A DNA stretch of 64,000 nt from Halobacillus yeomjeoni (GTDB taxonomy: Bacteria; Bacillota; Bacilli; Bacillales; Halobacillaceae), in assembly GCF_020171525.1 (NCBI RefSeq), contig NZ_JAIVAI010000001.1, positions 1,488,001 through 1,552,000 of the forward strand, written 5' to 3'. The translations under genes and the position numbers were made by a program. The stretch's first letter is position 1. Every line of letters starts with the position of its first letter. The notes beneath the pieces are model-generated. The model saw only the letters and a list, made by a program, of their open reading frames with translations. It had not been told where the DNA came from and ran no database searches. Positions 1-64,000 of the stretch are shown here, in pieces.

Positions 1-200
1 ACTTGGTCAGCCTGGTGGACTTCCTTTGCAGCCTGAATCAACGCTTTTGAAGGCATGCAACCGTAATGGAGGCAGTCACCGCCGAGTTCGGGCTTTCTTT
101 CGATCAAGGCCACGTCAGCTCCAAAACTGGCAGCTCCAGCGGCTACCGTCAAACCACCAGACCCTCCACCGATGACCGCCAACTGATACTCAAAATTCAT
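1..200 (-). CDS. FAD-dependent pyridine nucleotide-disulfide oxidoreductase (N-terminal part, cut by window edge)
   Basis: Only the first 66 codons lie in the window. The translation shows a Rossmann FAD-binding motif GGGSGG at residues 11-16 and the redox-active disulfide motif GGDCLHYGCMPSK with Cys43 and Cys48, as in the dihydrolipoamide dehydrogenase/mercuric reductase family. Such flavoenzymes pass electrons between NAD(P)H and a disulfide substrate. The start codon overlaps the stop of the DUF1499 gene upstream (ATGA), so the two are probably translationally coupled. The exact substrate cannot be told from the N-terminus; a mercuric-reductase-like or generic oxidoreductase role is equally possible. 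Confidence 0.85.
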   Translation of the reverse strand, partial: MNFEYQLAVIGGGSGGLTVAAGAASFGADVALIERKPELGGDCLHYGCMPSKALIQAAKEVHQADQ

Positions 201-598
201 GAAGACATTTCCCCTTTTTTATGTGATAGATATAATTCGGAAAATGTCTCCATTCTTTTACGATTGGCTCCAAGATCTGAATAACCGACCCTGGAAGCAG
301 ATCGAAAATGAACAAGTTGAGCATCTTGATCGAAATAAAATTCGACATCATCCTTGAATCCGATCAACTTAGTTTTGGAAATCACGTGAAAGTAATTTCC
401 ATCTTCCACCTCTATCGTTGTTCGATCCATTTGATTAAGTATTTGTCTTACATATGTTTTGGTCTCTTCTAAATCTCCGTTGAATGGGAGTGGCTCCAGG
501 CGCTTTTCCTCATCCGTCTCTTGTGTCGAGACACAATTCGGTGATTTCGGGCATGCAGCCAGTTCACCGTTTTTCACCCCATGGAAGGACTTTGTCAT
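197..598 (-). CDS. DUF1499 family protein
   Basis: This 133-residue soluble protein carries the family hallmark CPKSPNCVST near residues 16-25, followed by an alpha/beta domain. DUF1499 proteins have no established biochemical function. An AAGGAGGT ribosome site sits about 10 nt before the ATG. The gene overlaps the downstream oxidoreductase gene by an ATGA junction, so the two likely form an operon, and a shared redox role is a guess only. No signal peptide or membrane segment is seen. Confidence 0.75.
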   Translation of the reverse strand: MTKSFHGVKNGELAACPKSPNCVSTQETDEEKRLEPLPFNGDLEETKTYVRQILNQMDRTTIEVEDGNYFHVISKTKLIGFKDDVEFYFDQDAQLVHFRSASRVGYSDLGANRKRMETFSELYLSHKKGEMSS

Positions 599-652
599 AA
601 GTGAAAATACCTCCTTTTTCTATACCCTACCTTTATATTCACCGATTTGACA

Positions 653-683
653 ACAAAAAAACACTCCTATGTGTAAGGAGTGT
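653..683 (-). terminator. Intrinsic terminator after rsgI
   Basis: An 8-bp perfect stem (ACACTCCT/AGGAGTGT, 661-668 with 676-683) is followed on the minus strand by a run of T. It lies just downstream of the rsgI stop codon. Confidence 0.8.
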
Positions 684-687
684 AATC

Positions 688-1737
688 TTAATTACTATTC
701 TCTATGTTTTTATGATCGGTGATTCCTTTTTTTATCTGCTTATCAAGTTTCTGCTGTGTTGCTGGTTTATTTTCAGCAGGCGTCGGCACCTCTTCCACAA
801 TAACCGAACTATTTTTTTCATTTGAGTGAATTTCTTGTTTGGACGGCTTATGTTCTTGAGTGTGATTACTCTTTTTCTTGCTGCTATGCTTCTGCTCTGC
901 TGATTTTTGGATTTTATCTTTGTATGTCATAACCCGTTGTTTTTCAAGTAAAGACCGGTTGATTTGAATTCCTTTCACCTGAGTGGAAGGATCTTCTTCT
1001 TTATAAAACGATTGAATGATTTCTTTGTCTTTCTCTTTAATCGTTACAGGAACCGGTTCACTTTCCGCTTCTGTTTCATTTTTTTCTTTTATACGGTCTG
1101 CCATGAACTGATTGACGGATTGGTTCTTTTCATTCGCTTTTTGACGAATCTGATCAGGGACAAGGAATGTAGTGACTGACCAGTCAGCGGATTGGTCGAC
1201 TAAGTAAGCCTCCATTTGCTGGGAAACTTGATCGGATTGTATGGTATCTTTGTAGCTGATTCCTATCAATACTTGTTTTTCGGAATTCACATATCCTTGT
1301 TCCTGACTTAAACGTATCAATTCAAAAGCAACCTCAGAGGCATCTTTTTTCTTCCATTTTGTCATCATGGAGACTATTTCACTGGCTTCATCATTTTTAG
1401 GATCGATACCTAATACTTGCATCTTTTCATTGATTTCAAGTTCAACACTGGGGTTGATATCTATATTTACATAAGCATAGGTTTGATTATTTCCATACCA
1501 TGACCAGATTGGAAGGATTGCTAAAAGGAAGGCTAGTGCGACAGCCGCTATTTTATAAGGACTGTTGTGGACCATTTTTGTCCATACCACCCTCATCTTT
1601 GGCTCGGAAATGGATTCGAATTGAACCTCCATTCCCATTTCAGCTCCTTCTATTCGTTTTGCTCGATGGAACTGACCATCATTGGTCATGATAATCATGT
1701 AACGTTTTTTCTGCTCCATAACAATACCTTTTCTCAC
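688..1737 (-). CDS. rsgI: Anti-sigma-I factor RsgI family protein
   Basis: The 349-residue protein has a cytoplasmic N-terminal RsgI domain (about 1-60), one membrane segment (about 61-80, KIAAVALAFLLAILPIWSWY) and an extracytoplasmic part. That part starts with YVNIDINPSVELEIN; the Asn-Pro bond in this motif is the known autoproteolysis site of RsgI proteins. The C-terminal 130 residues are lysine/glutamate-rich and low complexity, with no carbohydrate-binding module. RsgI holds sigma-I at the membrane until regulated proteolysis. The GTG start at 1737 overlaps the sigI stop (GTGA) and gives the N-terminus MRKGIV, close to the B. subtilis form. An internal ATG at 1719 is the alternative start. 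Confidence 0.9.
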   Translation of the reverse strand: MRKGIVMEQKKRYMIIMTNDGQFHRAKRIEGAEMGMEVQFESISEPKMRVVWTKMVHNSPYKIAAVALAFLLAILPIWSWYGNNQTYAYVNIDINPSVELEINEKMQVLGIDPKNDEASEIVSMMTKWKKKDASEVAFELIRLSQEQGYVNSEKQVLIGISYKDTIQSDQVSQQMEAYLVDQSADWSVTTFLVPDQIRQKANEKNQSVNQFMADRIKEKNETEAESEPVPVTIKEKDKEIIQSFYKEEDPSTQVKGIQINRSLLEKQRVMTYKDKIQKSAEQKHSSKKKSNHTQEHKPSKQEIHSNEKNSSVIVEEVPTPAENKPATQQKLDKQIKKGITDHKNIENSN

Positions 1738-2474
1738 ACACCCACCCCTTTCAGGTAATCGTTTAAGTAAACATAATCGCCATTAAAGATGAGCACTAGT
1801 GCGATGATGAATTTGCGATTTCTTTCAAGCGTCTTCTTACTGACCTCAACCTTGTCAACCAGGTCCTTGATCGGTAAGCGTCCTTTCTCTAAGACCTTTT
1901 CACGCAGATGTGGATCTTGAAAGACTAGACGAGCGACTTCTACAGCTGACTCCCTTGCATCTCTATGCTTCGGGGACGCTTCAATCAAATCATCAAAGGT
2001 AAGCTTGTACTTTTTCAATTCAGCATGAAATTCAGCTATTTCTTGTTTCCGGTACCAGGATTCTGTATCCAACTGGTATCGGTCTTTAGCCGCTGCCACT
2101 TCAGAAGGGTTTTCCATTTGTTCTTCTTCATATACTTCTTCATCAAGCGAAGTGACAACAGGATGCTTCTGTTCATTCCTTATATGGTCAATGACTTTGC
2201 GCTTGATCACCAGGCGCGCAAACGAAAGAAATGAACTTCCTTTTTCACAGGAATAGGCTTGGATGGCTTCGTTAAAAGCTAAGAGCCCTATACTGAATTC
2301 ATCATCTTTTAATGGATCGATATACCGTTTACAAACTTCAGAAACACTTTTGGCGATAAAAGGTTGATACTGTTTGAGTATTGCGTTTCGAGTTTCGTCA
2401 TCCCCGTCTTTGGCTGATGCCACTTGATCATCCAGGGAGGTGTCCTGCTTGTTGTTTACTAAGCGTCTGATCAA
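1734..2474 (-). CDS. sigI: RNA polymerase sigma factor SigI
   Basis: This is a sigma-70-like factor of the SigI family, about 246 residues. The N-terminal half has a region-2-like helix set (DDEFSIGLLAFNEAIQAY, then SFLSFARLVIKRKVIDHIR), and the C-terminal half carries the SigI-specific DNA-binding domain ending KTLERNRKFIIALVLIFNG. In Bacillus, SigI responds to heat and cell-wall stress. The open frame extends to a GTG at 2483 that lies inside the ribosome site. The TTG at 2474 has GGAGG at proper spacing and is preferred. The gene is co-transcribed with rsgI, which it overlaps by 4 nt. Confidence 0.92.
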   Translation of the reverse strand: MIRRLVNNKQDTSLDDQVASAKDGDDETRNAILKQYQPFIAKSVSEVCKRYIDPLKDDEFSIGLLAFNEAIQAYSCEKGSSFLSFARLVIKRKVIDHIRNEQKHPVVTSLDEEVYEEEQMENPSEVAAAKDRYQLDTESWYRKQEIAEFHAELKKYKLTFDDLIEASPKHRDARESAVEVARLVFQDPHLREKVLEKGRLPIKDLVDKVEVSKKTLERNRKFIIALVLIFNGDYVYLNDYLKGVGV

Positions 2475-2501
2475 CCTTATCACCTCCAGCCTTTACATGA
2501 T

Positions 2502-2529
2502 TTCGCAATCAAAAAGCGATTTTTGGGCG
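2502..2529 (-). promoter_or_regulatory. Candidate sigma-I autoregulatory promoter
   Basis: On the minus strand upstream of sigI, the sequence CGCCCAAAAA is followed about 15 nt later by CGAA. This resembles the C-rich plus A-tract -35 and CGAA -10 of sigma-I promoters. The predicted transcript would start about 20 nt before the TTG start of sigI. The match is by eye only. Confidence 0.4.
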
Positions 2530-2662
2530 TATTTTTATTTTTTGTTTCATTTGTATTACAAATCTGTATCAACCAAAGTCTCTAAAGTCGAATTTTCACT
2601 TTCATGAGTGAAAGGTGTCAGGTATTGTATCGAGCATGACCATTTTACTGAATTGAACAAAA

Positions 2663-2841
2663 TAGGTCTACCACACTAGGTTTACATTTTGTTAAATATA
2701 GATTTCAAAAAATAAGGCTTATTACTCATTAAACACCAGTAGTGTAAGGTCATCTAATTCTGAAAACGTTACAATAGGTCTTAGGTCTTGATTCTAAAAC
2801 CCAACTCAAGTATAGGTTTATCCATCAGTAGAATAGGTTAA
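2663..2841 (+). repeat. Six-copy TAGGTYTW octamer array
   Basis: Copies of TAGGTCTA or close variants occur at 2663, 2677, 2775, 2782, 2813 and 2834, all in the same orientation, within the 400-bp gap between sigI and the reductase gene. Two copies touch the -35 and -10 of the candidate promoter at 2788-2816. The pattern suggests a regulator that binds direct repeats, but no known regulator is recognised. Confidence 0.45.
2788..2816 (+). promoter_or_regulatory. Candidate sigma-A promoter of the reductase gene
   Basis: TTGATT, a 17-nt spacer and TATAGG are found 66-94 bases before the start codon at 2882. Octamer repeats overlap both boxes. Confidence 0.45.
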
Positions 2842-2881
2842 ATTTCTTGTGTAGATGCCTGAACAAAACGGAGGTTCAAAA

Positions 2882-3499
2882 ATGAAGGCTGTCCTTTTGA
2901 ATTGCAGTTTAGAAAAAGGAACAAAAATTACAGATACAGAAAAACTTTTGGATCAATCTGCGAAGATTTTTCAAAAAGAAAAGATAGATGTGGAGAGAAT
3001 TCACTTAAGAGATTTCGATATAAAATTCGGAATTACATCCCGCTTGGATAGTGATGACGACTGGCCTTTCATCTTTGAAAAGATTGTCGGAGCGGATGTC
3101 ATCATTTTAGCCACCCCGATAGCCATGGGAGATAAAAGCAGTCTCGCTTCTTTGATTCTGGAAAGGCTTCAAGGCTATCATCAAATGAAAAACCGAAAAG
3201 GTCAGGGGATCTTTTACAATAAAGTAGGCGGAATCATTGTAGCTGATGGTGAAGATGAAGGTTCACGTGCAGCAGCTCAGTCCATGCATTACCGCCTGTC
3301 CATGCTTGGATTCACCCTCCCCCCACATGCAAGCGCTGTTTGCAGCGTATCAGGTGATAAGAATTGGGAGCACGTTGTAAGCGATGTGACCCGAATGACC
3401 TACAATTCCCTCTATTTCGCGGAATTGCTTGAATTCCACCCTATCCCAGTGGTAGGAAACCGCATAGAAGAAACGAAAAGAGTGCCTCGGGAGAGTTGA
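2882..3499 (+). CDS. Flavodoxin-fold NAD(P)H-dependent oxidoreductase (FMN reductase-like)
   Basis: The roughly 205-residue protein starts MKAVLLNCSLEKGTK, the beta-strand plus phosphate-binding loop of the flavodoxin-like FMN reductase family. It continues with the DVIILATPIAMGDKSS segment that usually lines the flavin and dimer interface. It probably reduces flavins, quinones or azo compounds with NAD(P)H; the substrate is not deducible. An in-frame ATG at 2855 exists, but the ribosome site GGAGGT directly precedes the ATG at 2882, which is chosen. The gene stands alone and is followed by a terminator. Confidence 0.8.
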   Translation: MKAVLLNCSLEKGTKITDTEKLLDQSAKIFQKEKIDVERIHLRDFDIKFGITSRLDSDDDWPFIFEKIVGADVIILATPIAMGDKSSLASLILERLQGYHQMKNRKGQGIFYNKVGGIIVADGEDEGSRAAAQSMHYRLSMLGFTLPPHASAVCSVSGDKNWEHVVSDVTRMTYNSLYFAELLEFHPIPVVGNRIEETKRVPRES

Positions 3500-3513
3500 T
3501 CTTCGAGGCACTC
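3480..3513. terminator. Bidirectional terminator between convergent genes
   Basis: A 10-bp inverted repeat (GAGTGCCTCG/CGAGGCACTC) overlaps the 3' end of the reductase gene and lies just before the 3' end of the protease gene. Confidence 0.65.
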
Positions 3514-3515
3514 TT

Positions 3516-4337
3516 TCAGTTTCTGACCTTTTCATAATAGTAATCAATAGGAACAGCTAATCCAACCTTACCTTCGACCTCGTCTCTCAAGGTCGCAAAC
3601 ACTACTCCTATGACTCTTCCTTCCTCATTAATCACAGGACTTCCAGAGTTTCCTCTGTATATGGGCGCCTTTAACATAAGAACCGGTTGATTCCAACTAT
3701 TGAGTTGTTTGTAACCGATGATTTCTCCCTGATTGGCAATACCGGTAAATCGCAACGGGTTACCAATGAAAGATATGTGTTCATTCTCTTCAAAATGAGT
3801 CTTATTTGCCAGCTTTAAATATGGGAAAGAATCACCACTCGCTTTAAGGACAGCTAAGTCCACCTCAGGAAACTGGTGAACAACCTCAGCCTCAAATAGG
3901 CCTTGATCCGGAAATGCGACTGCAATCCTTTTCTTTCCTTCTATGACATGGTGGTTGGTCAAGATTGTTCCATCCTCAGAAATAGAAAAACCGGTCCCCC
4001 TGCTCTGTCCTGCTTCCACTACGACGACGGCATCCTTATACCTCTTAATTTCGTCATCTGTAGAAAGTTCAGCAGAGGTCTTCAAAAAATCAACCACAGG
4101 GATGGAAAAGGTGTTAGGAAGAACTGCAATGACATTGGTGACCATCATGATGGCAATCAACCAAAAAATCCATTTCGGAAATGGACGTTTGGTTGAACGT
4201 TTTTCTTTGTCCATCCTGTCTTTTTCCCAAGCTTTTCTTTTCTCATCTTCTATGATTTCAAGAAGCTCCTCGTCATCAATTTCTTCATAAAGGTCCTCAT
4301 CGATAATATCTTTTTTGTCATTTTCATGATCGAACAT
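3516..4337 (-). CDS. Membrane-anchored HtrA-like trypsin-type serine protease
   Basis: A very acidic cytoplasmic N-terminus of about 50 residues is followed by one membrane helix (about residues 56-75) and an extracytoplasmic chymotrypsin-fold domain. The catalytic triad is visible: His in TNHHVIEG, Asp in PEVDLAVL and Ser in YRGNSGSPV. There is no C-terminal PDZ domain, so the protein is shorter than classical HtrA/DegP and resembles the PDZ-less trypsin-like peptidases of Bacilli. It likely cleaves misfolded or regulatory proteins at the cell surface. GGAGG lies 8 nt before the ATG at 4337; an upstream in-frame ATG at 4352 precedes the ribosome site and is not used. Confidence 0.85.
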   Translation of the reverse strand: MFDHENDKKDIIDEDLYEEIDDEELLEIIEDEKRKAWEKDRMDKEKRSTKRPFPKWIFWLIAIMMVTNVIAVLPNTFSIPVVDFLKTSAELSTDDEIKRYKDAVVVVEAGQSRGTGFSISEDGTILTNHHVIEGKKRIAVAFPDQGLFEAEVVHQFPEVDLAVLKASGDSFPYLKLANKTHFEENEHISFIGNPLRFTGIANQGEIIGYKQLNSWNQPVLMLKAPIYRGNSGSPVINEEGRVIGVVFATLRDEVEGKVGLAVPIDYYYEKVRN

Positions 4338-4369
4338 GGGCGGATCCTCCATAAAACGATAGTGAGAAG

Positions 4370-6400
4370 CTACATGGCGTTGGCTTTCGCTCCCCTTTGC
4401 TGCATCTGGTACATTTTATAATAATGTCCCTGCAATGCTATCAAGCGCTGATGTGTTCCTCGTTCCACTATTGTACCATGATTAAGGACGAAAATTTGGT
4501 CTGCCTGCTGTATTGTGGAGAGTCTATGGGCAATGACAAGGGTCGTTCTGCCTTGTTTTAGCACCTCCAACGCATTTTGAATCATCTGTTCTGTTTCCGT
4601 ATCGATATTAGCGGTAGCCTCATCCAATATCAAGATCGCTGGATCAAAAGCCAGGGCACGGGCAAATGAAATCAATTGTCTTTCACCCATCGAAAGGGAT
4701 TCTCCTCTTTCATTCAGCGGGGTATCATATCCATGCCCGAGCTTTTCTATAAATCGATCAGCACCGACAGCTTTCAACGCGTTTATTGCCATTTCCCGGG
4801 AAATACGAGCATCATTCATCGTTACATTCGACAGGATCGTTCCTTTGTACAAAAAGGGATCTTGAAGAACAATTCCCATATGACTTCTCACTTGCTGCCG
4901 TGACCACTTCCGTGTATCACCCCCATCAATATAAACACTGCCTCTTTGTGGGTCATAAAACCGGAACAACAAATTCATAATGGAACTTTTCCCTGATCCT
5001 GTGTGCCCTACAAAAGCGGCTGTCTCTCCCTTATTCACTTGAAAAGAAATATCCTTTAAAACATCATTCTTTCCGTCGTAAGCAAAGCGGACCTCTTCAA
5101 ATTTAATATTTCCTTCAAATCTTGGAATGGAATCCAAGTCCAATTCTTCCTCTTCCTCATCTAAGAGATCAAAGACTCTCGTTGCTGCGACTCTAGCAAC
5201 TTCCAGTTGTGGCAGTTGATTGACGAGGTCTGTCACAGGCTGGAACAATCGATTCAAGTAGTCGACAAATGCATAAAGAACACCGACCGTCACGATTCCT
5301 TCCGCTCCTAATGATGACGACCCAAAATACCAAATCAACCCGACTAACGTCAGGTTCCTCAGTGTATTTACGAGGTTATAAGAGGTCAATGCGCTTAAGC
5401 GAACCAACTTTCTTTGGTAGGTGAAATGCCTTTTATTCAATTCTTCGAATTCATCAGATGTCTGCTTTTCCTGCCCGAAAGCCTGGATGATGGACATCCC
5501 TTGTATAGCTTCATTGATATTTCCATTCATATCACTCACAGTTGAGCGGACCACTTTGTTATATTTTCCACCGAAGTGTTTATATAATTTCGTCCACCCA
5601 TACAAAATAGGCAGGAGCACCAGGCACATCAAGGCCAGTTTAGCATCCAGCAAAAAGAGTGCTGCGAAAATTCCAGCCATGTAAAAGACACTGGTTACAA
5701 AAGTGGCCAGCACACGCTCATACAATTCCTTAATCGATTCAGTGTCATTGGTTACTCGTGCAACGATCTTCCCTGCTGGCTGATTCACGAAGAAACGATC
5801 AGGCAGACGCTGTATGTGGTTGAATAAATCGTCCCTCATCTTTTTGATGATTCGGTTGGAAGACTTTTGAAGAATGTACGTATGAGTAAATTGAAAAACA
5901 GACGCGATCAGCAATAATCCTATATAAACAGCGAGCAGGGCATATATAGAAGGAATCTCTGGTTTGAAAAACCCGTAAAGTTGTTGGAGGGAAAGCTTTT
6001 CTGCAAATCGTTCATAAGTCCGGTCAGGAGCTTCTATGATGATCTGATTCCCTTCCACCGTCCTACTGCCTTTTAATGGAACATTTCCTTCTACAAAATA
6101 ATAAGACCGGTCTACTTGGATAATCGTCATTACATCATTGAGTTCTTCAAGATCCGGCAGCCGATCTTCCCTCATATACACCTCCCCGTTAAATGTTACG
6201 GACCCTTCCCTGTCCTCCGATACTTGATACCATTGGTCTTCGATCCCGACGATGTGTTCATCAATGACTCGCTTGGCAATAAAAGGACCCGTCAACTCAA
6301 GGGAGACAGCTAATATCAGGCACAATACCCCGATGGATATGTTTTTTCGGTAATTCCATGCATAATCGAATAATCGTCGCTCTGTTGTTTTTACAGTCAT
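4370..6400 (-). CDS. bmrD: Heterodimeric ABC exporter subunit, ATP-binding/permease (BmrD/YheH-like)
   Basis: The 676-residue fusion has six predicted membrane helices followed by an ATPase domain. A hydrophilic insertion (about residues 35-130) sits between the first two helices, matching the extracellular domain of BmrD, and the length fits B. subtilis BmrD. The ATPase has Walker A GHTGSGKSS, a canonical Walker B with catalytic Glu (ILDEATANID) and an altered signature LSMGERQL instead of LSGGQ. This asymmetry is typical of heterodimeric multidrug exporters. The start overlaps the stop of the partner gene by ATGA, so the subunits are translationally coupled. The substrate is inferred to be antibiotics or other amphiphiles. 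Confidence 0.88.
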   Translation of the reverse strand: MTVKTTERRLFDYAWNYRKNISIGVLCLILAVSLELTGPFIAKRVIDEHIVGIEDQWYQVSEDREGSVTFNGEVYMREDRLPDLEELNDVMTIIQVDRSYYFVEGNVPLKGSRTVEGNQIIIEAPDRTYERFAEKLSLQQLYGFFKPEIPSIYALLAVYIGLLLIASVFQFTHTYILQKSSNRIIKKMRDDLFNHIQRLPDRFFVNQPAGKIVARVTNDTESIKELYERVLATFVTSVFYMAGIFAALFLLDAKLALMCLVLLPILYGWTKLYKHFGGKYNKVVRSTVSDMNGNINEAIQGMSIIQAFGQEKQTSDEFEELNKRHFTYQRKLVRLSALTSYNLVNTLRNLTLVGLIWYFGSSSLGAEGIVTVGVLYAFVDYLNRLFQPVTDLVNQLPQLEVARVAATRVFDLLDEEEEELDLDSIPRFEGNIKFEEVRFAYDGKNDVLKDISFQVNKGETAAFVGHTGSGKSSIMNLLFRFYDPQRGSVYIDGGDTRKWSRQQVRSHMGIVLQDPFLYKGTILSNVTMNDARISREMAINALKAVGADRFIEKLGHGYDTPLNERGESLSMGERQLISFARALAFDPAILILDEATANIDTETEQMIQNALEVLKQGRTTLVIAHRLSTIQQADQIFVLNHGTIVERGTHQRLIALQGHYYKMYQMQQRGAKANAM

Positions 6401-8145
6401 GAATGATCACCCCCACTCTCCAACTGCTGTCGTTCGTACTGCTCACAATACCACCCTTTATGTCCAATCAATTGATCATGTGTACCTTCTTCTACGATTC
6501 TTCCCTCATCCAAAACGAGGATGTAATCTGCATGTGTGACAGCTGAAAGACGATGAGCGGCGATCAGTGTCGTCTTCCCCTTTCTTTCTTTTCTCAAATG
6601 ATCGATGATGTTTGATTCTGTCCTGCCATCGACAGCAGACATTGCATCATCAAGAATCAATATTTCTGGATCTTTGATAAAGGCTCTCGCTATAGAAACA
6701 CGCTGCTTCTGACCGCCTGATAATGTCACACCACTCTCTCCGACTTTAGTATCCAGACCATTTGGAAGAGCTTTGATATCTTCTAAAAAATGCGCAAACT
6801 CTAACACTTTATAGATTTCTTCATCCGTAGCAGCTTCCTTACCGAATTGAATATTTTCACGAATCGTTTTAGAAAATAACACTTGATTTTGAGGGACGTA
6901 CCCGATCCAATTCCGTGTTGTTTCAAGGTCCATATCTTCCAAAGGAGTATCATCGATAACCAAGGACCCTTTCAATCCTGGATACTCCCGTAAAAGCTGT
7001 TTAAAGAATGTCGTCTTTCCAGCTCCTGTTTTCCCTACGATTCCTATAGTTTCACCAGGTTTAATTGTGACATCGATTTCTTTCAACCCTTCCGTTTCGG
7101 CATCCGGATAACGGAAAGATACATTTCTGAAGTCAATCTTCCCTGGTCGCTCCAATTTTTTAGGGATCGAAGGTGTAAATACATCAGGCTGATAACTCAA
7201 GGTGTCATTTACGCGATCAAGTGATGCATTCCCCCGTTGCAAGACATTGATCAGTTCACCGACCGCAAACATCGGCCAGATCAACATACCTAAGTAAACA
7301 TTGAAAGATACCATTTCACCTAATGAAATCACATTTTGAAACACCAAAGCGGCTCCGTACCCTAATCCGATCGTATAGGATAATCCCACTAACACTTTGA
7401 TGGTAGGTTCAAATAGAGCATCGACTTTTGCGACCTTGACATTTTTTCCATACACGCGATCTGTCATCTCCTGAAAACGGCGGAAATCATTGTTTTCTTG
7501 AACAAATGCCCGCGAAACACGAATTCCTTTTACCGACTCCAGGACGTCATTGTTCATTTCTCCGAAAGCTGTTTGAGCAGCGGTAAACCTCTCATGAATG
7601 ACTTTTCCATATTTATTCATCGCAAAAGCCATGATCGGCAGTGGGAGAAGCGCTGCAAACGTAAGTTTCCAGCTGATTGTAAAACCCATTACAGCAATGA
7701 TCAGGAACATGAACATCGTCGAATCCACTAACGTAAGTATTCCGAATCCTGCTGTCATTGTTAAAGCTTTCAAATCGTTTGTCGCCCTTGCCATCAGATC
7801 CCCGGTTCTGTTCTTCCCGAAAAAGGTAGGAGTCATCTTCAAGAAATGGTTCATTAACTTCGACCTCATCGTTCGTTCCATAATTAACGCACCACTGAAC
7901 AAAGTATAATCCCACAAATAAGAAATAGAGTAACTGGCTGCGATTAACCCTCCGTAAAGGAGTATGATTTCCATTAACCTCTCTGAAGTCAATGTATTGA
8001 ACTGGATGGCATCGATGGCTGCACCTAATAGTTTGGGTGGAATCAATTCAATTGCGCTCCCAATAATCAAAGCTATAATTGCAAACGTATACCGTTTCCA
8101 ATAAATCTTGAAGAACCATCGTAATTTGTATAACACACTAAACAT
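6397..8145 (-). CDS. bmrC: Heterodimeric ABC exporter subunit, ATP-binding/permease (BmrC/YheI-like)
   Basis: The 582-residue half-transporter has six membrane helices and an ATPase domain with Walker A GKTGAGKTT and signature LSGGQKQR. In Walker B the catalytic Glu is replaced by Asp (ILDDAMSAVD). It is therefore the partner with the consensus signature but a weakened catalytic residue, complementary to the downstream subunit. The order, sizes and pairing match B. subtilis bmrC-bmrD. AAGGGGAG precedes the ATG. The 5' region holds a leader ORF and a terminator, so expression is probably controlled by attenuation. Confidence 0.88.
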   Translation of the reverse strand: MFSVLYKLRWFFKIYWKRYTFAIIALIIGSAIELIPPKLLGAAIDAIQFNTLTSERLMEIILLYGGLIAASYSISYLWDYTLFSGALIMERTMRSKLMNHFLKMTPTFFGKNRTGDLMARATNDLKALTMTAGFGILTLVDSTMFMFLIIAVMGFTISWKLTFAALLPLPIMAFAMNKYGKVIHERFTAAQTAFGEMNNDVLESVKGIRVSRAFVQENNDFRRFQEMTDRVYGKNVKVAKVDALFEPTIKVLVGLSYTIGLGYGAALVFQNVISLGEMVSFNVYLGMLIWPMFAVGELINVLQRGNASLDRVNDTLSYQPDVFTPSIPKKLERPGKIDFRNVSFRYPDAETEGLKEIDVTIKPGETIGIVGKTGAGKTTFFKQLLREYPGLKGSLVIDDTPLEDMDLETTRNWIGYVPQNQVLFSKTIRENIQFGKEAATDEEIYKVLEFAHFLEDIKALPNGLDTKVGESGVTLSGGQKQRVSIARAFIKDPEILILDDAMSAVDGRTESNIIDHLRKERKGKTTLIAAHRLSAVTHADYILVLDEGRIVEEGTHDQLIGHKGWYCEQYERQQLESGGDHS

Positions 8146-8198
8146 GCAAACTCCCCTTTCCGCCTACATCACTCCATTTTCTTCTAATTAAAATTCAA

Positions 8199-8226
8199 CA
8201 AAAAAACATACGTCCAAGACGTATGT
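8199..8226 (-). terminator. Attenuator terminator upstream of the ABC exporter operon
   Basis: A perfect 9-bp stem (ACATACGTC/GACGTATGT) with a 3-nt loop is followed by seven T on the minus strand. It lies between the leader ORF and bmrC within one transcription unit, so it must be read through for the exporter to be made. Confidence 0.85.
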
Positions 8227-8242
8227 TTTACACACAAAAAAG

Positions 8243-8339
8243 GACACGCGCTCATGACGTGACCAAACGAACGTTTTGAAATTATATGACACTTAACCTT
8301 TCATTACGCCAGTCACGAACCATATGAAATTAGCGTGTC
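8243..8339 (-). promoter_or_regulatory. Alternative RNA pairings in the exporter leader
   Basis: The leader-ORF segment GACACGC (8333-8339) can pair with GCGUGUC (8243-8249), which is followed by CCUUUUUU and would form a second terminator-like structure. The overlapping leader segment AUGACAC can instead pair with GUGUCAU (8286-8292). The two pairings exclude each other, and a ribosome on the leader ORF would block both. This supports ribosome-dependent attenuation, but the pairing was found by eye and not computed. Confidence 0.5.
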
Positions 8340-8360
8340 ATTCTGTAGGTGCTTTTTCAT
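8313..8360 (-). CDS. 15-residue leader peptide of the ABC exporter operon (BmrB-type)
   Basis: The ORF encodes MKKHLQNDTLISYGS. It has a strong ribosome site (AGAAGGAGG) and sits 22 nt after the predicted promoter -10 and upstream of an intrinsic terminator and bmrC. In B. subtilis the bmrCD operon is preceded by the leader bmrB, whose translation mediates attenuation and induction by ribosome-targeting antibiotics. This leader is much shorter than BmrB and shows no clear sequence similarity, so the functional equivalence is inference from position. Confidence 0.65.
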   Translation of the reverse strand: MKKHLQNDTLISYGS

Positions 8361-8389
8361 GGCCGCGACCTCCTTCTCAATGATTATTA

Positions 8390-8418
8390 ATTATATAATT
8401 TTCCGAAAATTTTATCAA
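8390..8418 (-). promoter_or_regulatory. Sigma-A promoter of the leader-bmrCD operon
   Basis: TTGATA, a 17-nt spacer and TATAAT lie on the minus strand immediately upstream of the leader ORF ribosome site. Confidence 0.8.
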
Positions 8419-8436
8419 TAGTTTTACTAAAAATTT

Positions 8437-9459
8437 CTAAAAATCACGTCCAGCAATGATAACCAACGCAAGAACGACTATGATGGCAACGATGAATACG
8501 ATCGATAAAGGCCGTGATACATTTGCTCGTTTCACCTCTTCCCATCTCACAGGACGGATCCCGCTGATGGAAAAAATAGTGACTGCCGCAAGCAGAATCG
8601 ACATGACGTTGACGGTAACTAACAGAAATGCACCGAAAGCCATGCTGTAGGAGGCATTTCCAAGCGACATCCCCAAAGCTACAGATGGGGGAAGCAACGC
8701 AACAGCAACCATGACCCCTACGAGGTTTCCGGATAACCGGTTTAAGAACGCCAGAGCACCGGCTGCACCTGAAGCTACCCCTAAAAAAATGTCGATAATC
8801 GTAACCTTTGTCCTATCGATATATTGATCCGTTTCCATACCCATATCAGAAAAAAAACCGAATAAGATAGAAATTATCAAAACGATAGCAAATCCATAAA
8901 AAGAGGTTAAAGCCGACTTTCCCAATAATTTATAGTCACCGAGCACGGAGGAGAATGCAATCGCAATTACAGGACCGATCATAGGAGCAATAACCATGGC
9001 TCCTATGACAACAGCTTCACTGTCTTTCAAGAACCCGACGGTTGCAACCACCGCTGATAAAATAATCAATAATGAATAATTCAAAGTAATATGGCTGTTT
9101 TTTTCCACTGAACTCAACAGTTCATGCCGACTGGCTCTTAGAAGTCGTGCTTTTTCATTTTCATCTTCCTTTTCTTCTTTTTCCTTAGCTTCTTTTGTCT
9201 TTTGATTGATGGTTTCTTTAGAAAGGTAAGTTTGAACTGGGATAAGCATCGTTTCAAATCCTTCGACTACATTAGAAACCTCTTCCAAGTAATTCAGAAT
9301 CTCTTCCACGCTCGATGTTTCTACAAGAATCCTTACAAGTTTCCGGTCTTCGGACTCACTTGAAACCCAATAGGATTGATGATCATATTCCTTTAATTTT
9401 TCATCTATTGACTCAAAATGATGCTCAGGAATATAGACTTCAATCAACTGTAAGTTCAT
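8437..9459 (-). CDS. DUF389 (TIGR00341) family membrane protein
   Basis: The 340-residue protein has a cytoplasmic alpha/beta N-terminal domain (about 1-80), a lysine/glutamate-rich linker (about 80-110) and roughly six membrane helices. It carries the family pattern SEAVVIGAMVIAPMIGP. DUF389 proteins are widespread, and their transport or other function is not established. GGAGGTG precedes the ATG. It is divergent from the ger operon and ends next to the exporter promoter. Confidence 0.85.
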   Translation of the reverse strand: MNLQLIEVYIPEHHFESIDEKLKEYDHQSYWVSSESEDRKLVRILVETSSVEEILNYLEEVSNVVEGFETMLIPVQTYLSKETINQKTKEAKEKEEKEDENEKARLLRASRHELLSSVEKNSHITLNYSLLIILSAVVATVGFLKDSEAVVIGAMVIAPMIGPVIAIAFSSVLGDYKLLGKSALTSFYGFAIVLIISILFGFFSDMGMETDQYIDRTKVTIIDIFLGVASGAAGALAFLNRLSGNLVGVMVAVALLPPSVALGMSLGNASYSMAFGAFLLVTVNVMSILLAAVTIFSISGIRPVRWEEVKRANVSRPLSIVFIVAIIVVLALVIIAGRDF

Positions 9460-9490
9460 TTCTTCACCTCCATCTATCAGACATCAATTT

Positions 9491-9520
9491 TTCATATTGT
9501 CTCCTTTTTTTCACATACTA
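9491..9520 (+). promoter_or_regulatory. Sigma-G-like promoter of the first ger operon
   Basis: TTCATA, a 17-nt spacer and CATACTA lie 32 bases before the gerA start. The -10 fits the sigma-G pattern CATNNTA exactly and the -35 fits TGNATA in five of six positions, as expected for forespore-expressed germinant receptor genes. Confidence 0.55.
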
Positions 9521-9551
9521 ATTCCAAACAAGATGGTGAGGAGGAAAAGCT

Positions 9552-11033
9552 GTGGAGTTCAAGTTACCGATGACAACGAAAGTCTATATCGATGCTCTTA
9601 ATCAAAAATTCAATCAAAGTCCTGATTTGATCCATAAAGTCTTTGATATCAAAGGACAGTCGATTGTCATTCATTTCATTTCCTATCAGATAAAAAAAGA
9701 ACGGCTGGACCGCGAAATTTTAGAACCGTTGACATCTTCCCGCAAACCTTGGAGTGTAAATGATTTACAAAATAGAATTCCTCTTGCCTCCTCAAAAGCT
9801 GAAACGAACCTGGAAGAAATCGCAGGGCAGATCATCCATGGATCAGTGGCTGTTTATATTGAAGGCGAAAAAGAAGTCATAACGTATCTACTTGCAGACC
9901 AGGAACAGCGCAGTTTAGAAAGAGCTGAAACAGAATCCTTGGTATTCGGACCACAAGTTTCATTTACTGAATCATTGATTACGAATTTGAATGTCGTGCG
10001 CTGGCGTCTGGATACCGATGATCTTGTAATGAAGAAATTGATCGTAGGAGAAAGGATTCCTACGGAAGTCAGAATCGTGTACTTGAAGTCTTTGACGAAT
10101 GAGGAAAATGTCGAAACCATCACTCAACGAATCGAGGATCTAGTCGTTGATGAAATTGAGGATACTTCTGTTCTTAGTCAATTGATTGAAGACTCATCTA
10201 GTACTGTATTCCCTCAATTGATTGCAACGGAACTTCCTGACCGCTTTTGTCACTCTTTAATGAAAGGCCGCGTCGGTGTGATGGTTGATAAAAGTCCGAC
10301 GGTGTTGATCGGTCCTGTTTCGTTATTCAGTTTTTTCGAATCGACAGAAGACCTTTATATGCGTTGGAACATGGGAACTTTCATGCGTTTATTGAGAATT
10401 TTAGCGATGATGCTGTCGATCATTCTCACTCCGATGTATGTTGCTGCTCTGACTTACCACTATGAAGTGATCCCGGGGTCTTTGCTCGTATCCTTAGGAC
10501 AGTCAAGAGCAACCGTTCCCTTTCCTCCTGTGTTAGAGGCATTGCTGCTCGAGACTCTCATTGAGCTTTTAAGAGAAGCTGGGGCCAGGTTACCTACTAA
10601 GGTCGGTCAGACGATGGGTATTGTAGGAGGAATCGTACTTGGTCAGGCCGCTGTAAAAGCAGGGTTCACGAGTAATATTTTAATTATCATCATCGCATTA
10701 AGTGCACTCGCGTCCTTCACAGCACCAAGTTATTTGATGGGGACAGCGATAAGAGTCATTCGTTTCCCTATGATCATTTTAGCAGGTGCATGGGGGTTGA
10801 TTGGAATTGCATTCGCTCTCTGCTTTTTGGTTCTTCATTTGTTGAAGCTGTCATCTCTCGGGCGTCCGTATTTAGCCCCGGTCTATCCTTTGTCAATAAA
10901 AGATTTCAGCGACTCCATTATAAGGCTTCCTTTTAATAAGAACCCGAAGCGACCAACAAGTACAATGCCAAAAGACCCTGACCGCTTCGATGAGAATAAA
11001 GCTAAACAGAAAAAAGATGTGAACCCATCATGA
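9552..11033 (+). CDS. Spore germination protein, GerA family (germinant receptor A subunit), operon 1
   Basis: The 493-residue protein has a large N-terminal cytoplasmic region (about 1-270) that includes TELPDRFCHSLMKGRVGVMVDKSP, read here as the conserved ERPDR...GRVA block in variant form. A membrane region of four to five helices and a short charged tail follow. GerA-type receptors sit in the spore inner membrane and respond to nutrients together with B and C subunits. GAGGAGG precedes a GTG start. The stop overlaps the gerB start by 4 nt. The specific germinant cannot be predicted. Confidence 0.9.
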   Translation: MEFKLPMTTKVYIDALNQKFNQSPDLIHKVFDIKGQSIVIHFISYQIKKERLDREILEPLTSSRKPWSVNDLQNRIPLASSKAETNLEEIAGQIIHGSVAVYIEGEKEVITYLLADQEQRSLERAETESLVFGPQVSFTESLITNLNVVRWRLDTDDLVMKKLIVGERIPTEVRIVYLKSLTNEENVETITQRIEDLVVDEIEDTSVLSQLIEDSSSTVFPQLIATELPDRFCHSLMKGRVGVMVDKSPTVLIGPVSLFSFFESTEDLYMRWNMGTFMRLLRILAMMLSIILTPMYVAALTYHYEVIPGSLLVSLGQSRATVPFPPVLEALLLETLIELLREAGARLPTKVGQTMGIVGGIVLGQAAVKAGFTSNILIIIIALSALASFTAPSYLMGTAIRVIRFPMIILAGAWGLIGIAFALCFLVLHLLKLSSLGRPYLAPVYPLSIKDFSDSIIRLPFNKNPKRPTSTMPKDPDRFDENKAKQKKDVNPS

Positions 11034-12136
11034 AAATTAATTATTACGTAAAACAAGATGTAGCCGTCCATGCGTTTTATTTATTCTTTTTGGTCCATAC
11101 TGTTCAAATCGGTGCAGGATTAATGGGCGTTCCACGCATTATTTTCTCTGAATCAGGGACTGATGCGTGGATGTCTCTTATTTTAGCAGGAATTTATATT
11201 CACTTTACTGCTTGGATTATGGTTTTAGTTTTAAGAGAATATGAAAGTGCAGATGTGCTGGGGATCCAATGTGATTTATTCGGGATGTTCATAGGGAAAG
11301 TGATTGGCTGCCTGTACGTCGTCTATTTGTTTTTCCTTCTTTTATCCGTCATAAAAAATTATGTAGAAGTTGTCCAAGTATTTATCTTCCCTGAGATACC
11401 GATATGGTTGATGAGTTTTTTCCTTCTTTTTTTAATGATTTACTGCTTATTAGGAGGAATAAGAACGGTGGTTGGAGCCTGTTTCATTTTCTTCCTTCTA
11501 ACGATTTGGCTTGTCTTCACGCTATATAAACCGATAAGCCTCATGAATTGGGACCACTTCTTACCAATAGGGCAGTCCACCCCATTTGAGGTATTGAAAG
11601 GAGCTTACAAAACCACCTATTCCCTACTTGGATTTGAGGTCATTCTTTTCGTCTACCCTTATATAAAAAACAAGAAGGCTGTTCACCTGCCCATTCAAAG
11701 TGCCATTTTCCTGACTATTTTCTTAACGATGCTGGTCATGGTCGTTTCAATTGGATATTTCAGTCCTGACCAATTGAAGGAAACGGTGTGGGCGACCTTA
11801 GCGTTATTTAAGATTGTCAGCTTCTCCATTATTGAGCGATTTGATTTCATCGCTGTGGCCTTATGGATGATGGTCATCATTCCTAACCTGGTCATTATCG
11901 GATGGATGATTCTCCATTCTTTAAATAGAATGTTTTATGTCTCAAAGAAGAAAAGTTTATTCATGATCAGCGGGCTGCTGTTCCTTGCTTCGCTAATCAT
12001 CGAATACCGGTCATACATAAATCTATTGACTGATTGGACAGCAAAAATAGGTTTCTGGCTGGTGTTTGTGTATCCTCTATTCATTTATTTCATTCTTCAA
12101 ATCAAAAAACTTTGGAGGAAGGGGAAAAGGGCATGA
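11030..12136 (+). CDS. Spore germination protein, GerB family (APC-superfamily B subunit), operon 1
   Basis: The 368-residue integral membrane protein has about ten predicted helices in the amino-acid-permease fold typical of GerB/GerAB proteins, which bind the germinant. It starts inside the gerA stop (ATGA overlap) and its own stop overlaps the gerC start by ATGA, so the three subunits are coupled. Confidence 0.88.
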   Translation: MKINYYVKQDVAVHAFYLFFLVHTVQIGAGLMGVPRIIFSESGTDAWMSLILAGIYIHFTAWIMVLVLREYESADVLGIQCDLFGMFIGKVIGCLYVVYLFFLLLSVIKNYVEVVQVFIFPEIPIWLMSFFLLFLMIYCLLGGIRTVVGACFIFFLLTIWLVFTLYKPISLMNWDHFLPIGQSTPFEVLKGAYKTTYSLLGFEVILFVYPYIKNKKAVHLPIQSAIFLTIFLTMLVMVVSIGYFSPDQLKETVWATLALFKIVSFSIIERFDFIAVALWMMVIIPNLVIIGWMILHSLNRMFYVSKKKSLFMISGLLFLASLIIEYRSYINLLTDWTAKIGFWLVFVYPLFIYFILQIKKLWRKGKRA

Positions 12137-13266
12137 AATGGATTTCTATGACAATCATTCTGCTTCTCCTTTGTGCAGGATGCATTCCTAAATCCCCCAT
12201 AGAAAAATTAGGGATCATTACTGCTATGGGGTTTGATGAACTTGAAGGTGACAAAATGAAGGGGACTCTTGTCATGTTTCAATTTGATCCTACTACTTCC
12301 CAAACCTCCCAAACCGTCACAAGTGAGGCTCATACATCAAAAGGAATACGTAATGAAGCAAACCAAAAGACAAGCCACAAGCTAGTTTCAGGACAAATCA
12401 GATTGAAAGTGTATCAAGATCAATTAGCTTCAAAAGGATTACTGAGGTATTTAGACACGGTCACCCGTGATGCAAAAATGTTACCTTTAGCGTATCTTTC
12501 TGTAAGCGATGTCCCCACAAGCCAATTACTGCGGGCGGAAATTTCAGAAGATGCTCCAAATATCGGAAAATACATCGAACGACTGATTGAAAAAAGTATA
12601 ACGAATGAAATGTCTCCGGATGCCACAGTCGTTACCTTTTTAAGAGACTATCATGATATAGGAGTCGACCCCACTCTTCCCTTATTATCATTAGAGGAAC
12701 AAAGAGTTTTCATAAAAGGGCTGGGTTTATTTCAAGATGATCGATACGTAGGGACGTTGACCGATGAAGACATTTTTTATTTACTCCTATTACAAAAAAA
12801 CTTGAAGATCGGCCAATTACAAATAGAACTACCAGAAAGTTCTATGGAAAAGTATTATAAAAAAGAAGCCGCGGACAATGAAACAGAAGGTTCCCTCCAT
12901 GTTTCTATCCATAAAGTGGATAGCAAAGTGAAAATTAAACCGAAAAAGAATGACCCCAGTTCTTTTAAGGTCAATTTAACGATGAGAACTCGATTGTTGG
13001 AAGTATCGAAGAGCGTTGACTTAAGTGAAAAGAAAACGATTGATGCGTTGGAAAAACAAATTGAAAAACAAATCGAAAAAAGAGTGTCAGCCTTGATTCA
13101 AGAATTCAAAGAGAAGCAAGTCGACCCCGTTGGTTTTGGTTTGAAATACAACACGATAACGAGAAAGGATCGACTCACCAACGAAAGCTGGCGGGACCAG
13201 ATTCCTAATATGAAAGTTGATATTAATGTAGACGTGAAACTCCTGCGTCATGGGATTACTGAATAA
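12133..13266 (+). CDS. Spore germination lipoprotein, GerC family, operon 1
   Basis: The start is placed at the ATG at 12133, which overlaps the gerB stop. This gives a lipoprotein signal peptide (MKWISMTIILLLLCAGC) with lipobox LCAGC, so the protein is lipid-anchored at Cys17. The rest has the GerAC fold pattern, with IITAMGFDE near the N-terminus and a C-terminal domain (KVKIKPKK onward). An upstream in-frame ATG at 12034 would bury the signal sequence and is rejected. It completes the A-B-C receptor. Confidence 0.9.
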   Translation: MKWISMTIILLLLCAGCIPKSPIEKLGIITAMGFDELEGDKMKGTLVMFQFDPTTSQTSQTVTSEAHTSKGIRNEANQKTSHKLVSGQIRLKVYQDQLASKGLLRYLDTVTRDAKMLPLAYLSVSDVPTSQLLRAEISEDAPNIGKYIERLIEKSITNEMSPDATVVTFLRDYHDIGVDPTLPLLSLEEQRVFIKGLGLFQDDRYVGTLTDEDIFYLLLLQKNLKIGQLQIELPESSMEKYYKKEAADNETEGSLHVSIHKVDSKVKIKPKKNDPSSFKVNLTMRTRLLEVSKSVDLSEKKTIDALEKQIEKQIEKRVSALIQEFKEKQVDPVGFGLKYNTITRKDRLTNESWRDQIPNMKVDINVDVKLLRHGITE

Positions 13267-13289
13267 AAATATCATGCCATAAACTATAT

Positions 13290-15551
13290 TTACGATTCGA
13301 GTGTTGTATAGAGATCAGAATTTATTCGATCAAGCAGAAAATCCTCTGCCTGATTCCCCACCATAAACAACTGATGCAGAGGGCGAGTCATGGCTACGTA
13401 AAGCAGCTTGATGTCAATCTCCTGCTGAACGTAAGGATAGGAATGGCAGAATAAATAAACGACATCGAACTCAAGCCCCTTGGCAAGATAGGCCGGCAGA
13501 ATTAAATAGTCATTCATTTCTTCTTGTTCATCCAACTGAACGAATTCTGTAGGTATTCCCTGGAGCTCCTCTTCTACAAGAGCAGCTTCTTTTTTCGTCT
13601 TCGTCACAATGGCAAAGCTCTTCATCCCATCTGCCTTCAGCTCTTCCAACTGCTTCAGGAATGTCTTCTTCCATCTATCTTTAGGAATGAAAGTGGGAAG
13701 ATTTCCGTGACGCACTACTGGTTCTGCTTTAGGCAGATCCTCAGACATGGATGACAGTAATTCGTTGGCAAGACTCATGATCTCCACCGTCGTCCGGTAT
13801 GTCTTTTGCAATGTATGATAATTTACTTTTCGGAAGACCCCATCAGATAAGACCTGCCAGTTTTGAAGACCTCGATATCGATAAATTCCCTGCGCAAGAT
13901 CACCTACGATCGTAAACAAATCTGTTTGAAAAGCTCTCCTTAAACTGTAAATCTCAAGGAAGGTATAGTCCTGTGCTTCATCGATGACGATTTTTTTCGC
14001 TTGATATTCTTTCTCAATGCCGGTAAGAAATGTTTGGATATAGAGAAGCGCTGCCAGATCTTCAGAAAATAACTTTTTGTTTTTCAAATGTTGTTCTGTT
14101 TTCTGTCTTAATTGTTCTAACTCTTCACACTTTCCATCAATCAAGGAATTGAAGACATCTTCCGTGTAAAGCTGCTTGTATATTTCCATAAGCTTTACTT
14201 TAGGAAATTGCTTCATATATCGGGAGACGGCTGAGCGTGATTCCTTTTTGATTTCCTTCAACTTTTCCTCTTTCTTTGTAATCAAAAAGCTGACACGGAT
14301 CTTACGCTTTGCAGGATCTTTCAATCCGTACAACGCTTTATCCAACTCTTGATCATACTTTTCTGCAACTTTGGCCAGAATCTGCTTCTTCTTTCTGAGC
14401 AGCTCACTTTGAAGAACTGCTTTAATCTTCTGCACTCGCACTTCATAAGGAAAGTAATCATACTCCTTATGAAACAGTCGGTTGACCGCTTTGGCACTTT
14501 TAATCTTAAAACCAGCCAGGCGGAAATCTTCATGGATTCTGTAAGACTTTTTCACCTCTTGAATATATCGATTCAACAAATCTTTGAACTCCCTCGAGCC
14601 TTTATAACCTGCTGTCCATAATTCAATTGGTGCATCTGAGTTCTCACCCTCCATGACTTTCATCAATACGTCATGTTGACTTACCACCGGCCAATCAATG
14701 CCAGTCACTTCTTTTACAAAACCAGCAAAAGTGGTCTGCTTCGATCTTTGAACCCCAAGTTCCGGCAAAACCTCTGAAATGTATTGAATGAATAATCGGT
14801 TTGGTGCCAGGATCAGCAACTCTTCCGGCTTGAAAATTTCACGCAAGGTATATAGAAAATATGAAATACGGTGAAGGGCAATCGTCGTTTTTCCACTGCC
14901 TGCCGCTCCTTGTACAATGATGGGTTTTCTTAAATCAGCTCGAATCACTTGATTTTGTTCTTCTTGAATGGTTGCTACGATTTCTGTAAGTCGATTCTCA
15001 GCATTTTGAGATAGTGACTCCTGCAAAAGATCATCTTTGGTCGTAATATCAATATCTCTAAAATCAATTAACTCTCCTTCTTCAATTTGATATTGGCGTT
15101 TCAGAGAAACGTCTCCTTCATAGGTTTCTCCATGAGCTTCGTAACTGACTTCTCCCAATCGTCCTTCATAATAAACGTTCGCGAGCGGTGAACGCCAATC
15201 CAGGATAATTGGGTATTGAGTTTCCCGGTCGAACAAAGACGTCTTTCCGATATAAAACATTTCACGTTCCGGTTTCTCTCTGCGATGAAAATCAATGCGG
15301 GCAAAATACGGCTTATTACGTAGTTTAATGAGGGTTTCTAATTGGTCCTTGGACATTTTCATGAAGTTAGCATGGGAGAGCATCTCTTGATAGCGCAGGC
15401 TGCTGTCTTTAAAATCGAGTTTGGCAAGCGCATCTTCCTGTCTTTTTTTCAATGCCTCCTGCCCGGATTGCTGGGATGCGATTAATTGATCCATATATGC
15501 TTTGGTAAAGGATAAACGGTCCTTTTCATACTTTTCGTCTGGATGTGGCAT
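13290..15551 (-). CDS. helD: HelD family UvrD-like helicase/ATPase, RNA polymerase-recycling factor
   Basis: The 753-residue superfamily 1 protein has a coiled-coil N-terminal arm (about 1-110), Walker A GAAGSGKTTIALHR near residue 215, a Walker B/DEAQD motif (VIDEAQDYTFLE) and C-terminal helicase motifs (VAMTRPLHQL). B. subtilis HelD (774 residues) binds stalled RNA polymerase and releases it from nucleic acid. GGAGG precedes the ATG. The gene is convergent with the ger operon and appears monocistronic. Confidence 0.88.
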   Translation of the reverse strand: MPHPDEKYEKDRLSFTKAYMDQLIASQQSGQEALKKRQEDALAKLDFKDSSLRYQEMLSHANFMKMSKDQLETLIKLRNKPYFARIDFHRREKPEREMFYIGKTSLFDRETQYPIILDWRSPLANVYYEGRLGEVSYEAHGETYEGDVSLKRQYQIEEGELIDFRDIDITTKDDLLQESLSQNAENRLTEIVATIQEEQNQVIRADLRKPIIVQGAAGSGKTTIALHRISYFLYTLREIFKPEELLILAPNRLFIQYISEVLPELGVQRSKQTTFAGFVKEVTGIDWPVVSQHDVLMKVMEGENSDAPIELWTAGYKGSREFKDLLNRYIQEVKKSYRIHEDFRLAGFKIKSAKAVNRLFHKEYDYFPYEVRVQKIKAVLQSELLRKKKQILAKVAEKYDQELDKALYGLKDPAKRKIRVSFLITKKEEKLKEIKKESRSAVSRYMKQFPKVKLMEIYKQLYTEDVFNSLIDGKCEELEQLRQKTEQHLKNKKLFSEDLAALLYIQTFLTGIEKEYQAKKIVIDEAQDYTFLEIYSLRRAFQTDLFTIVGDLAQGIYRYRGLQNWQVLSDGVFRKVNYHTLQKTYRTTVEIMSLANELLSSMSEDLPKAEPVVRHGNLPTFIPKDRWKKTFLKQLEELKADGMKSFAIVTKTKKEAALVEEELQGIPTEFVQLDEQEEMNDYLILPAYLAKGLEFDVVYLFCHSYPYVQQEIDIKLLYVAMTRPLHQLFMVGNQAEDFLLDRINSDLYTTLES

Positions 15552-15592
15552 ACGTGTATCCTCCTTTCTGCCAGAACTTAAATCAAAACAAC

Positions 15593-15631
15593 AGGGGCGT
15601 TAAGCGAAAAATAAACATACCATACGCCCCT
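15593..15631 (-). promoter_or_regulatory. Inverted repeat in the helD 5' region
   Basis: An 8-bp inverted repeat AGGGGCGT/ACGCCCCT with a 23-nt loop lies just downstream of a candidate promoter on the minus strand (CTGACA, 16 nt, TATAGG). It could be an operator or a 5' UTR hairpin for helD. Confidence 0.3.
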
Positions 15632-15679
15632 ATAGAAAAGCAACAAAAAATGTCAGCGCTTTCTAACATCAAACTTCAC

Positions 15680-15719
15680 AAAAAAAAAATTGCTGCAGGC
15701 AATTATTACCTGCAGCAAT
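15680..15719 (-). terminator. Terminator after the zinc-ribbon membrane protein gene
   Basis: An 11-bp stem (ATTGCTGCAGG/CCTGCAGCAAT) is followed by about ten T on the minus strand, just past the stop codon. Confidence 0.85.
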
Positions 15720-15721
15720 TC

Positions 15722-16078
15722 TCATTTCAATCGTCGTTTATTTTCTACATACTTCGGTAAACGGCTTTCGAAAATAGCAAATGAAAGTACTCTTAAAAAG
15801 ATAGGATAAAGAGCTAAGAGTCCAAGCAAATCCCCGACTCCACCCAAAAGAGGGGTGGTAAACATGACAACGGCGAGAATGACCATTAAAATGAAGGTCA
15901 CGCGTCCGGTCATACCGTTGACAGGCGTCCAATTTCCAGCAATCGTTTTGGTATCCTGTTCCAAGAGCTCAAAGCACCGATAGTGAAAGGGCCGTAAACG
16001 AAACCAACTGGAAGCGGTCACTAATTCATCTCGATCTTGTATTTCTTTATAACAGTAACGACACATGTTTGTTCTCAC
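15722..16078 (-). CDS. Small membrane protein with N-terminal zinc-ribbon-like motif
   Basis: The roughly 118-residue protein begins with Cys-rich MCRYCYKEIQDRDE and FHYRCFELL, giving a CxxC...HxxC pattern that may bind zinc. Two membrane helices follow (about 50-70 and 72-92). It is placed at a GTG start (16078) because AGGAG lies 8 nt upstream and the frame then begins immediately after the stop of the ATPase gene. It is not a recognised family. It shares an operon with the RsbW-like protein, which suggests the two act together. Confidence 0.6.
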   Translation of the reverse strand: MRTNMCRYCYKEIQDRDELVTASSWFRLRPFHYRCFELLEQDTKTIAGNWTPVNGMTGRVTFILMVILAVVMFTTPLLGGVGDLLGLLALYPIFLRVLSFAIFESRLPKYVENKRRLK

Positions 16079-16083
16079 TACAT

Positions 16084-16509
16084 CTACTCCTGACGAAGAT
16101 ATTTTTTCATCAGCAAACACTCATTTCCTTTATCATTATACCGCAAAACATCCATGACCCGAAACATTAAAATGATTCCTCGTCCATGATCATCCAGATC
16201 TGTGACATCTGGAAACCAATGCTTCATATCACTGGATAATTGAAAATCCCGCCAATCGAATCCGTTACCCTGATCTCTTACACGCGCAATCAGTTTCCCA
16301 TTCAAGAAATGGATTTTCAAATGGATAGGTGTTTCTAAATCCCTCTTGTGCCCATGCTCCCAAGCATTGATGATGGCTTCGGATATTGAAGCATCCACCA
16401 ACAACTGATCTTTTCCGAACTCCTTGACCAAATGTGGATATATCTCTCTTCTTATCTCCCTCAATTGTTTAGGATGAAAGATGTCAATTTCATAAGATGC
16501 TTTCAACAA
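16084..16509 (-). CDS. RsbW/SpoIIAB-like GHKL ATP-binding protein (anti-sigma kinase family)
   Basis: The 141-residue single-domain protein has the GHKL ATPase motifs: N box DASISEAIINAWEHGH, G1 VRDQGNGFDW and G2 HGRGIILM. This is the HATPase_c_2 family of serine kinases that regulate sigma factors or other partners. No cognate sigma factor or STAS-domain antagonist is next to it, so it may act on a partner elsewhere or through the adjacent zinc-ribbon membrane protein. The TTG start follows GAGGTGAG. Confidence 0.8.
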   Translation of the reverse strand: MLKASYEIDIFHPKQLREIRREIYPHLVKEFGKDQLLVDASISEAIINAWEHGHKRDLETPIHLKIHFLNGKLIARVRDQGNGFDWRDFQLSSDMKHWFPDVTDLDDHGRGIILMFRVMDVLRYNDKGNECLLMKKYLRQE

Positions 16510-16725
16510 CCCATCTCACCTCTTTATAATCGCTCCCTCAGAACAATCTCCGCTCAAGAAGGACCGTTTTTAGTTGTAAAATATACTTTCGTCTTCCATA
16601 TTCCCTAAATTGGAGTCATTTAAAAGGGATAAGGATATATTTTACAAATGTTTTTGATAGAATCGTTAATTTAATTTTATTGCCAGTAAAAAGATAGAAG
16701 GGAAGGGTCAACAATGAAAATAAAT

Positions 16726-16750
16726 AAAGCCCTCTATAGAAGAGGACTTT
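16726..16750 (-). terminator. Terminator after murG2
   Basis: AAAGCCCTCT/AGAGGACTTT forms a near-perfect stem immediately downstream of the murG2 stop codon. The trailing T-run is weak. Confidence 0.55.
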
Positions 16751-16753
16751 AAT

Positions 16754-17830
16754 TCACTTATTTTTTTCGTGATTTTGTATAATTGAAACCACTCGATCCT
16801 TTGTTTTTTCACTTTGATATTTTTTCATATTTTCTTTGATCTGATTTCCATTTTTCATCAGCTTCTGCAATTCTTTTTGGAAAGTTTCATCGGTCAGCTC
16901 TTCTTCTTCCAGCTTATAGGCATACCCTTGGTTGACAAAAGAGTCTGCGTTGAGAATCTGGTCTCCTCGACTTGCATTTCTGGAAAGAGGAATGAGAAGC
17001 ATAGGTTTACGAAGTGCAAGAAATTCAAAGATGGAGTTCGATCCCGCTCTTGATACAATGTAATCGGTCGCTGCGAATAAATCTTTCAATTCTTCATTCA
17101 CATATTCGAATTGGGCATAACCCTGTCTTTGGATAGAATCATCTTTGTTGTTTTTTCCGCAAAGATGAACGATTTGAACTTCTTTCAATAGTTCATCCAG
17201 GTTATTTCGGATGGCATCATTGATTTTTTTCGAACCGGTACTTCCTCCCATGACCAAAACGACCGGTTTGCTGGCATTAAAGCCACTATAAGAAAGACCT
17301 TTCTCTTTACTCCCTTCAAACAATTCCTCCCGAACGACAGCACCAATGTATTCCGCTTTTTCTTTCGGCAGGTGAGTCATTGTTTCTGGAAATGTAGCCA
17401 GCACTTTTTTTGCAAAAGGGAAGGATAATTTATTCGCAAGACCCGGTGTATAATCCGATTCATGGATGATCGTCGGAACGTTTTTCATTTTCGCGGCCGC
17501 TACGACAGGCACGGAAACGAATCCACCTTTAGAGAAAATGACCTGCGGCTTCACTTTACTGATGATGCGCAGCGCCTGAAGTCCCCCTTTTAACACCTTA
17601 AAAGGATCTTTGATATTTTCTTTGGATACGTACCGACGCAATTTTCCTGTAGAAATTCCGTGGTAAGTCACCCCATCCAAAGATTCAATCAATTGTCGTT
17701 CTATACCGTTATAAGAGCCGATGTAATCAACTTTGTACCCTTGCTTCTGGAATTCAGGGATTAACGCCAGGTTCACGATGACGTGACCGGCCGTACCTCC
17801 ACCTGTAAACAAAATCCTTTTGCCGTTCAT
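16754..17830 (-). CDS. MurG-family UDP-GlcNAc:undecaprenyl-PP-MurNAc-pentapeptide GlcNAc transferase (second copy type)
   Basis: The 358-residue GT-B glycosyltransferase begins KRILFTGGGTAGHV, the MurG glycine-rich lipid-binding loop. It contains FSKGGFVSVPV, MGGSTGSKKIN and the donor-site segment SRAGSNSIFEFLALRKP. MurG makes lipid II at the inner face of the membrane. The gene is not in a division-cell-wall cluster. It resembles the second MurG found in some Bacilli, so the main murG is expected elsewhere and this copy may be specialised. Confidence 0.85.
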   Translation of the reverse strand: MNGKRILFTGGGTAGHVIVNLALIPEFQKQGYKVDYIGSYNGIERQLIESLDGVTYHGISTGKLRRYVSKENIKDPFKVLKGGLQALRIISKVKPQVIFSKGGFVSVPVVAAAKMKNVPTIIHESDYTPGLANKLSFPFAKKVLATFPETMTHLPKEKAEYIGAVVREELFEGSKEKGLSYSGFNASKPVVLVMGGSTGSKKINDAIRNNLDELLKEVQIVHLCGKNNKDDSIQRQGYAQFEYVNEELKDLFAATDYIVSRAGSNSIFEFLALRKPMLLIPLSRNASRGDQILNADSFVNQGYAYKLEEEELTDETFQKELQKLMKNGNQIKENMKKYQSEKTKDRVVSIIQNHEKNK

Positions 17831-17935
17831 GATTTCAACGTCCTTTCTTTCTATCTTTATCTAAAATGAAATGTATGAGTATGCTATAATCCTCGTATTA
17901 CTCTAATGGAATTGTAACAGAAAAGGAAGGTCTCT

Positions 17936-19282
17936 ATGCATGAAACCCGTTCTCTCCGTGAAAAAATCAAGCTTTTTACATATATCCTGTTCCCTATATT
18001 AATCACACAACTCGGTATGTATGCGATGAATTTCTTTGACACCGTGATGTCTGGAAAAGCAGGTCCTGAAGACTTGGCCGGTGTAGCCATCGGAACGAGT
18101 GTATGGGTCCCGATCTTCACCGGCCTCAACGGCATCCTCATGGCCATTTCACCTATCGTCGCCCAATTGAAAGGCGCAAAAAATGAGAAGGGGATCCCTT
18201 TTGCGGTCAAACAAGGAAGTTATTTAGCCATTGTGTTATCTCTAATCATTCTGCTCACGGGGCTTTTGTTACTTGATCCGGTATTGAGTCTGCTTGAGCT
18301 TGAACCTGCAGTCAGACACGTAGCCAAATATTACTTGGTGATGTTAAGTATCGGGATCGTCCCATTGTTCCTCTTCAATGTACTCCGTTCTTTCATTGAC
18401 GCATTAGGTCTTACAAAGATATCGATGTTTATTATCCTGGTGACGCTCCCAATTAACATTCTTTTCAACTATGTATTCATTTTCGGAAAATGGGGGGCTC
18501 CTGAACTCGGAGGTATCGGTGCCGGGCTCGCCTCTGCCCTCACATACTGGGTATCATTCATTTTTGTGGTTTTGACCATCCACCTTTACCCACCCCTGAA
18601 AAGGTACCGTATTCTTAAAGACTGGATTATTCCTTCATGGAATGAATGGATCAAACAGTTGAAAATCGGAGTGCCTATTGGATTTGCCATTTTCTTTGAA
18701 ACGAGCATTTTTGCAGCTGTAACGTTCTTCATGACCGCTTATGATACATACACCATCGCTGCTCACCAAGCCGCCTTGAATTTCGCGTCTTTTCTGTATA
18801 TGGTACCATTGAGCATCGCTTTCACACTAACAATTGTTGTAGGGTTCGAAGCTGGAGCCAGACGTTATGCAGATGCGAGAACTTATAGTTATATGGGAAT
18901 TTTATCAGCCGTAGGAATGGCAGTGATTGCCGGTTTGATCTTATATATTTTCGATGACTCCGTTGCCCGTTTATACAGTTCAAACCCGAAAGTGATTGAA
19001 TTGACGAAGAACTTCATTTTCTTTGCGATTTTCTTCCAGCTTTCAGACGCTTTCGGGGCACCCATCCAAGGTGTTCTCCGCGGTTACAAAGATGTGAACA
19101 TCACCTTACTGATGGCATTCATTTCTTATTGGGTCATCGGGCTTCCAAGCGGGTATATATTAGCCAATTTCACTTCGTTAGGTCCTTATGGGTATTGGAT
19201 GAGTTTAATCATCGGCCTTACTGCCGGGGCACTGACATTGCTGGTCCGTATGCTGTCTTTACAGAAGAAACGGTTAGGTTAG
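17936..19282 (+). CDS. MATE family efflux transporter
   Basis: The 448-residue protein has about twelve membrane helices. Typical MATE features appear in both halves, such as LAGVAIGTSVWVPIF near residue 40 and FASFLYMVPLSIAFTLT near residue 285. It probably exports cationic drugs or metabolites with Na+ or H+ antiport. The gene is divergent from murG2 with only about 100 bp between them, and ends before a strong terminator. Confidence 0.88.
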   Translation: MHETRSLREKIKLFTYILFPILITQLGMYAMNFFDTVMSGKAGPEDLAGVAIGTSVWVPIFTGLNGILMAISPIVAQLKGAKNEKGIPFAVKQGSYLAIVLSLIILLTGLLLLDPVLSLLELEPAVRHVAKYYLVMLSIGIVPLFLFNVLRSFIDALGLTKISMFIILVTLPINILFNYVFIFGKWGAPELGGIGAGLASALTYWVSFIFVVLTIHLYPPLKRYRILKDWIIPSWNEWIKQLKIGVPIGFAIFFETSIFAAVTFFMTAYDTYTIAAHQAALNFASFLYMVPLSIAFTLTIVVGFEAGARRYADARTYSYMGILSAVGMAVIAGLILYIFDDSVARLYSSNPKVIELTKNFIFFAIFFQLSDAFGAPIQGVLRGYKDVNITLLMAFISYWVIGLPSGYILANFTSLGPYGYWMSLIIGLTAGALTLLVRMLSLQKKRLG

Positions 19283-19308
19283 TCGAGAGTATGAAGCAGT
19301 AAATGGAT

Positions 19309-19354
19309 AGAGCTGATACAAATTGAAATAACAACACAAACCATGAACAGAGCT
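19309..19354 (+). repeat. Terminal fragment of the MITE-like element
   Basis: This segment aligns with the right end of the element at 30596-31050 (GAGCTGATA, then GAAATAACAACAC and AACAGAGC) with small gaps. No left end or hairpin modules are present, so it looks like a decayed remnant or solo end. Confidence 0.55.
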
Positions 19355-19358
19355 AAAC

Positions 19359-19397
19359 AAAGAAAGCTGCCTTATTCTACAAGGCAGCTTTCTTTTT
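19359..19397. terminator. Bidirectional terminator between the MATE and aldehyde dehydrogenase genes
   Basis: A perfect stem of about 15 bp (AAAGAAAGCTGCCTT/AAGGCAGCTTTCTTT) is flanked by A and T runs between convergent genes. Confidence 0.85.
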
Positions 19398-19399
19398 CA

Positions 19400-20824
19400 T
19401 TATTTTAGATTCATGACAATCAGCCGTTCTTCGGTCATATCTTCAATTGTATACTTCGGTCCTTCTTTGCCCCAGCCACTGGATTTCACACCGCCATACG
19501 GCATTAAATCTACACGATACTGAGAGGAATCGTTGATCATAAGACCTCCGACTTCCACATTCTTAGCCGCATAAAAAGCCGTGTCGATATTCTGAGTGAA
19601 GATTCCACCTTGCAAGCCATATTGAGATTCGTTCACTTCTTCAATACAATCTTTAATATCAGTGAATGGAATAATATTAACGACTGGTGCAAATATCTCT
19701 TCACAAACGACTTTCATGTCATTATGGACATCAGTCAGAATTGTAGGTTGGAACATGGCCCCTTCACGGTCACCACCATGGAGGACGGTTGCACCTGCAT
19801 TCTTCGCTTCTTCAATCCACTCTGCAGCACGTTCAGCCTCTTCTTCACTTATCATAGGACCTACATCCGTATCGGGATCGTTAGGGTCACCTACTTTAAG
19901 TTCTTTGATAGCCTTGATGAATTTTTCCTGGAACTCCTCCCGTACATCCTCATGAACATAAAGTCTTTGAACAGATATACATACCTGCCCTGCGAAAGCA
20001 TAGCTTTTAGCAGCCACGTTCTCAGCTGCCATATCAAGGTCTGCTTCTTTATCGATAATCACAGGAGAATTGTTACCAAGCTCAAGAATCAGCTTGTTCA
20101 ATCCTGTATTCTGCTTCAACTTCAACCCAACAGCTGCGCTTCCAGTGAAAGTATAAAGATTGATACGGGAATCTTCCATCATTTGATTCCCTACGGTCGA
20201 ACCAGAGCCTACAACAACATTCAAGTAGCCTTTCGGTAAACCAGCCTCCTCAAAAAGTTCAGCCAGTTTCAATGCTGAGATCGGAGTCTTGCTCGCCGGC
20301 TTCAGAACGACGGCATTCCCTGATGCGATCGCCGGGGCAATCTTATGAGCCACTAAGTTGATTGGAAAGTTGAACGGGCTGATTGCGCCTACCACTCCGA
20401 CCGGCACCTTGATTGTAAAAGCCATACGATTTTCTGAACCGGGGGCTGCTTCTACCGGCACCCCTTCTCCATGGATACGCTTCGCTTCTTCTGCGGCAAG
20501 CTCGAAAGTTTGAGAAGCGCGATCGATTTCCGTCCTGGCTTGTTTCAAAGGTTTTCCGGCTTCCATCGTAATATTTTCAGCAAGGTCTTCTTTATTTTGT
20601 TTCAACAGTTCGCTGACACGTAATAAAATTTCATATCGATCATAAGGGGTCATTGCATTCGATTTATATGCTTTATGTGCAGCATCGATTGCCTGGTCTA
20701 CTTCTGATTCTGACGCTTTGGCAACTTTTGCGTAAGTTTCCTGTGTATATTTGTTCAAAACATCCATCTGTTCATCTGTATCAACCCAGTTTCCACCGAT
20801 GTAAAGTTTGTAACTTTTGACCAT
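19400..20824 (-). CDS. NAD(P)-dependent aldehyde dehydrogenase
   Basis: The 474-residue protein belongs to the ALDH superfamily. It has the cofactor segment ISPFNFPINLVAHKIAPA, the Rossmann loop FTGSAAVG, the general-base Glu in LILELGNNSP and the nucleophile Cys in AFAGQVCISVQR. It oxidises an aldehyde to an acid. The GQVC and NNSP patterns resemble the lactaldehyde/phosphonate-type ALDH clade and some GapN-like enzymes, but the substrate is not determined. The gene is monocistronic with its own ribosome site. Confidence 0.88.
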   Translation of the reverse strand: MVKSYKLYIGGNWVDTDEQMDVLNKYTQETYAKVAKASESEVDQAIDAAHKAYKSNAMTPYDRYEILLRVSELLKQNKEDLAENITMEAGKPLKQARTEIDRASQTFELAAEEAKRIHGEGVPVEAAPGSENRMAFTIKVPVGVVGAISPFNFPINLVAHKIAPAIASGNAVVLKPASKTPISALKLAELFEEAGLPKGYLNVVVGSGSTVGNQMMEDSRINLYTFTGSAAVGLKLKQNTGLNKLILELGNNSPVIIDKEADLDMAAENVAAKSYAFAGQVCISVQRLYVHEDVREEFQEKFIKAIKELKVGDPNDPDTDVGPMISEEEAERAAEWIEEAKNAGATVLHGGDREGAMFQPTILTDVHNDMKVVCEEIFAPVVNIIPFTDIKDCIEEVNESQYGLQGGIFTQNIDTAFYAAKNVEVGGLMINDSSQYRVDLMPYGGVKSSGWGKEGPKYTIEDMTEERLIVMNLK

Positions 20825-20943
20825 TTAATATTTCCCCTTCCTTCACAATCTATTGATTGTATTGCCTTTAAACAAATTTCATAAACGTACGAATCCTGAC
20901 CTCCTTTGTTCAACTTGAAAGAAAATGAATCTAAACAAAAAAA

Positions 20944-20974
20944 AGCCTGAATAGAGGGAAACTCTACTCAGACT
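20944..20974 (-). terminator. Terminator after the nucleoside transporter gene
   Basis: A near-perfect 13-bp stem (AGCCTGAATAGAG/CTCTACTCAGACT) is followed by T on the minus strand, just past the stop codon. Confidence 0.8.
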
Positions 20975-20985
20975 TTTTCGATAAC

Positions 20986-22173
20986 TTATAGGAACAATCC
21001 TGCAATTGTTGCAGAAAGCATAGAACCTAATGTCGCACCAACTAGAAGCTTAAGACCGAAACCGGAAACTCGTCCACCTTTTTCAGAATCGATTCCCTGG
21101 ACCGTACCAGCAATGATTCCGATAGAGGAGAAGTTAGCAAAACTAGTCAAGAATACAGTTACGATTCCTGCTGTTTTGTCAGAAACTCCGTCCAGCATGC
21201 TTTGGAATTCCAGCATAGCGACGAATTCGTTTGTAACGATCTTCGTACCCATGATTGCACCTGCATCAAGTACTTCAGCTGTCGGAATACCCATCAGCAA
21301 ACCGATTGGAGCAATAATATATCCTAGAAGCTCTTGAAGGGTGAATCCATTGAATACCGCTCCGAAGATTGCGTTCACAAGCTCTAGGGAAGCAATGAAG
21401 GCAATCAGCATGGAAGCAACGATCAATGCGATTTTACCACCATCAAGGGCACCATTACCCATGGCTTCGAAGAAACTTTTAGCATTGGATACATCTTGAA
21501 TATCCACATGGTCTTCTTCTTTTGAAACTTTAACTGGTGAAATGATTGAAGCAACAATCAAAGCACTGAACATGTTCAATGGCAGAGCCACTAGAATATA
21601 TTGGTCAGGAAGCATATTCAAGTATGCACCGACGATTGAAGCAGATACAGATCCCATAGCTGAAGCACTGACGATATAAAGACGGTTATCGTTCAAATTA
21701 TGGAACTGTGACTTGATCGCAAGAAGCGCTTCAGACTGTCCGAAGAAAATACTGTTTACTGCGTTGAACGATTCAACTTTAGGAAGCCCTGTAATTTTTG
21801 AAAGACCCCAGCCTAAGTACTTGATGATGAAAGGAAGTACTTTAAGGTAAGTCAATACAGACAAAATCGTTGCAAAGAAGATGATGATCAACAACACGTT
21901 GAAGAAGAACACACCATTTTCTCCGACTTCTACTCCACCAAGAACGAAGTTTACACCTTGGGTACCGAATTCAATTAATTTGTTGAATCCCCAAGAAATT
22001 CCTGATATGATAGTTTGTCCAATCTCAGTATTGAACATGAAGAATGTAATTAGCAATTGAGCTCCGATCATGATTCCAATGCCTTTGAAGTTTATGTTTT
22101 TTCGGTCATTGGACATAAGGAACGCAATTCCAAGAATAACGCCTACAGCAAGAATACCTAAAAGAATATCCAC
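20986..22173 (-). CDS. NupC family concentrative nucleoside transporter
   Basis: The 395-residue protein has about ten hydrophobic segments and the CNT-family signatures SIFFGQSEALLAIK and GIPTAEVLDAGAIMGTKIVTNEF. It imports nucleosides with H+ or Na+. The GTG start is set by GGGGAGGA. Together with adenine deaminase and the purine permease in this window it forms part of purine salvage, although the genes are not adjacent. No PurR box is seen upstream. Confidence 0.88.
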   Translation of the reverse strand: MDILLGILAVGVILGIAFLMSNDRKNINFKGIGIMIGAQLLITFFMFNTEIGQTIISGISWGFNKLIEFGTQGVNFVLGGVEVGENGVFFFNVLLIIIFFATILSVLTYLKVLPFIIKYLGWGLSKITGLPKVESFNAVNSIFFGQSEALLAIKSQFHNLNDNRLYIVSASAMGSVSASIVGAYLNMLPDQYILVALPLNMFSALIVASIISPVKVSKEEDHVDIQDVSNAKSFFEAMGNGALDGGKIALIVASMLIAFIASLELVNAIFGAVFNGFTLQELLGYIIAPIGLLMGIPTAEVLDAGAIMGTKIVTNEFVAMLEFQSMLDGVSDKTAGIVTVFLTSFANFSSIGIIAGTVQGIDSEKGGRVSGFGLKLLVGATLGSMLSATIAGLFL

Positions 22174-22442
22174 GGATAAATCCTCCCCTAAATATAAAAT
22201 AAACTATTAAAACACAAAAATGAAAATGCTTACATCATGCATTACCATATTGGATTTTATCAGGTTGTCAGACGTCATGCAAGGAATAATGTAAAGCTTG
22301 AATATTCATACAATAATAAAATCAAAATTTCATTGATCACTTCGCATGCAAGAAACCCTTTAATATCAAGCATCCTCTAGTCATTAAACAATGATAAAAC
22401 TGTATAGACACCCATGTAAACAGGTGAATGATATCTTTAATA
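22174..22442. other. Intergenic region upstream of the nucleoside transporter gene
   Basis: About 270 bp of AT-rich sequence precede the nucleoside transporter on the minus strand. It should hold that gene's promoter, but no convincing -35/-10 pair, operator or small ORF was recognised. Confidence 0.5.
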
Positions 22443-22475
22443 AAAAACTGCCGGCGAGCAACACCAGCAGTTTTT
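22443..22475 (-). terminator. Terminator after the LysM-CAP gene
   Basis: AAAAACTGCCGGCG pairs imperfectly with CACCAGCAGTTTTT around a short loop and is followed by T on the minus strand. Confidence 0.7.
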
Positions 22476-22480
22476 CTCAT

Positions 22481-23104
22481 TTATTGAGTGATGAACATCT
22501 GAGTCCAATAATGTCCATAACTTCCGCCTTTGGCATAACCGACACCGATTTGTTTCAAGTTCGGATCTAAAATGTTTTTGCGGTGACCTGGACTGTTCAT
22601 CCAGCCATTCACCACTTCCTGTGGTGTCCGCTGGCCTGCAGCGATGTTTTCTGCGGCTCTGCGGTAATTGACATTGAAATCCTGCATCATTTGGAACGGT
22701 GAACCATAGGTCGGGGACGTGTGTGAGAAGTAGTTTTTATCTCTCATATCCACCGACTTGTAGCGGGCTACCCTGGAAAGCTGCCAATTGGCTTTCAAAG
22801 CAGACAGACCGTTCTTAGCACGCTCCTGGTTTGTAAGATTGATGACTTGCTGTTCAATTGATTTGATATTCGTCTTCAAAGGAATCGTGACACGATCACC
22901 AGGATAGATCAAATCAGGGTTTTGTATTTGAGGGTTCGCGTTTATGATTTCTGAGAGACCGATTTGATACCGCTGAGATATCTTCCATAACGTGTCCCCG
23001 CTTCTAACTGTGTAAGTATCTGTTGCAGCATGAGTCGATTGAGGTGCTTGAATGAACAACACCGCCGAAAGCATCATGACACCAAACCACATCCATAATT
23101 TCAC
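22481..23104 (-). CDS. Secreted LysM and CAP (SCP/PR1) domain protein
   Basis: A signal peptide of about 26 residues (ending STHA) is followed by a single LysM domain (about 30-75, YTVRSGDTLWKISQRY), which binds peptidoglycan. A CAP domain (about 85-207) follows with NLTNQERAKNGLSAL, YFSHTSPTYGSP, AAENIAAG and SPGHRKNILDP. The architecture matches B. subtilis YkwD-type and related spore or cell-wall proteins. The function of bacterial CAP domains is unclear. The GTG start has AAGGAG upstream. A cell-wall or cortex location is inferred. Confidence 0.88.
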   Translation of the reverse strand: MKLWMWFGVMMLSAVLFIQAPQSTHAATDTYTVRSGDTLWKISQRYQIGLSEIINANPQIQNPDLIYPGDRVTIPLKTNIKSIEQQVINLTNQERAKNGLSALKANWQLSRVARYKSVDMRDKNYFSHTSPTYGSPFQMMQDFNVNYRRAAENIAAGQRTPQEVVNGWMNSPGHRKNILDPNLKQIGVGYAKGGSYGHYWTQMFITQ

Positions 23105-23294
23105 TGTACTCGCTCCTTTGTTTTGTAGTCAGATGTAGTTTGGCTTAAAGAGTCAGGAATATGTGTCTCATTTAAAAAAGAACAGGTAGAAATTCCTTTA
23201 CGTTGGTTCATTTTCTAGGATTCCTACTTTTCTATAAGAAAGTGTCGTCAACAAAACTGGACGATCACAACAAACTTCAACCTATTCTCTATAG

Positions 23295-24410
23295 TTAATT
23301 GACCACTCCGTACTGCTGAATTTTCACTTTCACTTTTGGTGTGATTTCCATTGTCGGGTAATACTCATCCCAGTCAACCTTTTTGTAAAATTCAGGGTGG
23401 TAGGCATGGGCTCTACGCCCCAGTGCAAACACATCGCTATTGGCTTCTTTCAACTGTTCAACCAGCCTTTCAGCATCTTTGGTCAACAATTCACTCAATT
23501 CTTTATTCAACATTTCGATCGTTTTTTTCTCGCTCAAGTGATTTTTGGGGTATTCCATGATACGAACTTTTAAAGATAGATCGAGATCAGCCGTTAACTC
23601 CCCACCTTTCTCATTTAACTTAATGTTTCGGTTATGTTTCATAACATTGACAGAGACATTACCATTCCCTTCTTCCTCTTCTGAAATCTTCCTCGTTATT
23701 CTAGCTATCTTCCCTTTTTTATCCAAAAGCAGCATTAAGAGAGTCGTATCTTCTGGCTGAATATTCTTCTCGGTATAATGATCGTCATGAAATAGAGCTA
23801 ATCCATCAAACTTGATTACTCCATTTTCATAATCTGCTTTGATGATCGGTAAAGTAAAATCCACCCCTGGCTCGAATAATTCTTCACAAATCAGTTGTAG
23901 ATTCTCTCCAGAGGCATGAGTCGATGCTATTGCCCCCTCTATAATTCCTCCAATAAATTTACTGACTCTTTTAAATTCCTCTGTTTTGAAACTCAGCACA
24001 TCCTTAGCAGAGCTATCTGCAAGGGCTAGAGTGGCATTCAAATTACTTTTCGGTTCCCTGTAAAATTTATCGAGAACCTGGTAAATGTCACCCTTTGCTA
24101 ATTCTTTACCAATCAAAACCACCTTCACTTTAGAAGGATCGAAGGATTCAGGGATGGTGTAATCGATTTTATTCCTGCCATCTGTGACGTTCATTGCACC
24201 GGTTGAAATGACTTGTATATTCTCTTCAATCGGTCCCATCGCCGCTTTCTCTACAGAGGCAATCGATACGGTTTCTATCAGGTCCTCGTCTTCGCCTTTA
24301 TCGAACCCCATTGATAAAATCAACTTTGTATTCTTAAAGTTCCGTTCATCCCAGCATCCCGTCAACAGTGTTGCAATCATGATGCATAGTAATGCCTTCT
24401 TCAATATCAT
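23295..24410 (-). CDS. Spore germination lipoprotein, GerC family, operon 2
   Basis: The 371-residue lipoprotein has signal and lipobox MILKKALLCIMIATLLTGC, with lipidation predicted at Cys19. It then shows the family opening WDERNFKNTKLILSMGFDKG and a C-terminal GerAC domain. It overlaps gerB by 4 nt and is the last gene of the A-B-C operon. It is a paralogue of the C subunit at 12133-13266, but the two are only distantly similar, which suggests distinct germinant specificities. Confidence 0.92.
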   Translation of the reverse strand: MILKKALLCIMIATLLTGCWDERNFKNTKLILSMGFDKGEDEDLIETVSIASVEKAAMGPIEENIQVISTGAMNVTDGRNKIDYTIPESFDPSKVKVVLIGKELAKGDIYQVLDKFYREPKSNLNATLALADSSAKDVLSFKTEEFKRVSKFIGGIIEGAIASTHASGENLQLICEELFEPGVDFTLPIIKADYENGVIKFDGLALFHDDHYTEKNIQPEDTTLLMLLLDKKGKIARITRKISEEEEGNGNVSVNVMKHNRNIKLNEKGGELTADLDLSLKVRIMEYPKNHLSEKKTIEMLNKELSELLTKDAERLVEQLKEANSDVFALGRRAHAYHPEFYKKVDWDEYYPTMEITPKVKVKIQQYGVVN

Positions 24411-25585
24411 TCAGCAGCCCCTCCGGTCTTTTTAAACTTTCTTATTATAAAACTGAAGGCGAGTAGAATAAATGGAAAAAAGATTGAAAAACCATAACCT
24501 GCATTGACCGTCAGCGACTTCATTTTTTCCAGGATGTCCATGTCAAACCCAATAAAGATGGCGATGATGAAAGAAGCCCCTCCTACGATCCAGTTGAACA
24601 TTGCTGCTTTCTTTGTATTGAATATGCTCTTCAACCCTAAACCGGAAATATATAAATAGGTTGTATAAGATGTGGCGACTGAAACCATCCAGATTGAAAT
24701 GAAAAACAAGTCAATCCTAGCGACAAGTGGGAACTCAAAGGATTTCAACATATACAATAAAGGCTCAGGTACGACCTTCATTTCTTCTGTACTGAAAAAG
24801 GTATAACTGACGATGACAGCAAAAAGATAAAAAAATAATGTAAACCAATGGGCGTAAAGAATCGTTCTCAATTTTTCATTTGCTTTTCCTTCAACCCTCG
24901 AATAAAGAATCAAAATGATAAAAAACCCGAAGAATGACAAAGTTGCTTCCTGTACACCTTTCATTATCTTTCCTGTACCTGCTTCCCACACCGGAAGAAG
25001 ATACATCACATTCATCTCCTTCATGGAATAGAGCATTAATAAGAACAAAATCAACAATAACCCTGAGACCATCGTGTAGAAACGTGCGATCACTACTAAT
25101 CCTGAGTTAGCTAAATAGACCCCTACTGAAATTAATAAAAGAGTTAATACCCAAAAAGGTGTATTCGGGAGAACCCACATACTGATCATCCTTCCAAACA
25201 GAAGTAAAATCAGCATTCCAACAGCAATAAAGTACAATACGTATAGGAAGGATACGATTTTCCCCCCCCATTTTGTGAACAACTCTGTATTCAGTTGGTA
25301 GAAGTCTTTTTGAGGAAACATTTTTGCGACCAGCCATAAAGCGATTAAAACAATCTGCAGAATCACACCTGAAATCAACAGGGATATCCACCCATCCTGC
25401 CGGGCGATGACATGAAGGTCGTAAGGGAGAGCAAGGACCCCTACCCCCACCTGTGTTTGGACAATCAAAAAAAAGAACTCTCGCCTGGAAATTTTCTTTT
25501 CAGTTGACTTCCCCGTCTGACCCTGAGCTGGAGGCGCCTGGGAGGTCGTCTGTTTTTGGTTTTGTGAATTGGGTTGACTGCTCAT
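24407..25585 (-). CDS. Spore germination protein, GerB family (B subunit), operon 2
   Basis: A hydrophilic Gln/Ser/Thr-rich N-terminus of about 35 residues precedes some ten membrane helices of the APC fold. The first 86 nt overlap the end of gerA in another frame, and that overlap encodes low-complexity tails in both proteins. No later Met gives a sensible start before the first helix, so the overlap appears real. GGGAG lies about 10 nt before the ATG. Confidence 0.88.
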   Translation of the reverse strand: MSSQPNSQNQKQTTSQAPPAQGQTGKSTEKKISRREFFFLIVQTQVGVGVLALPYDLHVIARQDGWISLLISGVILQIVLIALWLVAKMFPQKDFYQLNTELFTKWGGKIVSFLYVLYFIAVGMLILLLFGRMISMWVLPNTPFWVLTLLLISVGVYLANSGLVVIARFYTMVSGLLLILFLLMLYSMKEMNVMYLLPVWEAGTGKIMKGVQEATLSFFGFFIILILYSRVEGKANEKLRTILYAHWFTLFFYLFAVIVSYTFFSTEEMKVVPEPLLYMLKSFEFPLVARIDLFFISIWMVSVATSYTTYLYISGLGLKSIFNTKKAAMFNWIVGGASFIIAIFIGFDMDILEKMKSLTVNAGYGFSIFFPFILLAFSFIIRKFKKTGGAAE

Positions 25586-27098
25586 TATGCTTCCACTCCC
25601 TTGATTCTCCTTGGGCTTCTTTCTTGATTGCCCGAGAATCTTTCGGTCGTTCTTTCATCATATAAATAGGAACTCGTATGAAGGTGTCTTTCAAATCCTT
25701 AATCGTCAATGGAGCGACAGGTGACAAGTATGGAGTCCCGAAAGACTCCAATTTGGTCAAATGAACGAGGATCATCAAAAATCCGAAAATGATCCCGATG
25801 AACCCTAACGTTCCTGCCAATACTATCAACGGAAAAGTCAATAATCTGAGGATAGTACTGAATTCATTGGAAGGTACCACGAATGATGCTATTGCAGTCA
25901 GTGCAACAACGATAATCATCAAGTTTGAAACAAGTCCCGCTCGGACCACTGCATCACCGATGACGAGACCACCCACAATACCGATGGTTTGTCCGATCGG
26001 CTGAGGCAGCCTGATCCCCGCTTCTCTTATCAGCTCGATGATGACAACCATGACGAGAGCTTCCAAAATGGGAGGATAAGCAATATTGTTGATTGAACTC
26101 TTCACCTGGAGTACGAGATCATCAGGAATTACTTCAAAATGGAAACTGACAATCGCAATATAAAAAGCCGGTAGGCCGACTGCGATGATGAAACTGGTCA
26201 AACGAATCAATCTTATAAACGTTCCAGCCCACCACCTCATGTTGTAGTCATCCGGTGCCTGGTAAAACATAAAGAATGTAGAAGGTGCAATCAATGTCGT
26301 CGGGCTTCCCTCTGACATGATGGCAACCCTTCCTTCCATCAAATTACCGACAACCCTATCCGGCCGCTCTGTATTCAACATTTGAGGAAAAGGAGAAAAT
26401 GTATTATCTTCAATAAATTCCCCTACATACCCAGGACTGTGAACCATATCTGAGCTGATAGATATGAGGCGCCTATCCACTTCCGCTAACAATTCAGGAT
26501 CTGCAATCCCCTCTACATAAATGAGGGCCACATTCGTATCGGTGTACTTTCCAAACTTATAGTATTTGACGGTCAAATCCCGATGCTCGATCCTTTTTCT
26601 TATTAAGTTGATGTTGATCAGCAGATTCTCTACAAATCCGCTATGAGCTCCCCTGACAATCCTTTCATTGATGGGCTCATCTACTGCCCGGTTGAATGAA
26701 GCAGTAACAGCAAATTGTGAAATGAGGCGGCTGCCGTCTTCCATATGAACAGCATGTCCTCGGAGCAAACTATCAATGGCCTCCTCCAGGTTGTAGGTGA
26801 CTTTTGCAATCGGTATATCGTTTACCCCTTCAATTTTACCTTCCTCCAAGGGTGTAAAAATGGAATCATAAAGCTTTCCCTTGTCAACAAGAGACTCAAA
26901 ATATATCAACGCACTGTTGCCTTTTTTCATAATTCTTACCTTCAAATCACTGGAGTTGTGAAACTCTTCAAGTAAGTAATTGACGTTATCTTCTAATTTC
27001 GTCGAACTTGGATATTTCACTTCCTCAGCATTATCACTTAATTGACGATCATGTAATCGTTTATGATCTCCGAAAAATAACCGTTTGAAAAATCCCAT
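25500..27098 (-). CDS. Spore germination protein, GerA family (A subunit), operon 2
   Basis: The roughly 532-residue protein has a cytoplasmic N-terminal domain (about 1-290) containing NTERPDRVVGNLMEGRVAIMSEGSP, the conserved GerA block. A membrane region with four to five helices and a long hydrophilic C-terminal tail follow. The ATG at 27098 has AGGTGA upstream at 6 nt and gives MGFFKRLFFGDH. The frame extends 9 nt further to a GTG with poorer spacing. It is the first gene of the second receptor operon. Confidence 0.9.
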   Translation of the reverse strand: MGFFKRLFFGDHKRLHDRQLSDNAEEVKYPSSTKLEDNVNYLLEEFHNSSDLKVRIMKKGNSALIYFESLVDKGKLYDSIFTPLEEGKIEGVNDIPIAKVTYNLEEAIDSLLRGHAVHMEDGSRLISQFAVTASFNRAVDEPINERIVRGAHSGFVENLLININLIRKRIEHRDLTVKYYKFGKYTDTNVALIYVEGIADPELLAEVDRRLISISSDMVHSPGYVGEFIEDNTFSPFPQMLNTERPDRVVGNLMEGRVAIMSEGSPTTLIAPSTFFMFYQAPDDYNMRWWAGTFIRLIRLTSFIIAVGLPAFYIAIVSFHFEVIPDDLVLQVKSSINNIAYPPILEALVMVVIIELIREAGIRLPQPIGQTIGIVGGLVIGDAVVRAGLVSNLMIIVVALTAIASFVVPSNEFSTILRLLTFPLIVLAGTLGFIGIIFGFLMILVHLTKLESFGTPYLSPVAPLTIKDLKDTFIRVPIYMMKERPKDSRAIKKEAQGESREWKHNEQSTQFTKPKTDDLPGASSSGSDGEVN

Positions 27099-27170
27099 TA
27101 GCATCACCTAAAAATTAGACTTCCACCGGATAAGAGAATCTATTCTTTATACCTTCCATAAAAATGAAAA

Positions 27171-27193
27171 AACCACAGCCGGTGGCTGTGGTT
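27171..27193 (-). terminator. Terminator after the purine permease gene
   Basis: AACCACAGCC/GGCTGTGGTT is a perfect 10-bp stem with a 3-nt loop and a T run on the minus strand, between the permease and the second ger operon. Confidence 0.85.
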
Positions 27194-27203
27194 ATCTTTT
27201 ATA

Positions 27204-28496
27204 TTAATGTGCAGGGAAGAATATCATTTGCAGGATGAAGATGATTGCGAATAAATAAAGAATCCAGTGAACCTGTTTTCCTCTGCCCATAACCAGCTTC
27301 AAAATAGGATACGTAATGAACCCTAAAGAAATTCCAGTAGCTATGCTGGACGTAAGCGGCATCGTCAAGATGATGATGAAAGCCGGAAAAGCATCATCGA
27401 AAGCTCCCCAGTTCACTTTAGCAAGCCCTTCCATCATAAAGCATCCGACAATGATCAAAACGGGCGCTGTGATGGCCGGTAGACCGGATACCGCTCCGAC
27501 AATCGGCGCAAAGAACATAGAGATGATGAACAAAACGGCAACAACAATTGTTGTCAATCCTGTACGTCCTCCTGCCGCAACCCCTGAAGATGACTCGATA
27601 TATGCCGATGATGGGCTGGTCCCGAACATGGCACCTACAGTTGTGGCTGACGCATCAGCCATCAGGGCTGCCCGGGCACGTGGAAGGCTTCCATCCTTTC
27701 GAATGAATCCCGCCTGTTCAGCCACTCCGATCATCGTCCCTGTCGTATCAAAAATCGTGACAAGTAAAAAAGCGAAAACGACCGTGTAAAGTCCATTCGC
27801 AAACACTCCACCCAAATCCATGTCCCAGAACACAGGGGCAGGAGGCGCGGAAACGACTTTTGTTATTTCCAATTGTCCTGTAAAGAATCCAATCACTGCC
27901 GTAATCAACATTCCGATAAATAATCCACCCGTCACTTTTCTAGCAATCAAGCTCAACGTTATGAGCAGGCCTGCAACTGTAAGCAGTGTCCCGGGAGTTG
28001 AAAGGTCTCCCAGTGTAACCAAAGTCGCCTCACTTGAAACGATGATTCCTGACATACGGAGTCCGAGAAAAGCAATGAAAAGTCCGATCCCTGACGTAAT
28101 CCCATACTTCAAAGAAGCAGGAATGGCAGTAATCAACGTTTCCCTTAAACTCGTTAAACTCAAAATTACGAATAAGATCCCAGCGAGGAAAACAGTTCCC
28201 AAAATGACAGAATAACTGACATCCTGCTGTACCACTTCAGTCACAAAATAAGCATTCATCCCCATCCCCGGAGCGATCGCAATCGGATAATTAGCGGCAA
28301 AAGCCATAATCAATGTACCCACAACGGCTGCGATGATTGTAGCCATGAACACTTGATCGAAAGGAACCCCGGCATTTGAGAGTATCGCCGGATTGACTAC
28401 GACTATGTATACCATAGTCAAAAATGTCGTAATCCCGGCAAGTATTTCAGTTTTTAATGTAGTATTGTTTTTTTCTAATTGAAATAGATGGTTCAA
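27204..28496 (-). CDS. NCS2/AzgA-type hypoxanthine/guanine permease (PbuG-like)
   Basis: The roughly 430-residue transporter has about 12-14 helices and the AzgA-like signatures GITTFLTMVYIVVVNPAI, APGMGMNAYF, DTTGTMIGVAEQAG and SPSSAYIESSSGVAAGGRTG. It imports purine bases by proton symport. The open frame extends to a GTG at 28529 without a ribosome site. The TTG at 28496 follows AGGTGAG and gives a family-like N-terminus. A PurR-type operator lies upstream, so purine repression is likely. Confidence 0.88.
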   Translation of the reverse strand: MNHLFQLEKNNTTLKTEILAGITTFLTMVYIVVVNPAILSNAGVPFDQVFMATIIAAVVGTLIMAFAANYPIAIAPGMGMNAYFVTEVVQQDVSYSVILGTVFLAGILFVILSLTSLRETLITAIPASLKYGITSGIGLFIAFLGLRMSGIIVSSEATLVTLGDLSTPGTLLTVAGLLITLSLIARKVTGGLFIGMLITAVIGFFTGQLEITKVVSAPPAPVFWDMDLGGVFANGLYTVVFAFLLVTIFDTTGTMIGVAEQAGFIRKDGSLPRARAALMADASATTVGAMFGTSPSSAYIESSSGVAAGGRTGLTTIVVAVLFIISMFFAPIVGAVSGLPAITAPVLIIVGCFMMEGLAKVNWGAFDDAFPAFIIILTMPLTSSIATGISLGFITYPILKLVMGRGKQVHWILYLFAIIFILQMIFFPAH

Positions 28497-28552
28497 GTTT
28501 CTCACCTGTCTTTCATACGTTAATAACACCGATACTCATGATAGGTGTTTCA

Positions 28553-28587
28553 CGAACAAAAATCAATACTTTTTAATTAAATGTTCG
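28553..28587 (-). promoter_or_regulatory. PurR operator (paired inverted PurBoxes)
   Basis: The sequence has CGAA and its inverted partner TTCG separated by 27 nt, which equals the known Bacillus layout of two 14-bp PurBoxes with central CGAA and a 17-nt spacing. AT-rich flanks also fit. It lies 57-91 bp upstream of the purine permease start. PurR represses purine synthesis and uptake genes when PRPP is low. Confidence 0.65.
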
Positions 28588-28613
28588 TATTTTAGTGTTT
28601 TACACTCAAAAAA

Positions 28614-28643
28614 AAGAGGCTGACGGGAGATGTCAGACCTCTT
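28614..28643 (-). terminator. Terminator after ydbT
   Basis: AAGAGGCTGAC pairs with GTCAGACCTCTT (one bulge), followed by T on the minus strand. Confidence 0.75.
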
Positions 28644-28652
28644 TTCCATTAA

Positions 28653-30104
28653 TCATGAATAAGGACGGTACCAATTCAGAATATGTTCGGCATCTTTCTG
28701 ATCCATATAAAGACAGGGAGCAACAACAGTTCCTGCCCCTGACTTCAATGCCACAAGCAGGCTTTTAAGATGCGCTCTTCGCTGCAACACGCTTTGGTTT
28801 AAATATGTGGATTGAATCCTGTATTTTTTCATGATGAACGTTTGCTTGATGAAGGACCGGCTCTTCAACGAGAGTTGTTGGCCAGATAAATTCCAGCCTG
28901 CATCACGGTACGAAAGCCAGCCTATCCCGGTAAAGCCTAAAGCTGCAAAAATGGAAAGAAGTCCATAAGGATAGAAGAAATACGACACGGGAATGCAGGC
29001 GGCCCAGGCAAACCATGAAGAACGGATCATATACCTTATTTTTGCCCTGGCAGGTAGTCTATTGTATTCCACATCGATTTTGTAATCTTTCAATACATTT
29101 TTCAGGACGTGTGGGATTTCCGTTTTTTTTATCATTGGGAGAAGACGCAGCTGCTGCTCTGCTTCCTTCTGGATGGACCCACCTGCACTGATCAACGTTA
29201 CCGATGCATACCCAAGCGGCTGCCTGATCCAATTTTCATCAATCCGAATACCTTGAATCCGGTTCAGCGGGATCGTCATCTGTTTCTTTTCAAGCCATCC
29301 TCTCGTGATGACCAGATCTTCTCCATCCAATAACACGGTAAAGCGTGCATACCGGAGCATCGTAAGTAGTATGGATATTCCATAAGCGACCAGGACGATC
29401 ACAAAGATTGCAGCAGCAACCACCAGCACGCCGATTTTGATCCAATTCAATACTTCTTCATATATGACTCCGACAGGAAGGATATCCAGAATCTGCGAAA
29501 AGAAAAACCCGACTCCTGATAAAACGACACCGGCGCCACCTGATGTAACCGCCATGAGTACTAAATCCTTGTTCCTCATTTCAAACACTTTCGTTCTCTC
29601 TGGCTGCTGAGGGGCTTCATCCTCCCCTGCTTCTGTTCCTTTCCCATGGTTTTTAACATCAAATATCAGCCCTTCCAGCTGATCGGCTTCCATGCGGGAA
29701 ATTGCTGTAAGTTCAGCTTCCGCTTGTTGATTACCCGTAGAACCAGCGGTCTCGACAGTCACTTTCACCAATTGGAATGGGCGGTGAAAAATTCCTTCTG
29801 AAAAATTCAAACTCTGGATGCGGTCTATTGGAATATAACGCTTTTTTCGAAAAATCAATCCATACTCTATTCGCAGTTCCCCGTCTTCCAACCAATACCT
29901 GAATCTAAGCCACCGGATCACTCCGAAAGATAAAATCAAGAGGAGCGCACCGGCCCAGATCAACAACGGGATCCATTCCACATCTCCCCTGAACATATTC
30001 CCGTTGAATAAGAAAACGATGATCAAAGGAAAAATCGCATCTTTTAAGCTTTTCATAAAATTGATGATTGCAGAAATGGGATGTAACTTCCTCGGTTTAT
30101 ACAT
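28653..30104 (-). CDS. ydbT: Bacterial PH-domain membrane protein (YdbT-like)
   Basis: The roughly 483-residue membrane protein has three pairs of hydrophobic segments, each followed by a bacterial PH (bPH2) domain of pattern YIPIDRIQSLNFSEG, TIPLNRIQGIRIDE or IQSTYLNQSVLQRRAHL. Length and partner match B. subtilis YdbT, which with YdbS gives resistance to an antimicrobial made by a related Bacillus and is sigma-W controlled there. The ATG at 30104 overlaps the end of ydbS by 8 nt. No sigma-W promoter was seen here. Confidence 0.8.
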   Translation of the reverse strand: MYKPRKLHPISAIINFMKSLKDAIFPLIIVFLFNGNMFRGDVEWIPLLIWAGALLLILSFGVIRWLRFRYWLEDGELRIEYGLIFRKKRYIPIDRIQSLNFSEGIFHRPFQLVKVTVETAGSTGNQQAEAELTAISRMEADQLEGLIFDVKNHGKGTEAGEDEAPQQPERTKVFEMRNKDLVLMAVTSGGAGVVLSGVGFFFSQILDILPVGVIYEEVLNWIKIGVLVVAAAIFVIVLVAYGISILLTMLRYARFTVLLDGEDLVITRGWLEKKQMTIPLNRIQGIRIDENWIRQPLGYASVTLISAGGSIQKEAEQQLRLLPMIKKTEIPHVLKNVLKDYKIDVEYNRLPARAKIRYMIRSSWFAWAACIPVSYFFYPYGLLSIFAALGFTGIGWLSYRDAGWNLSGQQLSLKSRSFIKQTFIMKKYRIQSTYLNQSVLQRRAHLKSLLVALKSGAGTVVAPCLYMDQKDAEHILNWYRPYS

Positions 30105-30570
30105 CTTCTTCTGCCACCCTTGCAAAGGATGAGATCGACTGCCTCAAATGTTCTGCTTCCTCTTCATCGAGTGCTGGAATTTCATGTACGGTGGCAGCTG
30201 TAGAAATGCTGATCGTGGAAAGTTTGAATTTCCGGAGCAAAGGTCCCTGTTCTGTATCCACATGCTGTACACGAACCATTGGAACGAGCGTGCGTGTGAT
30301 GATGAAAAGTCCATGCTGCAGTTCAATATCCTGCTCAGTCACTTCATAGCGCCATCGTTTCCAACGGATACTCGGAATCAGCCAGATGAGAAATACCGTT
30401 TCCAAAACCAAAATAGCTGCAGCTATAGCGATCAACCACCAAGGCCAGTCAAAGAGGATCACAAGAATGATCCCCCCGATGGTGAGTAGCAGCGTAACAC
30501 TTGTGTAAATCACCCCGTAAATCCTCCAAAGCGTCAATGCACGCTGTGAAATCCTTTTTGAAGGTTCCAA
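30097..30570 (-). CDS. ydbS: Bacterial PH-domain membrane protein (YdbS-like)
   Basis: The roughly 157-residue protein has two membrane helices (about 20-70) and one bPH2 domain with VRVQHVDTEQGPLLRKF. It pairs with YdbT in an overlapping two-gene operon as in B. subtilis. The open frame runs to a TTG at 30579 that directly abuts the ribosome site AAGGAGG. The TTG at 30570 has workable spacing and is preferred. The role is inferred to be membrane-active antimicrobial resistance. Confidence 0.75.
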   Translation of the reverse strand: MEPSKRISQRALTLWRIYGVIYTSVTLLLTIGGIILVILFDWPWWLIAIAAAILVLETVFLIWLIPSIRWKRWRYEVTEQDIELQHGLFIITRTLVPMVRVQHVDTEQGPLLRKFKLSTISISTAATVHEIPALDEEEAEHLRQSISSFARVAEEDV

Positions 30571-30674
30571 ACCATTCAACCTCCTTAATTTGAAAGGCTC
30601 TGTTAAAGCCTATTGTTGATATAATAGTCCCTGTCTGGGATTAGGTGTTCGGTCCGTTATTTACTCAGAGCATG

Positions 30675-30795
30675 GGATGGCAGGGAAAACAGTCCGCTTT
30701 CCGCGGGGAACGCTTGAGTCTCCTCGAACTTCGTTCTCCGGGGTCTCACCTTGTTCCTTTTTCCCGCAGGAGTCTACCTTTTTTCCCTGCCATCC
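30675..30795 (+). repeat. Palindromic hairpin module A of element copy 1
   Basis: GGATGGCAGGGAAAA at the left pairs with TTTTCCCTGCCATCC at the right, with further internal pairing across about 120 nt. In copy 2 the outer stem reads GGATGTCAGGG/CCCTGACATCC, a compensatory base-pair change. Confidence 0.75.
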
Positions 30796-30853
30796 TGTTC
30801 GTTGTTGGTGTAACGGATTTCGGTTGTGATCTTTCTAACTCTTCTACTTTGAA

Positions 30854-30977
30854 GAGGCGGCCTTTTAGAATGGCGAGACTCCTGTGGGATATAGGTACAT
30901 CGTGAGACCCCGGAAGGCGCAGCCTGAGGAGGCTCACGGTACCCCACGGAAAGGGAGTCATTCTAAAAGGCCGCCTC
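30854..30977 (+). repeat. Palindromic hairpin module B of element copy 1
   Basis: GAGGCGGCCTTTTAGAATG pairs with CATTCTAAAAGGCCGCCTC, with a nested inner stem (CGTGAG/CTCACG). Its reverse complement is recognisably similar to module A around the core CCGGGGTCTCAC and CAGGAGTCT. Confidence 0.75.
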
Positions 30978-31096
30978 ATACAAATTCCAGGACAGAAAGA
31001 GCTGATATGAGCTCACATGTGAAATAACAACACCAAACAATAACAGAGCCAATTGAAAAAAAGTCCACTTGTAAATGAAGACTTGTAGACCAGTAA

Positions 31097-31123
31097 AACC
31101 AGACATGGAGTTCATGTCCGGCT
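31097..31123 (-). terminator. Terminator after proC
   Basis: AACCAGACATG pairs with CATGTCCGGCT (with a wobble) and is followed by TT-rich sequence on the minus strand. Confidence 0.6.
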
Positions 31124-31137
31124 CTTAGTGTTAATCA

Positions 31138-31953
31138 TTATTCACCTTTGGATAATTTTTTCGATAAGTTTGTACACGCATTCATCGCCTGGATGACGGA
31201 ACTGCGCATCCCGGACTGCTCCAGGGTTGTGACACCTTCAATCGTCGTGCCTCCAGGCGTACATACGGCATCTTTAAGTTCAGCAGGGTGTCTTCCTGTT
31301 TCCAACACCATTTTGGCAGCTCCCATAACGGTTTGTGAAACCATTTTGTAGGCTTTGTCTCTAGGAAAGCCCTGCTGTACAGCCGTATCCGCCATCGCTT
31401 CTATAAACATATATACGAATGCTGGTGAAGACCCACTAACGGCAGGTACCGCATCCATCAATCTTTCTTCAATGACTTCTGCTTCACCGAAGCTTTTGAA
31501 CAGTTCCAATACGTCTGATAATTCTTCTTCCGTCACAAAATCATTCGGACACAATGCACTCATACCAGCCCCGACAAGGGATGGAGTATTCGGCATAGAG
31601 CGGATGACTTTGACACTTTTACCGAACGATTCTTTGATCGCATCCAGCGTAATGCCGGCCGCTATTGTAATCACAACCGTATCATCGGAAACCTCTGATT
31701 TGATCTCCTGAATGACCCCTCTATATATATACGGCTTGACCGCTAAGAATAATAGGTCACTTTCTCTCGCTACCCCTTTATTGTCGGTGGAAACCTCAAT
31801 GCCATATTCATCACTGACAAAATCGATCGTTTCATCAGACAATGCGGTAGCAGAAATGTCCTCTGCTTTTACAACTCCCGCATCGATCATTCCCTGAATC
31901 ATGGCCTGGCCCATGTTCCCACAACCGATAAATCCAATTTTTCTATTCAACAC
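31138..31953 (-). CDS. proC: Pyrroline-5-carboxylate reductase
   Basis: The 271-residue enzyme has the N-terminal NAD(P)-binding loop IGFIGCGNMGQAM and the C-terminal P5CR signature (KDAVCTPGGTTIEGVTTLE). It makes proline from pyrroline-5-carboxylate with NADPH, the last step of proline synthesis. Proline is also a compatible solute in moderate halophiles, but nothing here shows osmotic control. The GTG start follows AGGAGGG. It stands alone between element copy 1 and the antiporter gene. Confidence 0.92.
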   Translation of the reverse strand: MLNRKIGFIGCGNMGQAMIQGMIDAGVVKAEDISATALSDETIDFVSDEYGIEVSTDNKGVARESDLLFLAVKPYIYRGVIQEIKSEVSDDTVVITIAAGITLDAIKESFGKSVKVIRSMPNTPSLVGAGMSALCPNDFVTEEELSDVLELFKSFGEAEVIEERLMDAVPAVSGSSPAFVYMFIEAMADTAVQQGFPRDKAYKMVSQTVMGAAKMVLETGRHPAELKDAVCTPGGTTIEGVTTLEQSGMRSSVIQAMNACTNLSKKLSKGE

Positions 31954-32160
31954 TAAACCCTCCTTAACCTCTTCATTGTATTAGGATACCATACTGTTCC
32001 CGTTCTATAGAAAAACGTATAGATTTCATAGATGGTTCTAGTAAATATATCATGTTTTGCACCATAAAGGTTTACAAATATATTCCTATTCCCTATAATA
32101 ATAAATGTAATCTTCATATCATACTGAACCACCCAAAATATCATAGCTGCTACGAAAAAA

Positions 32161-32182
32161 GCCGAGCTGGTTTAAGCTCGGC
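32161..32182 (-). terminator. Terminator after the K+/H+ antiporter gene
   Basis: GCCGAGCT/AGCTCGGC is a perfect 8-bp stem with flanking A and T runs on both sides. Confidence 0.85.
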
Positions 32183-33677
32183 TTTTTTCGTATTCAGTTT
32201 CGTGATCTACAACAGCTTCTAGAAGCCGCTTGACTTCCTTTTTACTTTTTCTTGAAACTAAAATGTAAAGTGTATCCCCCGTTTTGATTTCAGTCTGACC
32301 ATATGGGGTGATAACGTCTCCGTCACGAATGATCGCATTGATCAACGCTCGATCCGGCAGTTCAATGTTTTCCAAGGTCTGCCCGACAATTTGGTTGCTC
32401 TCCATGACATCGAACTCCATCATTTCAACATTCGCTTTCCCTATCGAAATGAGTTCCAGAGAGTGGATCGGATTCGTCAATTTATCAGAGACAAGATTAA
32501 ACCTCTCAGCCACCCAGTTGATCGATGAGCCCTGCACAAGTGCGGATGTCAATACAATAAAGAACACGACGTTAAAAATGACCTGACTGTTTTCCAGTCC
32601 TGCCATCATAGGAAACAGAGCCAAAACGATCGGTACAGCCCCTCTTAATCCAGCCCATGACAGGAAAAGCTTTTCTTTATTCGTGAATGAAAAACCGAGA
32701 AGACTTAAGTAGGTCGCTATCGGACGGGCGATCAATATAAGAACCAGAGCGATCAACAGCCCTTTGATCATGACAGGTAATGTAAAGACCTCTGTCGGAA
32801 AGACGAACAGCCCCAAGATGATGAACATCAATATCTGCGCCATCCACCCGAACCCTTCATGGAACCTTAAAATTGAATACCGGTACGCCAATTCCGCATT
32901 CCCGATTAAAACAGCAGCTACATAAACAGATAGTAAGCCACTCGCTTGTAATAATGAACTTGTACTATACGCTAAAAAAGCGAAACCTAACGCAAATAAT
33001 GGGTACAGCCCACTCGAATCAAGGTTGATTCGATTCAATGCGAAGCTCCCGAGATACCCGATCAAGGCTCCGATCAGGAATCCTGCCCCCATCTGCCAAA
33101 AGAATTTTCCTGTCATAAGAAGAAAATTGGCTTCTGAGGTGGTCAGCAATTGGATGAAAGTGATCGTCAGAAAAACAGCCATCGGATCGTTGGTTCCTGA
33201 TTCCGCTTCCAACGTCGCTTCAAGCTTCCCTCTGATATTTTTCCCTTTGAGTACGGCAAACGTAGCGGCAGCATCCGTCGAACCGACAATGGCACCTACG
33301 AGCATCGCTTCCACCCATGAGAGTTGCAGTATGTATTTCGAAGCGATGGCGACAATTCCGGTTGTCAATACCACCCCCACTGTAGCCATTGAAATGGAAG
33401 GTGCAATGACCGAACGGATATCCCTCCATTTCGTCTGCATACCACCCTCGAAGAGGATGACAATCAGTGCAAATACACCGATCAACTGGGCAATTTCAGG
33501 GTTATCAAAATAAATGAACCCCAGCCCGTCACTTCCGACAAGCATCCCTACCCCGATAAACAAAACGAGAGAAGGAACACCAAGGCGTGTGGAGAATTTC
33601 GTTACTACGATACTTACAATCAGTAACAAAGCAACAAGCATAATGAATTGATTGGATTCTAAAAGTTCTTGGATCAT
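32172..33677 (-). CDS. Potassium/proton antiporter, CPA1 family with C-terminal RCK_C (TrkA_C) domain
   Basis: The 501-residue protein has about 12-13 helices (1-390), the motif GSTDAAATFAVL and the acidic ESGTNDPMAVFL segment of cation/proton antiporters. A cytoplasmic TrkA_C domain (about 400-485) follows, with MESNQIVGQTLENIELPDRALINAI. It resembles the NhaP2/CvrA/YjbQ group, which exchange K+ (sometimes Na+) for H+. It likely serves ion homeostasis in an alkaline or saline habitat. AAAGGGG precedes the ATG. Confidence 0.87.
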   Translation of the reverse strand: MIQELLESNQFIMLVALLLIVSIVVTKFSTRLGVPSLVLFIGVGMLVGSDGLGFIYFDNPEIAQLIGVFALIVILFEGGMQTKWRDIRSVIAPSISMATVGVVLTTGIVAIASKYILQLSWVEAMLVGAIVGSTDAAATFAVLKGKNIRGKLEATLEAESGTNDPMAVFLTITFIQLLTTSEANFLLMTGKFFWQMGAGFLIGALIGYLGSFALNRINLDSSGLYPLFALGFAFLAYSTSSLLQASGLLSVYVAAVLIGNAELAYRYSILRFHEGFGWMAQILMFIILGLFVFPTEVFTLPVMIKGLLIALVLILIARPIATYLSLLGFSFTNKEKLFLSWAGLRGAVPIVLALFPMMAGLENSQVIFNVVFFIVLTSALVQGSSINWVAERFNLVSDKLTNPIHSLELISIGKANVEMMEFDVMESNQIVGQTLENIELPDRALINAIIRDGDVITPYGQTEIKTGDTLYILVSRKSKKEVKRLLEAVVDHETEYEKSRA

Positions 33678-33766
33678 TTTTCTAGCCCCTTTGTAAACCT
33701 GCTCCTTTTATTATAGCAAGCTGAAAGGAAGGCATGTATTAATTCAACTTATAGAAGCACAAAAAA

Positions 33767-33801
33767 AAAGAGCCAAGATATGCCTAGGCACTTGACCCTT
33801 T
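33767..33801 (-). terminator. Terminator after yhbH
   Basis: AGGGTCAAGTGC pairs with GCATATCTTGGCTCT (wobble and bulge), followed by nine T on the minus strand. Confidence 0.75.
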
Positions 33802-33804
33802 CCT

Positions 33805-34968
33805 CTAACTCAGAACTTCCTTTGAACCTTCTTCACTGAAAAATTCTTTCATGGCGTGGAAGACATCTGCTTTTCGTCTTAAAATATAGTGACGGAATTT
33901 AGGATGGTCAATAGATTTGTAGGCTTGCATCAAGCTTGAGGAGCGGTTATATTGGTTCACTTCCCCATAGCCGAACATTTGTGAAACTTCTATCAATTCT
34001 TCTATCAATGCCAGACACCGTTTGTTATCTGAAGTCAGGTTATCCCCATCAGAGAAGTGGAAAGGATAAATGTTGTATCTTTCTGGTGAATATTTAGTAT
34101 GAATCAGTTCAAGTGCTTTTCTATATGCAGAAGAACAGATCGTTCCTCCACTCTCCCCTTTGGAGAAGAAGTCGTCTTCGCTTACCACCTTCGCCTGCGT
34201 ATGGTGGGCGACAAATTCTACTTCGACCGTTTCATAGTTTTTACGTAAGAAGCGGTTCATCCAGAAGAAGAAACTGCGGGCCATATACTTTTCCCACTGC
34301 CCCATCGATCCACTAGTATCCATCATAGCGATGACGACAGCTTTTGAGTGGGGTTTGGTTTTCTCATTCCATGTTTTGAAACGGATATCTTCCGGGTAAA
34401 TTGGTGCGAACGAAGATTCTCCACTTAATGCATTTCGCTTATAGGCTTCTAACATCGTTCGTTTCTTATCGATATTTCCAGTCAATCCAGTCTTTCTGAT
34501 ATCACTGAATTCAATGTCCGTATGAATGATATTATCTTTCTCTTTTTCATCCAAGTTCGGCAAGGTCAACTCTTTGAATAAAGCTTCCTCCAGTTCAGCC
34601 AGAGAAACTTCAGCTTCATAGTAGTCTTCACCAGCTTGGTCGCCGGCTCCGTCTCCATCTCCAGGCTTTCCTTTTTGTTTAGGTGCTTGTGCAACGACAT
34701 CTCCGACCTGACTATCTCCGTCTCCCTGCCCTGCGTGTTTGTTCTTTTCATAGTTATAACGTATTTTATATTCATCCAGCGAACGTATCGGGATTTTGAC
34801 GACTCGCTTTCCATTCGACATCACAATATTCTCTTCAGTAATCAAATCTGGCAACTGTTTATTCATCGCATCTTTGACTTTCTCTTGATGTCGCCGTTGA
34901 TCGTCATAGCCTTTCCGATGGAGGGACCAGTCGTCTTCGGCGATAACAAAACTCATCTCTTCATCCAT
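33805..34968 (-). CDS. yhbH: Sporulation protein YhbH (UPF0229/DUF444 family)
   Basis: The 387-residue protein has a charged, Gly-rich middle (about 80-120) and a C-terminal von Willebrand-A-like domain with a MIDAS-like motif [12 protein letters not shown]. In B. subtilis yhbH is a sporulation gene. Its homologue YeaH works with the PrkA homologue YeaG in enterobacteria, and here prkA lies about 9 kb away, so a functional link is plausible. AGGAGGG sits 8 nt before the ATG. No clear sigma-E promoter was identified. Confidence 0.88.
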
Positions 34969-35233
34969 ATATTTTCTCCCTCCTAATCGAGTATTACTCT
35001 ATCGTATGCAGGTCCATGTAAATGGATGAAAGATATTAGAATATGTGTGCTTTATTTCAATAAATGATGAAACGACCCATCACTTTTCATGAGTTTACGG
35101 AATACAATCGCATTGATAGGTGACTTTATTTGGTGATCTGCCTACTCCAATCACCTGGAGGTATCCCCCTATTGAACTTAATCTGAAAGTTTATTTGCTC
35201 TGTAATTACGCTGGTCAATAATTCTATTTTTAA
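34969..35233. other. Intergenic region upstream of yhbH
   Basis: These 265 bp separate yhbH from element copy 2. A weak sigma-E-like -10 (CATACGAT) occurs near the yhbH start without a good -35. Nothing else is recognised. Confidence 0.4.
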
Positions 35234-35703
35234 AGCTCAGTTATTGCTTGGTGTTGTTATTTCACATTTGAGCTTATAACAGCTCTTTCTGTCCTGGAAT
35301 TTGTAGGAGGCGGCTTTTTAGAATGACTCCCTTTCCGTGGGGTACCGTGAGCCTCCTCAGGGTGCGCCTTCCGGGGTCTCACGATGTACCTTCATCCCAC
35401 AGGAGTCTCGCCATTCTAAAAGGCCGCCTCTTCAAAGTAGAAGGGTGGCAAAGACCATAATCGAAGTCCGTTACACCAACTACGAACGGGATGTCAGGGA
35501 AAACAGGTAGACTCCTGCGGGACAAAGGAACCAGGTGAGACCCCGGAGAACGAAGTTCAAGGAGACTAAAGCGTTCCCCGCGGAAAGCGGACTGTTTTCC
35601 CTGACATCCCATACTCTGAGTAAATAACGGACCGGACGTCTAATCACAGACGGGAACTATTTAATAAATGTTTAAAATATCAACAACAGACTTTAACCGA
35701 GCC
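35234..35703 (-). mobile_element. MITE-like non-autonomous element, copy 2 (inverted)
   Basis: This 470-bp element lies in the opposite orientation to copy 1 and is similar along its whole length. Ends are GGCTCGGTTA and AGCTCAGTTA when read in copy 1 orientation. A perfect 8-bp target duplication ATTTTTAA flanks it at 35226-35233 and 35704-35711. It contains the same two hairpin modules, with paired changes in the outer stem of module A. It has no coding capacity. Confidence 0.82.
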
Positions 35704-35728
35704 ATTTTTAAAGAACCTTAATGAAAAA

Positions 35729-35755
35729 AGCCTGCCAGAGTACATCCGGCAGGCT
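35729..35755 (-). terminator. Terminator after odhB
   Basis: AGCCTGCC/GGCAGGCT with a short loop is followed by T on the minus strand, just past the odhB stop. Confidence 0.8.
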
Positions 35756-35764
35756 TACTGATCA

Positions 35765-37066
35765 TTATCCTTCTAATAAAAGATCATAAGGATCTTCAAT
35801 CATTTCTTTGATTCTACGCAGGAATTGAACAGCCTCTTTCCCATCCACGATACGGTGGTCATAAGAGAGGGCAATGTACATCATCGGACGAGCTTGAATC
35901 GTATCATCCGGCATGACTTTCGCGCGTTTTTCAATATTGTGTAATCCAAGAATACCTACTTGCGGGGAATTCAGGATCGGAGTTGAAAGCATGGATCCGA
36001 AGATTCCTCCGTTCGTGATAGTGAAGGATCCGCCTTGCAGATCTTCAAGCTGAAGCTCTTTGTTACGAGCTTTTGTCGCTAAATCTGCAATCCCTTTTTC
36101 AATACCGGCAAAATCCAGACGGTCCGCATCACGTACGACCGGAACAACCAATCCATCATCTGTTGAAACAGCCATCCCGATATCATAGAACTTCTTCTTC
36201 ACAATTTCGTTGCCTTGAATTTCTGCATTGATCAATGGGAACTCTTTCAATGCACCGACAGCTGCTTTCGTAAAGAAGGACATGAATCCAAGCTTGATAT
36301 CATGCTTCTTCTGGAAAGACTCTTTTCTTTCGCTGCGAAGCTTCATGACATTTGTCATATCCACTTCGTTGAATGTCGTCAACATCGCGGAGTTTTGCTG
36401 TGCATCTACAAGACGCTTAGCGATTGTCTGACGACGGCGGGACATTTTGATGCGCTCCACCGGCTTATCGAATTCTGTTTTTTCATTGTTCTGTTCTTTC
36501 TTCTTCTCTTTCTTAGGAGCTTCTTTCTTCTCCTCTTTTTGAGAACCACCTTTTGATGCTGCTTCTACATCTTCAGGACGGATGCGGCCAAGTGGGTCGC
36601 GAGCAGAAATCTCACTCAAATCAATGCCTAATTCACGTGCGCGCTTACGTGCGGCAGGAGTGGCAACGACATCTTTTTGTTTGTCATCAGAAGAAGACTG
36701 TTGCTTGGAAGAATCTTTATCTTCTTCTTTCTCCTCTGTTTCTTGCTGCTTTTTCGGCTCATCTTGTTTCGGCTCTGACTTTTCTTCTTCCTCTTCCTGA
36801 GAAGAATCGTCTTCTGAGCCTCCAGCCTCGCCATTCTCATCTACAGTAGCGATGACATCTCCGACTTCGACGTCATCTCCTTCTTCTTTCATCAATTCGG
36901 AAATTACGCCGCTTGCATCAGCATTCACTTCGACGTTTACTTTATCAGTTTCTAATTCTAAAATGGGATCGCCCTTTTTCACTTGATCCCCTTTTTTTAC
37001 CAGCCATTCTGCTATAGTACCCTCTGTGATGGATTCAGCTAATTCAGGCACCTTAATTTCCTTCAT
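35765..37066 (-). CDS. odhB: Dihydrolipoyllysine succinyltransferase, E2 component of 2-oxoglutarate dehydrogenase
   Basis: The roughly 433-residue protein starts MKEIKVPELAESITEGTIAEW. A lipoyl domain (1-77, lysine in ETDKVNVEV) is followed by an unusually long Glu/Asp/Lys/Gln linker (about 78-135), an E3-binding domain (ATPAARKRARELGIDLSEI) and the catalytic domain ending with SYDHRIVDGKEAV, whose His is catalytic. It moves succinyl groups to CoA in the TCA cycle. The upstream in-frame extension to 37162 lies inside odhA and is rejected because GGAGG sits just before the ATG at 37066. It overlaps the odhA end by 14 nt. Confidence 0.94.
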   Translation of the reverse strand: MKEIKVPELAESITEGTIAEWLVKKGDQVKKGDPILELETDKVNVEVNADASGVISELMKEEGDDVEVGDVIATVDENGEAGGSEDDSSQEEEEEKSEPKQDEPKKQQETEEKEEDKDSSKQQSSSDDKQKDVVATPAARKRARELGIDLSEISARDPLGRIRPEDVEAASKGGSQKEEKKEAPKKEKKKEQNNEKTEFDKPVERIKMSRRRQTIAKRLVDAQQNSAMLTTFNEVDMTNVMKLRSERKESFQKKHDIKLGFMSFFTKAAVGALKEFPLINAEIQGNEIVKKKFYDIGMAVSTDDGLVVPVVRDADRLDFAGIEKGIADLATKARNKELQLEDLQGGSFTITNGGIFGSMLSTPILNSPQVGILGLHNIEKRAKVMPDDTIQARPMMYIALSYDHRIVDGKEAVQFLRRIKEMIEDPYDLLLEG

Positions 37067-39920
37067 GTGAATTTCCTCCTTTAGACATCTGTAGCGCTTC
37101 GTGTATGATGCGATTCTGCTCTGTTTTATGGATGTTAGGTTCTCCAACGGAAGGAGAAGCACGGTGCGGTCTACCTACATATCTGTGAATTTGGCCGTCT
37201 TTCAGCAATTTGTGAAGAATACCTTCAACAAAGTACCAGCTGCCCATGTTTTGAGGTTCTTCCTGTACCCATACCAATTCTTCCAGGTTCGGGTACTCCT
37301 CTAACATTTTTGCAAGCTTCTCTTCAGGGAACGGATAAATTTGTTCGACCCTCACTGCATCGATCGTTTCGAAGGACTCCTCCGATTTCTCTACAGTATC
37401 TTCGATATCGACCATGATTTTCCCGCTTCCTAATAACAACGACTTCACTTTTTCTTTATCTTTATCCTTAGATAAGCCGGGCTGCTTCATTAAGGATTCG
37501 AATTTCCCTTCACTGAATCGACTTCCCTCAACCGCGACTCTTTGGTTTCTCAGCAGGCTTTTCGGTGTCATCAATACAAGTGGTCGTGCCTCTTCTTCAT
37601 TACTGATCGCCGCCTGTCTTCTCAATAAGTGGAAATATTGAGCCGAAGAAGTGACGTTTGCTACCGTCCAGTTATTTTCTGCAGCCAACTGTAGGAATCG
37701 CTCTAAGCGTGCACTGGAGTGCTCTGGTCCTTGTCCCTCGTAACCGTGCGGTAGTAAAAAGACCATATTGGACTTCTCTCCCCACTTGGCACGGCCGGCA
37801 GATACGAATTGGTCGAAAATGACCTGACCAGCGTTGGCGAAGTCTCCGAACTGTGCTTCCCAAATGACAAGCCCTTCGGGAGCCTGAACGCTGTAACCAT
37901 ATTCAAATCCGATGACTCCCGCTTCAGAAAGCGGACTGTTATGGATATCGAAAGAAGCGTTCGCCTGCTCTAACCCGTGAAGCGGGCAATATGTCTCTCC
38001 TGTTTTTACATCGTGAAGAACAAGGTGACGGTGAGCGAATGTCCCGCGTTCCGTATCCTGGCCTGTTATACGAATCGGCTTCCCGTCTTCTAAAATAGAA
38101 GCGAAGGCTAAGGCTTCTGCTGTGGCCCAATCGACTTTCTGACCATCATCCAGCATATTGCTTCGACGTTGAAGGATTTTTTCAAGCTTCTTGAATCCAT
38201 TGAAGCCTTCAGGGCGCTTAAGCATGCCTTCATTCAAGCTGCGCAGCCTGTCGATGTCGATGGCTGTTTCAATTGAATCCAATGGACGTTCGACTCCGCT
38301 TGGGCGATCTTTTACATCAGGAGAATTCGCTTCATGTTCACTCATATTGTTATAGATTTCACGAAGCTTTTTCTCATTTTCTTCTTTTATCTTATCCAGT
38401 GCTCCCTCTTCGACAACGGACTCACCCCGGAGTTGCTCTTCGAATAGAGCTGCTACTGTAGGATGATTATCGATTTCCGCATAAAGTTTCGGCTGTGTAG
38501 CCCGAGGTTCATCCATTTCGTTATGACCATAACGGCGGTAACCGATCAAGTCGATCAAAATATCTTTATGGAATTCCTGGCGATATTCATAAGCAAGAGC
38601 CATCGCAGACATACAGGAAATCGGATCATCTGCGTTAACGTGAATGACAGGAATTTCAAACCCTTTGGACAAATCACTCGCGTAGCGGGTGGATCGACCA
38701 TGTTTACGGTTGGTGGTGAAACCGACGAGGTTGTTGGCGATGATATGAACGGTACCTCCTGTACGATAACCAGGAAGATCACTCATATTCAATGTCTCAG
38801 CTACAACACCTTCACCGATGAACGCTGCATCCCCGTGTATGAGTAAACCGAATGCTTTATCTTCATCCATTTCGGCATACCCTGCACTAGTACGGTCATC
38901 TTGAGCCGCACGAGTAAACCCTTCGACTACCGGATTTACGTATTCCAGGTGAGATGGGTTATGACTCAAGGTCACGCGGGTAGCCGTTTGTTCTCCATTC
39001 TCGATTTCTTTCTGAGCTCCGAAGTGATATTTCACATCTCCTGTCCACCCGTAGTTGATACCGGTGGAACCTTCTGAAGGAACAAGTTCCTTATCAGGTG
39101 AATGGTGGAATTCAGAGAAAATCCGGTCATACGGCTTACCTAATACGTGCGCCAGAACGTTGAGGCGTCCGCGGTGGGCCATCCCCATCATGATATGTTT
39201 AATCTTATCTTGGGAAGCAGATCTTACAATATGATCGAGCATCGGCACCATCACATCAAGCCCCTCGATAGAAAAGCGTTTTTGAGCGACAAAAGTTTTC
39301 GCAAGGAAGTTTTCGAAACCTTCCACTTCAGCTAACCTTTGCAATAGCTGCTTCTTCTCATCATTACTCAAAGAGACATGGAATGACCCCATATCAACCT
39401 TGTTTTGCAGCCATTTTCTTTCATCTTCATTATGGACATGATCGAATTCGAAAGCTATGTTTCCTGCATATCTTTCCTTCAGTGTTTCAACAACCTGAAG
39501 CGCGTTTGTTAAGTTCTTAGGTGCTTCAGGCCACACCCAGGAGGCAGGAATGTTTTCCAGATCTTTTTCTGTCAGAGAATAGGTTTCCAAGTCAAGCAGG
39601 TTCGTGCTCGGCCTCTCATCATTTCCGACAGCATAAATACTTGCCCTCAAATGACCATGACGACGAATAGCCTCAACAAGTTTCAATGCTGAGGTCACTT
39701 TTGTAATATCTTTTTCAGACGTTGAAGCGACACCGTTTGATTTTTCCGGTGCAGCTGCTTTCATCCAATCTGGTGCGCCGTGCTCTTCAAACATTTCTTT
39801 CAATGAAGGATCGACAGCACTAGGATCGTTTTCAAATTGTTCATATTGTTCTTCGATATACCCCATGTTGGGGCCATGGAAGTTTTCCCAAAATCTTTCA
39901 TTGGAGCCTTGATTAGACAC
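37053..39920 (-). CDS. odhA: 2-oxoglutarate dehydrogenase E1 component
   Basis: The 955-residue thiamine-diphosphate enzyme opens with the family start NERFWENFHGPNMGYIEEQYEQF. It carries MMGMAHRGRLNVLAHVLGKPY and the TPP/metal motif GDAAFIGEGVVAETLNMSDL through IANNLVGFTTNR, and the C-terminal transketolase half. It decarboxylates 2-oxoglutarate and loads the succinyl group on OdhB. A GTG start follows GGGGG. The first gene of odhAB has a sigma-A promoter with a cre-like site between promoter and start, so glucose repression by CcpA is likely. Confidence 0.95.
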   Translation of the reverse strand: MSNQGSNERFWENFHGPNMGYIEEQYEQFENDPSAVDPSLKEMFEEHGAPDWMKAAAPEKSNGVASTSEKDITKVTSALKLVEAIRRHGHLRASIYAVGNDERPSTNLLDLETYSLTEKDLENIPASWVWPEAPKNLTNALQVVETLKERYAGNIAFEFDHVHNEDERKWLQNKVDMGSFHVSLSNDEKKQLLQRLAEVEGFENFLAKTFVAQKRFSIEGLDVMVPMLDHIVRSASQDKIKHIMMGMAHRGRLNVLAHVLGKPYDRIFSEFHHSPDKELVPSEGSTGINYGWTGDVKYHFGAQKEIENGEQTATRVTLSHNPSHLEYVNPVVEGFTRAAQDDRTSAGYAEMDEDKAFGLLIHGDAAFIGEGVVAETLNMSDLPGYRTGGTVHIIANNLVGFTTNRKHGRSTRYASDLSKGFEIPVIHVNADDPISCMSAMALAYEYRQEFHKDILIDLIGYRRYGHNEMDEPRATQPKLYAEIDNHPTVAALFEEQLRGESVVEEGALDKIKEENEKKLREIYNNMSEHEANSPDVKDRPSGVERPLDSIETAIDIDRLRSLNEGMLKRPEGFNGFKKLEKILQRRSNMLDDGQKVDWATAEALAFASILEDGKPIRITGQDTERGTFAHRHLVLHDVKTGETYCPLHGLEQANASFDIHNSPLSEAGVIGFEYGYSVQAPEGLVIWEAQFGDFANAGQVIFDQFVSAGRAKWGEKSNMVFLLPHGYEGQGPEHSSARLERFLQLAAENNWTVANVTSSAQYFHLLRRQAAISNEEEARPLVLMTPKSLLRNQRVAVEGSRFSEGKFESLMKQPGLSKDKDKEKVKSLLLGSGKIMVDIEDTVEKSEESFETIDAVRVEQIYPFPEEKLAKMLEEYPNLEELVWVQEEPQNMGSWYFVEGILHKLLKDGQIHRYVGRPHRASPSVGEPNIHKTEQNRIIHEALQMSKGGNSHEGN

Positions 39921-39958
39921 GTGTTATACCCCCAAGCAGTAATTGGCTATTATTTCTT

Positions 39959-39973
39959 CGAAAACGTTTCCAA
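39959..39973 (-). promoter_or_regulatory. Catabolite-responsive element (cre-like) for odhAB
   Basis: TTGGAAACGTTTTCG on the minus strand matches the CcpA consensus WTGNAANCGNWNNCW at all but the last specified position and is palindromic at its core. It lies just downstream of the promoter. Confidence 0.65.
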
Positions 39974-39984
39974 GTCCATCTACT

Positions 39985-40014
39985 ATTATAGAATTGAAAC
40001 GCTTACGTATTCAA
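39985..40014 (-). promoter_or_regulatory. Sigma-A promoter of odhAB
   Basis: TTGAAT, an 18-nt spacer and TATAAT lie on the minus strand about 65-95 bases upstream of odhA. A second, weaker cre-like sequence overlaps the spacer. Confidence 0.65.
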
Positions 40015-40065
40015 CAATTTTCGCTTATTTTTTCATATTTCCAGTATTGCCATTATTATAACAAT

Positions 40066-40086
40066 AAAGACGCACCAGTTGGTACG
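40066..40086 (-). terminator. Terminator after ppk
   Basis: GACGCACC/GGTACGTC forms a stem with a short loop; the minus strand continues in T-rich sequence. Confidence 0.6.
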
Positions 40087-40121
40087 TCAATATAACTTTT
40101 TTCCTTTAAAGCGACAAAAAT

Positions 40122-42224
40122 CTATTCTTCGTCCTCAAGAACCCTGTAAGCCTTGTCAAAAATCAGCAGCTGACTGTTGATTTTCCGGTCACCCTCTGTG
40201 GGTTGTACATAACGATAAGTACCATCTCCCTGCTGCTCACGGGCTTTCACGTTGTCCTTAAGCATGATGGAAAGTATTTCTTTCAGCCTGTTTTTATGGT
40301 CGGAATCAAAAACAGGAAAAAGAAGTTCGACACGTTTAACCATATTTCTCGTCATCATGTCGGCAGATGATAAGAAGAGAGAGTCCTTCCCATTATCATG
40401 GAAGTAGTAAATCCTGCTGTGTTCTAAAAACCTGCCTACGATGCTGATGACTCGTATATGGTCACTGACTCCTGGTATTCCAGGACGGAGGCAGCAGATT
40501 CCACGTACGATCAGGTCGATTTTCACCCCGGCTTGAGAAGCTTCATAGAACTTCATGATCAAACTCTTATCCGTCAAGGAATTCATTTTTGCAATGATGT
40601 GGCCATTTCCATACTGCTTTTGGTTATGAATTTCCCGTTCGATGTACTGGATGAATTTATCCCGTATTTCAAATGGGGCCATAGTTAAATGATGAAAATG
40701 AGGTTTTTCAGTGAATCCACTTAAGTAGTTGAAAAAATCAGTGGCATCAATACCAATCTCTCTCTTGGAGGTGATTATTCCCATATCAGTGTACAGCGTA
40801 GCTGTCTGGTCATTATAATTCCCTGTTCCGAGATGAACGAAACGCTCAATTTCCCCATGTTCTTTTCTCACAATCAGTGTTATTTTGCTATGAGTCTTCA
40901 AATAAGTCATCCCATAGATGACATGACAGCCTGCTTTCTCCAGTTCTTTAGCCCATTGGACATTTTTCTCTTCATCAAAACGAGCTTTCAATTCTACTAA
41001 TACTGTAACCTGCTTTCCATTTTCAGCCGCCTTTTTCAAAGCTTCGATTATGGGCGACCCTCCACTGACACGATACAGCGTCTGTTTGATGGCAAGAACA
41101 TAAGGATCTTCTGCTGCATCAGCGACTAAATCCACCACGGGTTCAAAAGATTCGTATGGATGGTGCAGAAAGATGTCTTTCTCCTTAGCTGTCTCGAAAA
41201 TATCCTCGTTCCCTTCCAAATCTCTCGGCGGCTGCGGGATCAGCTTTTCGTATATGAGATAATCTTTAAAACCGGCAAGTTTTTTATGGAAACCAAATAA
41301 AAAAGTAAGGTCGAGTGGACCACCGATTAAATATAAGTCGTCTTTATGAATCTCCAGGACCCTCAGCAGGAAATGGACGACTTTTTGATCGTACTTTTCC
41401 TCCCGGACTTCAAGGCGGACGGCAGCCCCCCATTTTCTTTTCTTCAACTCTTTCTCTATTTCCTTAAGAAGGTCGCGTGCTCCTTCCTCATGGATGGTCA
41501 TGTCTGCATTTCTTGTAATACGGAACTCTGTGATGGAATGGACCGAATATCCTTTGAAAAGCTTTTGGATGAAATGACTGATCACATCTTCCAATAGCAC
41601 GTATTCATAGGTGTTATCCTGATTGAGAGGGATGAATCGATCCAGCACCCCGGGAACTTGCACGATTGCTGTTTTTTTCACTTGATCAGTAAGGTCTAAA
41701 GCATCCTTGATGACGACCGCCAGATTGATGGATTTATTCAATAACATCGGGAATGGACGATAGGCATCGATGGCCATCGGCGTCAACACAGGGAAGATAT
41801 GCTCATCAAAATACTGTTCAAGATATATGATCTGCTCTTCTGTCAAATCTTCCATTGATAATATGGAAATTTTCTCATCCTTCAACTCCTGCTGCATGGA
41901 CTGATAGATTTCATACTGCTTGGTGATCAGCTTATGATTGATGGAAGAAATCATGTAGAGCTGCTCTTTCGGAGTCATCCCTGCTTTGTTTTCAGGCTTA
42001 TTGAACCCCGCTTTCACTTGATCTTTCAACCCCGCTACACGTACCATGAAGAATTCATCTAAGTTGGATGAACAAATGGCTAAAAACTTCATCCTCTCCA
42101 ACAGCGGATTACTCTTGTCCACTGACTCATCCAAAACCCGCTCATTGAAACCGAGCCAGCTGATTTCACGGTTGTTATAGTAGAGCGGATTGCCCAAGTC
42201 CCGTTCATTTTTTTCTGAAGACAT
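40122..42224 (-). CDS. ppk1: Polyphosphate kinase 1
   Basis: The 700-residue protein has the PPK1 N-terminal domain (NREISWLGFNERVLDE), the middle region (LHHPYESFEPVVDL) and the two PLD-like catalytic domains. These contain the His-bearing GMTYLKTHSKITLI, whose His is the phospho-acceptor, and HLGTGNYNDQTATLYTD. It polymerises the ATP gamma-phosphate into polyphosphate reversibly. It lies immediately downstream of ppx on the same strand, 68 nt apart, forming a polyphosphate operon. Confidence 0.93.
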   Translation of the reverse strand: MSSEKNERDLGNPLYYNNREISWLGFNERVLDESVDKSNPLLERMKFLAICSSNLDEFFMVRVAGLKDQVKAGFNKPENKAGMTPKEQLYMISSINHKLITKQYEIYQSMQQELKDEKISILSMEDLTEEQIIYLEQYFDEHIFPVLTPMAIDAYRPFPMLLNKSINLAVVIKDALDLTDQVKKTAIVQVPGVLDRFIPLNQDNTYEYVLLEDVISHFIQKLFKGYSVHSITEFRITRNADMTIHEEGARDLLKEIEKELKKRKWGAAVRLEVREEKYDQKVVHFLLRVLEIHKDDLYLIGGPLDLTFLFGFHKKLAGFKDYLIYEKLIPQPPRDLEGNEDIFETAKEKDIFLHHPYESFEPVVDLVADAAEDPYVLAIKQTLYRVSGGSPIIEALKKAAENGKQVTVLVELKARFDEEKNVQWAKELEKAGCHVIYGMTYLKTHSKITLIVRKEHGEIERFVHLGTGNYNDQTATLYTDMGIITSKREIGIDATDFFNYLSGFTEKPHFHHLTMAPFEIRDKFIQYIEREIHNQKQYGNGHIIAKMNSLTDKSLIMKFYEASQAGVKIDLIVRGICCLRPGIPGVSDHIRVISIVGRFLEHSRIYYFHDNGKDSLFLSSADMMTRNMVKRVELLFPVFDSDHKNRLKEILSIMLKDNVKAREQQGDGTYRYVQPTEGDRKINSQLLIFDKAYRVLEDEE

Positions 42225-42292
42225 GGAAGCACTCCCCCTTCACAATTTTGTTACTTTCCCGCCGGTCACAGGGGAACTGCACATCGGAATTC

Positions 42293-43834
42293 CTATCCCC
42301 ATTGACCATTCTTCACAAAAGAAAGCTCGACTCCTTTTTTTATAGCTTTTTCAAGATGCTTTTTTTGCTTTTCCGCCTGGTACTCCTCCGGCATCCACTC
42401 GTGATCACAATAGCAAGTGACTTGTATATCTTCTTTTTGTACATCGACATCTAAATCGGTTATGGTTCTTCTTCTCGTACTGTCAAGACTGTAGCAGAAC
42501 TTCAGAAGCGCCCCCAGAAGCCGCAGTTTCTTTCGTTCTTCTTTCAAAAACCAATCTTTATAAGGATTCATGAACTGTTTGTAAACGGTCTTATTTTTGA
42601 AAGAGGCCATCAATGCAAGCCTCAGTCGCTCTTTATGCATCAGGCCGTCAATCGTCCGGTTAGCCAGTAAATAAAATGTGTGCTGATAACTGGCTTCGCT
42701 GTCGATATATTCACCCAGATTGAAAACGTAACTGGCTCTTTTCACTTCCATCCAATCTTCTTTCCGGAGACCACCGATCCCCTTTTCCTGTAAACGATGG
42801 AACAGCTGATGAGCAAGATGCTGGATGTGATGAATTTGTTTGATATTCAAATCATAATCGGTAATCAACTCTTGGATACTTTCCTCAAGAACGCTCGGAA
42901 ATACGGACGTTCCCATATCCTTCGTCAATTGTTCATAAAAAATTCCATCTCTCAATCCTTTCCGGCTGAGAATGAAACCATCCGCTCTTATGACGTCGTA
43001 CAAAGTGTGGAAAACTTCTGTAGCTGGTAAGATGATATCGGCGCGATCTTTGGATAGTCCTTCGACTTTCTGCAGTTTTTTCATAGATAGAGTAAATAAG
43101 TAATTTTTGATGAAAGCGAGGTCGCTGTCCTTCATTTTATATTGGTGCAGTCCAGCTAAAGGATACTCCTTCAAGTTTTGATCGATCTGCACAAGGTTAC
43201 GGGCTCCTCCACCGATTCCGATCAAAGGGACATCCTTATTGGTGAGCCATGGAAGAGATTTGAATTGTGAAGTAAGGTAATGTCTCAACTCTGACATTTC
43301 CTTGTCTGAGGGAAGGTCTTTTTCAATAAAGTCCCGTTTCAGGGTCAATGCTCCGAACGGAAAACTGTGGGACTCGATTATTTTTCGATCTTTGAAATAG
43401 GTGATTTCCGTACTTCCGCCCCCGATATCCACTGTCACACCTTCGGTAATTGGAGTGGAGTTGACGACAGCCAAGTACCCATAATAAGCTTCTTCACTTT
43501 CAGACAGGATGCGCATATCGAAACCAGTTTGTTCAGATACGGAATGAATGATCTGTTCCTGGTTTTCCGCCTGCCTGATCGTTGCTGTTGCTACACATAC
43601 TTTTTCTTCTAATGTATACACATCCGCTACTTCTTTGAAGCTCTTCAGTGTATTCAACAGTACATCCAAACCTTCGTCGGATAACCGCCCGTCGTCCATC
43701 AGGTAATTTCTTAACCGGGCTACCACTTTTACGTTTTCAATTTCACGCAGCCGCCCACCATTGTCACTCATATAAATGACAAGACGCACCGTGTTGGATC
43801 CGACATCAATAATTGAATAATACCTTTTAGTCAT
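42293..43834 (-). CDS. ppx: Exopolyphosphatase (Ppx/GppA family)
   Basis: The 513-residue protein of the ASKHA fold has the phosphate-1 loop IIDVGSNTVRLVIY, the phosphate-2 loop VDIGGGSTEI and IGIGGGARNLV. A C-terminal HD-like helical domain (about 310-500) follows. It degrades polyphosphate from its ends. It precedes ppk in the same operon, so synthesis and breakdown enzymes are co-expressed. GGGAGGTGG precedes the ATG. Confidence 0.92.
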   Translation of the reverse strand: MTKRYYSIIDVGSNTVRLVIYMSDNGGRLREIENVKVVARLRNYLMDDGRLSDEGLDVLLNTLKSFKEVADVYTLEEKVCVATATIRQAENQEQIIHSVSEQTGFDMRILSESEEAYYGYLAVVNSTPITEGVTVDIGGGSTEITYFKDRKIIESHSFPFGALTLKRDFIEKDLPSDKEMSELRHYLTSQFKSLPWLTNKDVPLIGIGGGARNLVQIDQNLKEYPLAGLHQYKMKDSDLAFIKNYLFTLSMKKLQKVEGLSKDRADIILPATEVFHTLYDVIRADGFILSRKGLRDGIFYEQLTKDMGTSVFPSVLEESIQELITDYDLNIKQIHHIQHLAHQLFHRLQEKGIGGLRKEDWMEVKRASYVFNLGEYIDSEASYQHTFYLLANRTIDGLMHKERLRLALMASFKNKTVYKQFMNPYKDWFLKEERKKLRLLGALLKFCYSLDSTRRRTITDLDVDVQKEDIQVTCYCDHEWMPEEYQAEKQKKHLEKAIKKGVELSFVKNGQWG

Positions 43835-43875
43835 CGTCCCACCTCCCTTTCATTTTTTGTCATTATATCACAAGA

Positions 43876-43903
43876 AACCACCCTCCTATACGGAGGGTGG
43901 TTC
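43876..43903 (-). terminator. Terminator after prkA
   Basis: AACCACCCTCC/GGAGGGTGGTT is a perfect 11-bp stem with a 5-nt loop, though the following T run is interrupted. Confidence 0.65.
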
Positions 43904-43915
43904 ACCTTTCCCTTA

Positions 43916-45811
43916 TTATCGATTCAACAAACTTCCTACATATTTGAGCAGTTCATTGGCTGAACTGGAATTATAGCCATGTTCATCAACGAGAGTGGCT
44001 ACAACTTCATTGATTTTCTTCAGCTGCTGCTCATCCGGTGTCTTGGTGGAAGTGGTGATTTTCACGACATCCTTCAAATCTGCGAACAGTTTCTTCTGAA
44101 TCGCTTCACGCAGACGTTCGTGGGACTGGTAATCAAACTTCTTGCCTTTTCGGGCATAGGCAGAGATTCTGATCAGGATTTCTTCACGGAACGCTTTCTT
44201 GGCGTTTTCCGATACCCCGATCTGCTCTTCGATGGATCTCATCAAACGCTCATCCGGATTCAGTTCTTCACCCGTAAGAGGGTCACGGAGCTTCGCTTTA
44301 TTACAATATGCTTCGACGTTATCCAAATAATTGTCCATCAACGTGACGGCTGATTCTTCATAGGAATACACAAAGGCCTTCTGAACTTCCTTCTTCGCGA
44401 TTTCATCATATTCTTTTCTCGCAAGAGATATGAAGTCCAAATATCTTTCTTTGTCTTCAGCCGAGATGGAGGCGTGGCTTCCCAGCCCATCCTTCAAGGA
44501 TCGTAGAACATCCAGAGCGTTAATGGATGTCAGTTCTTTTTTAATGATCGTAGAAGAGATTCGGTTGATTACATAACGAGGGTCAATGCCGCTCATCCCT
44601 TCATCCGAATGCTCCTTCTTCAATTCCTCTACATCGACATCACTGAAGCCTTCTAAGATCTCTCCATCATACAATCTCATCTTCTTCAAAACATCGACTT
44701 GGGCTTTTTTCGAATCTTTCAGGCGAGTGAGAATTGTAAACATCGCAGCAACCCTCAGTGTATGAGGAGCAATATGGACATCACTGATATCACTATCGCG
44801 GATCATTTTTTCATAGATTCGCTCTTCCTGGCTGACTTTCAAGTTATATGGTACTGGCATGACGATCATACGGGAATGAAGAGCTTCATTCTTCTTATTG
44901 GCGATGAAGGAGCGATATTCCGCTTCGTTTGTATGGGCTATGATCAATTCATCTGCTGAAATCAAGGCGAATCGGCCCGCTTTGAAGTTTCCTTCCTGCG
45001 TCAGACTGAGCAGGTGCCACAAAAACTTCTCATCACATTTCAGCATTTCCTGGAATTCCATCATCCCACGGTTCGCTTTATTCAACTCTCCATCAAAACG
45101 ATAAGCACGAGGATCCGATTCAGATCCATACTGGGCAATCGTGGAGAAGTCGATCGATCCCGTCAAATCGGCAATATCCTGTGACTTTGGATCAGAAGGA
45201 CTGAATGTTCCGATTCCTGTACGCTTATCCTCTGAGAAGAAGATTCTTTCGACCAGTACATCTTCAATACGGCCGCCATACTCCGTTTCCACTCTCATCG
45301 TATTCAAAGGGGATAAACTGCCTTCGATACGAATGCCATACTCTTCCTGGAAGTCCTCTCGCAAATGATGTGGAATCAAGTGAAGCGGGTCTTCGTGCAT
45401 CGGACATCCCTTAATGGCGAATACAGCCCCATCATCAGTATGAGAATAAGCTTCAAGCCCTCGCTTCAACAAGTTTACCAGAGTCGATTTCCCTCCACTG
45501 ACCGGTCCCATCAGTAATAATATACGCTTCCTCACGTCGAGCCTTCGTGCCGCTGGGTGGAAATATTCTTCTACGAGTTTTTCCATCGCTTCATCCAAGC
45601 CATATATATCCTGATCGAAGAACTTATATCGCTTATGGTCATGACCTTCATCTACACCCGCATTTTTAATCATATTATAAACGCGGGAATGTGCCGATTG
45701 AGCCAAAAAAGGACGCTCTTTCAAAAGCTCTAAGTATTCTGCGAATGTGCCTTCCCACTTTAATTCCTCTTCTTTTTCCCGGTGGTCTTGTATCTTTTTT
45801 AAAATGTCCAC
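43916..45811 (-). CDS. prkA: PrkA family serine protein kinase / AAA+ ATPase
   Basis: The 631-residue protein has the N-terminal PrkA AAA domain with Walker A MGPVSGGKSTLVN near residue 105, the segment GCPMHEDPLHLIP and a C-terminal kinase-like PrkA domain. B. subtilis PrkA affects sporulation; it has been described as a kinase and later as a Lon-like ATP-dependent protease. The GTG start follows GGGGAGGT. It is monocistronic. The related YhbH is encoded in the same window. Confidence 0.92.
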   Translation of the reverse strand: MDILKKIQDHREKEEELKWEGTFAEYLELLKERPFLAQSAHSRVYNMIKNAGVDEGHDHKRYKFFDQDIYGLDEAMEKLVEEYFHPAARRLDVRKRILLLMGPVSGGKSTLVNLLKRGLEAYSHTDDGAVFAIKGCPMHEDPLHLIPHHLREDFQEEYGIRIEGSLSPLNTMRVETEYGGRIEDVLVERIFFSEDKRTGIGTFSPSDPKSQDIADLTGSIDFSTIAQYGSESDPRAYRFDGELNKANRGMMEFQEMLKCDEKFLWHLLSLTQEGNFKAGRFALISADELIIAHTNEAEYRSFIANKKNEALHSRMIVMPVPYNLKVSQEERIYEKMIRDSDISDVHIAPHTLRVAAMFTILTRLKDSKKAQVDVLKKMRLYDGEILEGFSDVDVEELKKEHSDEGMSGIDPRYVINRISSTIIKKELTSINALDVLRSLKDGLGSHASISAEDKERYLDFISLARKEYDEIAKKEVQKAFVYSYEESAVTLMDNYLDNVEAYCNKAKLRDPLTGEELNPDERLMRSIEEQIGVSENAKKAFREEILIRISAYARKGKKFDYQSHERLREAIQKKLFADLKDVVKITTSTKTPDEQQLKKINEVVATLVDEHGYNSSSANELLKYVGSLLNR

Positions 45812-46032
45812 TTGTTAGAGACCTCCCCCGTCATAACAGACGAAATTTAATACATCTTATGCTTGGTTCAATAAAAACATGTGTGATTGCCCAGAAAAGC
45901 TGGACAACTCTCTTTAGAGGCTTAGGTAGATGTATATGCACGTTTCTATGAATGAATTCTTATTGCAGCGTCTCTATCAATATGTAAATCGTGGACAATC
46001 GTATTTCCCACGTTCCAAATTGGAAATAAAAA
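45812..46032. other. Intergenic region upstream of prkA
   Basis: About 220 bp separate prkA from the small membrane protein gene. A weak sigma-E-like -10 (CATAAGAT) occurs upstream of prkA without a matching -35. No ORF is supported. Confidence 0.35.
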
Positions 46033-46058
46033 AAGACTGATCATTTCCGATCAGTCTT
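46033..46058 (-). terminator. Terminator overlapping the end of the small membrane protein gene
   Basis: AAGACTGA/TCAGTCTT stem with extra pairing (TC/GA), followed by T on the minus strand. The stem includes the stop codon of the gene. Confidence 0.8.
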
Positions 46059-46230
46059 CGCCTTTTTCTCTTCCTTCTTGATACCTTTTTCTTTTTGCCA
46101 GTCCCATCACTAAAAATACGATGAACAAAAACACATTCAACCAGCGAAAATCTTCGTAAAAGAACGCAAGCACGGCCCAAATCGCGGCACTCACCAAAAA
46201 CAGGATGCTCGACATCAATGTCTGATTCAT
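46051..46230 (-). CDS. Small two-helix membrane protein, function unknown
   Basis: The 59-residue protein starts MNQTLMSSILFLVSAAIW and has two membrane helices (about 5-22 and 28-44), then a short basic/acidic tail. It resembles generic small membrane proteins of Bacilli; no family is recognised. The ATG at 46230 is preceded by GGGAGGG at about 10 nt. A longer frame would need a TTG inside the ribosome site. A terminator follows directly, which supports a real transcription unit. Confidence 0.6.
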   Translation of the reverse strand: MNQTLMSSILFLVSAAIWAVLAFFYEDFRWLNVFLFIVFLVMGLAKRKRYQEGREKGED

Positions 46231-46404
46231 GACCGATGAACCCTCCCTCAACTAGTATATGGTGAACAGGATCGTCATTTTTCATTCATAAGTCTTCCTT
46301 CTTCAAAGATACCATACTCAACTAAAAATTCTACAGGGATTACCACGGAGCACTTTGTCCTATGCAATATCATCTACGTAAAATTATTGCATGGCTTGCA
46401 AATT

Positions 46405-46433
46405 TTGACACGTTCCTGCACCGTTGGTAGAAT
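46405..46433 (+). promoter_or_regulatory. Sigma-A promoter of lipM-lipA
   Basis: TTGACA, a 17-nt spacer and TAGAAT lie 57-85 bases upstream of the lipM start. Confidence 0.8.
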
Positions 46434-46489
46434 TGTTGTGAACATTTTACTCAGATAAAGTACTCTAGAACAGAAAGAAGGATTGCATA

Positions 46490-47305
46490 ATGGAAAAATG
46501 GTACTTTGTCGATTCCGGTCATCGTACACCTGCCATCAACATGGCATTGGATGAGGCGCTGATGAAATGGCACCGACAAGGTGACATCCCTCCTGTGCTT
46601 CGCTTTTACGGATGGGAACCTGCAGGATTATCTGTCGGGTACTTTCAAAAAGTAAAAGGAAAAATTGATTTAGATGGAGTCGAACGTCACGGATACGAAT
46701 TGGTCCGCCGCCAAACGGGTGGACGAGCTGTTCTACATGACAAAGAACTGACATATAGTGTAATCGTTTCCGAGGAACACGAAGCTATGCCCGCCTCGGT
46801 GAAAGAAGCTTATTTGGTCATCTCCAAAGGGTTGCTTGAAGGCTTCAGGGAGCTTGGGGTACAAGCTGAATTCGCAGTCCCTGAAGGCAGTCTTGATGTG
46901 ACGGGCTCCGCCGTCTGCTTTGAAGAACCTTCCTGGTATGAGTTGATCGTTGAAGGAAAAAAAGCGGCGGGAAGCGCACAGACTCGTAAAAAAGGCATCA
47001 TTCTCCAGCACGGGTCCATCCCTATTGATGTGGATGATGTAAAGCTGTTTGATATGTTCATTTATAAAAATGAACGGATCAAAGAACGGGCACGCAAAGC
47101 TTTTGGGAATAAAGCCGTAGCCATCAATCAAATCAAAGATGAACCTGTTACATTTGATGACACGAAAAAAGCCTTCAAGAAAGGCTTTGAAAACGGCCTG
47201 GACATTCACCTTGAACCATTTGAACTGTCTGATGAACAATGGCAGGAAGTTGAAAAGATCGCAAACGAAAAATATTCGACAGATGAGTGGAATTACTCAA
47301 GATAA
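46490..47305 (+). CDS. lipM: Octanoyltransferase LipM (lipoate-protein ligase A family)
   Basis: The 271-residue protein belongs to the biotin/lipoate ligase fold, with [28 protein letters not shown] and the LipM-type segment [24 protein letters not shown]. The Cys in that segment is the acyl-enzyme residue. LipM moves octanoate from acyl carrier protein to GcvH to start lipoate synthesis. It is followed 19 nt later by lipA, and a consensus promoter precedes it. The product ultimately modifies OdhB, which is encoded in the same window. Confidence 0.88.
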
Positions 47306-47324
47306 TAAGGAGAGTGGAAGTGAA

Positions 47325-48269
47325 ATGGCTAAAAAACAGGAGTACATAAGAAAGCCAGATTGGTTGAAAATCAAAATCAACACGAACAAATCCTACACCG
47401 GCCTGAAGAAATTGATGCGTGACAAAAAGCTCAATACGGTTTGTGAAGAAGCACGCTGTCCGAATATCCACGAATGCTGGAGCGAAAGAAAAACAGCGAC
47501 ATTCATGATACTTGGAGATACGTGTACGCGAGGCTGCCGCTTCTGTGCCGTCAAAACTGGTCTTCCGAATGAGCTTGACTGGGGCGAACCAGAGCGTGTG
47601 GCCGAGTCCGTAGAAATCATGGGACTGAAACACGTCGTCATTACAGCGGTAGCCCGCGATGATTTGAATGATGGCGGTGCCGCCGTCTTCGCAGAAACCG
47701 TAAAAGCCGTCCGCCGACGTGTGCCGGGCTGTACAGTCGAAATCCTTCCTTCTGATATGAAAGGAGATTACGAGAGCCTTCACACATTGATGAGTGGTGA
47801 GCCGGACATTTTCAACCACAACATTGAAACGGTCCGACGTTTGACTAAAAAAGTACGTGCCCGCGCAATGTACGATCGGTCACTGGAACTTCTGCGCCGC
47901 GTAAAAGAAATCCGCCCGAACACACCGACGAAATCAAGTATCATGGTCGGTCTTGGTGAGACAAAAGAAGAGATTATCCAGGCGATGGATGACCTGCTTG
48001 CGCACAATGTCGATATCATGACGATCGGTCAGTACTTACAGCCGACGAAAAAACACTTGAATGTGGAACGTTACTATCACCCGGATGAATTTGAGGAATT
48101 GAAACAAATCGCTATTGAAAAAGGATTCAAACACTGTGAATCAGGTCCGATGGTCCGTTCCTCCTACCACGCGGATGAGCAAGTGAACAGCACTTCCGCT
48201 CAGCGACGCATCAAATATATGCAGGGATATGAATCTCAAGGGGAAACCTTGGATAAGACGAACTTTTAA
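47325..48269 (+). CDS. lipA: Lipoyl synthase
   Basis: The 314-residue radical-SAM enzyme has the auxiliary cluster motif [12 protein letters not shown] near residues 43-54, the radical-SAM motif CTRGCRFC and the C-terminal [13 protein letters not shown]. It inserts two sulfurs into the octanoyl group. The ATG at 47325 is chosen because it follows the ribosome region AAGGAGAG and gives [16 protein letters not shown]. The frame is open upstream into lipM. It forms an operon with lipM. Confidence 0.95.
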
Positions 48270-48301
48270 GCCCCTGTTTCAATCACATAATGACTACAAA
48301 A

Positions 48302-48327
48302 AAAGCGGCTGTACAGCCGCTTTTTTT
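48302..48327 (+). terminator. Terminator after lipA
   Basis: AAAGCGGCT/AGCCGCTTT stem followed by a run of T on the plus strand. Confidence 0.85.
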
Positions 48328-48485
48328 CAATCGAACATATAGGTTTGATAATGATAGGATATGGAAAGCACGACTCCGATAGACAAAAGGCTGCCTAGTA
48401 AAGCACTGCGTCCGTAGGTGATGAACGGAAGCGGGATCCCTGTAATCGGCAGCCGTTGGATGGACATTCCCACGTTTAAATGATT
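48327..48485 (-). pseudogene. C-terminal remnant of a RodA/FtsW-type (SEDS) gene
   Basis: In a minus-strand frame the sequence reads NHLNVGMSIQRLPITGIP and LPFITYGRSALLGSLLSI, ending YHYQTYMFD and a stop. This matches the last two conserved loops of SEDS glycan polymerases (consensus like LLPITGIPLPFISYGGSS). An in-frame stop cuts it at 48486, and no N-terminal part is present. Changes such as SYGGSS to TYGRSA suggest decay. The lipA terminator abuts the end. Confidence 0.7.
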
Positions 48486-48535
48486 TCAGCTGCAGTAAGG
48501 TAAAAAGAGACTCCCTTAAAGGAATCTCTTTTCTT

Positions 48536-48817
48536 TTACCAATACCCTCCATAAGGCGGACGTCCGTAGTATCCCCCGTAATAGTAAGGAGGTCGATAAT
48601 ACGGAGGGTACCCACCATAACCATAGCCACCGTATCCGCCATAAAATCCAGGTGACAGCGCACCTCCGATGAAACCTCCCAGCAGTCCACCGGCAAAAGG
48701 ACCCCAAAAGAAGAACCGCTCATCGTCATTTCTATAATGATCTTCATATGCATGATTGAACTGATATGGATGATGTTCCAATGTAACTCCTCCATTTTTC
48801 ATTGTTTGGTTATTCAC
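48536..48817 (-). CDS. Gly/Tyr-rich small protein, possibly spore-coat or surface associated
   Basis: The 93-residue protein has a hydrophilic N-terminus (HHPYQFNHAYEDHYRNDDE), a hydrophobic Gly-rich patch (GPFAGGLLGGFIGGALSPG) and a C-terminal run of Tyr, Gly and Pro repeats. Such composition is seen in Bacillus coat and small surface proteins, but no specific family is recognised. GTG at 48817 follows AAGGTGA; an ATG five codons in is the alternative start. It stands alone. Confidence 0.6.
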   Translation of the reverse strand: MNNQTMKNGGVTLEHHPYQFNHAYEDHYRNDDERFFFWGPFAGGLLGGFIGGALSPGFYGGYGGYGYGGYPPYYRPPYYYGGYYGRPPYGGYW

Positions 48818-48900
48818 CTACTCTTCACCTTATGTTTATCCCTGAATACGTGTATAGGCACACGCCGTGGGACAGACATTAAATTTAGTGCTATAAACAA

Positions 48901-48929
48901 TTCACATCGAAGATGAAATAAGGTATAAT
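48901..48929 (+). promoter_or_regulatory. Promoter of the 31-residue membrane peptide gene
   Basis: TTCACA, a 17-nt spacer and TATAAT lie 44-72 bases upstream of the start at 48973. Confidence 0.65.
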
Positions 48930-48972
48930 AACGATTAGCAAAAGCTTGTCTCGATAAAAGGAGGACCCATAC

Positions 48973-49068
48973 ATGAAGTTGACACTAATCATCCTTGTCT
49001 GTGTTGCCTACCTGACAGCAATTTTCAGTGCAGGATATGATGAAAAAGCAGGTACACCGAAAAAATAA
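48973..49068 (+). CDS. 31-residue single-helix membrane peptide, function unknown
   Basis: The ORF starts MKLTLIILVCVAYLTAIF and ends with a charged tail DEKAGTPKK. It has one hydrophobic helix (3-20). The ribosome site AAAAGGAGG is strong, a good promoter lies upstream and a perfect terminator follows, so the unit looks expressed. No homologous family is named with confidence. Confidence 0.6.
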   Translation: MKLTLIILVCVAYLTAIFSAGYDEKAGTPKK

Positions 49069-49077
49069 CCATACTAA

Positions 49078-49103
49078 AACCGCACCCCGATCGGGATGCG
49101 GTT
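49078..49103. terminator. Terminator between the 31-residue peptide gene and trmL
   Basis: AACCGCA/TGCGGTT with an extended CCCCGATCGGGA centre and a T run on the plus strand. Confidence 0.8.
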
Positions 49104-49105
49104 TT

Positions 49106-49582
49106 TTATTTGATCAAACCTGGATATCCTTGCTGCTTCAAAGCGTCGAACAGTATGATCGATACGGTGTTGGAAAGGTTCAGGGAACGAACCTCATCGG
49201 TCATCGGAATTCGAAGACAGCGGTCTTCCAACCCTTCCAATAACTCAAGCGGAATCCCGTTACTTTCTCGACCGAACACGAAAAATAGATCTTCATCCGG
49301 GTTGGAAAAGTCGAAATCTGCATAGGATTTCGTACCGAAGTTTTCGATATAGTAATACTCTCCTCCCGGGAAAGATTCATAAAGTTCACCAATGGAATCA
49401 TAGTAATGGATATTTACTTTATGCCAGTAATCGAGGCCCGCACGACGAACCATCTTGTCATCCGTAGAAAATCCCAATGGGCGAATCAAATGAAGCTCGC
49501 TGTTCGTGGCTAAACAAGTACGTGCAATGTTTCCCGTGTTTGCAGGTATTTCAGGTTGAAAGAGTACAATATGATTCGGCAT
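49106..49582 (-). CDS. trmL: tRNA (cytidine(34)-2'-O)-methyltransferase
   Basis: The 158-residue SPOUT methyltransferase opens with HIVLFQPEIPANTGNIARTC and ends with the knot region RIPMTDEVRSLNLSNTVSIIL. TrmL dimers methylate the wobble ribose of tRNA-Leu species. Another wobble-modification gene, queG, lies 1.6 kb away on the same strand. The ATG follows AGAGGTGA. Confidence 0.92.
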   Translation of the reverse strand: MPNHIVLFQPEIPANTGNIARTCLATNSELHLIRPLGFSTDDKMVRRAGLDYWHKVNIHYYDSIGELYESFPGGEYYYIENFGTKSYADFDFSNPDEDLFFVFGRESNGIPLELLEGLEDRCLRIPMTDEVRSLNLSNTVSIILFDALKQQGYPGLIK

Positions 49583-49634
49583 AATCTGTCACCTCTATGT
49601 TAGCTTTATCAACTGTGTCATTATACCATACCCT

Positions 49635-50498
49635 TCAACCACCGATTGTATAAAACTTATATTCAATATCCGGTGTATAAGCGGTCGAGTCTTTATAATC
49701 CCAGTACCGGTGCCTGCTGTTCGTCGTATGAGCATTGACGAGCGGCATGCCGTCCTTATTCAATTTAACTACCATCGTATTGTGATCGAAGCGATCATTC
49801 CCTTGGAAGTCATAACAGATGATATCTCCCGGAGACAGTTGATCTGCAGAAAATACTTCTCTGGCAACCTGCCCTTTCGTCGATCCACTTAAATACCACT
49901 TGAACGCATGAGCGACTGACCAACTGTAACTCCACTTCCCATTTTGATACCACCAGCCCCGAGTCTGATGAGGGACTCCCCATGTCGGGAGGCCGCCGGC
50001 TCTTAAGCATTGAGAAACGAAATTGGTACAATCATTCTCAAAATGAGGGTAAGCAGGGTTGGCACCGTCCCACCACCGCTCCGCATAGCGGACAGCTTCC
50101 CTTCGATCATATGAAAATGAAGGAATTCTTTCATCTTCTCTGTAAACATACTCCGAAAATCCCGTTTCTTCAGCGGGACAAATGGTTTCTGTCGTAACCC
50201 TGTGTCCGAGCATTTTATCCTTCAGAAAGGTGGCAGCCCCCTCATGCACTCCCTCTTCCAAATAATAATGTCTACCATTTTGAATCAGAATAGAGAGGGA
50301 TAACAAGTATCTATAGGAAGTGTGACGTTCATAAGCCATTCTGTGATAAGGATGGATGCGAAATGTGACACGCATGATTCGATCTCCCCGTTCTTCCATT
50401 CCTCTCACTTTCCTTTGAAGCCATGGCTCTTGATCCTGGTCTAAAAGATGATTTGCAACCTTCTCCCAATACAGCTGCAATTGATGTGTATGAGACAT
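49635..50498 (-). CDS. Amidase-like domain protein (Amidase_6/DUF-type cysteine hydrolase)
   Basis: The 287-residue protein has a C-terminal Amidase_6-like domain (about 130-285) with NDCTNFVSQCLRAGGLPTW, which holds the likely catalytic Cys, then VAHAFKWYL and DIICYDFQGNDRFDHNTMVV, which holds a probable catalytic His. No signal peptide is seen, so a cytoplasmic or spore location is possible. The function is unknown, with cell-wall hydrolysis an inference. GAGGGGGGAGG precedes the ATG. Confidence 0.75.
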   Translation of the reverse strand: MSHTHQLQLYWEKVANHLLDQDQEPWLQRKVRGMEERGDRIMRVTFRIHPYHRMAYERHTSYRYLLSLSILIQNGRHYYLEEGVHEGAATFLKDKMLGHRVTTETICPAEETGFSEYVYREDERIPSFSYDRREAVRYAERWWDGANPAYPHFENDCTNFVSQCLRAGGLPTWGVPHQTRGWWYQNGKWSYSWSVAHAFKWYLSGSTKGQVAREVFSADQLSPGDIICYDFQGNDRFDHNTMVVKLNKDGMPLVNAHTTNSRHRYWDYKDSTAYTPDIEYKFYTIGG

Positions 50499-50554
50499 AC
50501 ACCCTCCCCCCTCTATTCACATCTTATGAAGGAGAAAATCAATCCATACAAAAA

Positions 50555-50583
50555 AGCCGCCTTCCATGTGTGGAAGAACGGCT
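50555..50583 (-). terminator. Terminator after ogt
   Basis: AGCCG and CGGCT, extended by CTTCCA/TGGAAG, form a stem with a T run on the minus strand, overlapping the ogt stop. Confidence 0.75.
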
Positions 50584-51130
50584 ACGTTTGATGAGGGACA
50601 CTGTGGTATTCTTTTTCAAAATTGAGCAGGTTCTGTTTCTTCTCTACCCCGCCGGCATATCCGACAAGCTTTCCGTTGCTGCCGATGACACGGTGGCAAG
50701 GAACCACAATTGCGAAAGGATTTTGATTCACAGCTCCACCTACAGCACGAATCGCTTTCGGTGATAACATCGCTGCGGCGATATCTTTATATGATCTCGT
50801 CTCTCCAAACGGAACATCATGAAGGAGGGTCCTCCACACTTTCCGCTGAAAGTCAGTTCCATAACAATTCAAAGGTACAGTAAACTCTTTACGATTCCCG
50901 GCAAAATATTCACTCAGTTCATGTTTCGTCTGCACTACGTACTTGTGCTCTGGATCGTAAACAAGTTCACCTTTTAAAAAGTGCTTTTTCTTCCACGATT
51001 GATATGAAGCAAGTCGGTCTTCATAATGGCCAAAATCAATCCGGCAGACACCTTCATCATTTGCAAGAACTGTCATAGCTCCTAAAGGTGTGTCAAACGT
51101 ATCATAATATAAAAAAGACCGATGATTCAT
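50582..51130 (-). CDS. ogt: Methylated-DNA--[protein]-cysteine S-methyltransferase
   Basis: The roughly 182-residue suicide repair protein has the active-site motif VVPCHRVIGSNGKLVGYAGG with acceptor Cys, and the recognition-helix region AIRAVGGAVNQNP. It removes alkyl groups from O6-alkylguanine in DNA. The ATG at 51130 follows GAGAGGG. It lies downstream of queG on the same strand. Confidence 0.9.
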   Translation of the reverse strand: MNHRSFLYYDTFDTPLGAMTVLANDEGVCRIDFGHYEDRLASYQSWKKKHFLKGELVYDPEHKYVVQTKHELSEYFAGNRKEFTVPLNCYGTDFQRKVWRTLLHDVPFGETRSYKDIAAAMLSPKAIRAVGGAVNQNPFAIVVPCHRVIGSNGKLVGYAGGVEKKQNLLNFEKEYHSVPHQT

Positions 51131-51189
51131 AAACAACCCTCTCTTTTACAGTTTTTCCTATTATACAAAACTCTTCAGGATATGAAAAG

Positions 51190-52332
51190 TTAAATACTTC
51201 CCTGTTTTTCAAATTGCAGACCTTTTTCCATTTCGAAAAGAACATCTTCATCTTCTTCTTTCTCCATCGCTGCTTTGATTGCCTCGTAACACTCAGCAGT
51301 TCCGATTTTCCCAAGCCCCCAGGCGGATGTACCGCGGATGACAGGTCTTGGGTCTTCGTTCATGAGGCGGATTAATTCATCAATCGATGTTTCATCCCGG
51401 TAATGAGCGAGTGCCAGAATGGCATTCCGTTGAATCGGCTTTTTCCCACGCCAGGAACCGGCGATGGGGCCGAATTTATTTTTGAACTCCCGATTAGAAA
51501 TCGAAAGCAGCGGAATCAGTTTAGGTTTGACGACTTCCGGATCCGGCTCGAATTCTTCATGATTATGAAAGTCCTTCTTTCTGTTCTTCGGACATACGGT
51601 CTGACACGTATCACACCCATACAGACGGTTTCCGATTTTCGTCCGGAATTCATCGGGTAGAAAATCTTTCGTTTGGGTCAAAAACGCGATGCAGCGTTGA
51701 GCATTCAGTTGACCACCTTGGACGAGCGCCCCTGTCGGGCATGCATCCACACAAATATTACAGTCCCCGCAGCTGTCCTCCACAGGCTCATCAGGAGCAA
51801 ATGGAATATTTGTAACTAACTCCCCTAGATATACATATGAACCGAACTCCGGAGTGATAACGGCGCAATTCTTTCCACTGAACCCGATGCCGGCACGTTC
51901 GGCTACGGCTCGGTCTGCAAGCTCCCCCGTGTCCACCATCGATTTCAGTTCGACTTCCGGAAAATGTTCTTTCAAATATGCAGCGAGTTTATTCAATCGG
52001 TCACGCAGTACATCATGGTAATCCATCCCCCAGGAAGCGCGGGCAAAGATTCCCCGCCGTTCTCCCTTCTTACTTCGGGGGGCATCGTGCATTTTAGAGG
52101 GGTGAGCCAGGGCGATGGATATGATCGACTGAGCTCCCGGAAGCAACCGGCCAGGTTCGGTACGTTCTTCAACGCTCCCTTTCTCGAAACCGGATTTGTA
52201 ACCCAGTTCTTCCTGGCGCTTCAGACGTGCTTTGAGCTCACCGAACACATCCGCTGAGGCAAAGCCGATCTTATCGATGCCGATTTCCTTGCTGTAGGCA
52301 ATGACCTCTTCTTTAAATTTATGAAAATCCAC
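51190..52332 (-). CDS. queG: Epoxyqueuosine reductase
   Basis: The 380-residue enzyme has the N-terminal QueG domain (FARASWGMDYHDVLRDRL), two 4Fe-4S clusters (CGDCNICVDACPTGAL and YGCDTCQTVCPKN) and C-terminal HEAT-like repeats (about 290-375) that bind tRNA. It makes queuosine from epoxyqueuosine at the wobble position of tRNA, using cobalamin. The GTG start follows AGGAGG. Confidence 0.93.
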   Translation of the reverse strand: MDFHKFKEEVIAYSKEIGIDKIGFASADVFGELKARLKRQEELGYKSGFEKGSVEERTEPGRLLPGAQSIISIALAHPSKMHDAPRSKKGERRGIFARASWGMDYHDVLRDRLNKLAAYLKEHFPEVELKSMVDTGELADRAVAERAGIGFSGKNCAVITPEFGSYVYLGELVTNIPFAPDEPVEDSCGDCNICVDACPTGALVQGGQLNAQRCIAFLTQTKDFLPDEFRTKIGNRLYGCDTCQTVCPKNRKKDFHNHEEFEPDPEVVKPKLIPLLSISNREFKNKFGPIAGSWRGKKPIQRNAILALAHYRDETSIDELIRLMNEDPRPVIRGTSAWGLGKIGTAECYEAIKAAMEKEEDEDVLFEMEKGLQFEKQGSI

Positions 52333-52348
52333 CCTGACATCCTCCTTT

Positions 52349-54058
52349 CTATTTTAAATTTTTTACTTTAGCTGTTCGAATCCTGTTCAACGTTGCCGCT
52401 ATCTCAAAACGTCTTGGACGGGCAAGATCCCCAGGGTGCTGCCCCTTGAATGGAGCAAATGCTTCCAATCCTTCACGATCGATTTGCTCTTCGATTTGAT
52501 CTAGCAGTTCTTGGAGTGTATTTTCTTTTTTCAGTACGCCACGCTTATCCATATGCATGATCAAATCAGCAATCAATCTCGTTTGGGAAGGATCGACGAG
52601 CTGTTCGATTCCATCTAAATCAATGTCGGTTTTTCCCATCAGGATAGTTGTACGACCTTTCGCCTGTACCTTTTCTTTCTTTCCTTTTCTCGTTTGTAGA
52701 GTGGCCGGAAGAAAAGCGCGTGCCGGCACAGATCCAAACTTCTCTTCAATAGAGGAATGTCGCTGGCTCGGATATTGATCGGCAATCTCCTTAGCTCGAC
52801 CTGTCACATTATGTGGAACATATTGATCCATCATGATGACTTCATCAGCCACATTAAAGTAATCGCCGGACCCTCCCATGACGAGAATCGTAGATACGTC
52901 CAAATCATCACGCATCTGCTTGATCTTATCAATGAACGGGGTGATCGGCTCTTTCTCTTTCACGACGAGTTCCTGCATCCGTTCATCACGAATCATAAAG
53001 TTGGTCGCACTCGTATCTTCATCAATCAAGAGTGTATGAGCCCCAGCCTCAAGAGCTTCCATCACATTAGCCGCCTGAGAGGTACTTCCACTGGCGTTCT
53101 CCGTTGAAAATTGTGTAGTGTCCGTACCATGCGGCAGATTTTTGATGAACGGTGATATATCGACTGTCGTGACCTGACGTCCATCCTCTGCTCTTACTTT
53201 GACAGCGTCTGGATTCGTCATCACATACTCACGACCGTCTCCTTTAATATGAGGATACACCCCACGCTCCATGGCATTCAAGAGGGTACTTTTACCATGA
53301 TAGCCTCCTCCGACGATCAAAACAATGCCTTTCTTCAGCGCCATTCCCGTGATTGGTTCGTTCCGGTGAGGAATGGAAAATGAAACGCGATTCTCCTCCG
53401 GACTTTCAAAAGGAACCGCTTTTTTCATGGGACGATCGCTGATTCCACTTTCCCTTGGCAGAATCGATCCATCAGCGATGAATGAAATCCAGCCGTTCTT
53501 TTTCATTTCTTCAGCAATCGCATCATGCTGATCGGCAAGTTCGCAAACCTCATCGATGTCTTTGTCCTGGACAGAGAAAATAGACTGCTTCATCACCTCA
53601 GGAAGAACAGTGAAAAACAACGTTTCCGCCTGCTTTCCATTGATCCTGCGACCGTTGGCAGGGAGTCCGACCGTCAGGCATACCGTAACATCTTCTTCAT
53701 TCAATGTAACTGCGGTCCGTTCCAATATTTCCTGCCCTGGCTGATCGACCGCTACCATACCACTCTTTCCTGATCCTTTGACTGCAGTCTGATTTTTAAA
53801 TATCGCTTTCGCTACAGCTCTGGCCAAACGATCTTCTGCATAAGTTTTCCTCCGCTTGTTTTTCTTCCATTCCTTTTTGATGTTCCTTTTTTTATTCGGA
53901 ATGCGGATTCTTATTTTAGAAGGAGCAGCGAAAGGATCGCCCTGCACATAATCAATGAATAGTTCATATGTCGGAAACTTATAATTCCCTTGTATCTGTT
54001 TATAGCCTTTATAACTTTTCCCATCAATCTGCTTCAATTGTTGCTGTAACTTTTTCAT
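52349..54058 (-). CDS. Predicted ATPase of the ABC class (PF09818-like)
   Basis: The 569-residue soluble protein has an ABC-type P-loop variant (IVGGGYHGKSTLLNAME) near residue 245, a Walker B region (ALEAGAHTLLIDEDTSATNFM) and the segment STILVMGGSGDYFNVADEVI. No membrane domain is present. The family is common in Bacilli and its function is not established; a role in nucleic-acid or RNA metabolism is only a guess. It ends 16 nt before queG on the same strand, so co-transcription with queG is possible. Confidence 0.75.
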   Translation of the reverse strand: MKKLQQQLKQIDGKSYKGYKQIQGNYKFPTYELFIDYVQGDPFAAPSKIRIRIPNKKRNIKKEWKKNKRRKTYAEDRLARAVAKAIFKNQTAVKGSGKSGMVAVDQPGQEILERTAVTLNEEDVTVCLTVGLPANGRRINGKQAETLFFTVLPEVMKQSIFSVQDKDIDEVCELADQHDAIAEEMKKNGWISFIADGSILPRESGISDRPMKKAVPFESPEENRVSFSIPHRNEPITGMALKKGIVLIVGGGYHGKSTLLNAMERGVYPHIKGDGREYVMTNPDAVKVRAEDGRQVTTVDISPFIKNLPHGTDTTQFSTENASGSTSQAANVMEALEAGAHTLLIDEDTSATNFMIRDERMQELVVKEKEPITPFIDKIKQMRDDLDVSTILVMGGSGDYFNVADEVIMMDQYVPHNVTGRAKEIADQYPSQRHSSIEEKFGSVPARAFLPATLQTRKGKKEKVQAKGRTTILMGKTDIDLDGIEQLVDPSQTRLIADLIMHMDKRGVLKKENTLQELLDQIEEQIDREGLEAFAPFKGQHPGDLARPRRFEIAATLNRIRTAKVKNLK

Positions 54059-54118
54059 ATCTTGGAATCCTCCTATGAAAAATTCTCTATCAATGGTTTA
54101 TCCTTTTTTCTTCATTAA

Positions 54119-54157
54119 AAAACGCAATGCTTCGTTATTCTTAACGAAACACTGCGT
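54119..54157 (-). terminator. Terminator after the tRNA-Gly gene
   Basis: AACGCAATGCTTCGTT pairs with AACGAAACACTGCGTT (one mismatch region), followed by T on the minus strand. Confidence 0.75.
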
Positions 54158-54210
54158 TGGGGCACATAGTATAAAATAATAGCTCACTTTCCATATGAGA
54201 AAGTGTTAAG

Positions 54211-54281
54211 AGCGGGTGAAGGGAATCGAACCCTCGTCATCAGCTTGGAAGGCTGAGGTTTTACCATTAAACTACACCCGC
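54211..54281 (-). tRNA. tRNA-Gly (anticodon TCC)
   Basis: A 71-nt cloverleaf on the minus strand starts GCGGGTG. The anticodon loop is CTTCCAA with TCC, the T arm has GGTTCGATTCC and the acceptor closes with CACCCGC. CCA is not encoded. It is a solitary tRNA with its own terminator. Confidence 0.95.
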
Positions 54282-54462
54282 ATATGTATCAAGTCTGCCG
54301 CTTCCCTCGGAAGCACATTTGTTATTATAACAACCGACTTTAGACCATGCAATACGAAATTTACGTTTTTTTGTCGAATTTTTAATATAACGTTTACATG
54401 ACTTAATAGTTTGATAATCCAACTACCTCAGTATAGGTGATTGATAGATTTTCTATACATAC

Positions 54463-54496
54463 AAAGAAAAGAGCCGCGGAAGCAGCTCTTTTCTTT
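54463..54496 (-). terminator. Terminator after the gene at 54504
   Basis: AAAGAAAAGAGC pairs with GCTCTTTTCTTT around a 10-nt loop. Confidence 0.75.
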
Positions 54497-54503
54497 GTAG
54501 CAA

Positions 54504-54962
54504 TTATTTTAAAATGATCGTATTTTTCAACGCGGCGATCAGGCGCTCGAAGTCTTCAGTCACTTGATTAAGAACTTCCGGCTGCTTATAGCTCTTATCT
54601 TGAGACGTCGATAAACCTGGCTCAATGATGAGCTGACGTCCGCCCCATAGTTCCAACTCGAGTTTTACAGGAGGAGTGTTTTCTTTCATGCTATAATCAA
54701 CAAAACTTTCCTTCAACGAAACGATGTTTTGAGTGAAGATTGTTTCTTTCGTTACAGCCATGTCTTTTGTGATTCCCAGGATTGTCAACGTACAGTCATT
54801 ACGATTCACAATATAAAGCTGGTGAACATCTGGAGTCAAAACTTCTAAAGAGCAATAGTTATCCGACTCAAAAACTTCCCTCGTAAACTCCAATTCTGCA
54901 GCCGTACGCAATTTTTCAAGACTAGAAGAGCTCAACCTTTCCTGAATCATTACAGACATCAT
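54504..54962 (-). CDS. Uncharacterised cytoplasmic protein
   Basis: The 152-residue soluble protein appears alpha/beta, with a central LYIVNRNDCTLTILGITKD and a C-terminal helix (DFERLIAALKNTIILK). No family is recognised, and there is no signal or membrane segment. An AAGGAGGT ribosome site lies 5-8 nt upstream of two adjacent ATG codons, and a terminator follows, so the gene is probably real and monocistronic. Confidence 0.65.
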   Translation of the reverse strand: MMSVMIQERLSSSSLEKLRTAAELEFTREVFESDNYCSLEVLTPDVHQLYIVNRNDCTLTILGITKDMAVTKETIFTQNIVSLKESFVDYSMKENTPPVKLELELWGGRQLIIEPGLSTSQDKSYKQPEVLNQVTEDFERLIAALKNTIILK

Positions 54963-55135
54963 GAATACCTCCTTGATATGTTTTCACCCTTCTTGTCCCC
55001 CGAAATCCATCCCAGAAAACATTATTTGGAATAATCAAACATATATTACCATCAAGAAAAATTTCAAGGCGCACAAAGTATGATGTCATCGACAAGATAA
55101 ATGAAAACTCGCAGGAAAGGAAAAGGATATTCGTC

Positions 55136-55714
55136 CTATTCGCCACCTTTGATGCTCAACTCTTCACTCAGATACATAAAATGTTTCGTCGCTTCAAAAT
55201 AGTAGTTCAAATCTTTCTTCCTCAAAGCCCTGGAAAAGTTACGATCCGCCTGTTTCGCATAGGTGTTCAATTCAGGGCTTGTAGAAATCGAAAGCAGTTC
55301 TTCAATCATTTTGTGCTTGATTTCATTGCTTTCTTTTAACTTGTCCCACTCGTATGTATATCGTCCAGATGCATAGCGGTCTTCAATCCAATCTTCTCCG
55401 ATTTTTTTGATCAAAAATAGGATGCGCTCGTTTTCCTCTACACGATGCTCAATTGCTTCGACAACATCTTCATTCACCAGTTGTTGACCATCATAATCAG
55501 GTCGTTCTAGAGGAACAGCGTAACTATCTGTTTCAATGGTCACGAAATCATAAGAGTGATCTTCTCCTCGACTTTTATGTTCTCCAGGAGGAGATGGAGA
55601 CTGAGCAAGTACTTGTTCTTTTGATCCTTGCCGGCTATATTCATTGATCTGCCACAAACCGATTCCTACCACAAGAATACCAACTACGGACGTTCCTTTA
55701 ATAAAACTACTCAT
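55136..55714 (-). CDS. Uncharacterised membrane-anchored protein
   Basis: The roughly 192-residue protein has one N-terminal helix (SFIKGTSVVGILVVGIGLW, about 2-22) and an extracytoplasmic part rich in charged helices (EHRVEENERILFLIKKIG and NFSRALRKKDLNYYFEATKH). The ATG at 55714 is placed 6 nt after GGAGG; an ATG two codons earlier abuts the ribosome site. No family is recognised. Confidence 0.65.
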   Translation of the reverse strand: MSSFIKGTSVVGILVVGIGLWQINEYSRQGSKEQVLAQSPSPPGEHKSRGEDHSYDFVTIETDSYAVPLERPDYDGQQLVNEDVVEAIEHRVEENERILFLIKKIGEDWIEDRYASGRYTYEWDKLKESNEIKHKMIEELLSISTSPELNTYAKQADRNFSRALRKKDLNYYFEATKHFMYLSEELSIKGGE

Positions 55715-55802
55715 CTCCATCCTCCCTTAGAGAATTAAGATTCATATATTTGTAACATAATCGTAACATTCAATGAAAATATTGTAAATTATTGCAGAAA
55801 AA

Positions 55803-55826
55803 AAAGAGAAGCTCAAAGGCTCCTCT
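55803..55826 (-). terminator. Terminator after the TraB-family gene
   Basis: AAGAGAAGC pairs with GCTCCTCTT (one bulge) and a T run follows on the minus strand. Confidence 0.7.
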
Positions 55827-55828
55827 TA

Positions 55829-57001
55829 TTATATATTTTCTATGAAAAGTCGGATGACGTCGGCTCCTCCGATGAGTGTACCCAAGGAACTACCTACATT
55901 GGCCAGGACGACCACCAGTAAAATTCTGGTCACTTTATTGTTCCAGAACCCTTTTACACTCGTCACGTCGTCAGACAAAGTCTCAAAATCCGATACATTC
56001 GGGCGTTTGAAATAAGCTTGAACAAAACCTGCAAACCAACCCGCTGCAATCAGCGGATTCAATGATGTAATCGGCGCTGCTATAAAAGCAGTGACGACTG
56101 CAAGTGGGTGGGCTAGTGCAGCAGCCGCACCGATAGCAGAGAATGACCCGTTCCAGAGCACCCAGCTGATTGTTTGCTGGGCACCTGCTGCCGGATTGGC
56201 ATAAAACGTATAAGCGATGATGGACAATATAATGAAAGGAATCGACCAGCCTATGATTTTAGGTACTTTTGATTTCGGCGGCCTTTCAGTCAATTTGTCC
56301 AGATCATGCTCTTCCCTTATTTGTTCTTTGATTCCTGGCACATGAGCCGCTCCCAGCACTGCCACGACTTTTTCACCAGGGGCTTCTTTAATTTTCTGAG
56401 ATAAGTATTGATCCCGTTCATCAATGAGCGGTTTCTTCAAACTCGGGAAGTGATCCGTCAAATCTTTCAACATGCCATCCAGCATATCTTGTGATTTCAT
56501 CTTTTCTAATTCTTCCTCGGTTATGCTTTCCTTGCTGAATATGCTATAAATAATAGAAAGTAGTAGTTTCGATTTACCTATGAATCCGATATTGCTCCAA
56601 ATACGAGAGAACGTAGTCTGGATGTCCCTATCAGCCAAAACCAATTCTGCTCCACATTCTTCAGCGGATTCGATGCCTTGGATCATTTCCTGACCGGCTT
56701 CGATACCGAATTGCTTTGCCATACGCTTTTGAAACGAAGAAATGGCTAAATTGATCAACAACAACGATGCTTTCTTTTCTTTGATGACCTGGAAGATGTC
56801 CATGTTCTTCCATCGATCGCCATCTTTGATGGATTGATAACGCTGTTGATCGAGCTCGACACAAACAGAATCGGGCTGCTCATGCTCGATTACCTGCTTC
56901 ACCTGTTCAGCACTTTGTTTCGAAACGTGTGCGGTACCGATCAAAATCAGCTCTTTGCCATTCCATTCGATTCTCGTTATATTCTCTTCCATGATTGACA
57001 T
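55829..57001 (-). CDS. TraB/PrgY family protein
   Basis: The roughly 390-residue protein has an N-terminal TraB domain with the family motif LILIGTAHVSKQSAEQV, VCVELDQQRY and VVAVLGAAHVPGI. A C-terminal region of about four membrane helices follows (about 250-385). Homologues include enterococcal TraB/PrgY, which bind or block pheromone peptides; the related Tiki proteases have similar GxxH and ExxR motifs. The function in Bacillaceae is unknown. The ATG at 57001 follows AAGGAAGG; the longer frame to 57049 has no ribosome site. Confidence 0.8.
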   Translation of the reverse strand: MSIMEENITRIEWNGKELILIGTAHVSKQSAEQVKQVIEHEQPDSVCVELDQQRYQSIKDGDRWKNMDIFQVIKEKKASLLLINLAISSFQKRMAKQFGIEAGQEMIQGIESAEECGAELVLADRDIQTTFSRIWSNIGFIGKSKLLLSIIYSIFSKESITEEELEKMKSQDMLDGMLKDLTDHFPSLKKPLIDERDQYLSQKIKEAPGEKVVAVLGAAHVPGIKEQIREEHDLDKLTERPPKSKVPKIIGWSIPFIILSIIAYTFYANPAAGAQQTISWVLWNGSFSAIGAAAALAHPLAVVTAFIAAPITSLNPLIAAGWFAGFVQAYFKRPNVSDFETLSDDVTSVKGFWNNKVTRILLVVVLANVGSSLGTLIGGADVIRLFIENI

Positions 57002-57161
57002 ACAAACCTTCCTTTTATCGTATATACTAAAATGAAGTCTCTCATCCATACTAAACCAGATTGGCGGAAAAGAGAATCCATTTATACTTTTTTACAATGA
57101 TAAAATCAAGGGTACTTCGATGACTCAGCTTTTAAGTTTCACCTATGAAGGAGTGTTGTAG

Positions 57162-58910
57162 ATGAAAACCAACCATAAATCGATGAAAAAACACCTGCAA
57201 ATCGCCAGTAAACAAAGACCCGCCGATCTCGTCGTAAAAAATGGACGAGTCATGGATGTCTTCAACCAGGATTGGATCGATGCAGACATAGCTATCGCGG
57301 ATGGAAAAATCGTCGGTATCGGTGATTTTGAAGGAACAGAAATCATTGATGCACAAGGAAATTACGTCTGTCCTTCCTTTATCGATGGCCATGTACATAT
57401 CGAGTCTTCTATGGTCACTCCTTCAGAATTTGAAAAAGTCGTCCTTCCTCATGGAGTGACATCCATCATCACAGACCCTCATGAAATCGCCAATGTTTCT
57501 GGAAAAGCAGGCATCGATTATATGTTAAAAAATTCCACCGATATTGACTTAGACGTATTTTTCATGCTCCCTTCCTGTGTGCCTGCCACCTCTTTTGAAA
57601 ATGCAGGAGCTGTTTTGAAAGCTGAGGATCTGAAACCATTTATGGAACATGAAAGAGTTCTTGGACTTGCAGAAGTCATGGATTATCCTTCCCTTTTATC
57701 ACAAAAGGATGAGATGCTGGATAAAATCGAAATGACAGCTGATATGGGCGGAAAAATGGATGGACATCTCGCTGGGTTGAATACCGATGCCATAAATGTT
57801 TACAGAACGGCTGGAATCGATACCGACCATGAATGTACGACGATCCCGGATGCTATGGAGCGTTTGAGACGGGGCATGTATTTGCTCATCAGACAGGGAT
57901 CTGTAGCCAAAGAATTACTTCAGCTCATCGACATCGTGACCCCGGCGAATGCTCGCCGCTGTTTATTCTGCACAGATGATAAACACATCGATGATTTGAT
58001 TGAAGAAGGCAGTATCGATCATCATGTCCGCTTAAGTATAAAAAAAGGGCTTCCGGCATTCACCGCTTACCAAATGGCTTCTTTGAATGCTGCGGAGTGC
58101 TATGGTCTTAAGAATAAAGGAGCCCTTGCCCCTGGATATGATGCAGACTTTCTGATTGTCGATGACTTGGAAGCTGTCCATATCAAAAACGTGTACAAGG
58201 CAGGGAAGCAAGTGGCTGCTGATGGACAATACATAGCAGCTTCTGAGAAAAAGAACCTTAAGGATTCTTCCATTATGGATACCGTTCATTTCAAACCTAT
58301 ACAACAACGAGACTTGGAAATCGTTATGGATGAATCGAAGCATGCAAACGTCATTGAAATTAACCCTAATCAGCTTAAAACCAATAAAATCATCACACAA
58401 GTGGGCACAAAAGAAAATCTTTTCGTCCCCTCCATTGAACAAGATCTCCAGAAGATGGTGGTCGTAGAACGTCATCACTTGACCGGAAATATAGGTGTTG
58501 GAATTGTAAAAGGGTTCGGTTTAAAAGACGGGGCCATCGCAACGACAATCGCCCATGATTCTCATAATATCGTGGCAACCGGGACAAATGACGGTGACTT
58601 ATTGAGAGCCATCAACGCTTTGAAGGAAATGAGAGGCGGGCTCGTCGTTGTAAAACAGGAGGAAGTGATCGCATCCCTTCCGCTCCCGATAGCCGGTTTG
58701 ATGTCTGAGAAAAGCTATAAAGAGGTCGACCAACAGCTGAAACACATGAAAAGAGCCCTTAAAAAACTGGGTTTTGAAGCTGACTTCAACCCATTTTTAA
58801 CTCTCTCATTCCTGACGCTCCCTGTCATTCCTTCTTTGAAACTTACAGATAAAGGACTCTTTGATGTAGAAAGCTTCAAATTTACCTCTGTTGGAGCTGA
58901 AGGAACTTAA
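57162..58910 (+). CDS. ade: Adenine deaminase
   Basis: The 582-residue amidohydrolase has metal-binding FIDGHVHIESSMVTP, ITDPHEIANV, MDGHLAGLN and CTDDKHIDDL, and the adenine-deaminase-specific C-terminal domain (GIVKGFGLKDGAIATTIAHDSHNI). It converts adenine to hypoxanthine, which can enter purine salvage. GAAGGAG precedes the ATG. It is divergent from the TraB-family gene and ends in a strong bidirectional terminator. No PurR box was found upstream. Confidence 0.93.
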   Translation: MKTNHKSMKKHLQIASKQRPADLVVKNGRVMDVFNQDWIDADIAIADGKIVGIGDFEGTEIIDAQGNYVCPSFIDGHVHIESSMVTPSEFEKVVLPHGVTSIITDPHEIANVSGKAGIDYMLKNSTDIDLDVFFMLPSCVPATSFENAGAVLKAEDLKPFMEHERVLGLAEVMDYPSLLSQKDEMLDKIEMTADMGGKMDGHLAGLNTDAINVYRTAGIDTDHECTTIPDAMERLRRGMYLLIRQGSVAKELLQLIDIVTPANARRCLFCTDDKHIDDLIEEGSIDHHVRLSIKKGLPAFTAYQMASLNAAECYGLKNKGALAPGYDADFLIVDDLEAVHIKNVYKAGKQVAADGQYIAASEKKNLKDSSIMDTVHFKPIQQRDLEIVMDESKHANVIEINPNQLKTNKIITQVGTKENLFVPSIEQDLQKMVVVERHHLTGNIGVGIVKGFGLKDGAIATTIAHDSHNIVATGTNDGDLLRAINALKEMRGGLVVVKQEEVIASLPLPIAGLMSEKSYKEVDQQLKHMKRALKKLGFEADFNPFLTLSFLTLPVIPSLKLTDKGLFDVESFKFTSVGAEGT

Positions 58911-58948
58911 GAAAAGCGCAGGTTCATCATCTGAACCTGCGCTTTTCT
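58910..58948. terminator. Bidirectional terminator after ade
   Basis: A perfect stem of about 17 bp (AGAAAAGCGCAGGTTCA/TGAACCTGCGCTTTTCT) lies between convergent genes. Confidence 0.9.
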
Positions 58949-58955
58949 GCTATGA

Positions 58956-59237
58956 TCATTCTTGATGGTTCCATTTCCTCAATAAGGCCTTACTGGCAGT
59001 CAAAATAATGATGAGTATAGAGTTCAACAGCAGGAGAATAGCCAATAAAAAAGACGTATACGCTTTCTCATCGCTTTCGATGACACCCGCATAACCGAGA
59101 CCAAAAAAATGATAGAAAAACGGCATTCCAAGCATGATTACCCCAAGCAGAAATCCAGATCCGCTCTTTTTGACGTTCAGAATATATAAATACCAGCTAA
59201 AGCCCAGGAATGCAGCGGCAAGTACGTATAGAACCAT
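58956..59237 (-). CDS. Small three-helix membrane protein, function unknown
   Basis: The 93-residue protein has membrane helices at about 2-19, 28-48 and 60-82. No family is recognised. A GGGGG-type ribosome site precedes the ATG. It lies 32 nt downstream of the larger membrane protein gene on the same strand and probably shares its transcript. Confidence 0.6.
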   Translation of the reverse strand: MVLYVLAAAFLGFSWYLYILNVKKSGSGFLLGVIMLGMPFFYHFFGLGYAGVIESDEKAYTSFLLAILLLLNSILIIILTASKALLRKWNHQE

Positions 59238-59269
59238 ACTCTCAAACCCCCGTTATAGAAATAATCACG

Positions 59270-60205
59270 TTACCCCTCTTCTTCATCCACATTCAAAGCA
59301 GCATCCATAAAGTATAAAGCTCTCGACTTTAAGTAGTCCCCTTCTGTACGATCGAACCCCGTAACTGACATACCGACTCCATAAACCGTCAAATCTTCTT
59401 CCTCCAGAGGGTGAACATCCTTGTTTCGAATGTAATACGCTCTCCTTACGTTACCTGCGAACCGATAATATTCACCTCCTACATCAATCTTATAGAAATG
59501 GTATTCGTTATCAGGCTGTATCTCTTTCAAACCCACTTCTTCCAATTGGTTGAAAAAGCGGCCGATTTCCGTATGTTCATTCCTATTCAGGTGATGGATA
59601 AAGTTATAAGTTTGCTGTGTATGATGGATCCTTCTGTTCACCGTGAAATGATGATCCTCCAGAGAGAGCTCTACCCGGTAATCGACTCTTCTATCATTTG
59701 TCTCTCTTACTTTGAAGTAATAAACGAATTCACTCACTTCGCCCTCCTTATCATAAATAAGACGTAAACGATGTAACTCTGCTTTTCTGAGATCGAACCT
59801 ATCCTGCATTCGATGCCAGTGATCGGCAAAGTCGAAATCATCATACTCCTGAACAACTTCCAGATGACGTGGATATTCGAATATGAATTTTTGTGCAAAC
59901 GGAATTCCAGATCCAAGAATGAACAAGAACAACCCCAGGTAGACGGCACCTTTTTTAGCCGCTTTATTCTTAGTTATAGAAAAAAACAGCAAATAAACGA
60001 TGAAGCCTATTGGAATGGGGGGATTCGTGCCGAAGTTCAATGTAAAAGCACCTAAAATCGTAAATCCTATCATTTTCAAGAAAAGATGCTCTTCTTCCTT
60101 CCCCCAGAGATGATAGATAAAAATCAATAAAATACTGTGCAGCAAAAACAGACCGATAGAAACGATATAGTATTCTTCCTTTCTTTCCTCAAGCTTAGAT
60201 TTCAC
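59270..60205 (-). CDS. Uncharacterised membrane protein with C-terminal soluble domain
   Basis: The 311-residue protein has three to four N-terminal helices (about 10-110) and a hydrophilic C-terminal half (about 120-311) rich in Tyr, Asp, Glu and Arg. Strand-like segments there include YYFKVRETNDRRVDYRVEL. No family is recognised. The GTG start has only a weak ribosome site. It is the first gene of a probable two-gene operon with 58956-59237. Confidence 0.6.
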   Translation of the reverse strand: MKSKLEERKEEYYIVSIGLFLLHSILLIFIYHLWGKEEEHLFLKMIGFTILGAFTLNFGTNPPIPIGFIVYLLFFSITKNKAAKKGAVYLGLFLFILGSGIPFAQKFIFEYPRHLEVVQEYDDFDFADHWHRMQDRFDLRKAELHRLRLIYDKEGEVSEFVYYFKVRETNDRRVDYRVELSLEDHHFTVNRRIHHTQQTYNFIHHLNRNEHTEIGRFFNQLEEVGLKEIQPDNEYHFYKIDVGGEYYRFAGNVRRAYYIRNKDVHPLEEEDLTVYGVGMSVTGFDRTEGDYLKSRALYFMDAALNVDEEEG

Positions 60206-60302
60206 ACATGTTTTTGGATATCTTCTCCAATCCGTCTCTCCCCATTATCTAGCACCAAGTTTAAACAAAATTCATAATATATAACAAAGGAGGGATAAAA
60301 AT

Positions 60303-60602
60303 ATGAAGAATTTAAAAACCTATTTATCAAGGCTCAAAAATCCAAAGGTCCTGATGGCCATCTTGTTAGGACTTGCCCCTCTACTAGCTACCTCATTCGG
60401 TATCATTCTCCCAGCCAACTACACAGAAATCGTTACAGCTGTTGCAGGTATCCTGGTTTTGTTGGGAATACTAAATGACCCGAACCCTAAAAGATACCTG
60501 GAAGACACAGATAAAGACGGACTGCCGGACTTTCTCGATCGAAACGATGGAAATCGTATCAATGAAGCGGACTCCGATATGGATGTAACAGATGAAGATT
60601 AA
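60303..60602 (+). CDS. Holin-like small membrane protein with calcium-loop (thrombospondin type 3-like) tail
   Basis: The 99-residue protein starts MKNLKTYLSRLKNPKVLMAI. It has two hydrophobic helices (about 15-33 and 41-58) and the sequence VLLGILNDPNPKR, which resembles the phi-LC3-type phage holin pattern LGIxxDPTT. The C-terminal 35 residues are acidic with a calcium-binding DTDKDGLPDFLDRNDGN loop. AAAGGAGGG precedes the ATG. The fusion is unusual for a holin, and no endolysin gene is adjacent. Confidence 0.65.
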   Translation: MKNLKTYLSRLKNPKVLMAILLGLAPLLATSFGIILPANYTEIVTAVAGILVLLGILNDPNPKRYLEDTDKDGLPDFLDRNDGNRINEADSDMDVTDED

Positions 60603-60610
60603 TAGAAGAA

Positions 60611-60640
60611 AAGACTTCAATTGATGATTGAAGTCTTTTT
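60611..60640 (+). terminator. Terminator after the holin-like gene
   Basis: AAGACTTCAA/TTGAAGTCTT is a perfect stem followed by T on the plus strand. Confidence 0.85.
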
Positions 60641-60731
60641 CTTTGAATTCCATCTGCAGACGATAGTAGAGATAGATAAAGAAATTATGTATTCAGATTT
60701 ATATAGGAAGCTGATACTGGCTGATAAAATT

Positions 60732-61559
60732 CTATGACTTCTTAGACATCAATTCGATCACCATATCCATACGCTCAATTCTTTCCGCGCCTTCCAGGTA
60801 GTTAGTGTAAGCTTTCTTCCATTCAGTGTGGTCTAATGTCAATATTTCTTCATACAGGTCGACCGTGTCGGTTGTCCATGTGGCAAGGTCGTCATATCCC
60901 TGTTCTGCAAAGTAAGTTTCAAACTGACGCAGGCTTTTAACGACACGTTCAGAATTCCCGTGAAGCTTTCTCCAACTCATGCTCCCTTTCGAAATCATGT
61001 CACGTTCTTCATTTGTTAATTCCCCAAGGTCTTTATTTCTAGACCCCATATTCTCACCGAAGAGACCAAGTTCCCCTGTAATAGTGCTAATAAATGTCTT
61101 GAATAGAGCTAAAGACTGCGTACCATATGGATAAGGACGTTTACCATCTATGTAGGACAAAACAAATACACTTTTGCTTTCTTTCTTAATGACATAACCG
61201 TTTTCATAGACGGCAAATAAACCATGACCGGCTTGCTCGAACACCTCTTTTGCTTCGTCCCCTTCCAGGAGACCACGCTCAGGTAATTCAAACTCAGTCA
61301 GTGTCTTCGCATATCCTTCATACCCATCCCATATATCATTCTTCTTTGGTTCTAGATTTCGCTCAGACCCATCTCCAGATCCATTTGAACTTTGTATTTC
61401 AGTATCTATCTTATTATCTTTCTCAACCACCGTTTGTTCATTACCTTCAGTTGCAGCTCCCTCTATTGAATCACATGATGTCAAAAAGATTGAAGCAATA
61501 ATTGTAGATATCAGCCAAACTTTCCTTTTCCTCAGAATAAGCCCCCCTTTCTTTATCAA
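60732..61559 (-). CDS. Uncharacterised lipoprotein
   Basis: The protein has a lipoprotein signal (RKRKVWLISTIIASIFLTSC, lipidated Cys) and a Ser/Gly-rich spacer. A helical extracytoplasmic domain of about 200 residues follows, resembling the helical bundles of DUF3829-like lipoproteins, but no family is certain. The start is unclear: TTG at 61559 has a weak upstream site, whereas GGGGGG sits 6 nt before an in-frame CTG at 61535 that would give the cleanest signal peptide. Confidence 0.6.
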   Translation of the reverse strand: MIKKGGLILRKRKVWLISTIIASIFLTSCDSIEGAATEGNEQTVVEKDNKIDTEIQSSNGSGDGSERNLEPKKNDIWDGYEGYAKTLTEFELPERGLLEGDEAKEVFEQAGHGLFAVYENGYVIKKESKSVFVLSYIDGKRPYPYGTQSLALFKTFISTITGELGLFGENMGSRNKDLGELTNEERDMISKGSMSWRKLHGNSERVVKSLRQFETYFAEQGYDDLATWTTDTVDLYEEILTLDHTEWKKAYTNYLEGAERIERMDMVIELMSKKS

Positions 61560-61620
61560 AACATACTACCTATTCTAGCAGGTATTAGAAATTCATAGTT
61601 AAATATGAGGAAACAAAAAA

Positions 61621-61649
61621 ACGTCTTTCTACTTAACGTAGGAAGACGT
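61621..61649 (-). terminator. Terminator after the tRNA-Leu fragment
   Basis: ACGTCTTTCT pairs with AGGAAGACGT, followed by T on the minus strand. An analogous terminator follows the intact tRNA-Leu. Confidence 0.8.
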
Positions 61650-61650
61650 A

Positions 61651-62409
61651 TCAATTAGTACCGTTGGCCGGGGCAATCCGGCAAGTGGTCCCCTGTAGAC
61701 ATTGTTCAATTTTGCGATTGAATAACTTAGCTTCCCATTGAAATGTACAATTAATGTTTACCCATCTATCTAAATCACGTATAAAAATTAATTTCTCTTT
61801 AGGATTACATCCTAGATGCTGAATACGGTTTTTCTTTAATATAAACCGCCTTTTCCCCTTAATAAAATTAATAGAATTCCCTTCATCAACTATCTTCATA
61901 CGGTTTAAACTTAAGAATGTGACCTTCTCATTACGTAATGATCCACTATTATACTTCCAACCTTCAATCTCATGAGTCTTCCCATCACATAAAAAGCCAA
62001 CGCACCCTTCAAACAACATCTCTTCTAATAAATTGTTGATAAATTGCTCGTCGTACTTAAAGCCCCACCTATTATTTTCATAGAGTTCCTTGCTCATTCT
62101 CACCCATTGAGTAATTGCTTTAGTTGTAGGGTATATCTCCCAATCAAAATCTGTGCCCTCCGGATGTTCGTTTGTTCTTATATCATACCCTGAATCTTTA
62201 CCCCTCTCACCATTGCACCTCTTCAAGAAGGCAGTAATTTGATCTTTGACATCACTTCTGAATACTCTATGGTAATTAAGGTACCTGTAGATTATTATGG
62301 CCCCCATAAAACCAGAGACACCTATCAGTAACCCCCCAAAAACTTTAAGAGTAACCCAACCCAGTGCGGTTCCTATCCAAAGTAAGATGTTCATGACTAT
62401 ATCACTCAT
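61651..62409 (-). CDS. Uncharacterised membrane-anchored protein, 3' end fused to a tRNA-Leu fragment
   Basis: The 252-residue protein has an N-terminal hydrophobic region (about 7-45) and a soluble AT-rich-coded remainder containing WVRMSKELYENNRWGFKYDE. No family is recognised. The last ten codons (RIAPANGTN) read through a copy of the tRNA-Leu 3' end, which suggests the original C-terminus was replaced or the gene entered by recombination at that site. It is more AT-rich than its neighbours, consistent with transfer. Confidence 0.55.
   Translation of the reverse strand: MSDIVMNILLWIGTALGWVTLKVFGGLLIGVSGFMGAIIIYRYLNYHRVFRSDVKDQITAFLKRCNGERGKDSGYDIRTNEHPEGTDFDWEIYPTTKAITQWVRMSKELYENNRWGFKYDEQFINNLLEEMLFEGCVGFLCDGKTHEIEGWKYNSGSLRNEKVTFLSLNRMKIVDEGNSINFIKGKRRFILKKNRIQHLGCNPKEKLIFIRDLDRWVNINCTFQWEAKLFNRKIEQCLQGTTCRIAPANGTN
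61654..61683 (-). pseudogene. Fragment of a tRNA-Leu gene (3' end)
   Basis: The sequence ATTAGTACCG...GGCCGGGG...CCGGCA matches the 3' end of the tRNA-Leu at 62957-63039 at about 26 of 30 positions. It covers the acceptor and T arm and their downstream flank, and like the intact gene it is followed by a terminator hairpin. It can be read as an attachment-site half or as the remains of a second tRNA-Leu. Confidence 0.65.
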
Positions 62410-62818
62410 TTATTTACTAACCCCTCTATCTTTTTCCATCAAGTATGTGCATATTACGTTCAATCTGTTTATCTAAGCCGAATTTATTCCCCCTTAAACT
62501 TCTCACCCGATTAACCCCAGTATTGAATTCGACACCTTTATAGATAACAAGGAGCAATAAACTTTCCGTATAACTCCATATTGGTTATACAGCACAAGTG
62601 ATATCTCAGCCACAAATACGTTTATAACTAGTTCAATTGTAAAAGGACGAGTAATCCACTTGAACAACCTCCTTACTCATTATATTGCTGAAAAAATGCT
62701 CAGTATGAAAAGAAGTATAAATAAAAAATTCTGCCTTGTTTTAAGCCTTCCAGCAACCTCTCAACGACAATCTCGTATAAAGGCAAACGATTGTCTCTTC
62801 ACTTTATTTCGCATATAA

Positions 62819-62855
62819 AAACCCCGCTTTCCTAAGTGAATAGGAGAGCGGGGTT
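62819..62855 (-). terminator. Second terminator downstream of the tRNA cluster
   Basis: AACCCCGCTTTCCT pairs with AGGAGAGCGGGGTT (one mismatch), followed by T on the minus strand. Confidence 0.8.
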
Positions 62856-62909
62856 TAACGTTCACCCCTGTGGTCACACGACCATTGATACGTTCATTGA
62901 ACGCAAAAA

Positions 62910-62942
62910 AAGAAGGTATCTACGCTGGTAGATACCTTCTTT
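62910..62942 (-). terminator. First terminator downstream of the tRNA cluster
   Basis: AAGAAGGTATCTAC/GTAGATACCTTCTT is a perfect 14-bp stem with a T run on the minus strand. Confidence 0.9.
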
Positions 62943-62956
62943 ATGCGACCTATTAG

Positions 62957-63039
62957 TACCGGTGGCCGGGGTCGAACCGGCACTCCGTGAGGAACACGAT
63001 TTTGAGTCGTGCGCGTCTGCCAATTCCGCCACACCGGCA
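62957..63039 (-). tRNA. tRNA-Leu (anticodon CAA)
   Basis: An 83-nt class II tRNA with a long variable arm starts TGCCGGTG. The anticodon loop CTCAAAA gives CAA. CCA is not encoded. It is the last tRNA of the cluster. Confidence 0.95.
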
Positions 63040-63048
63040 TATGATTTC

Positions 63049-63122
63049 TGGAGGCGGCAACCGGAATCGAACCGGTGATAAAGGAGTTGCAGTCCTCTGC
63101 CTTACCGCTTGGCTATGCCGCC
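63049..63122 (-). tRNA. tRNA-Cys (anticodon GCA)
   Basis: The cloverleaf starts GGCGGCATAG, with anticodon loop CTGCAAC and GCA anticodon. CCA is encoded. Confidence 0.95.
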
Positions 63123-63182
63123 ATAGGATCAATTACGATTGTATCATATTCAAGTGTTGTTGAATATGTGCCTTATTTTAAA

Positions 63183-63257
63183 TGGAGCGGGAGACGGGAT
63201 TCGAACCCGCGACCCCCACCTTGGCAAGGTGGTGTTCTACCACTGAACTACTCCCGC
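63183..63257 (-). tRNA. tRNA-Gly (anticodon GCC)
   Basis: The cloverleaf starts GCGGGAGTAG, with anticodon loop TTGCCAA and GCC anticodon. CCA is encoded. Confidence 0.95.
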
Positions 63258-63264
63258 ATTAAAG

Positions 63265-63339
63265 TGGCTGGGCCAGCTGGATTCGAACCAGCGCATGACG
63301 GTACCAAAAACCGTTGCCTTACCGCTTGGCTATGGCCCA
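63265..63339 (-). tRNA. tRNA-Gln (anticodon TTG)
   Basis: The cloverleaf starts TGGGCCATAG, with anticodon stem ACGGT/ACCGT around loop TTTTGGT and TTG anticodon. CCA is encoded. Confidence 0.93.
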
Positions 63340-63358
63340 AAAGATCGTTTGTTATAAA

Positions 63359-63435
63359 TGGGGCGGCTGATGGGAATCGAACCCACGAATGCCGGAACCA
63401 CAATCCGGTGCGTTAACCACTTCGCCACAACCGCC
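63359..63435 (-). tRNA. tRNA-His (anticodon GTG)
   Basis: The cloverleaf with an extra 5' G (position -1) starts GGCGGTTG, with GTG anticodon in CGGATTGTGGTTCCG. CCA is encoded. Confidence 0.95.
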
Positions 63436-63447
63436 ACAATCAAAAAG

Positions 63448-63518
63448 CAGGGGTAGTAGGAATCGAACCCACATTGACGGTTTTGGAGACCGTAGTTTTA
63501 CCATTAAACTATACCCCT
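63448..63518 (-). tRNA. tRNA-Trp (anticodon CCA)
   Basis: The cloverleaf starts AGGGGTATAG, with anticodon loop CTCCAAA and CCA anticodon. A 3' CCA tail is not encoded. Confidence 0.94.
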
Positions 63519-63538
63519 ATTTGAATTATAAAATTAAA

Positions 63539-63624
63539 TGGTGGAGGGAGTAGGACTCGAACCTACGAACCCGATGGGAGCGGATTTACAGTCCGCCGCG
63601 TTTGGCCAACTTCGCTATCCCTCC
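63539..63624 (-). tRNA. tRNA-Tyr (anticodon GTA)
   Basis: An 86-nt class II tRNA starts GGAGGGATAG, with GTA anticodon in CGGACTGTAAATCCG. CCA is encoded. Confidence 0.95.
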
Positions 63625-63637
63625 ACGCTGTAAAGAG

Positions 63638-63713
63638 TGGTGCCGGCCAGAGGACTTGAACCCCCAACCTACTGATTACAAATCAGTTGCTCTGCCAGTT
63701 GAGCTAGGCCGGC
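63638..63713 (-). tRNA. tRNA-Thr (anticodon TGT)
   Basis: The cloverleaf starts GCCGGCCTAG, with TGT anticodon in TGATTTGTAATCA. CCA is encoded. Confidence 0.95.
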
Positions 63714-63718
63714 TAAAA

Positions 63719-63794
63719 TGGTGGCTCGGGACGGAGTCGAACCGCCGACACACGGAGCTTCAATCCGTTGCTCTACCAACTGAGCTACCGAGCC
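63719..63794 (-). tRNA. tRNA-Phe (anticodon GAA)
   Basis: The cloverleaf starts GGCTCGGTAG, with GAA anticodon in CGGATTGAAGCTCCG. CCA is encoded. Confidence 0.95.
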
Positions 63795-63810
63795 AAAATA
63801 TGTATTTAAG

Positions 63811-63887
63811 TGGCGGTCCGGACGGGACTCGAACCCGCGACCTCCTGCGTGACAGGCAGGCATTCTAACCAACTGAACTACCGGACC
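63811..63887 (-). tRNA. tRNA-Asp (anticodon GTC)
   Basis: The cloverleaf starts GGTCCGGTAG, with GTC anticodon in CTGCCTGTCACGCAG. CCA is encoded. Confidence 0.95.
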
Positions 63888-63890
63888 AAT

Positions 63891-63968
<78 letters not shown>

Positions 63969-64000
63969 ATAATGTGAAGTTCATATTCACGATATGTTTT

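Follow-up and report, generated by a model that had tools for sequence, protein, structure and literature searches.

In the window, by which we mean the whole 64,000-nucleotide stretch of Halobacillus yeomjeoni DNA analysed here, the genes for a BmrCD-type exporter are preceded by a leader that is most probably a transcription attenuator controlled by the position of the ribosome, orthologous to the bmrB leader of Bacillus subtilis. Three alternative RNA helices that are conserved and covary among relatives support this reading, as does a predicted change of fold when the ribosome moves between codons 10 and 11 of a short leader open reading frame (ORF1). Sequence comparison identifies the leader as the Halobacillus copy of one found ahead of bmrC in numerous other families belonging to its order. 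The original prediction for this locus, a translation-coupled attenuator before a BmrCD exporter, is still the best reading, and its logic holds with a different set of segments; its view that the leader is apparently unrelated to that of B. subtilis has given way to an RNA-level relation to leaders before bmrC elsewhere, the B. subtilis group among them. What had been a model of drug-inducible pump control for one species would thereby become a widespread RNA element with a four-segment logic, in which translation of the leader is tied to the terminator via the leader's own ribosome site.

The leader locus and its relatives

All parts of the leader lie on the minus strand, directly before two ABC half-transporter genes, the orthologues of bmrC (582 aa, 6397..8145, minus strand) and bmrD (676 aa, 4370..6400, minus strand). 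Their best matches among solved structures are B. subtilis YheI and YheH, the BmrC and BmrD of that species, which agrees with the earlier naming of bmrC as the gene downstream of the leader. The sigma-A type promoter TTGATA-17-TATAAT (8390..8418) matches the consensus at 11 of 12 positions. After it come a Shine-Dalgarno (SD) sequence, AAGGAGGT (8375-8368), and ORF1, which runs for 15 codons from ATG to TGA (8313..8360) and has the product MKKHLQNDTLISYGS; promoter, ORF and ribosome site are all present as originally described. Four segments can be distinguished in this RNA. Segment 1 (8355..8375) comprises the SD, GGTCGCGG, the start codon and codon 2 of ORF1, and segment 2 (TTCGTGACT, 8311..8319) has either segment 1 or segment 3 as its partner. 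The anti-start motif AATTTCATA lies at 8323..8331, and its TTTCA is the pairing partner of TGAAA in the start region. Segment 3 (GGTCACG, 8258..8264) is the 5′ arm and segment 4 (CGTGTCC with a run of six U, 8236..8248) the 3′ side of T1, the attenuator hairpin formed by 3:4 with its U-run (8264-8236), which is weak in the window at −8.4 kcal/mol. T2 is a perfect intrinsic terminator with a U-run (8200..8229, stem 8229-8203). It had been described as a 9-bp terminator followed by seven T; the perfect stem stands, whereas stem and T run are not separate, overlapping by one T.

By scanning alone, the promoter and terminator of the window fall within chance expectation, as a simple scan of 7000-9500 returned 5 promoter-like sites against 6.2 expected and 4 terminator-like sites against 2.2 expected. 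It is through conservation, in our comparison, that they go beyond chance. An Rfam scan of the window gave 12 matches, every one a tRNA. Eleven tRNA genes are clustered at 62957-63968 on the minus strand, and the plus strand at 9552-13266 carries three ORFs resembling what we take to be a spore-germination receptor operon.

Relatives were gathered at the levels of family and order. In the family search, bmrC was found at an E-value of 1e-200 or better in 35 of 44 genomes, and the leader was located in all 35. Alignment A1 holds 34 of these leaders and omits L062, which has a long insert between T1 and T2. At the order level, 166 genomes had a match and upstream DNA was taken for part of them, giving with the family a total set of 187 leaders, in which a few species occur twice (e.g. 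L009 and L091). Left out were L034 (upstream DNA absent), L041, L044 and L045 (distant ABC transporters), six duplicate loci, L114, L158 and L167 (unrecognised gene start) and L140 (region too short). ORF1 was found automatically in 145 of the 187 leaders, and clustering yielded 107 representatives, 22 of them from the family, which share less than 30% of their 8-mers.

All 31 family leaders with enough upstream DNA have a promoter of at least 9 of 12 matches no more than 75 nt from the SD, a raw count with no shuffled control; in the other four of the 35 the upstream DNA is too short. T2 with its U-run is present in all 34 aligned family leaders, while a U-run follows T1 in 24 and a good one is missing in 10. 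ORF1 is 19-25 codons long in 32 of the 33 aligned relatives and 15 codons long in L054. Retention of a leader ORF and a terminator among relatives was the original prediction's own test, and both are kept in the 34 aligned family leaders. In the portions of open-licence full text consulted, we saw nothing on a bmrCD leader beyond B. subtilis, nor on its reading frame.

Alternative helices and the position of the ribosome

We propose that segment 2 of the nascent leader pairs with segment 1, which would hide the ribosome site by engaging the SD, start codon and second codon. With 1:2 formed, segment 3 would be free to pair with segment 4, and termination at T1 would be favoured. A ribosome running through ORF1 would end over segment 2, and T1 could again form from segment 3. 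A ribosome that is slowed or carries a drug and stalls in the first ~10 codons would instead cover segment 1; segment 2 could then capture segment 3, T1 would be blocked, and transcription could run on into bmrCD. We infer that in the window 1:2 is the first helix to form and is then held kinetically, and that drugs stall the ribosome early and induce bmrCD, with readthrough passing T2 as well. The position of the ribosome would be read and the peptide probably not, and the model predicts that any stall in the first ~10 codons induces, whatever the peptide.

Comparison of the leaders supports three mutually exclusive helices, 1:2, 2:3 and 3:4. In the 34 leaders of A1, the 1:2 core helix is paired in 98.7% of cells (82.4% for one outlying pair), 2:3 in 98.7%, 3:4 in 88.2% and the main helix of T2 in 95.2%; slid-partner controls gave 18-57%. 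Both structures surpass all 500 shuffles in covariation score and in the number of cells changed on both sides, scores of a kind that related rows inflate. The count of pairs with both sides changed is not clearly above chance in A1 (28/500 and 245/500 shuffles as high), and neither are the further pair types (257/500 and 500/500). The double changes in 2:3 rest on a single column of A1, which is A-U in 16 rows and G-C in 14.

The order-wide comparison provides strong evidence for the alternative helices. Across the 107 representatives, the 1:2 duplex averages −16.3 kcal/mol when each leader keeps its own partner and −11.9 kcal/mol after permutation of the partners (z −17.7). For 2:3, z is −12.1 among the 101 representatives with a strong 1:2, and for 3:4 it is also −12.1 among the 94 in which both 1:2 and 2:3 are strong. 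For each helix, 0 of 2000 permutations did as well as the leaders' own partners. A partner-swap test on 113 leaders outside the family agrees, with a mean z of −1.74 and 51% of leaders beating 90% of their swaps. One instance is L073, where GTTCCTCC provides the match to GGAGGAAC. The B. subtilis-like leader L173 has a weak 2:3 duplex, at −6.1 kcal/mol. A different switch had been put forward originally, in which GACACGC pairs with GCGTGTC or GTGTC. This pairing does exist in the window, where it reaches −12.8 kcal/mol for the site before the U-run, but it is not conserved: the mean of 33 relatives is −2.5 kcal/mol and just one of them is at or below −6, and we rejected it as the switch. By conservation, the switch is that between SD and start codon, late ORF, and 5′ arm of T1.

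The effect of the ribosome was modelled by a scan in which all RNA 5′ of its leading edge was masked and the RNA ended at T1. With the P site at codons 1-10, the family means are 0.35-0.48 for 2:3 and 0.46-0.57 for T1. From codon 11 they are at most 0.11 for 2:3 and 0.78-0.88 for T1, and from codon 12 at most 0.03 and 0.83-0.88. The window gives a sharper change, with 2:3 at 0.65-0.71 over codons 1-10 and 0 afterwards, and T1 at 0-0.10 and then 0.57-0.85. Since 2:3 exceeds 0.5 in just 13-17 of the 34 family rows at codons 1-10, many members keep T1 there at equilibrium. When no ribosome is present, the family medians are 1.00 for 1:2 and 0.85 for T1. The window is an exception to the family in that its equilibrium values are 0.65 for 2:3 and 0.00 for both 1:2 and T1, and kinetic trapping must therefore be assumed. 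Folding of the growing window transcript, with an assumed start at 8383, predicts 1:2 at lengths between 78 nt (−18.4 kcal/mol) and 128 nt and its loss at 136 nt. The need for kinetic trapping in the window is the main weakness of the model.

Folded at growing lengths, the window leader extends 1:2 through the start codon by means of the TGAAA-TTTCA pairing with AATTTCATA. This pairing between start codon and motif is found in 88.2% of A1 cells, the last of its five pairs in 17 of 34 rows. We had considered the motif as a pause or protein site, an idea dropped once its complementarity to the start region appeared. A TTCAT-type motif occurs near segment 2 in 34 of the 107 representatives, against 3.5 in shuffled stretches, and a wider form of it in 56. 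Relative to the ATG, the motif is in frames 0, 1 and 2 in 27, 3 and 4 of the 34 family leaders, and in 20, 13 and 23 of the 56 order-wide representatives. The window is an odd-frame member whose ORF stops early within segment 2, as does that of L054. Pairing of TTTCA with the start region would account for a motif that is retained although its frame varies. As it occurs in all three frames, the RNA rather than the peptide seems to be selected, and relatives make different peptides; a conserved leader peptide sequence was sought among the relatives and not found. The claim that a different peptide does the same job in this leader fares poorly for the same reason, as the peptide is probably not under selection, and the frame comparison makes it unlikely that the leader peptide is the sensor.

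These results bear on the alternative that the nascent peptide, MKKHLQ.., itself stalls the ribosome when an antibiotic occupies the tunnel. In its favour, 27 of 34 family leaders start MKK or MEK, which is the main shared part of the peptide, and the motif is in frame 0 in 27 of 34, where it is mostly read NFI. The use of three frames described above speaks against an arrest peptide, as do the variable columns of ORF1 in the B. subtilis group, which are spread over the codon positions as 5/7/5 with no bias. We consider this explanation unlikely. Less probable again is that T1 and T2 form a plain double terminator that insulates or dampens bmrCD, with an incidental ORF and no regulation. Such an arrangement would fit the two distinct terminator-like hairpins seen in 55 of the 107 representatives and the behaviour of T2 in the window, which has a probability of 0.98-1.00 in every state of two sets of folds (0.83-0.94 in the family, in one of these sets). 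Insulation, however, needs no mutually exclusive 1:2 and 2:3 helices, yet these covary over about 100 leaders, and the leader is regulated in B. subtilis according to the available text of PMC4191407. That the leader acts mainly on whether ribosomes can reach its own initiation site or that of bmrC, and not on termination, is very improbable: 1:2 does sequester the leader's own SD and start codon, but terminator hairpins with U-runs stand between the leader ORF and bmrC.

Reading frames in the B. subtilis leader

For B. subtilis, the consulted parts of Reilman et al. 2014 (PMC4191407) report that control by lincomycin needs both the leader's terminator and translation of the leader. They give bmrB as 162 bp with a GTG start, ending 119 bp before bmrC, and place the alternative structures within nt 60-162 of this 53-codon ORF, with the terminator inside it (PMC4191407). 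Genome G451 is 100% identical to the printed B. subtilis YheI stretch over 306 residues, and its leader (L215) has a 53-codon GTG ORF ending 119 nt before bmrC, as published for bmrB. Sixteen nucleotides upstream of the GTG, in another frame, there is an ATG behind GGAAGGAGGGTTTGCT that opens an ORF of 23 codons. Annotated bmrB and the ATG ORF upstream of it overlap (locus 281-297 nt before bmrC in L215), and the SD and start of the 23-codon ORF pair with its own later part. We also looked for a counterpart of the annotated 53-codon bmrB in the leader ORF of the window and found none, since translation of the window ORF would stop short of T1 and T2 alike.

In the B. subtilis group, here 11 genomes with a YheI at least 92% identical and gathered by a shared ribosome-site pattern, the ATG ORF has the stronger ribosome site and is better conserved than annotated bmrB. 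With 23-32 codons, it is intact in 11 of 11 genomes. In 6 of the 11, counting the near-identical L210 and L223, truncation leaves the annotated frame with 15-42 codons, and the GTG is missing in 4, all of them among the truncated 6. A missing GTG would not by itself rule out the annotated frame, which has other in-frame starts farther upstream, and the truncations weigh more. From this comparison, the 53-codon GTG frame is likely a mis-annotation and not the defining feature of the system.

The published genetics can be set beside this. The start-codon mutant described in the text of PMC4191407 also lost upstream alternative starts and ribosome sites, and for this reason it cannot separate the two ORFs. 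In the same text, fluorescence of a chromosomal in-frame BmrB-GFP fusion was undetectable whereas a plasmid-borne fusion fluoresced (PMC4191407), so the annotated bmrB frame can be translated. With some reserve, we lean towards the wider reading that the sequences describe an order-wide sensor of ribosome position that is blind to the peptide, and that the real B. subtilis ORF is the 23-codon ATG ORF and not annotated bmrB. If this is true, the published B. subtilis model and mutants need re-reading, and the comparison indicates which ORF to mutate in that species.

Downstream elements and comparison with known systems

In the ribosome scan, the family mean for T2 is 0.66-0.85 at codons 1-10 and 0.81-0.92 later. 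With the P site at codons 8 and 9, T2 of the window drops to 0.11 and 0.06, against a family mean of 0.66 there. A composite hairpin (window 8248-8206, minus strand) is predicted to displace T2 at these codons, pairing the spacer TGTGTGT with the 5′ arm of T2, and segment 4 and the U-run with the loop and 3′ arm of T2. These composite pairings gave no significant covariation (n = 47, z −1.65 and −1.18), nor did they among 40 leaders outside the family (z −1.15 and −0.83). Pairing of segment 4 with the 5′ arm of T2 was rejected as an antiterminator, covariation being absent in the cleaned set (n = 47, z +1.27); an earlier set, in which some T1/T2 borders were cut wrongly, gave z 0.05 (n = 40). 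As a control, three B. subtilis-group leaders were folded at equilibrium, and their terminator held 0.99-1.00 at every ribosome position. Since this terminator is regulated in B. subtilis, equilibrium folding cannot be used to decide on T2. Compared by eye in position and sequence, the B. subtilis terminator seems to us the counterpart of T2 and not of T1.

Between T2 and bmrC, most leaders (127 of 187) carry a second small ORF with a ribosome site; the family accounts for 32 of these, out of 35 leaders, and the rest of the set for 95 out of 152. It was picked by its last two residues, and the family carriers lie within L046-L071 and L089-L095. The ORF most often has 18 codons and mostly ends [ED][GS]G-stop, in the family mostly WKESG-stop. 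In the family, W, K, E/D, S/G and G before the stop are fixed or nearly so and third codon positions vary, which argues for selection on this ORF at the peptide level. By eye, a small hairpin and CACATAAAT often come just before it. Translation of two B. subtilis-group leaders gave an ORF of 26 codons ending EGG, in keeping with bmrX, which likewise has 26 codons and is cleaved by Rae1; a bmrX/Rae1 layer was reportedly described by Deves et al. in 2023 (RNA 29:1108). This second small ORF, probably bmrX, is widespread and selected for its peptide, and it can be lost. L061 has a variant ending GRG. The ORF is missing from L072, by eye from Oceanobacillus and Virgibacillus loci, and from the window, where the interval that holds it in the family is 8146..8199 on the minus strand. 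A Rae1-family gene (PF05991) was found in all 41 genomes searched, including that of the window, so loss of Rae1 is not why the window has no second ORF.

In terms of known systems, the window leader resembles that of B. subtilis bmrB in its orthologous pump genes, its shortness, the terminator before bmrC and the predicted alternative helices. Leaders of the B. subtilis group also share with it the hairpin between SD and late ORF and the TTTCATAT motif. The window differs from bmrB as published in that its ORF stops short of both terminators, the SD and start codon of that ORF take part in helix 1:2, there is an additional terminator-like hairpin in T1, and no second small ORF is present. The bmrX/Rae1 layer, which in the B. 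subtilis group involves a small ORF between leader and bmrC, is represented in the window by the Rae1-family gene, the ORF having been lost. Like the E. coli trp attenuator, the leader has four segments with a 1:2, 2:3 and 3:4 logic in which ribosome position would decide. Unlike trp, it has the ribosome site and start codon of the leader as segment 1, a run of control codons is not seen, and the expected signal is slowed translation. A drug-responsive leader ORF before a resistance gene is also a feature of the ErmB and MsrD leader peptides, in the source text consulted. There, ErmB stalling occurs at one particular leader codon, whereas in the bmrCD leader the conserved motif does not keep to one frame. 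The ermC leader is described in the consulted part of PMC2965389 as sensing a general slowing of translation, closer to our reading of the window leader than ErmB stalling is; yheI, yheH and yheJ do not appear in that part of the text (PMC2965389). In short, the leader is a genuine candidate for an attenuator of a known kind, that of its B. subtilis orthologue, with functional steps that are predictions, and what the sequence comparison adds is a refinement of this known system.
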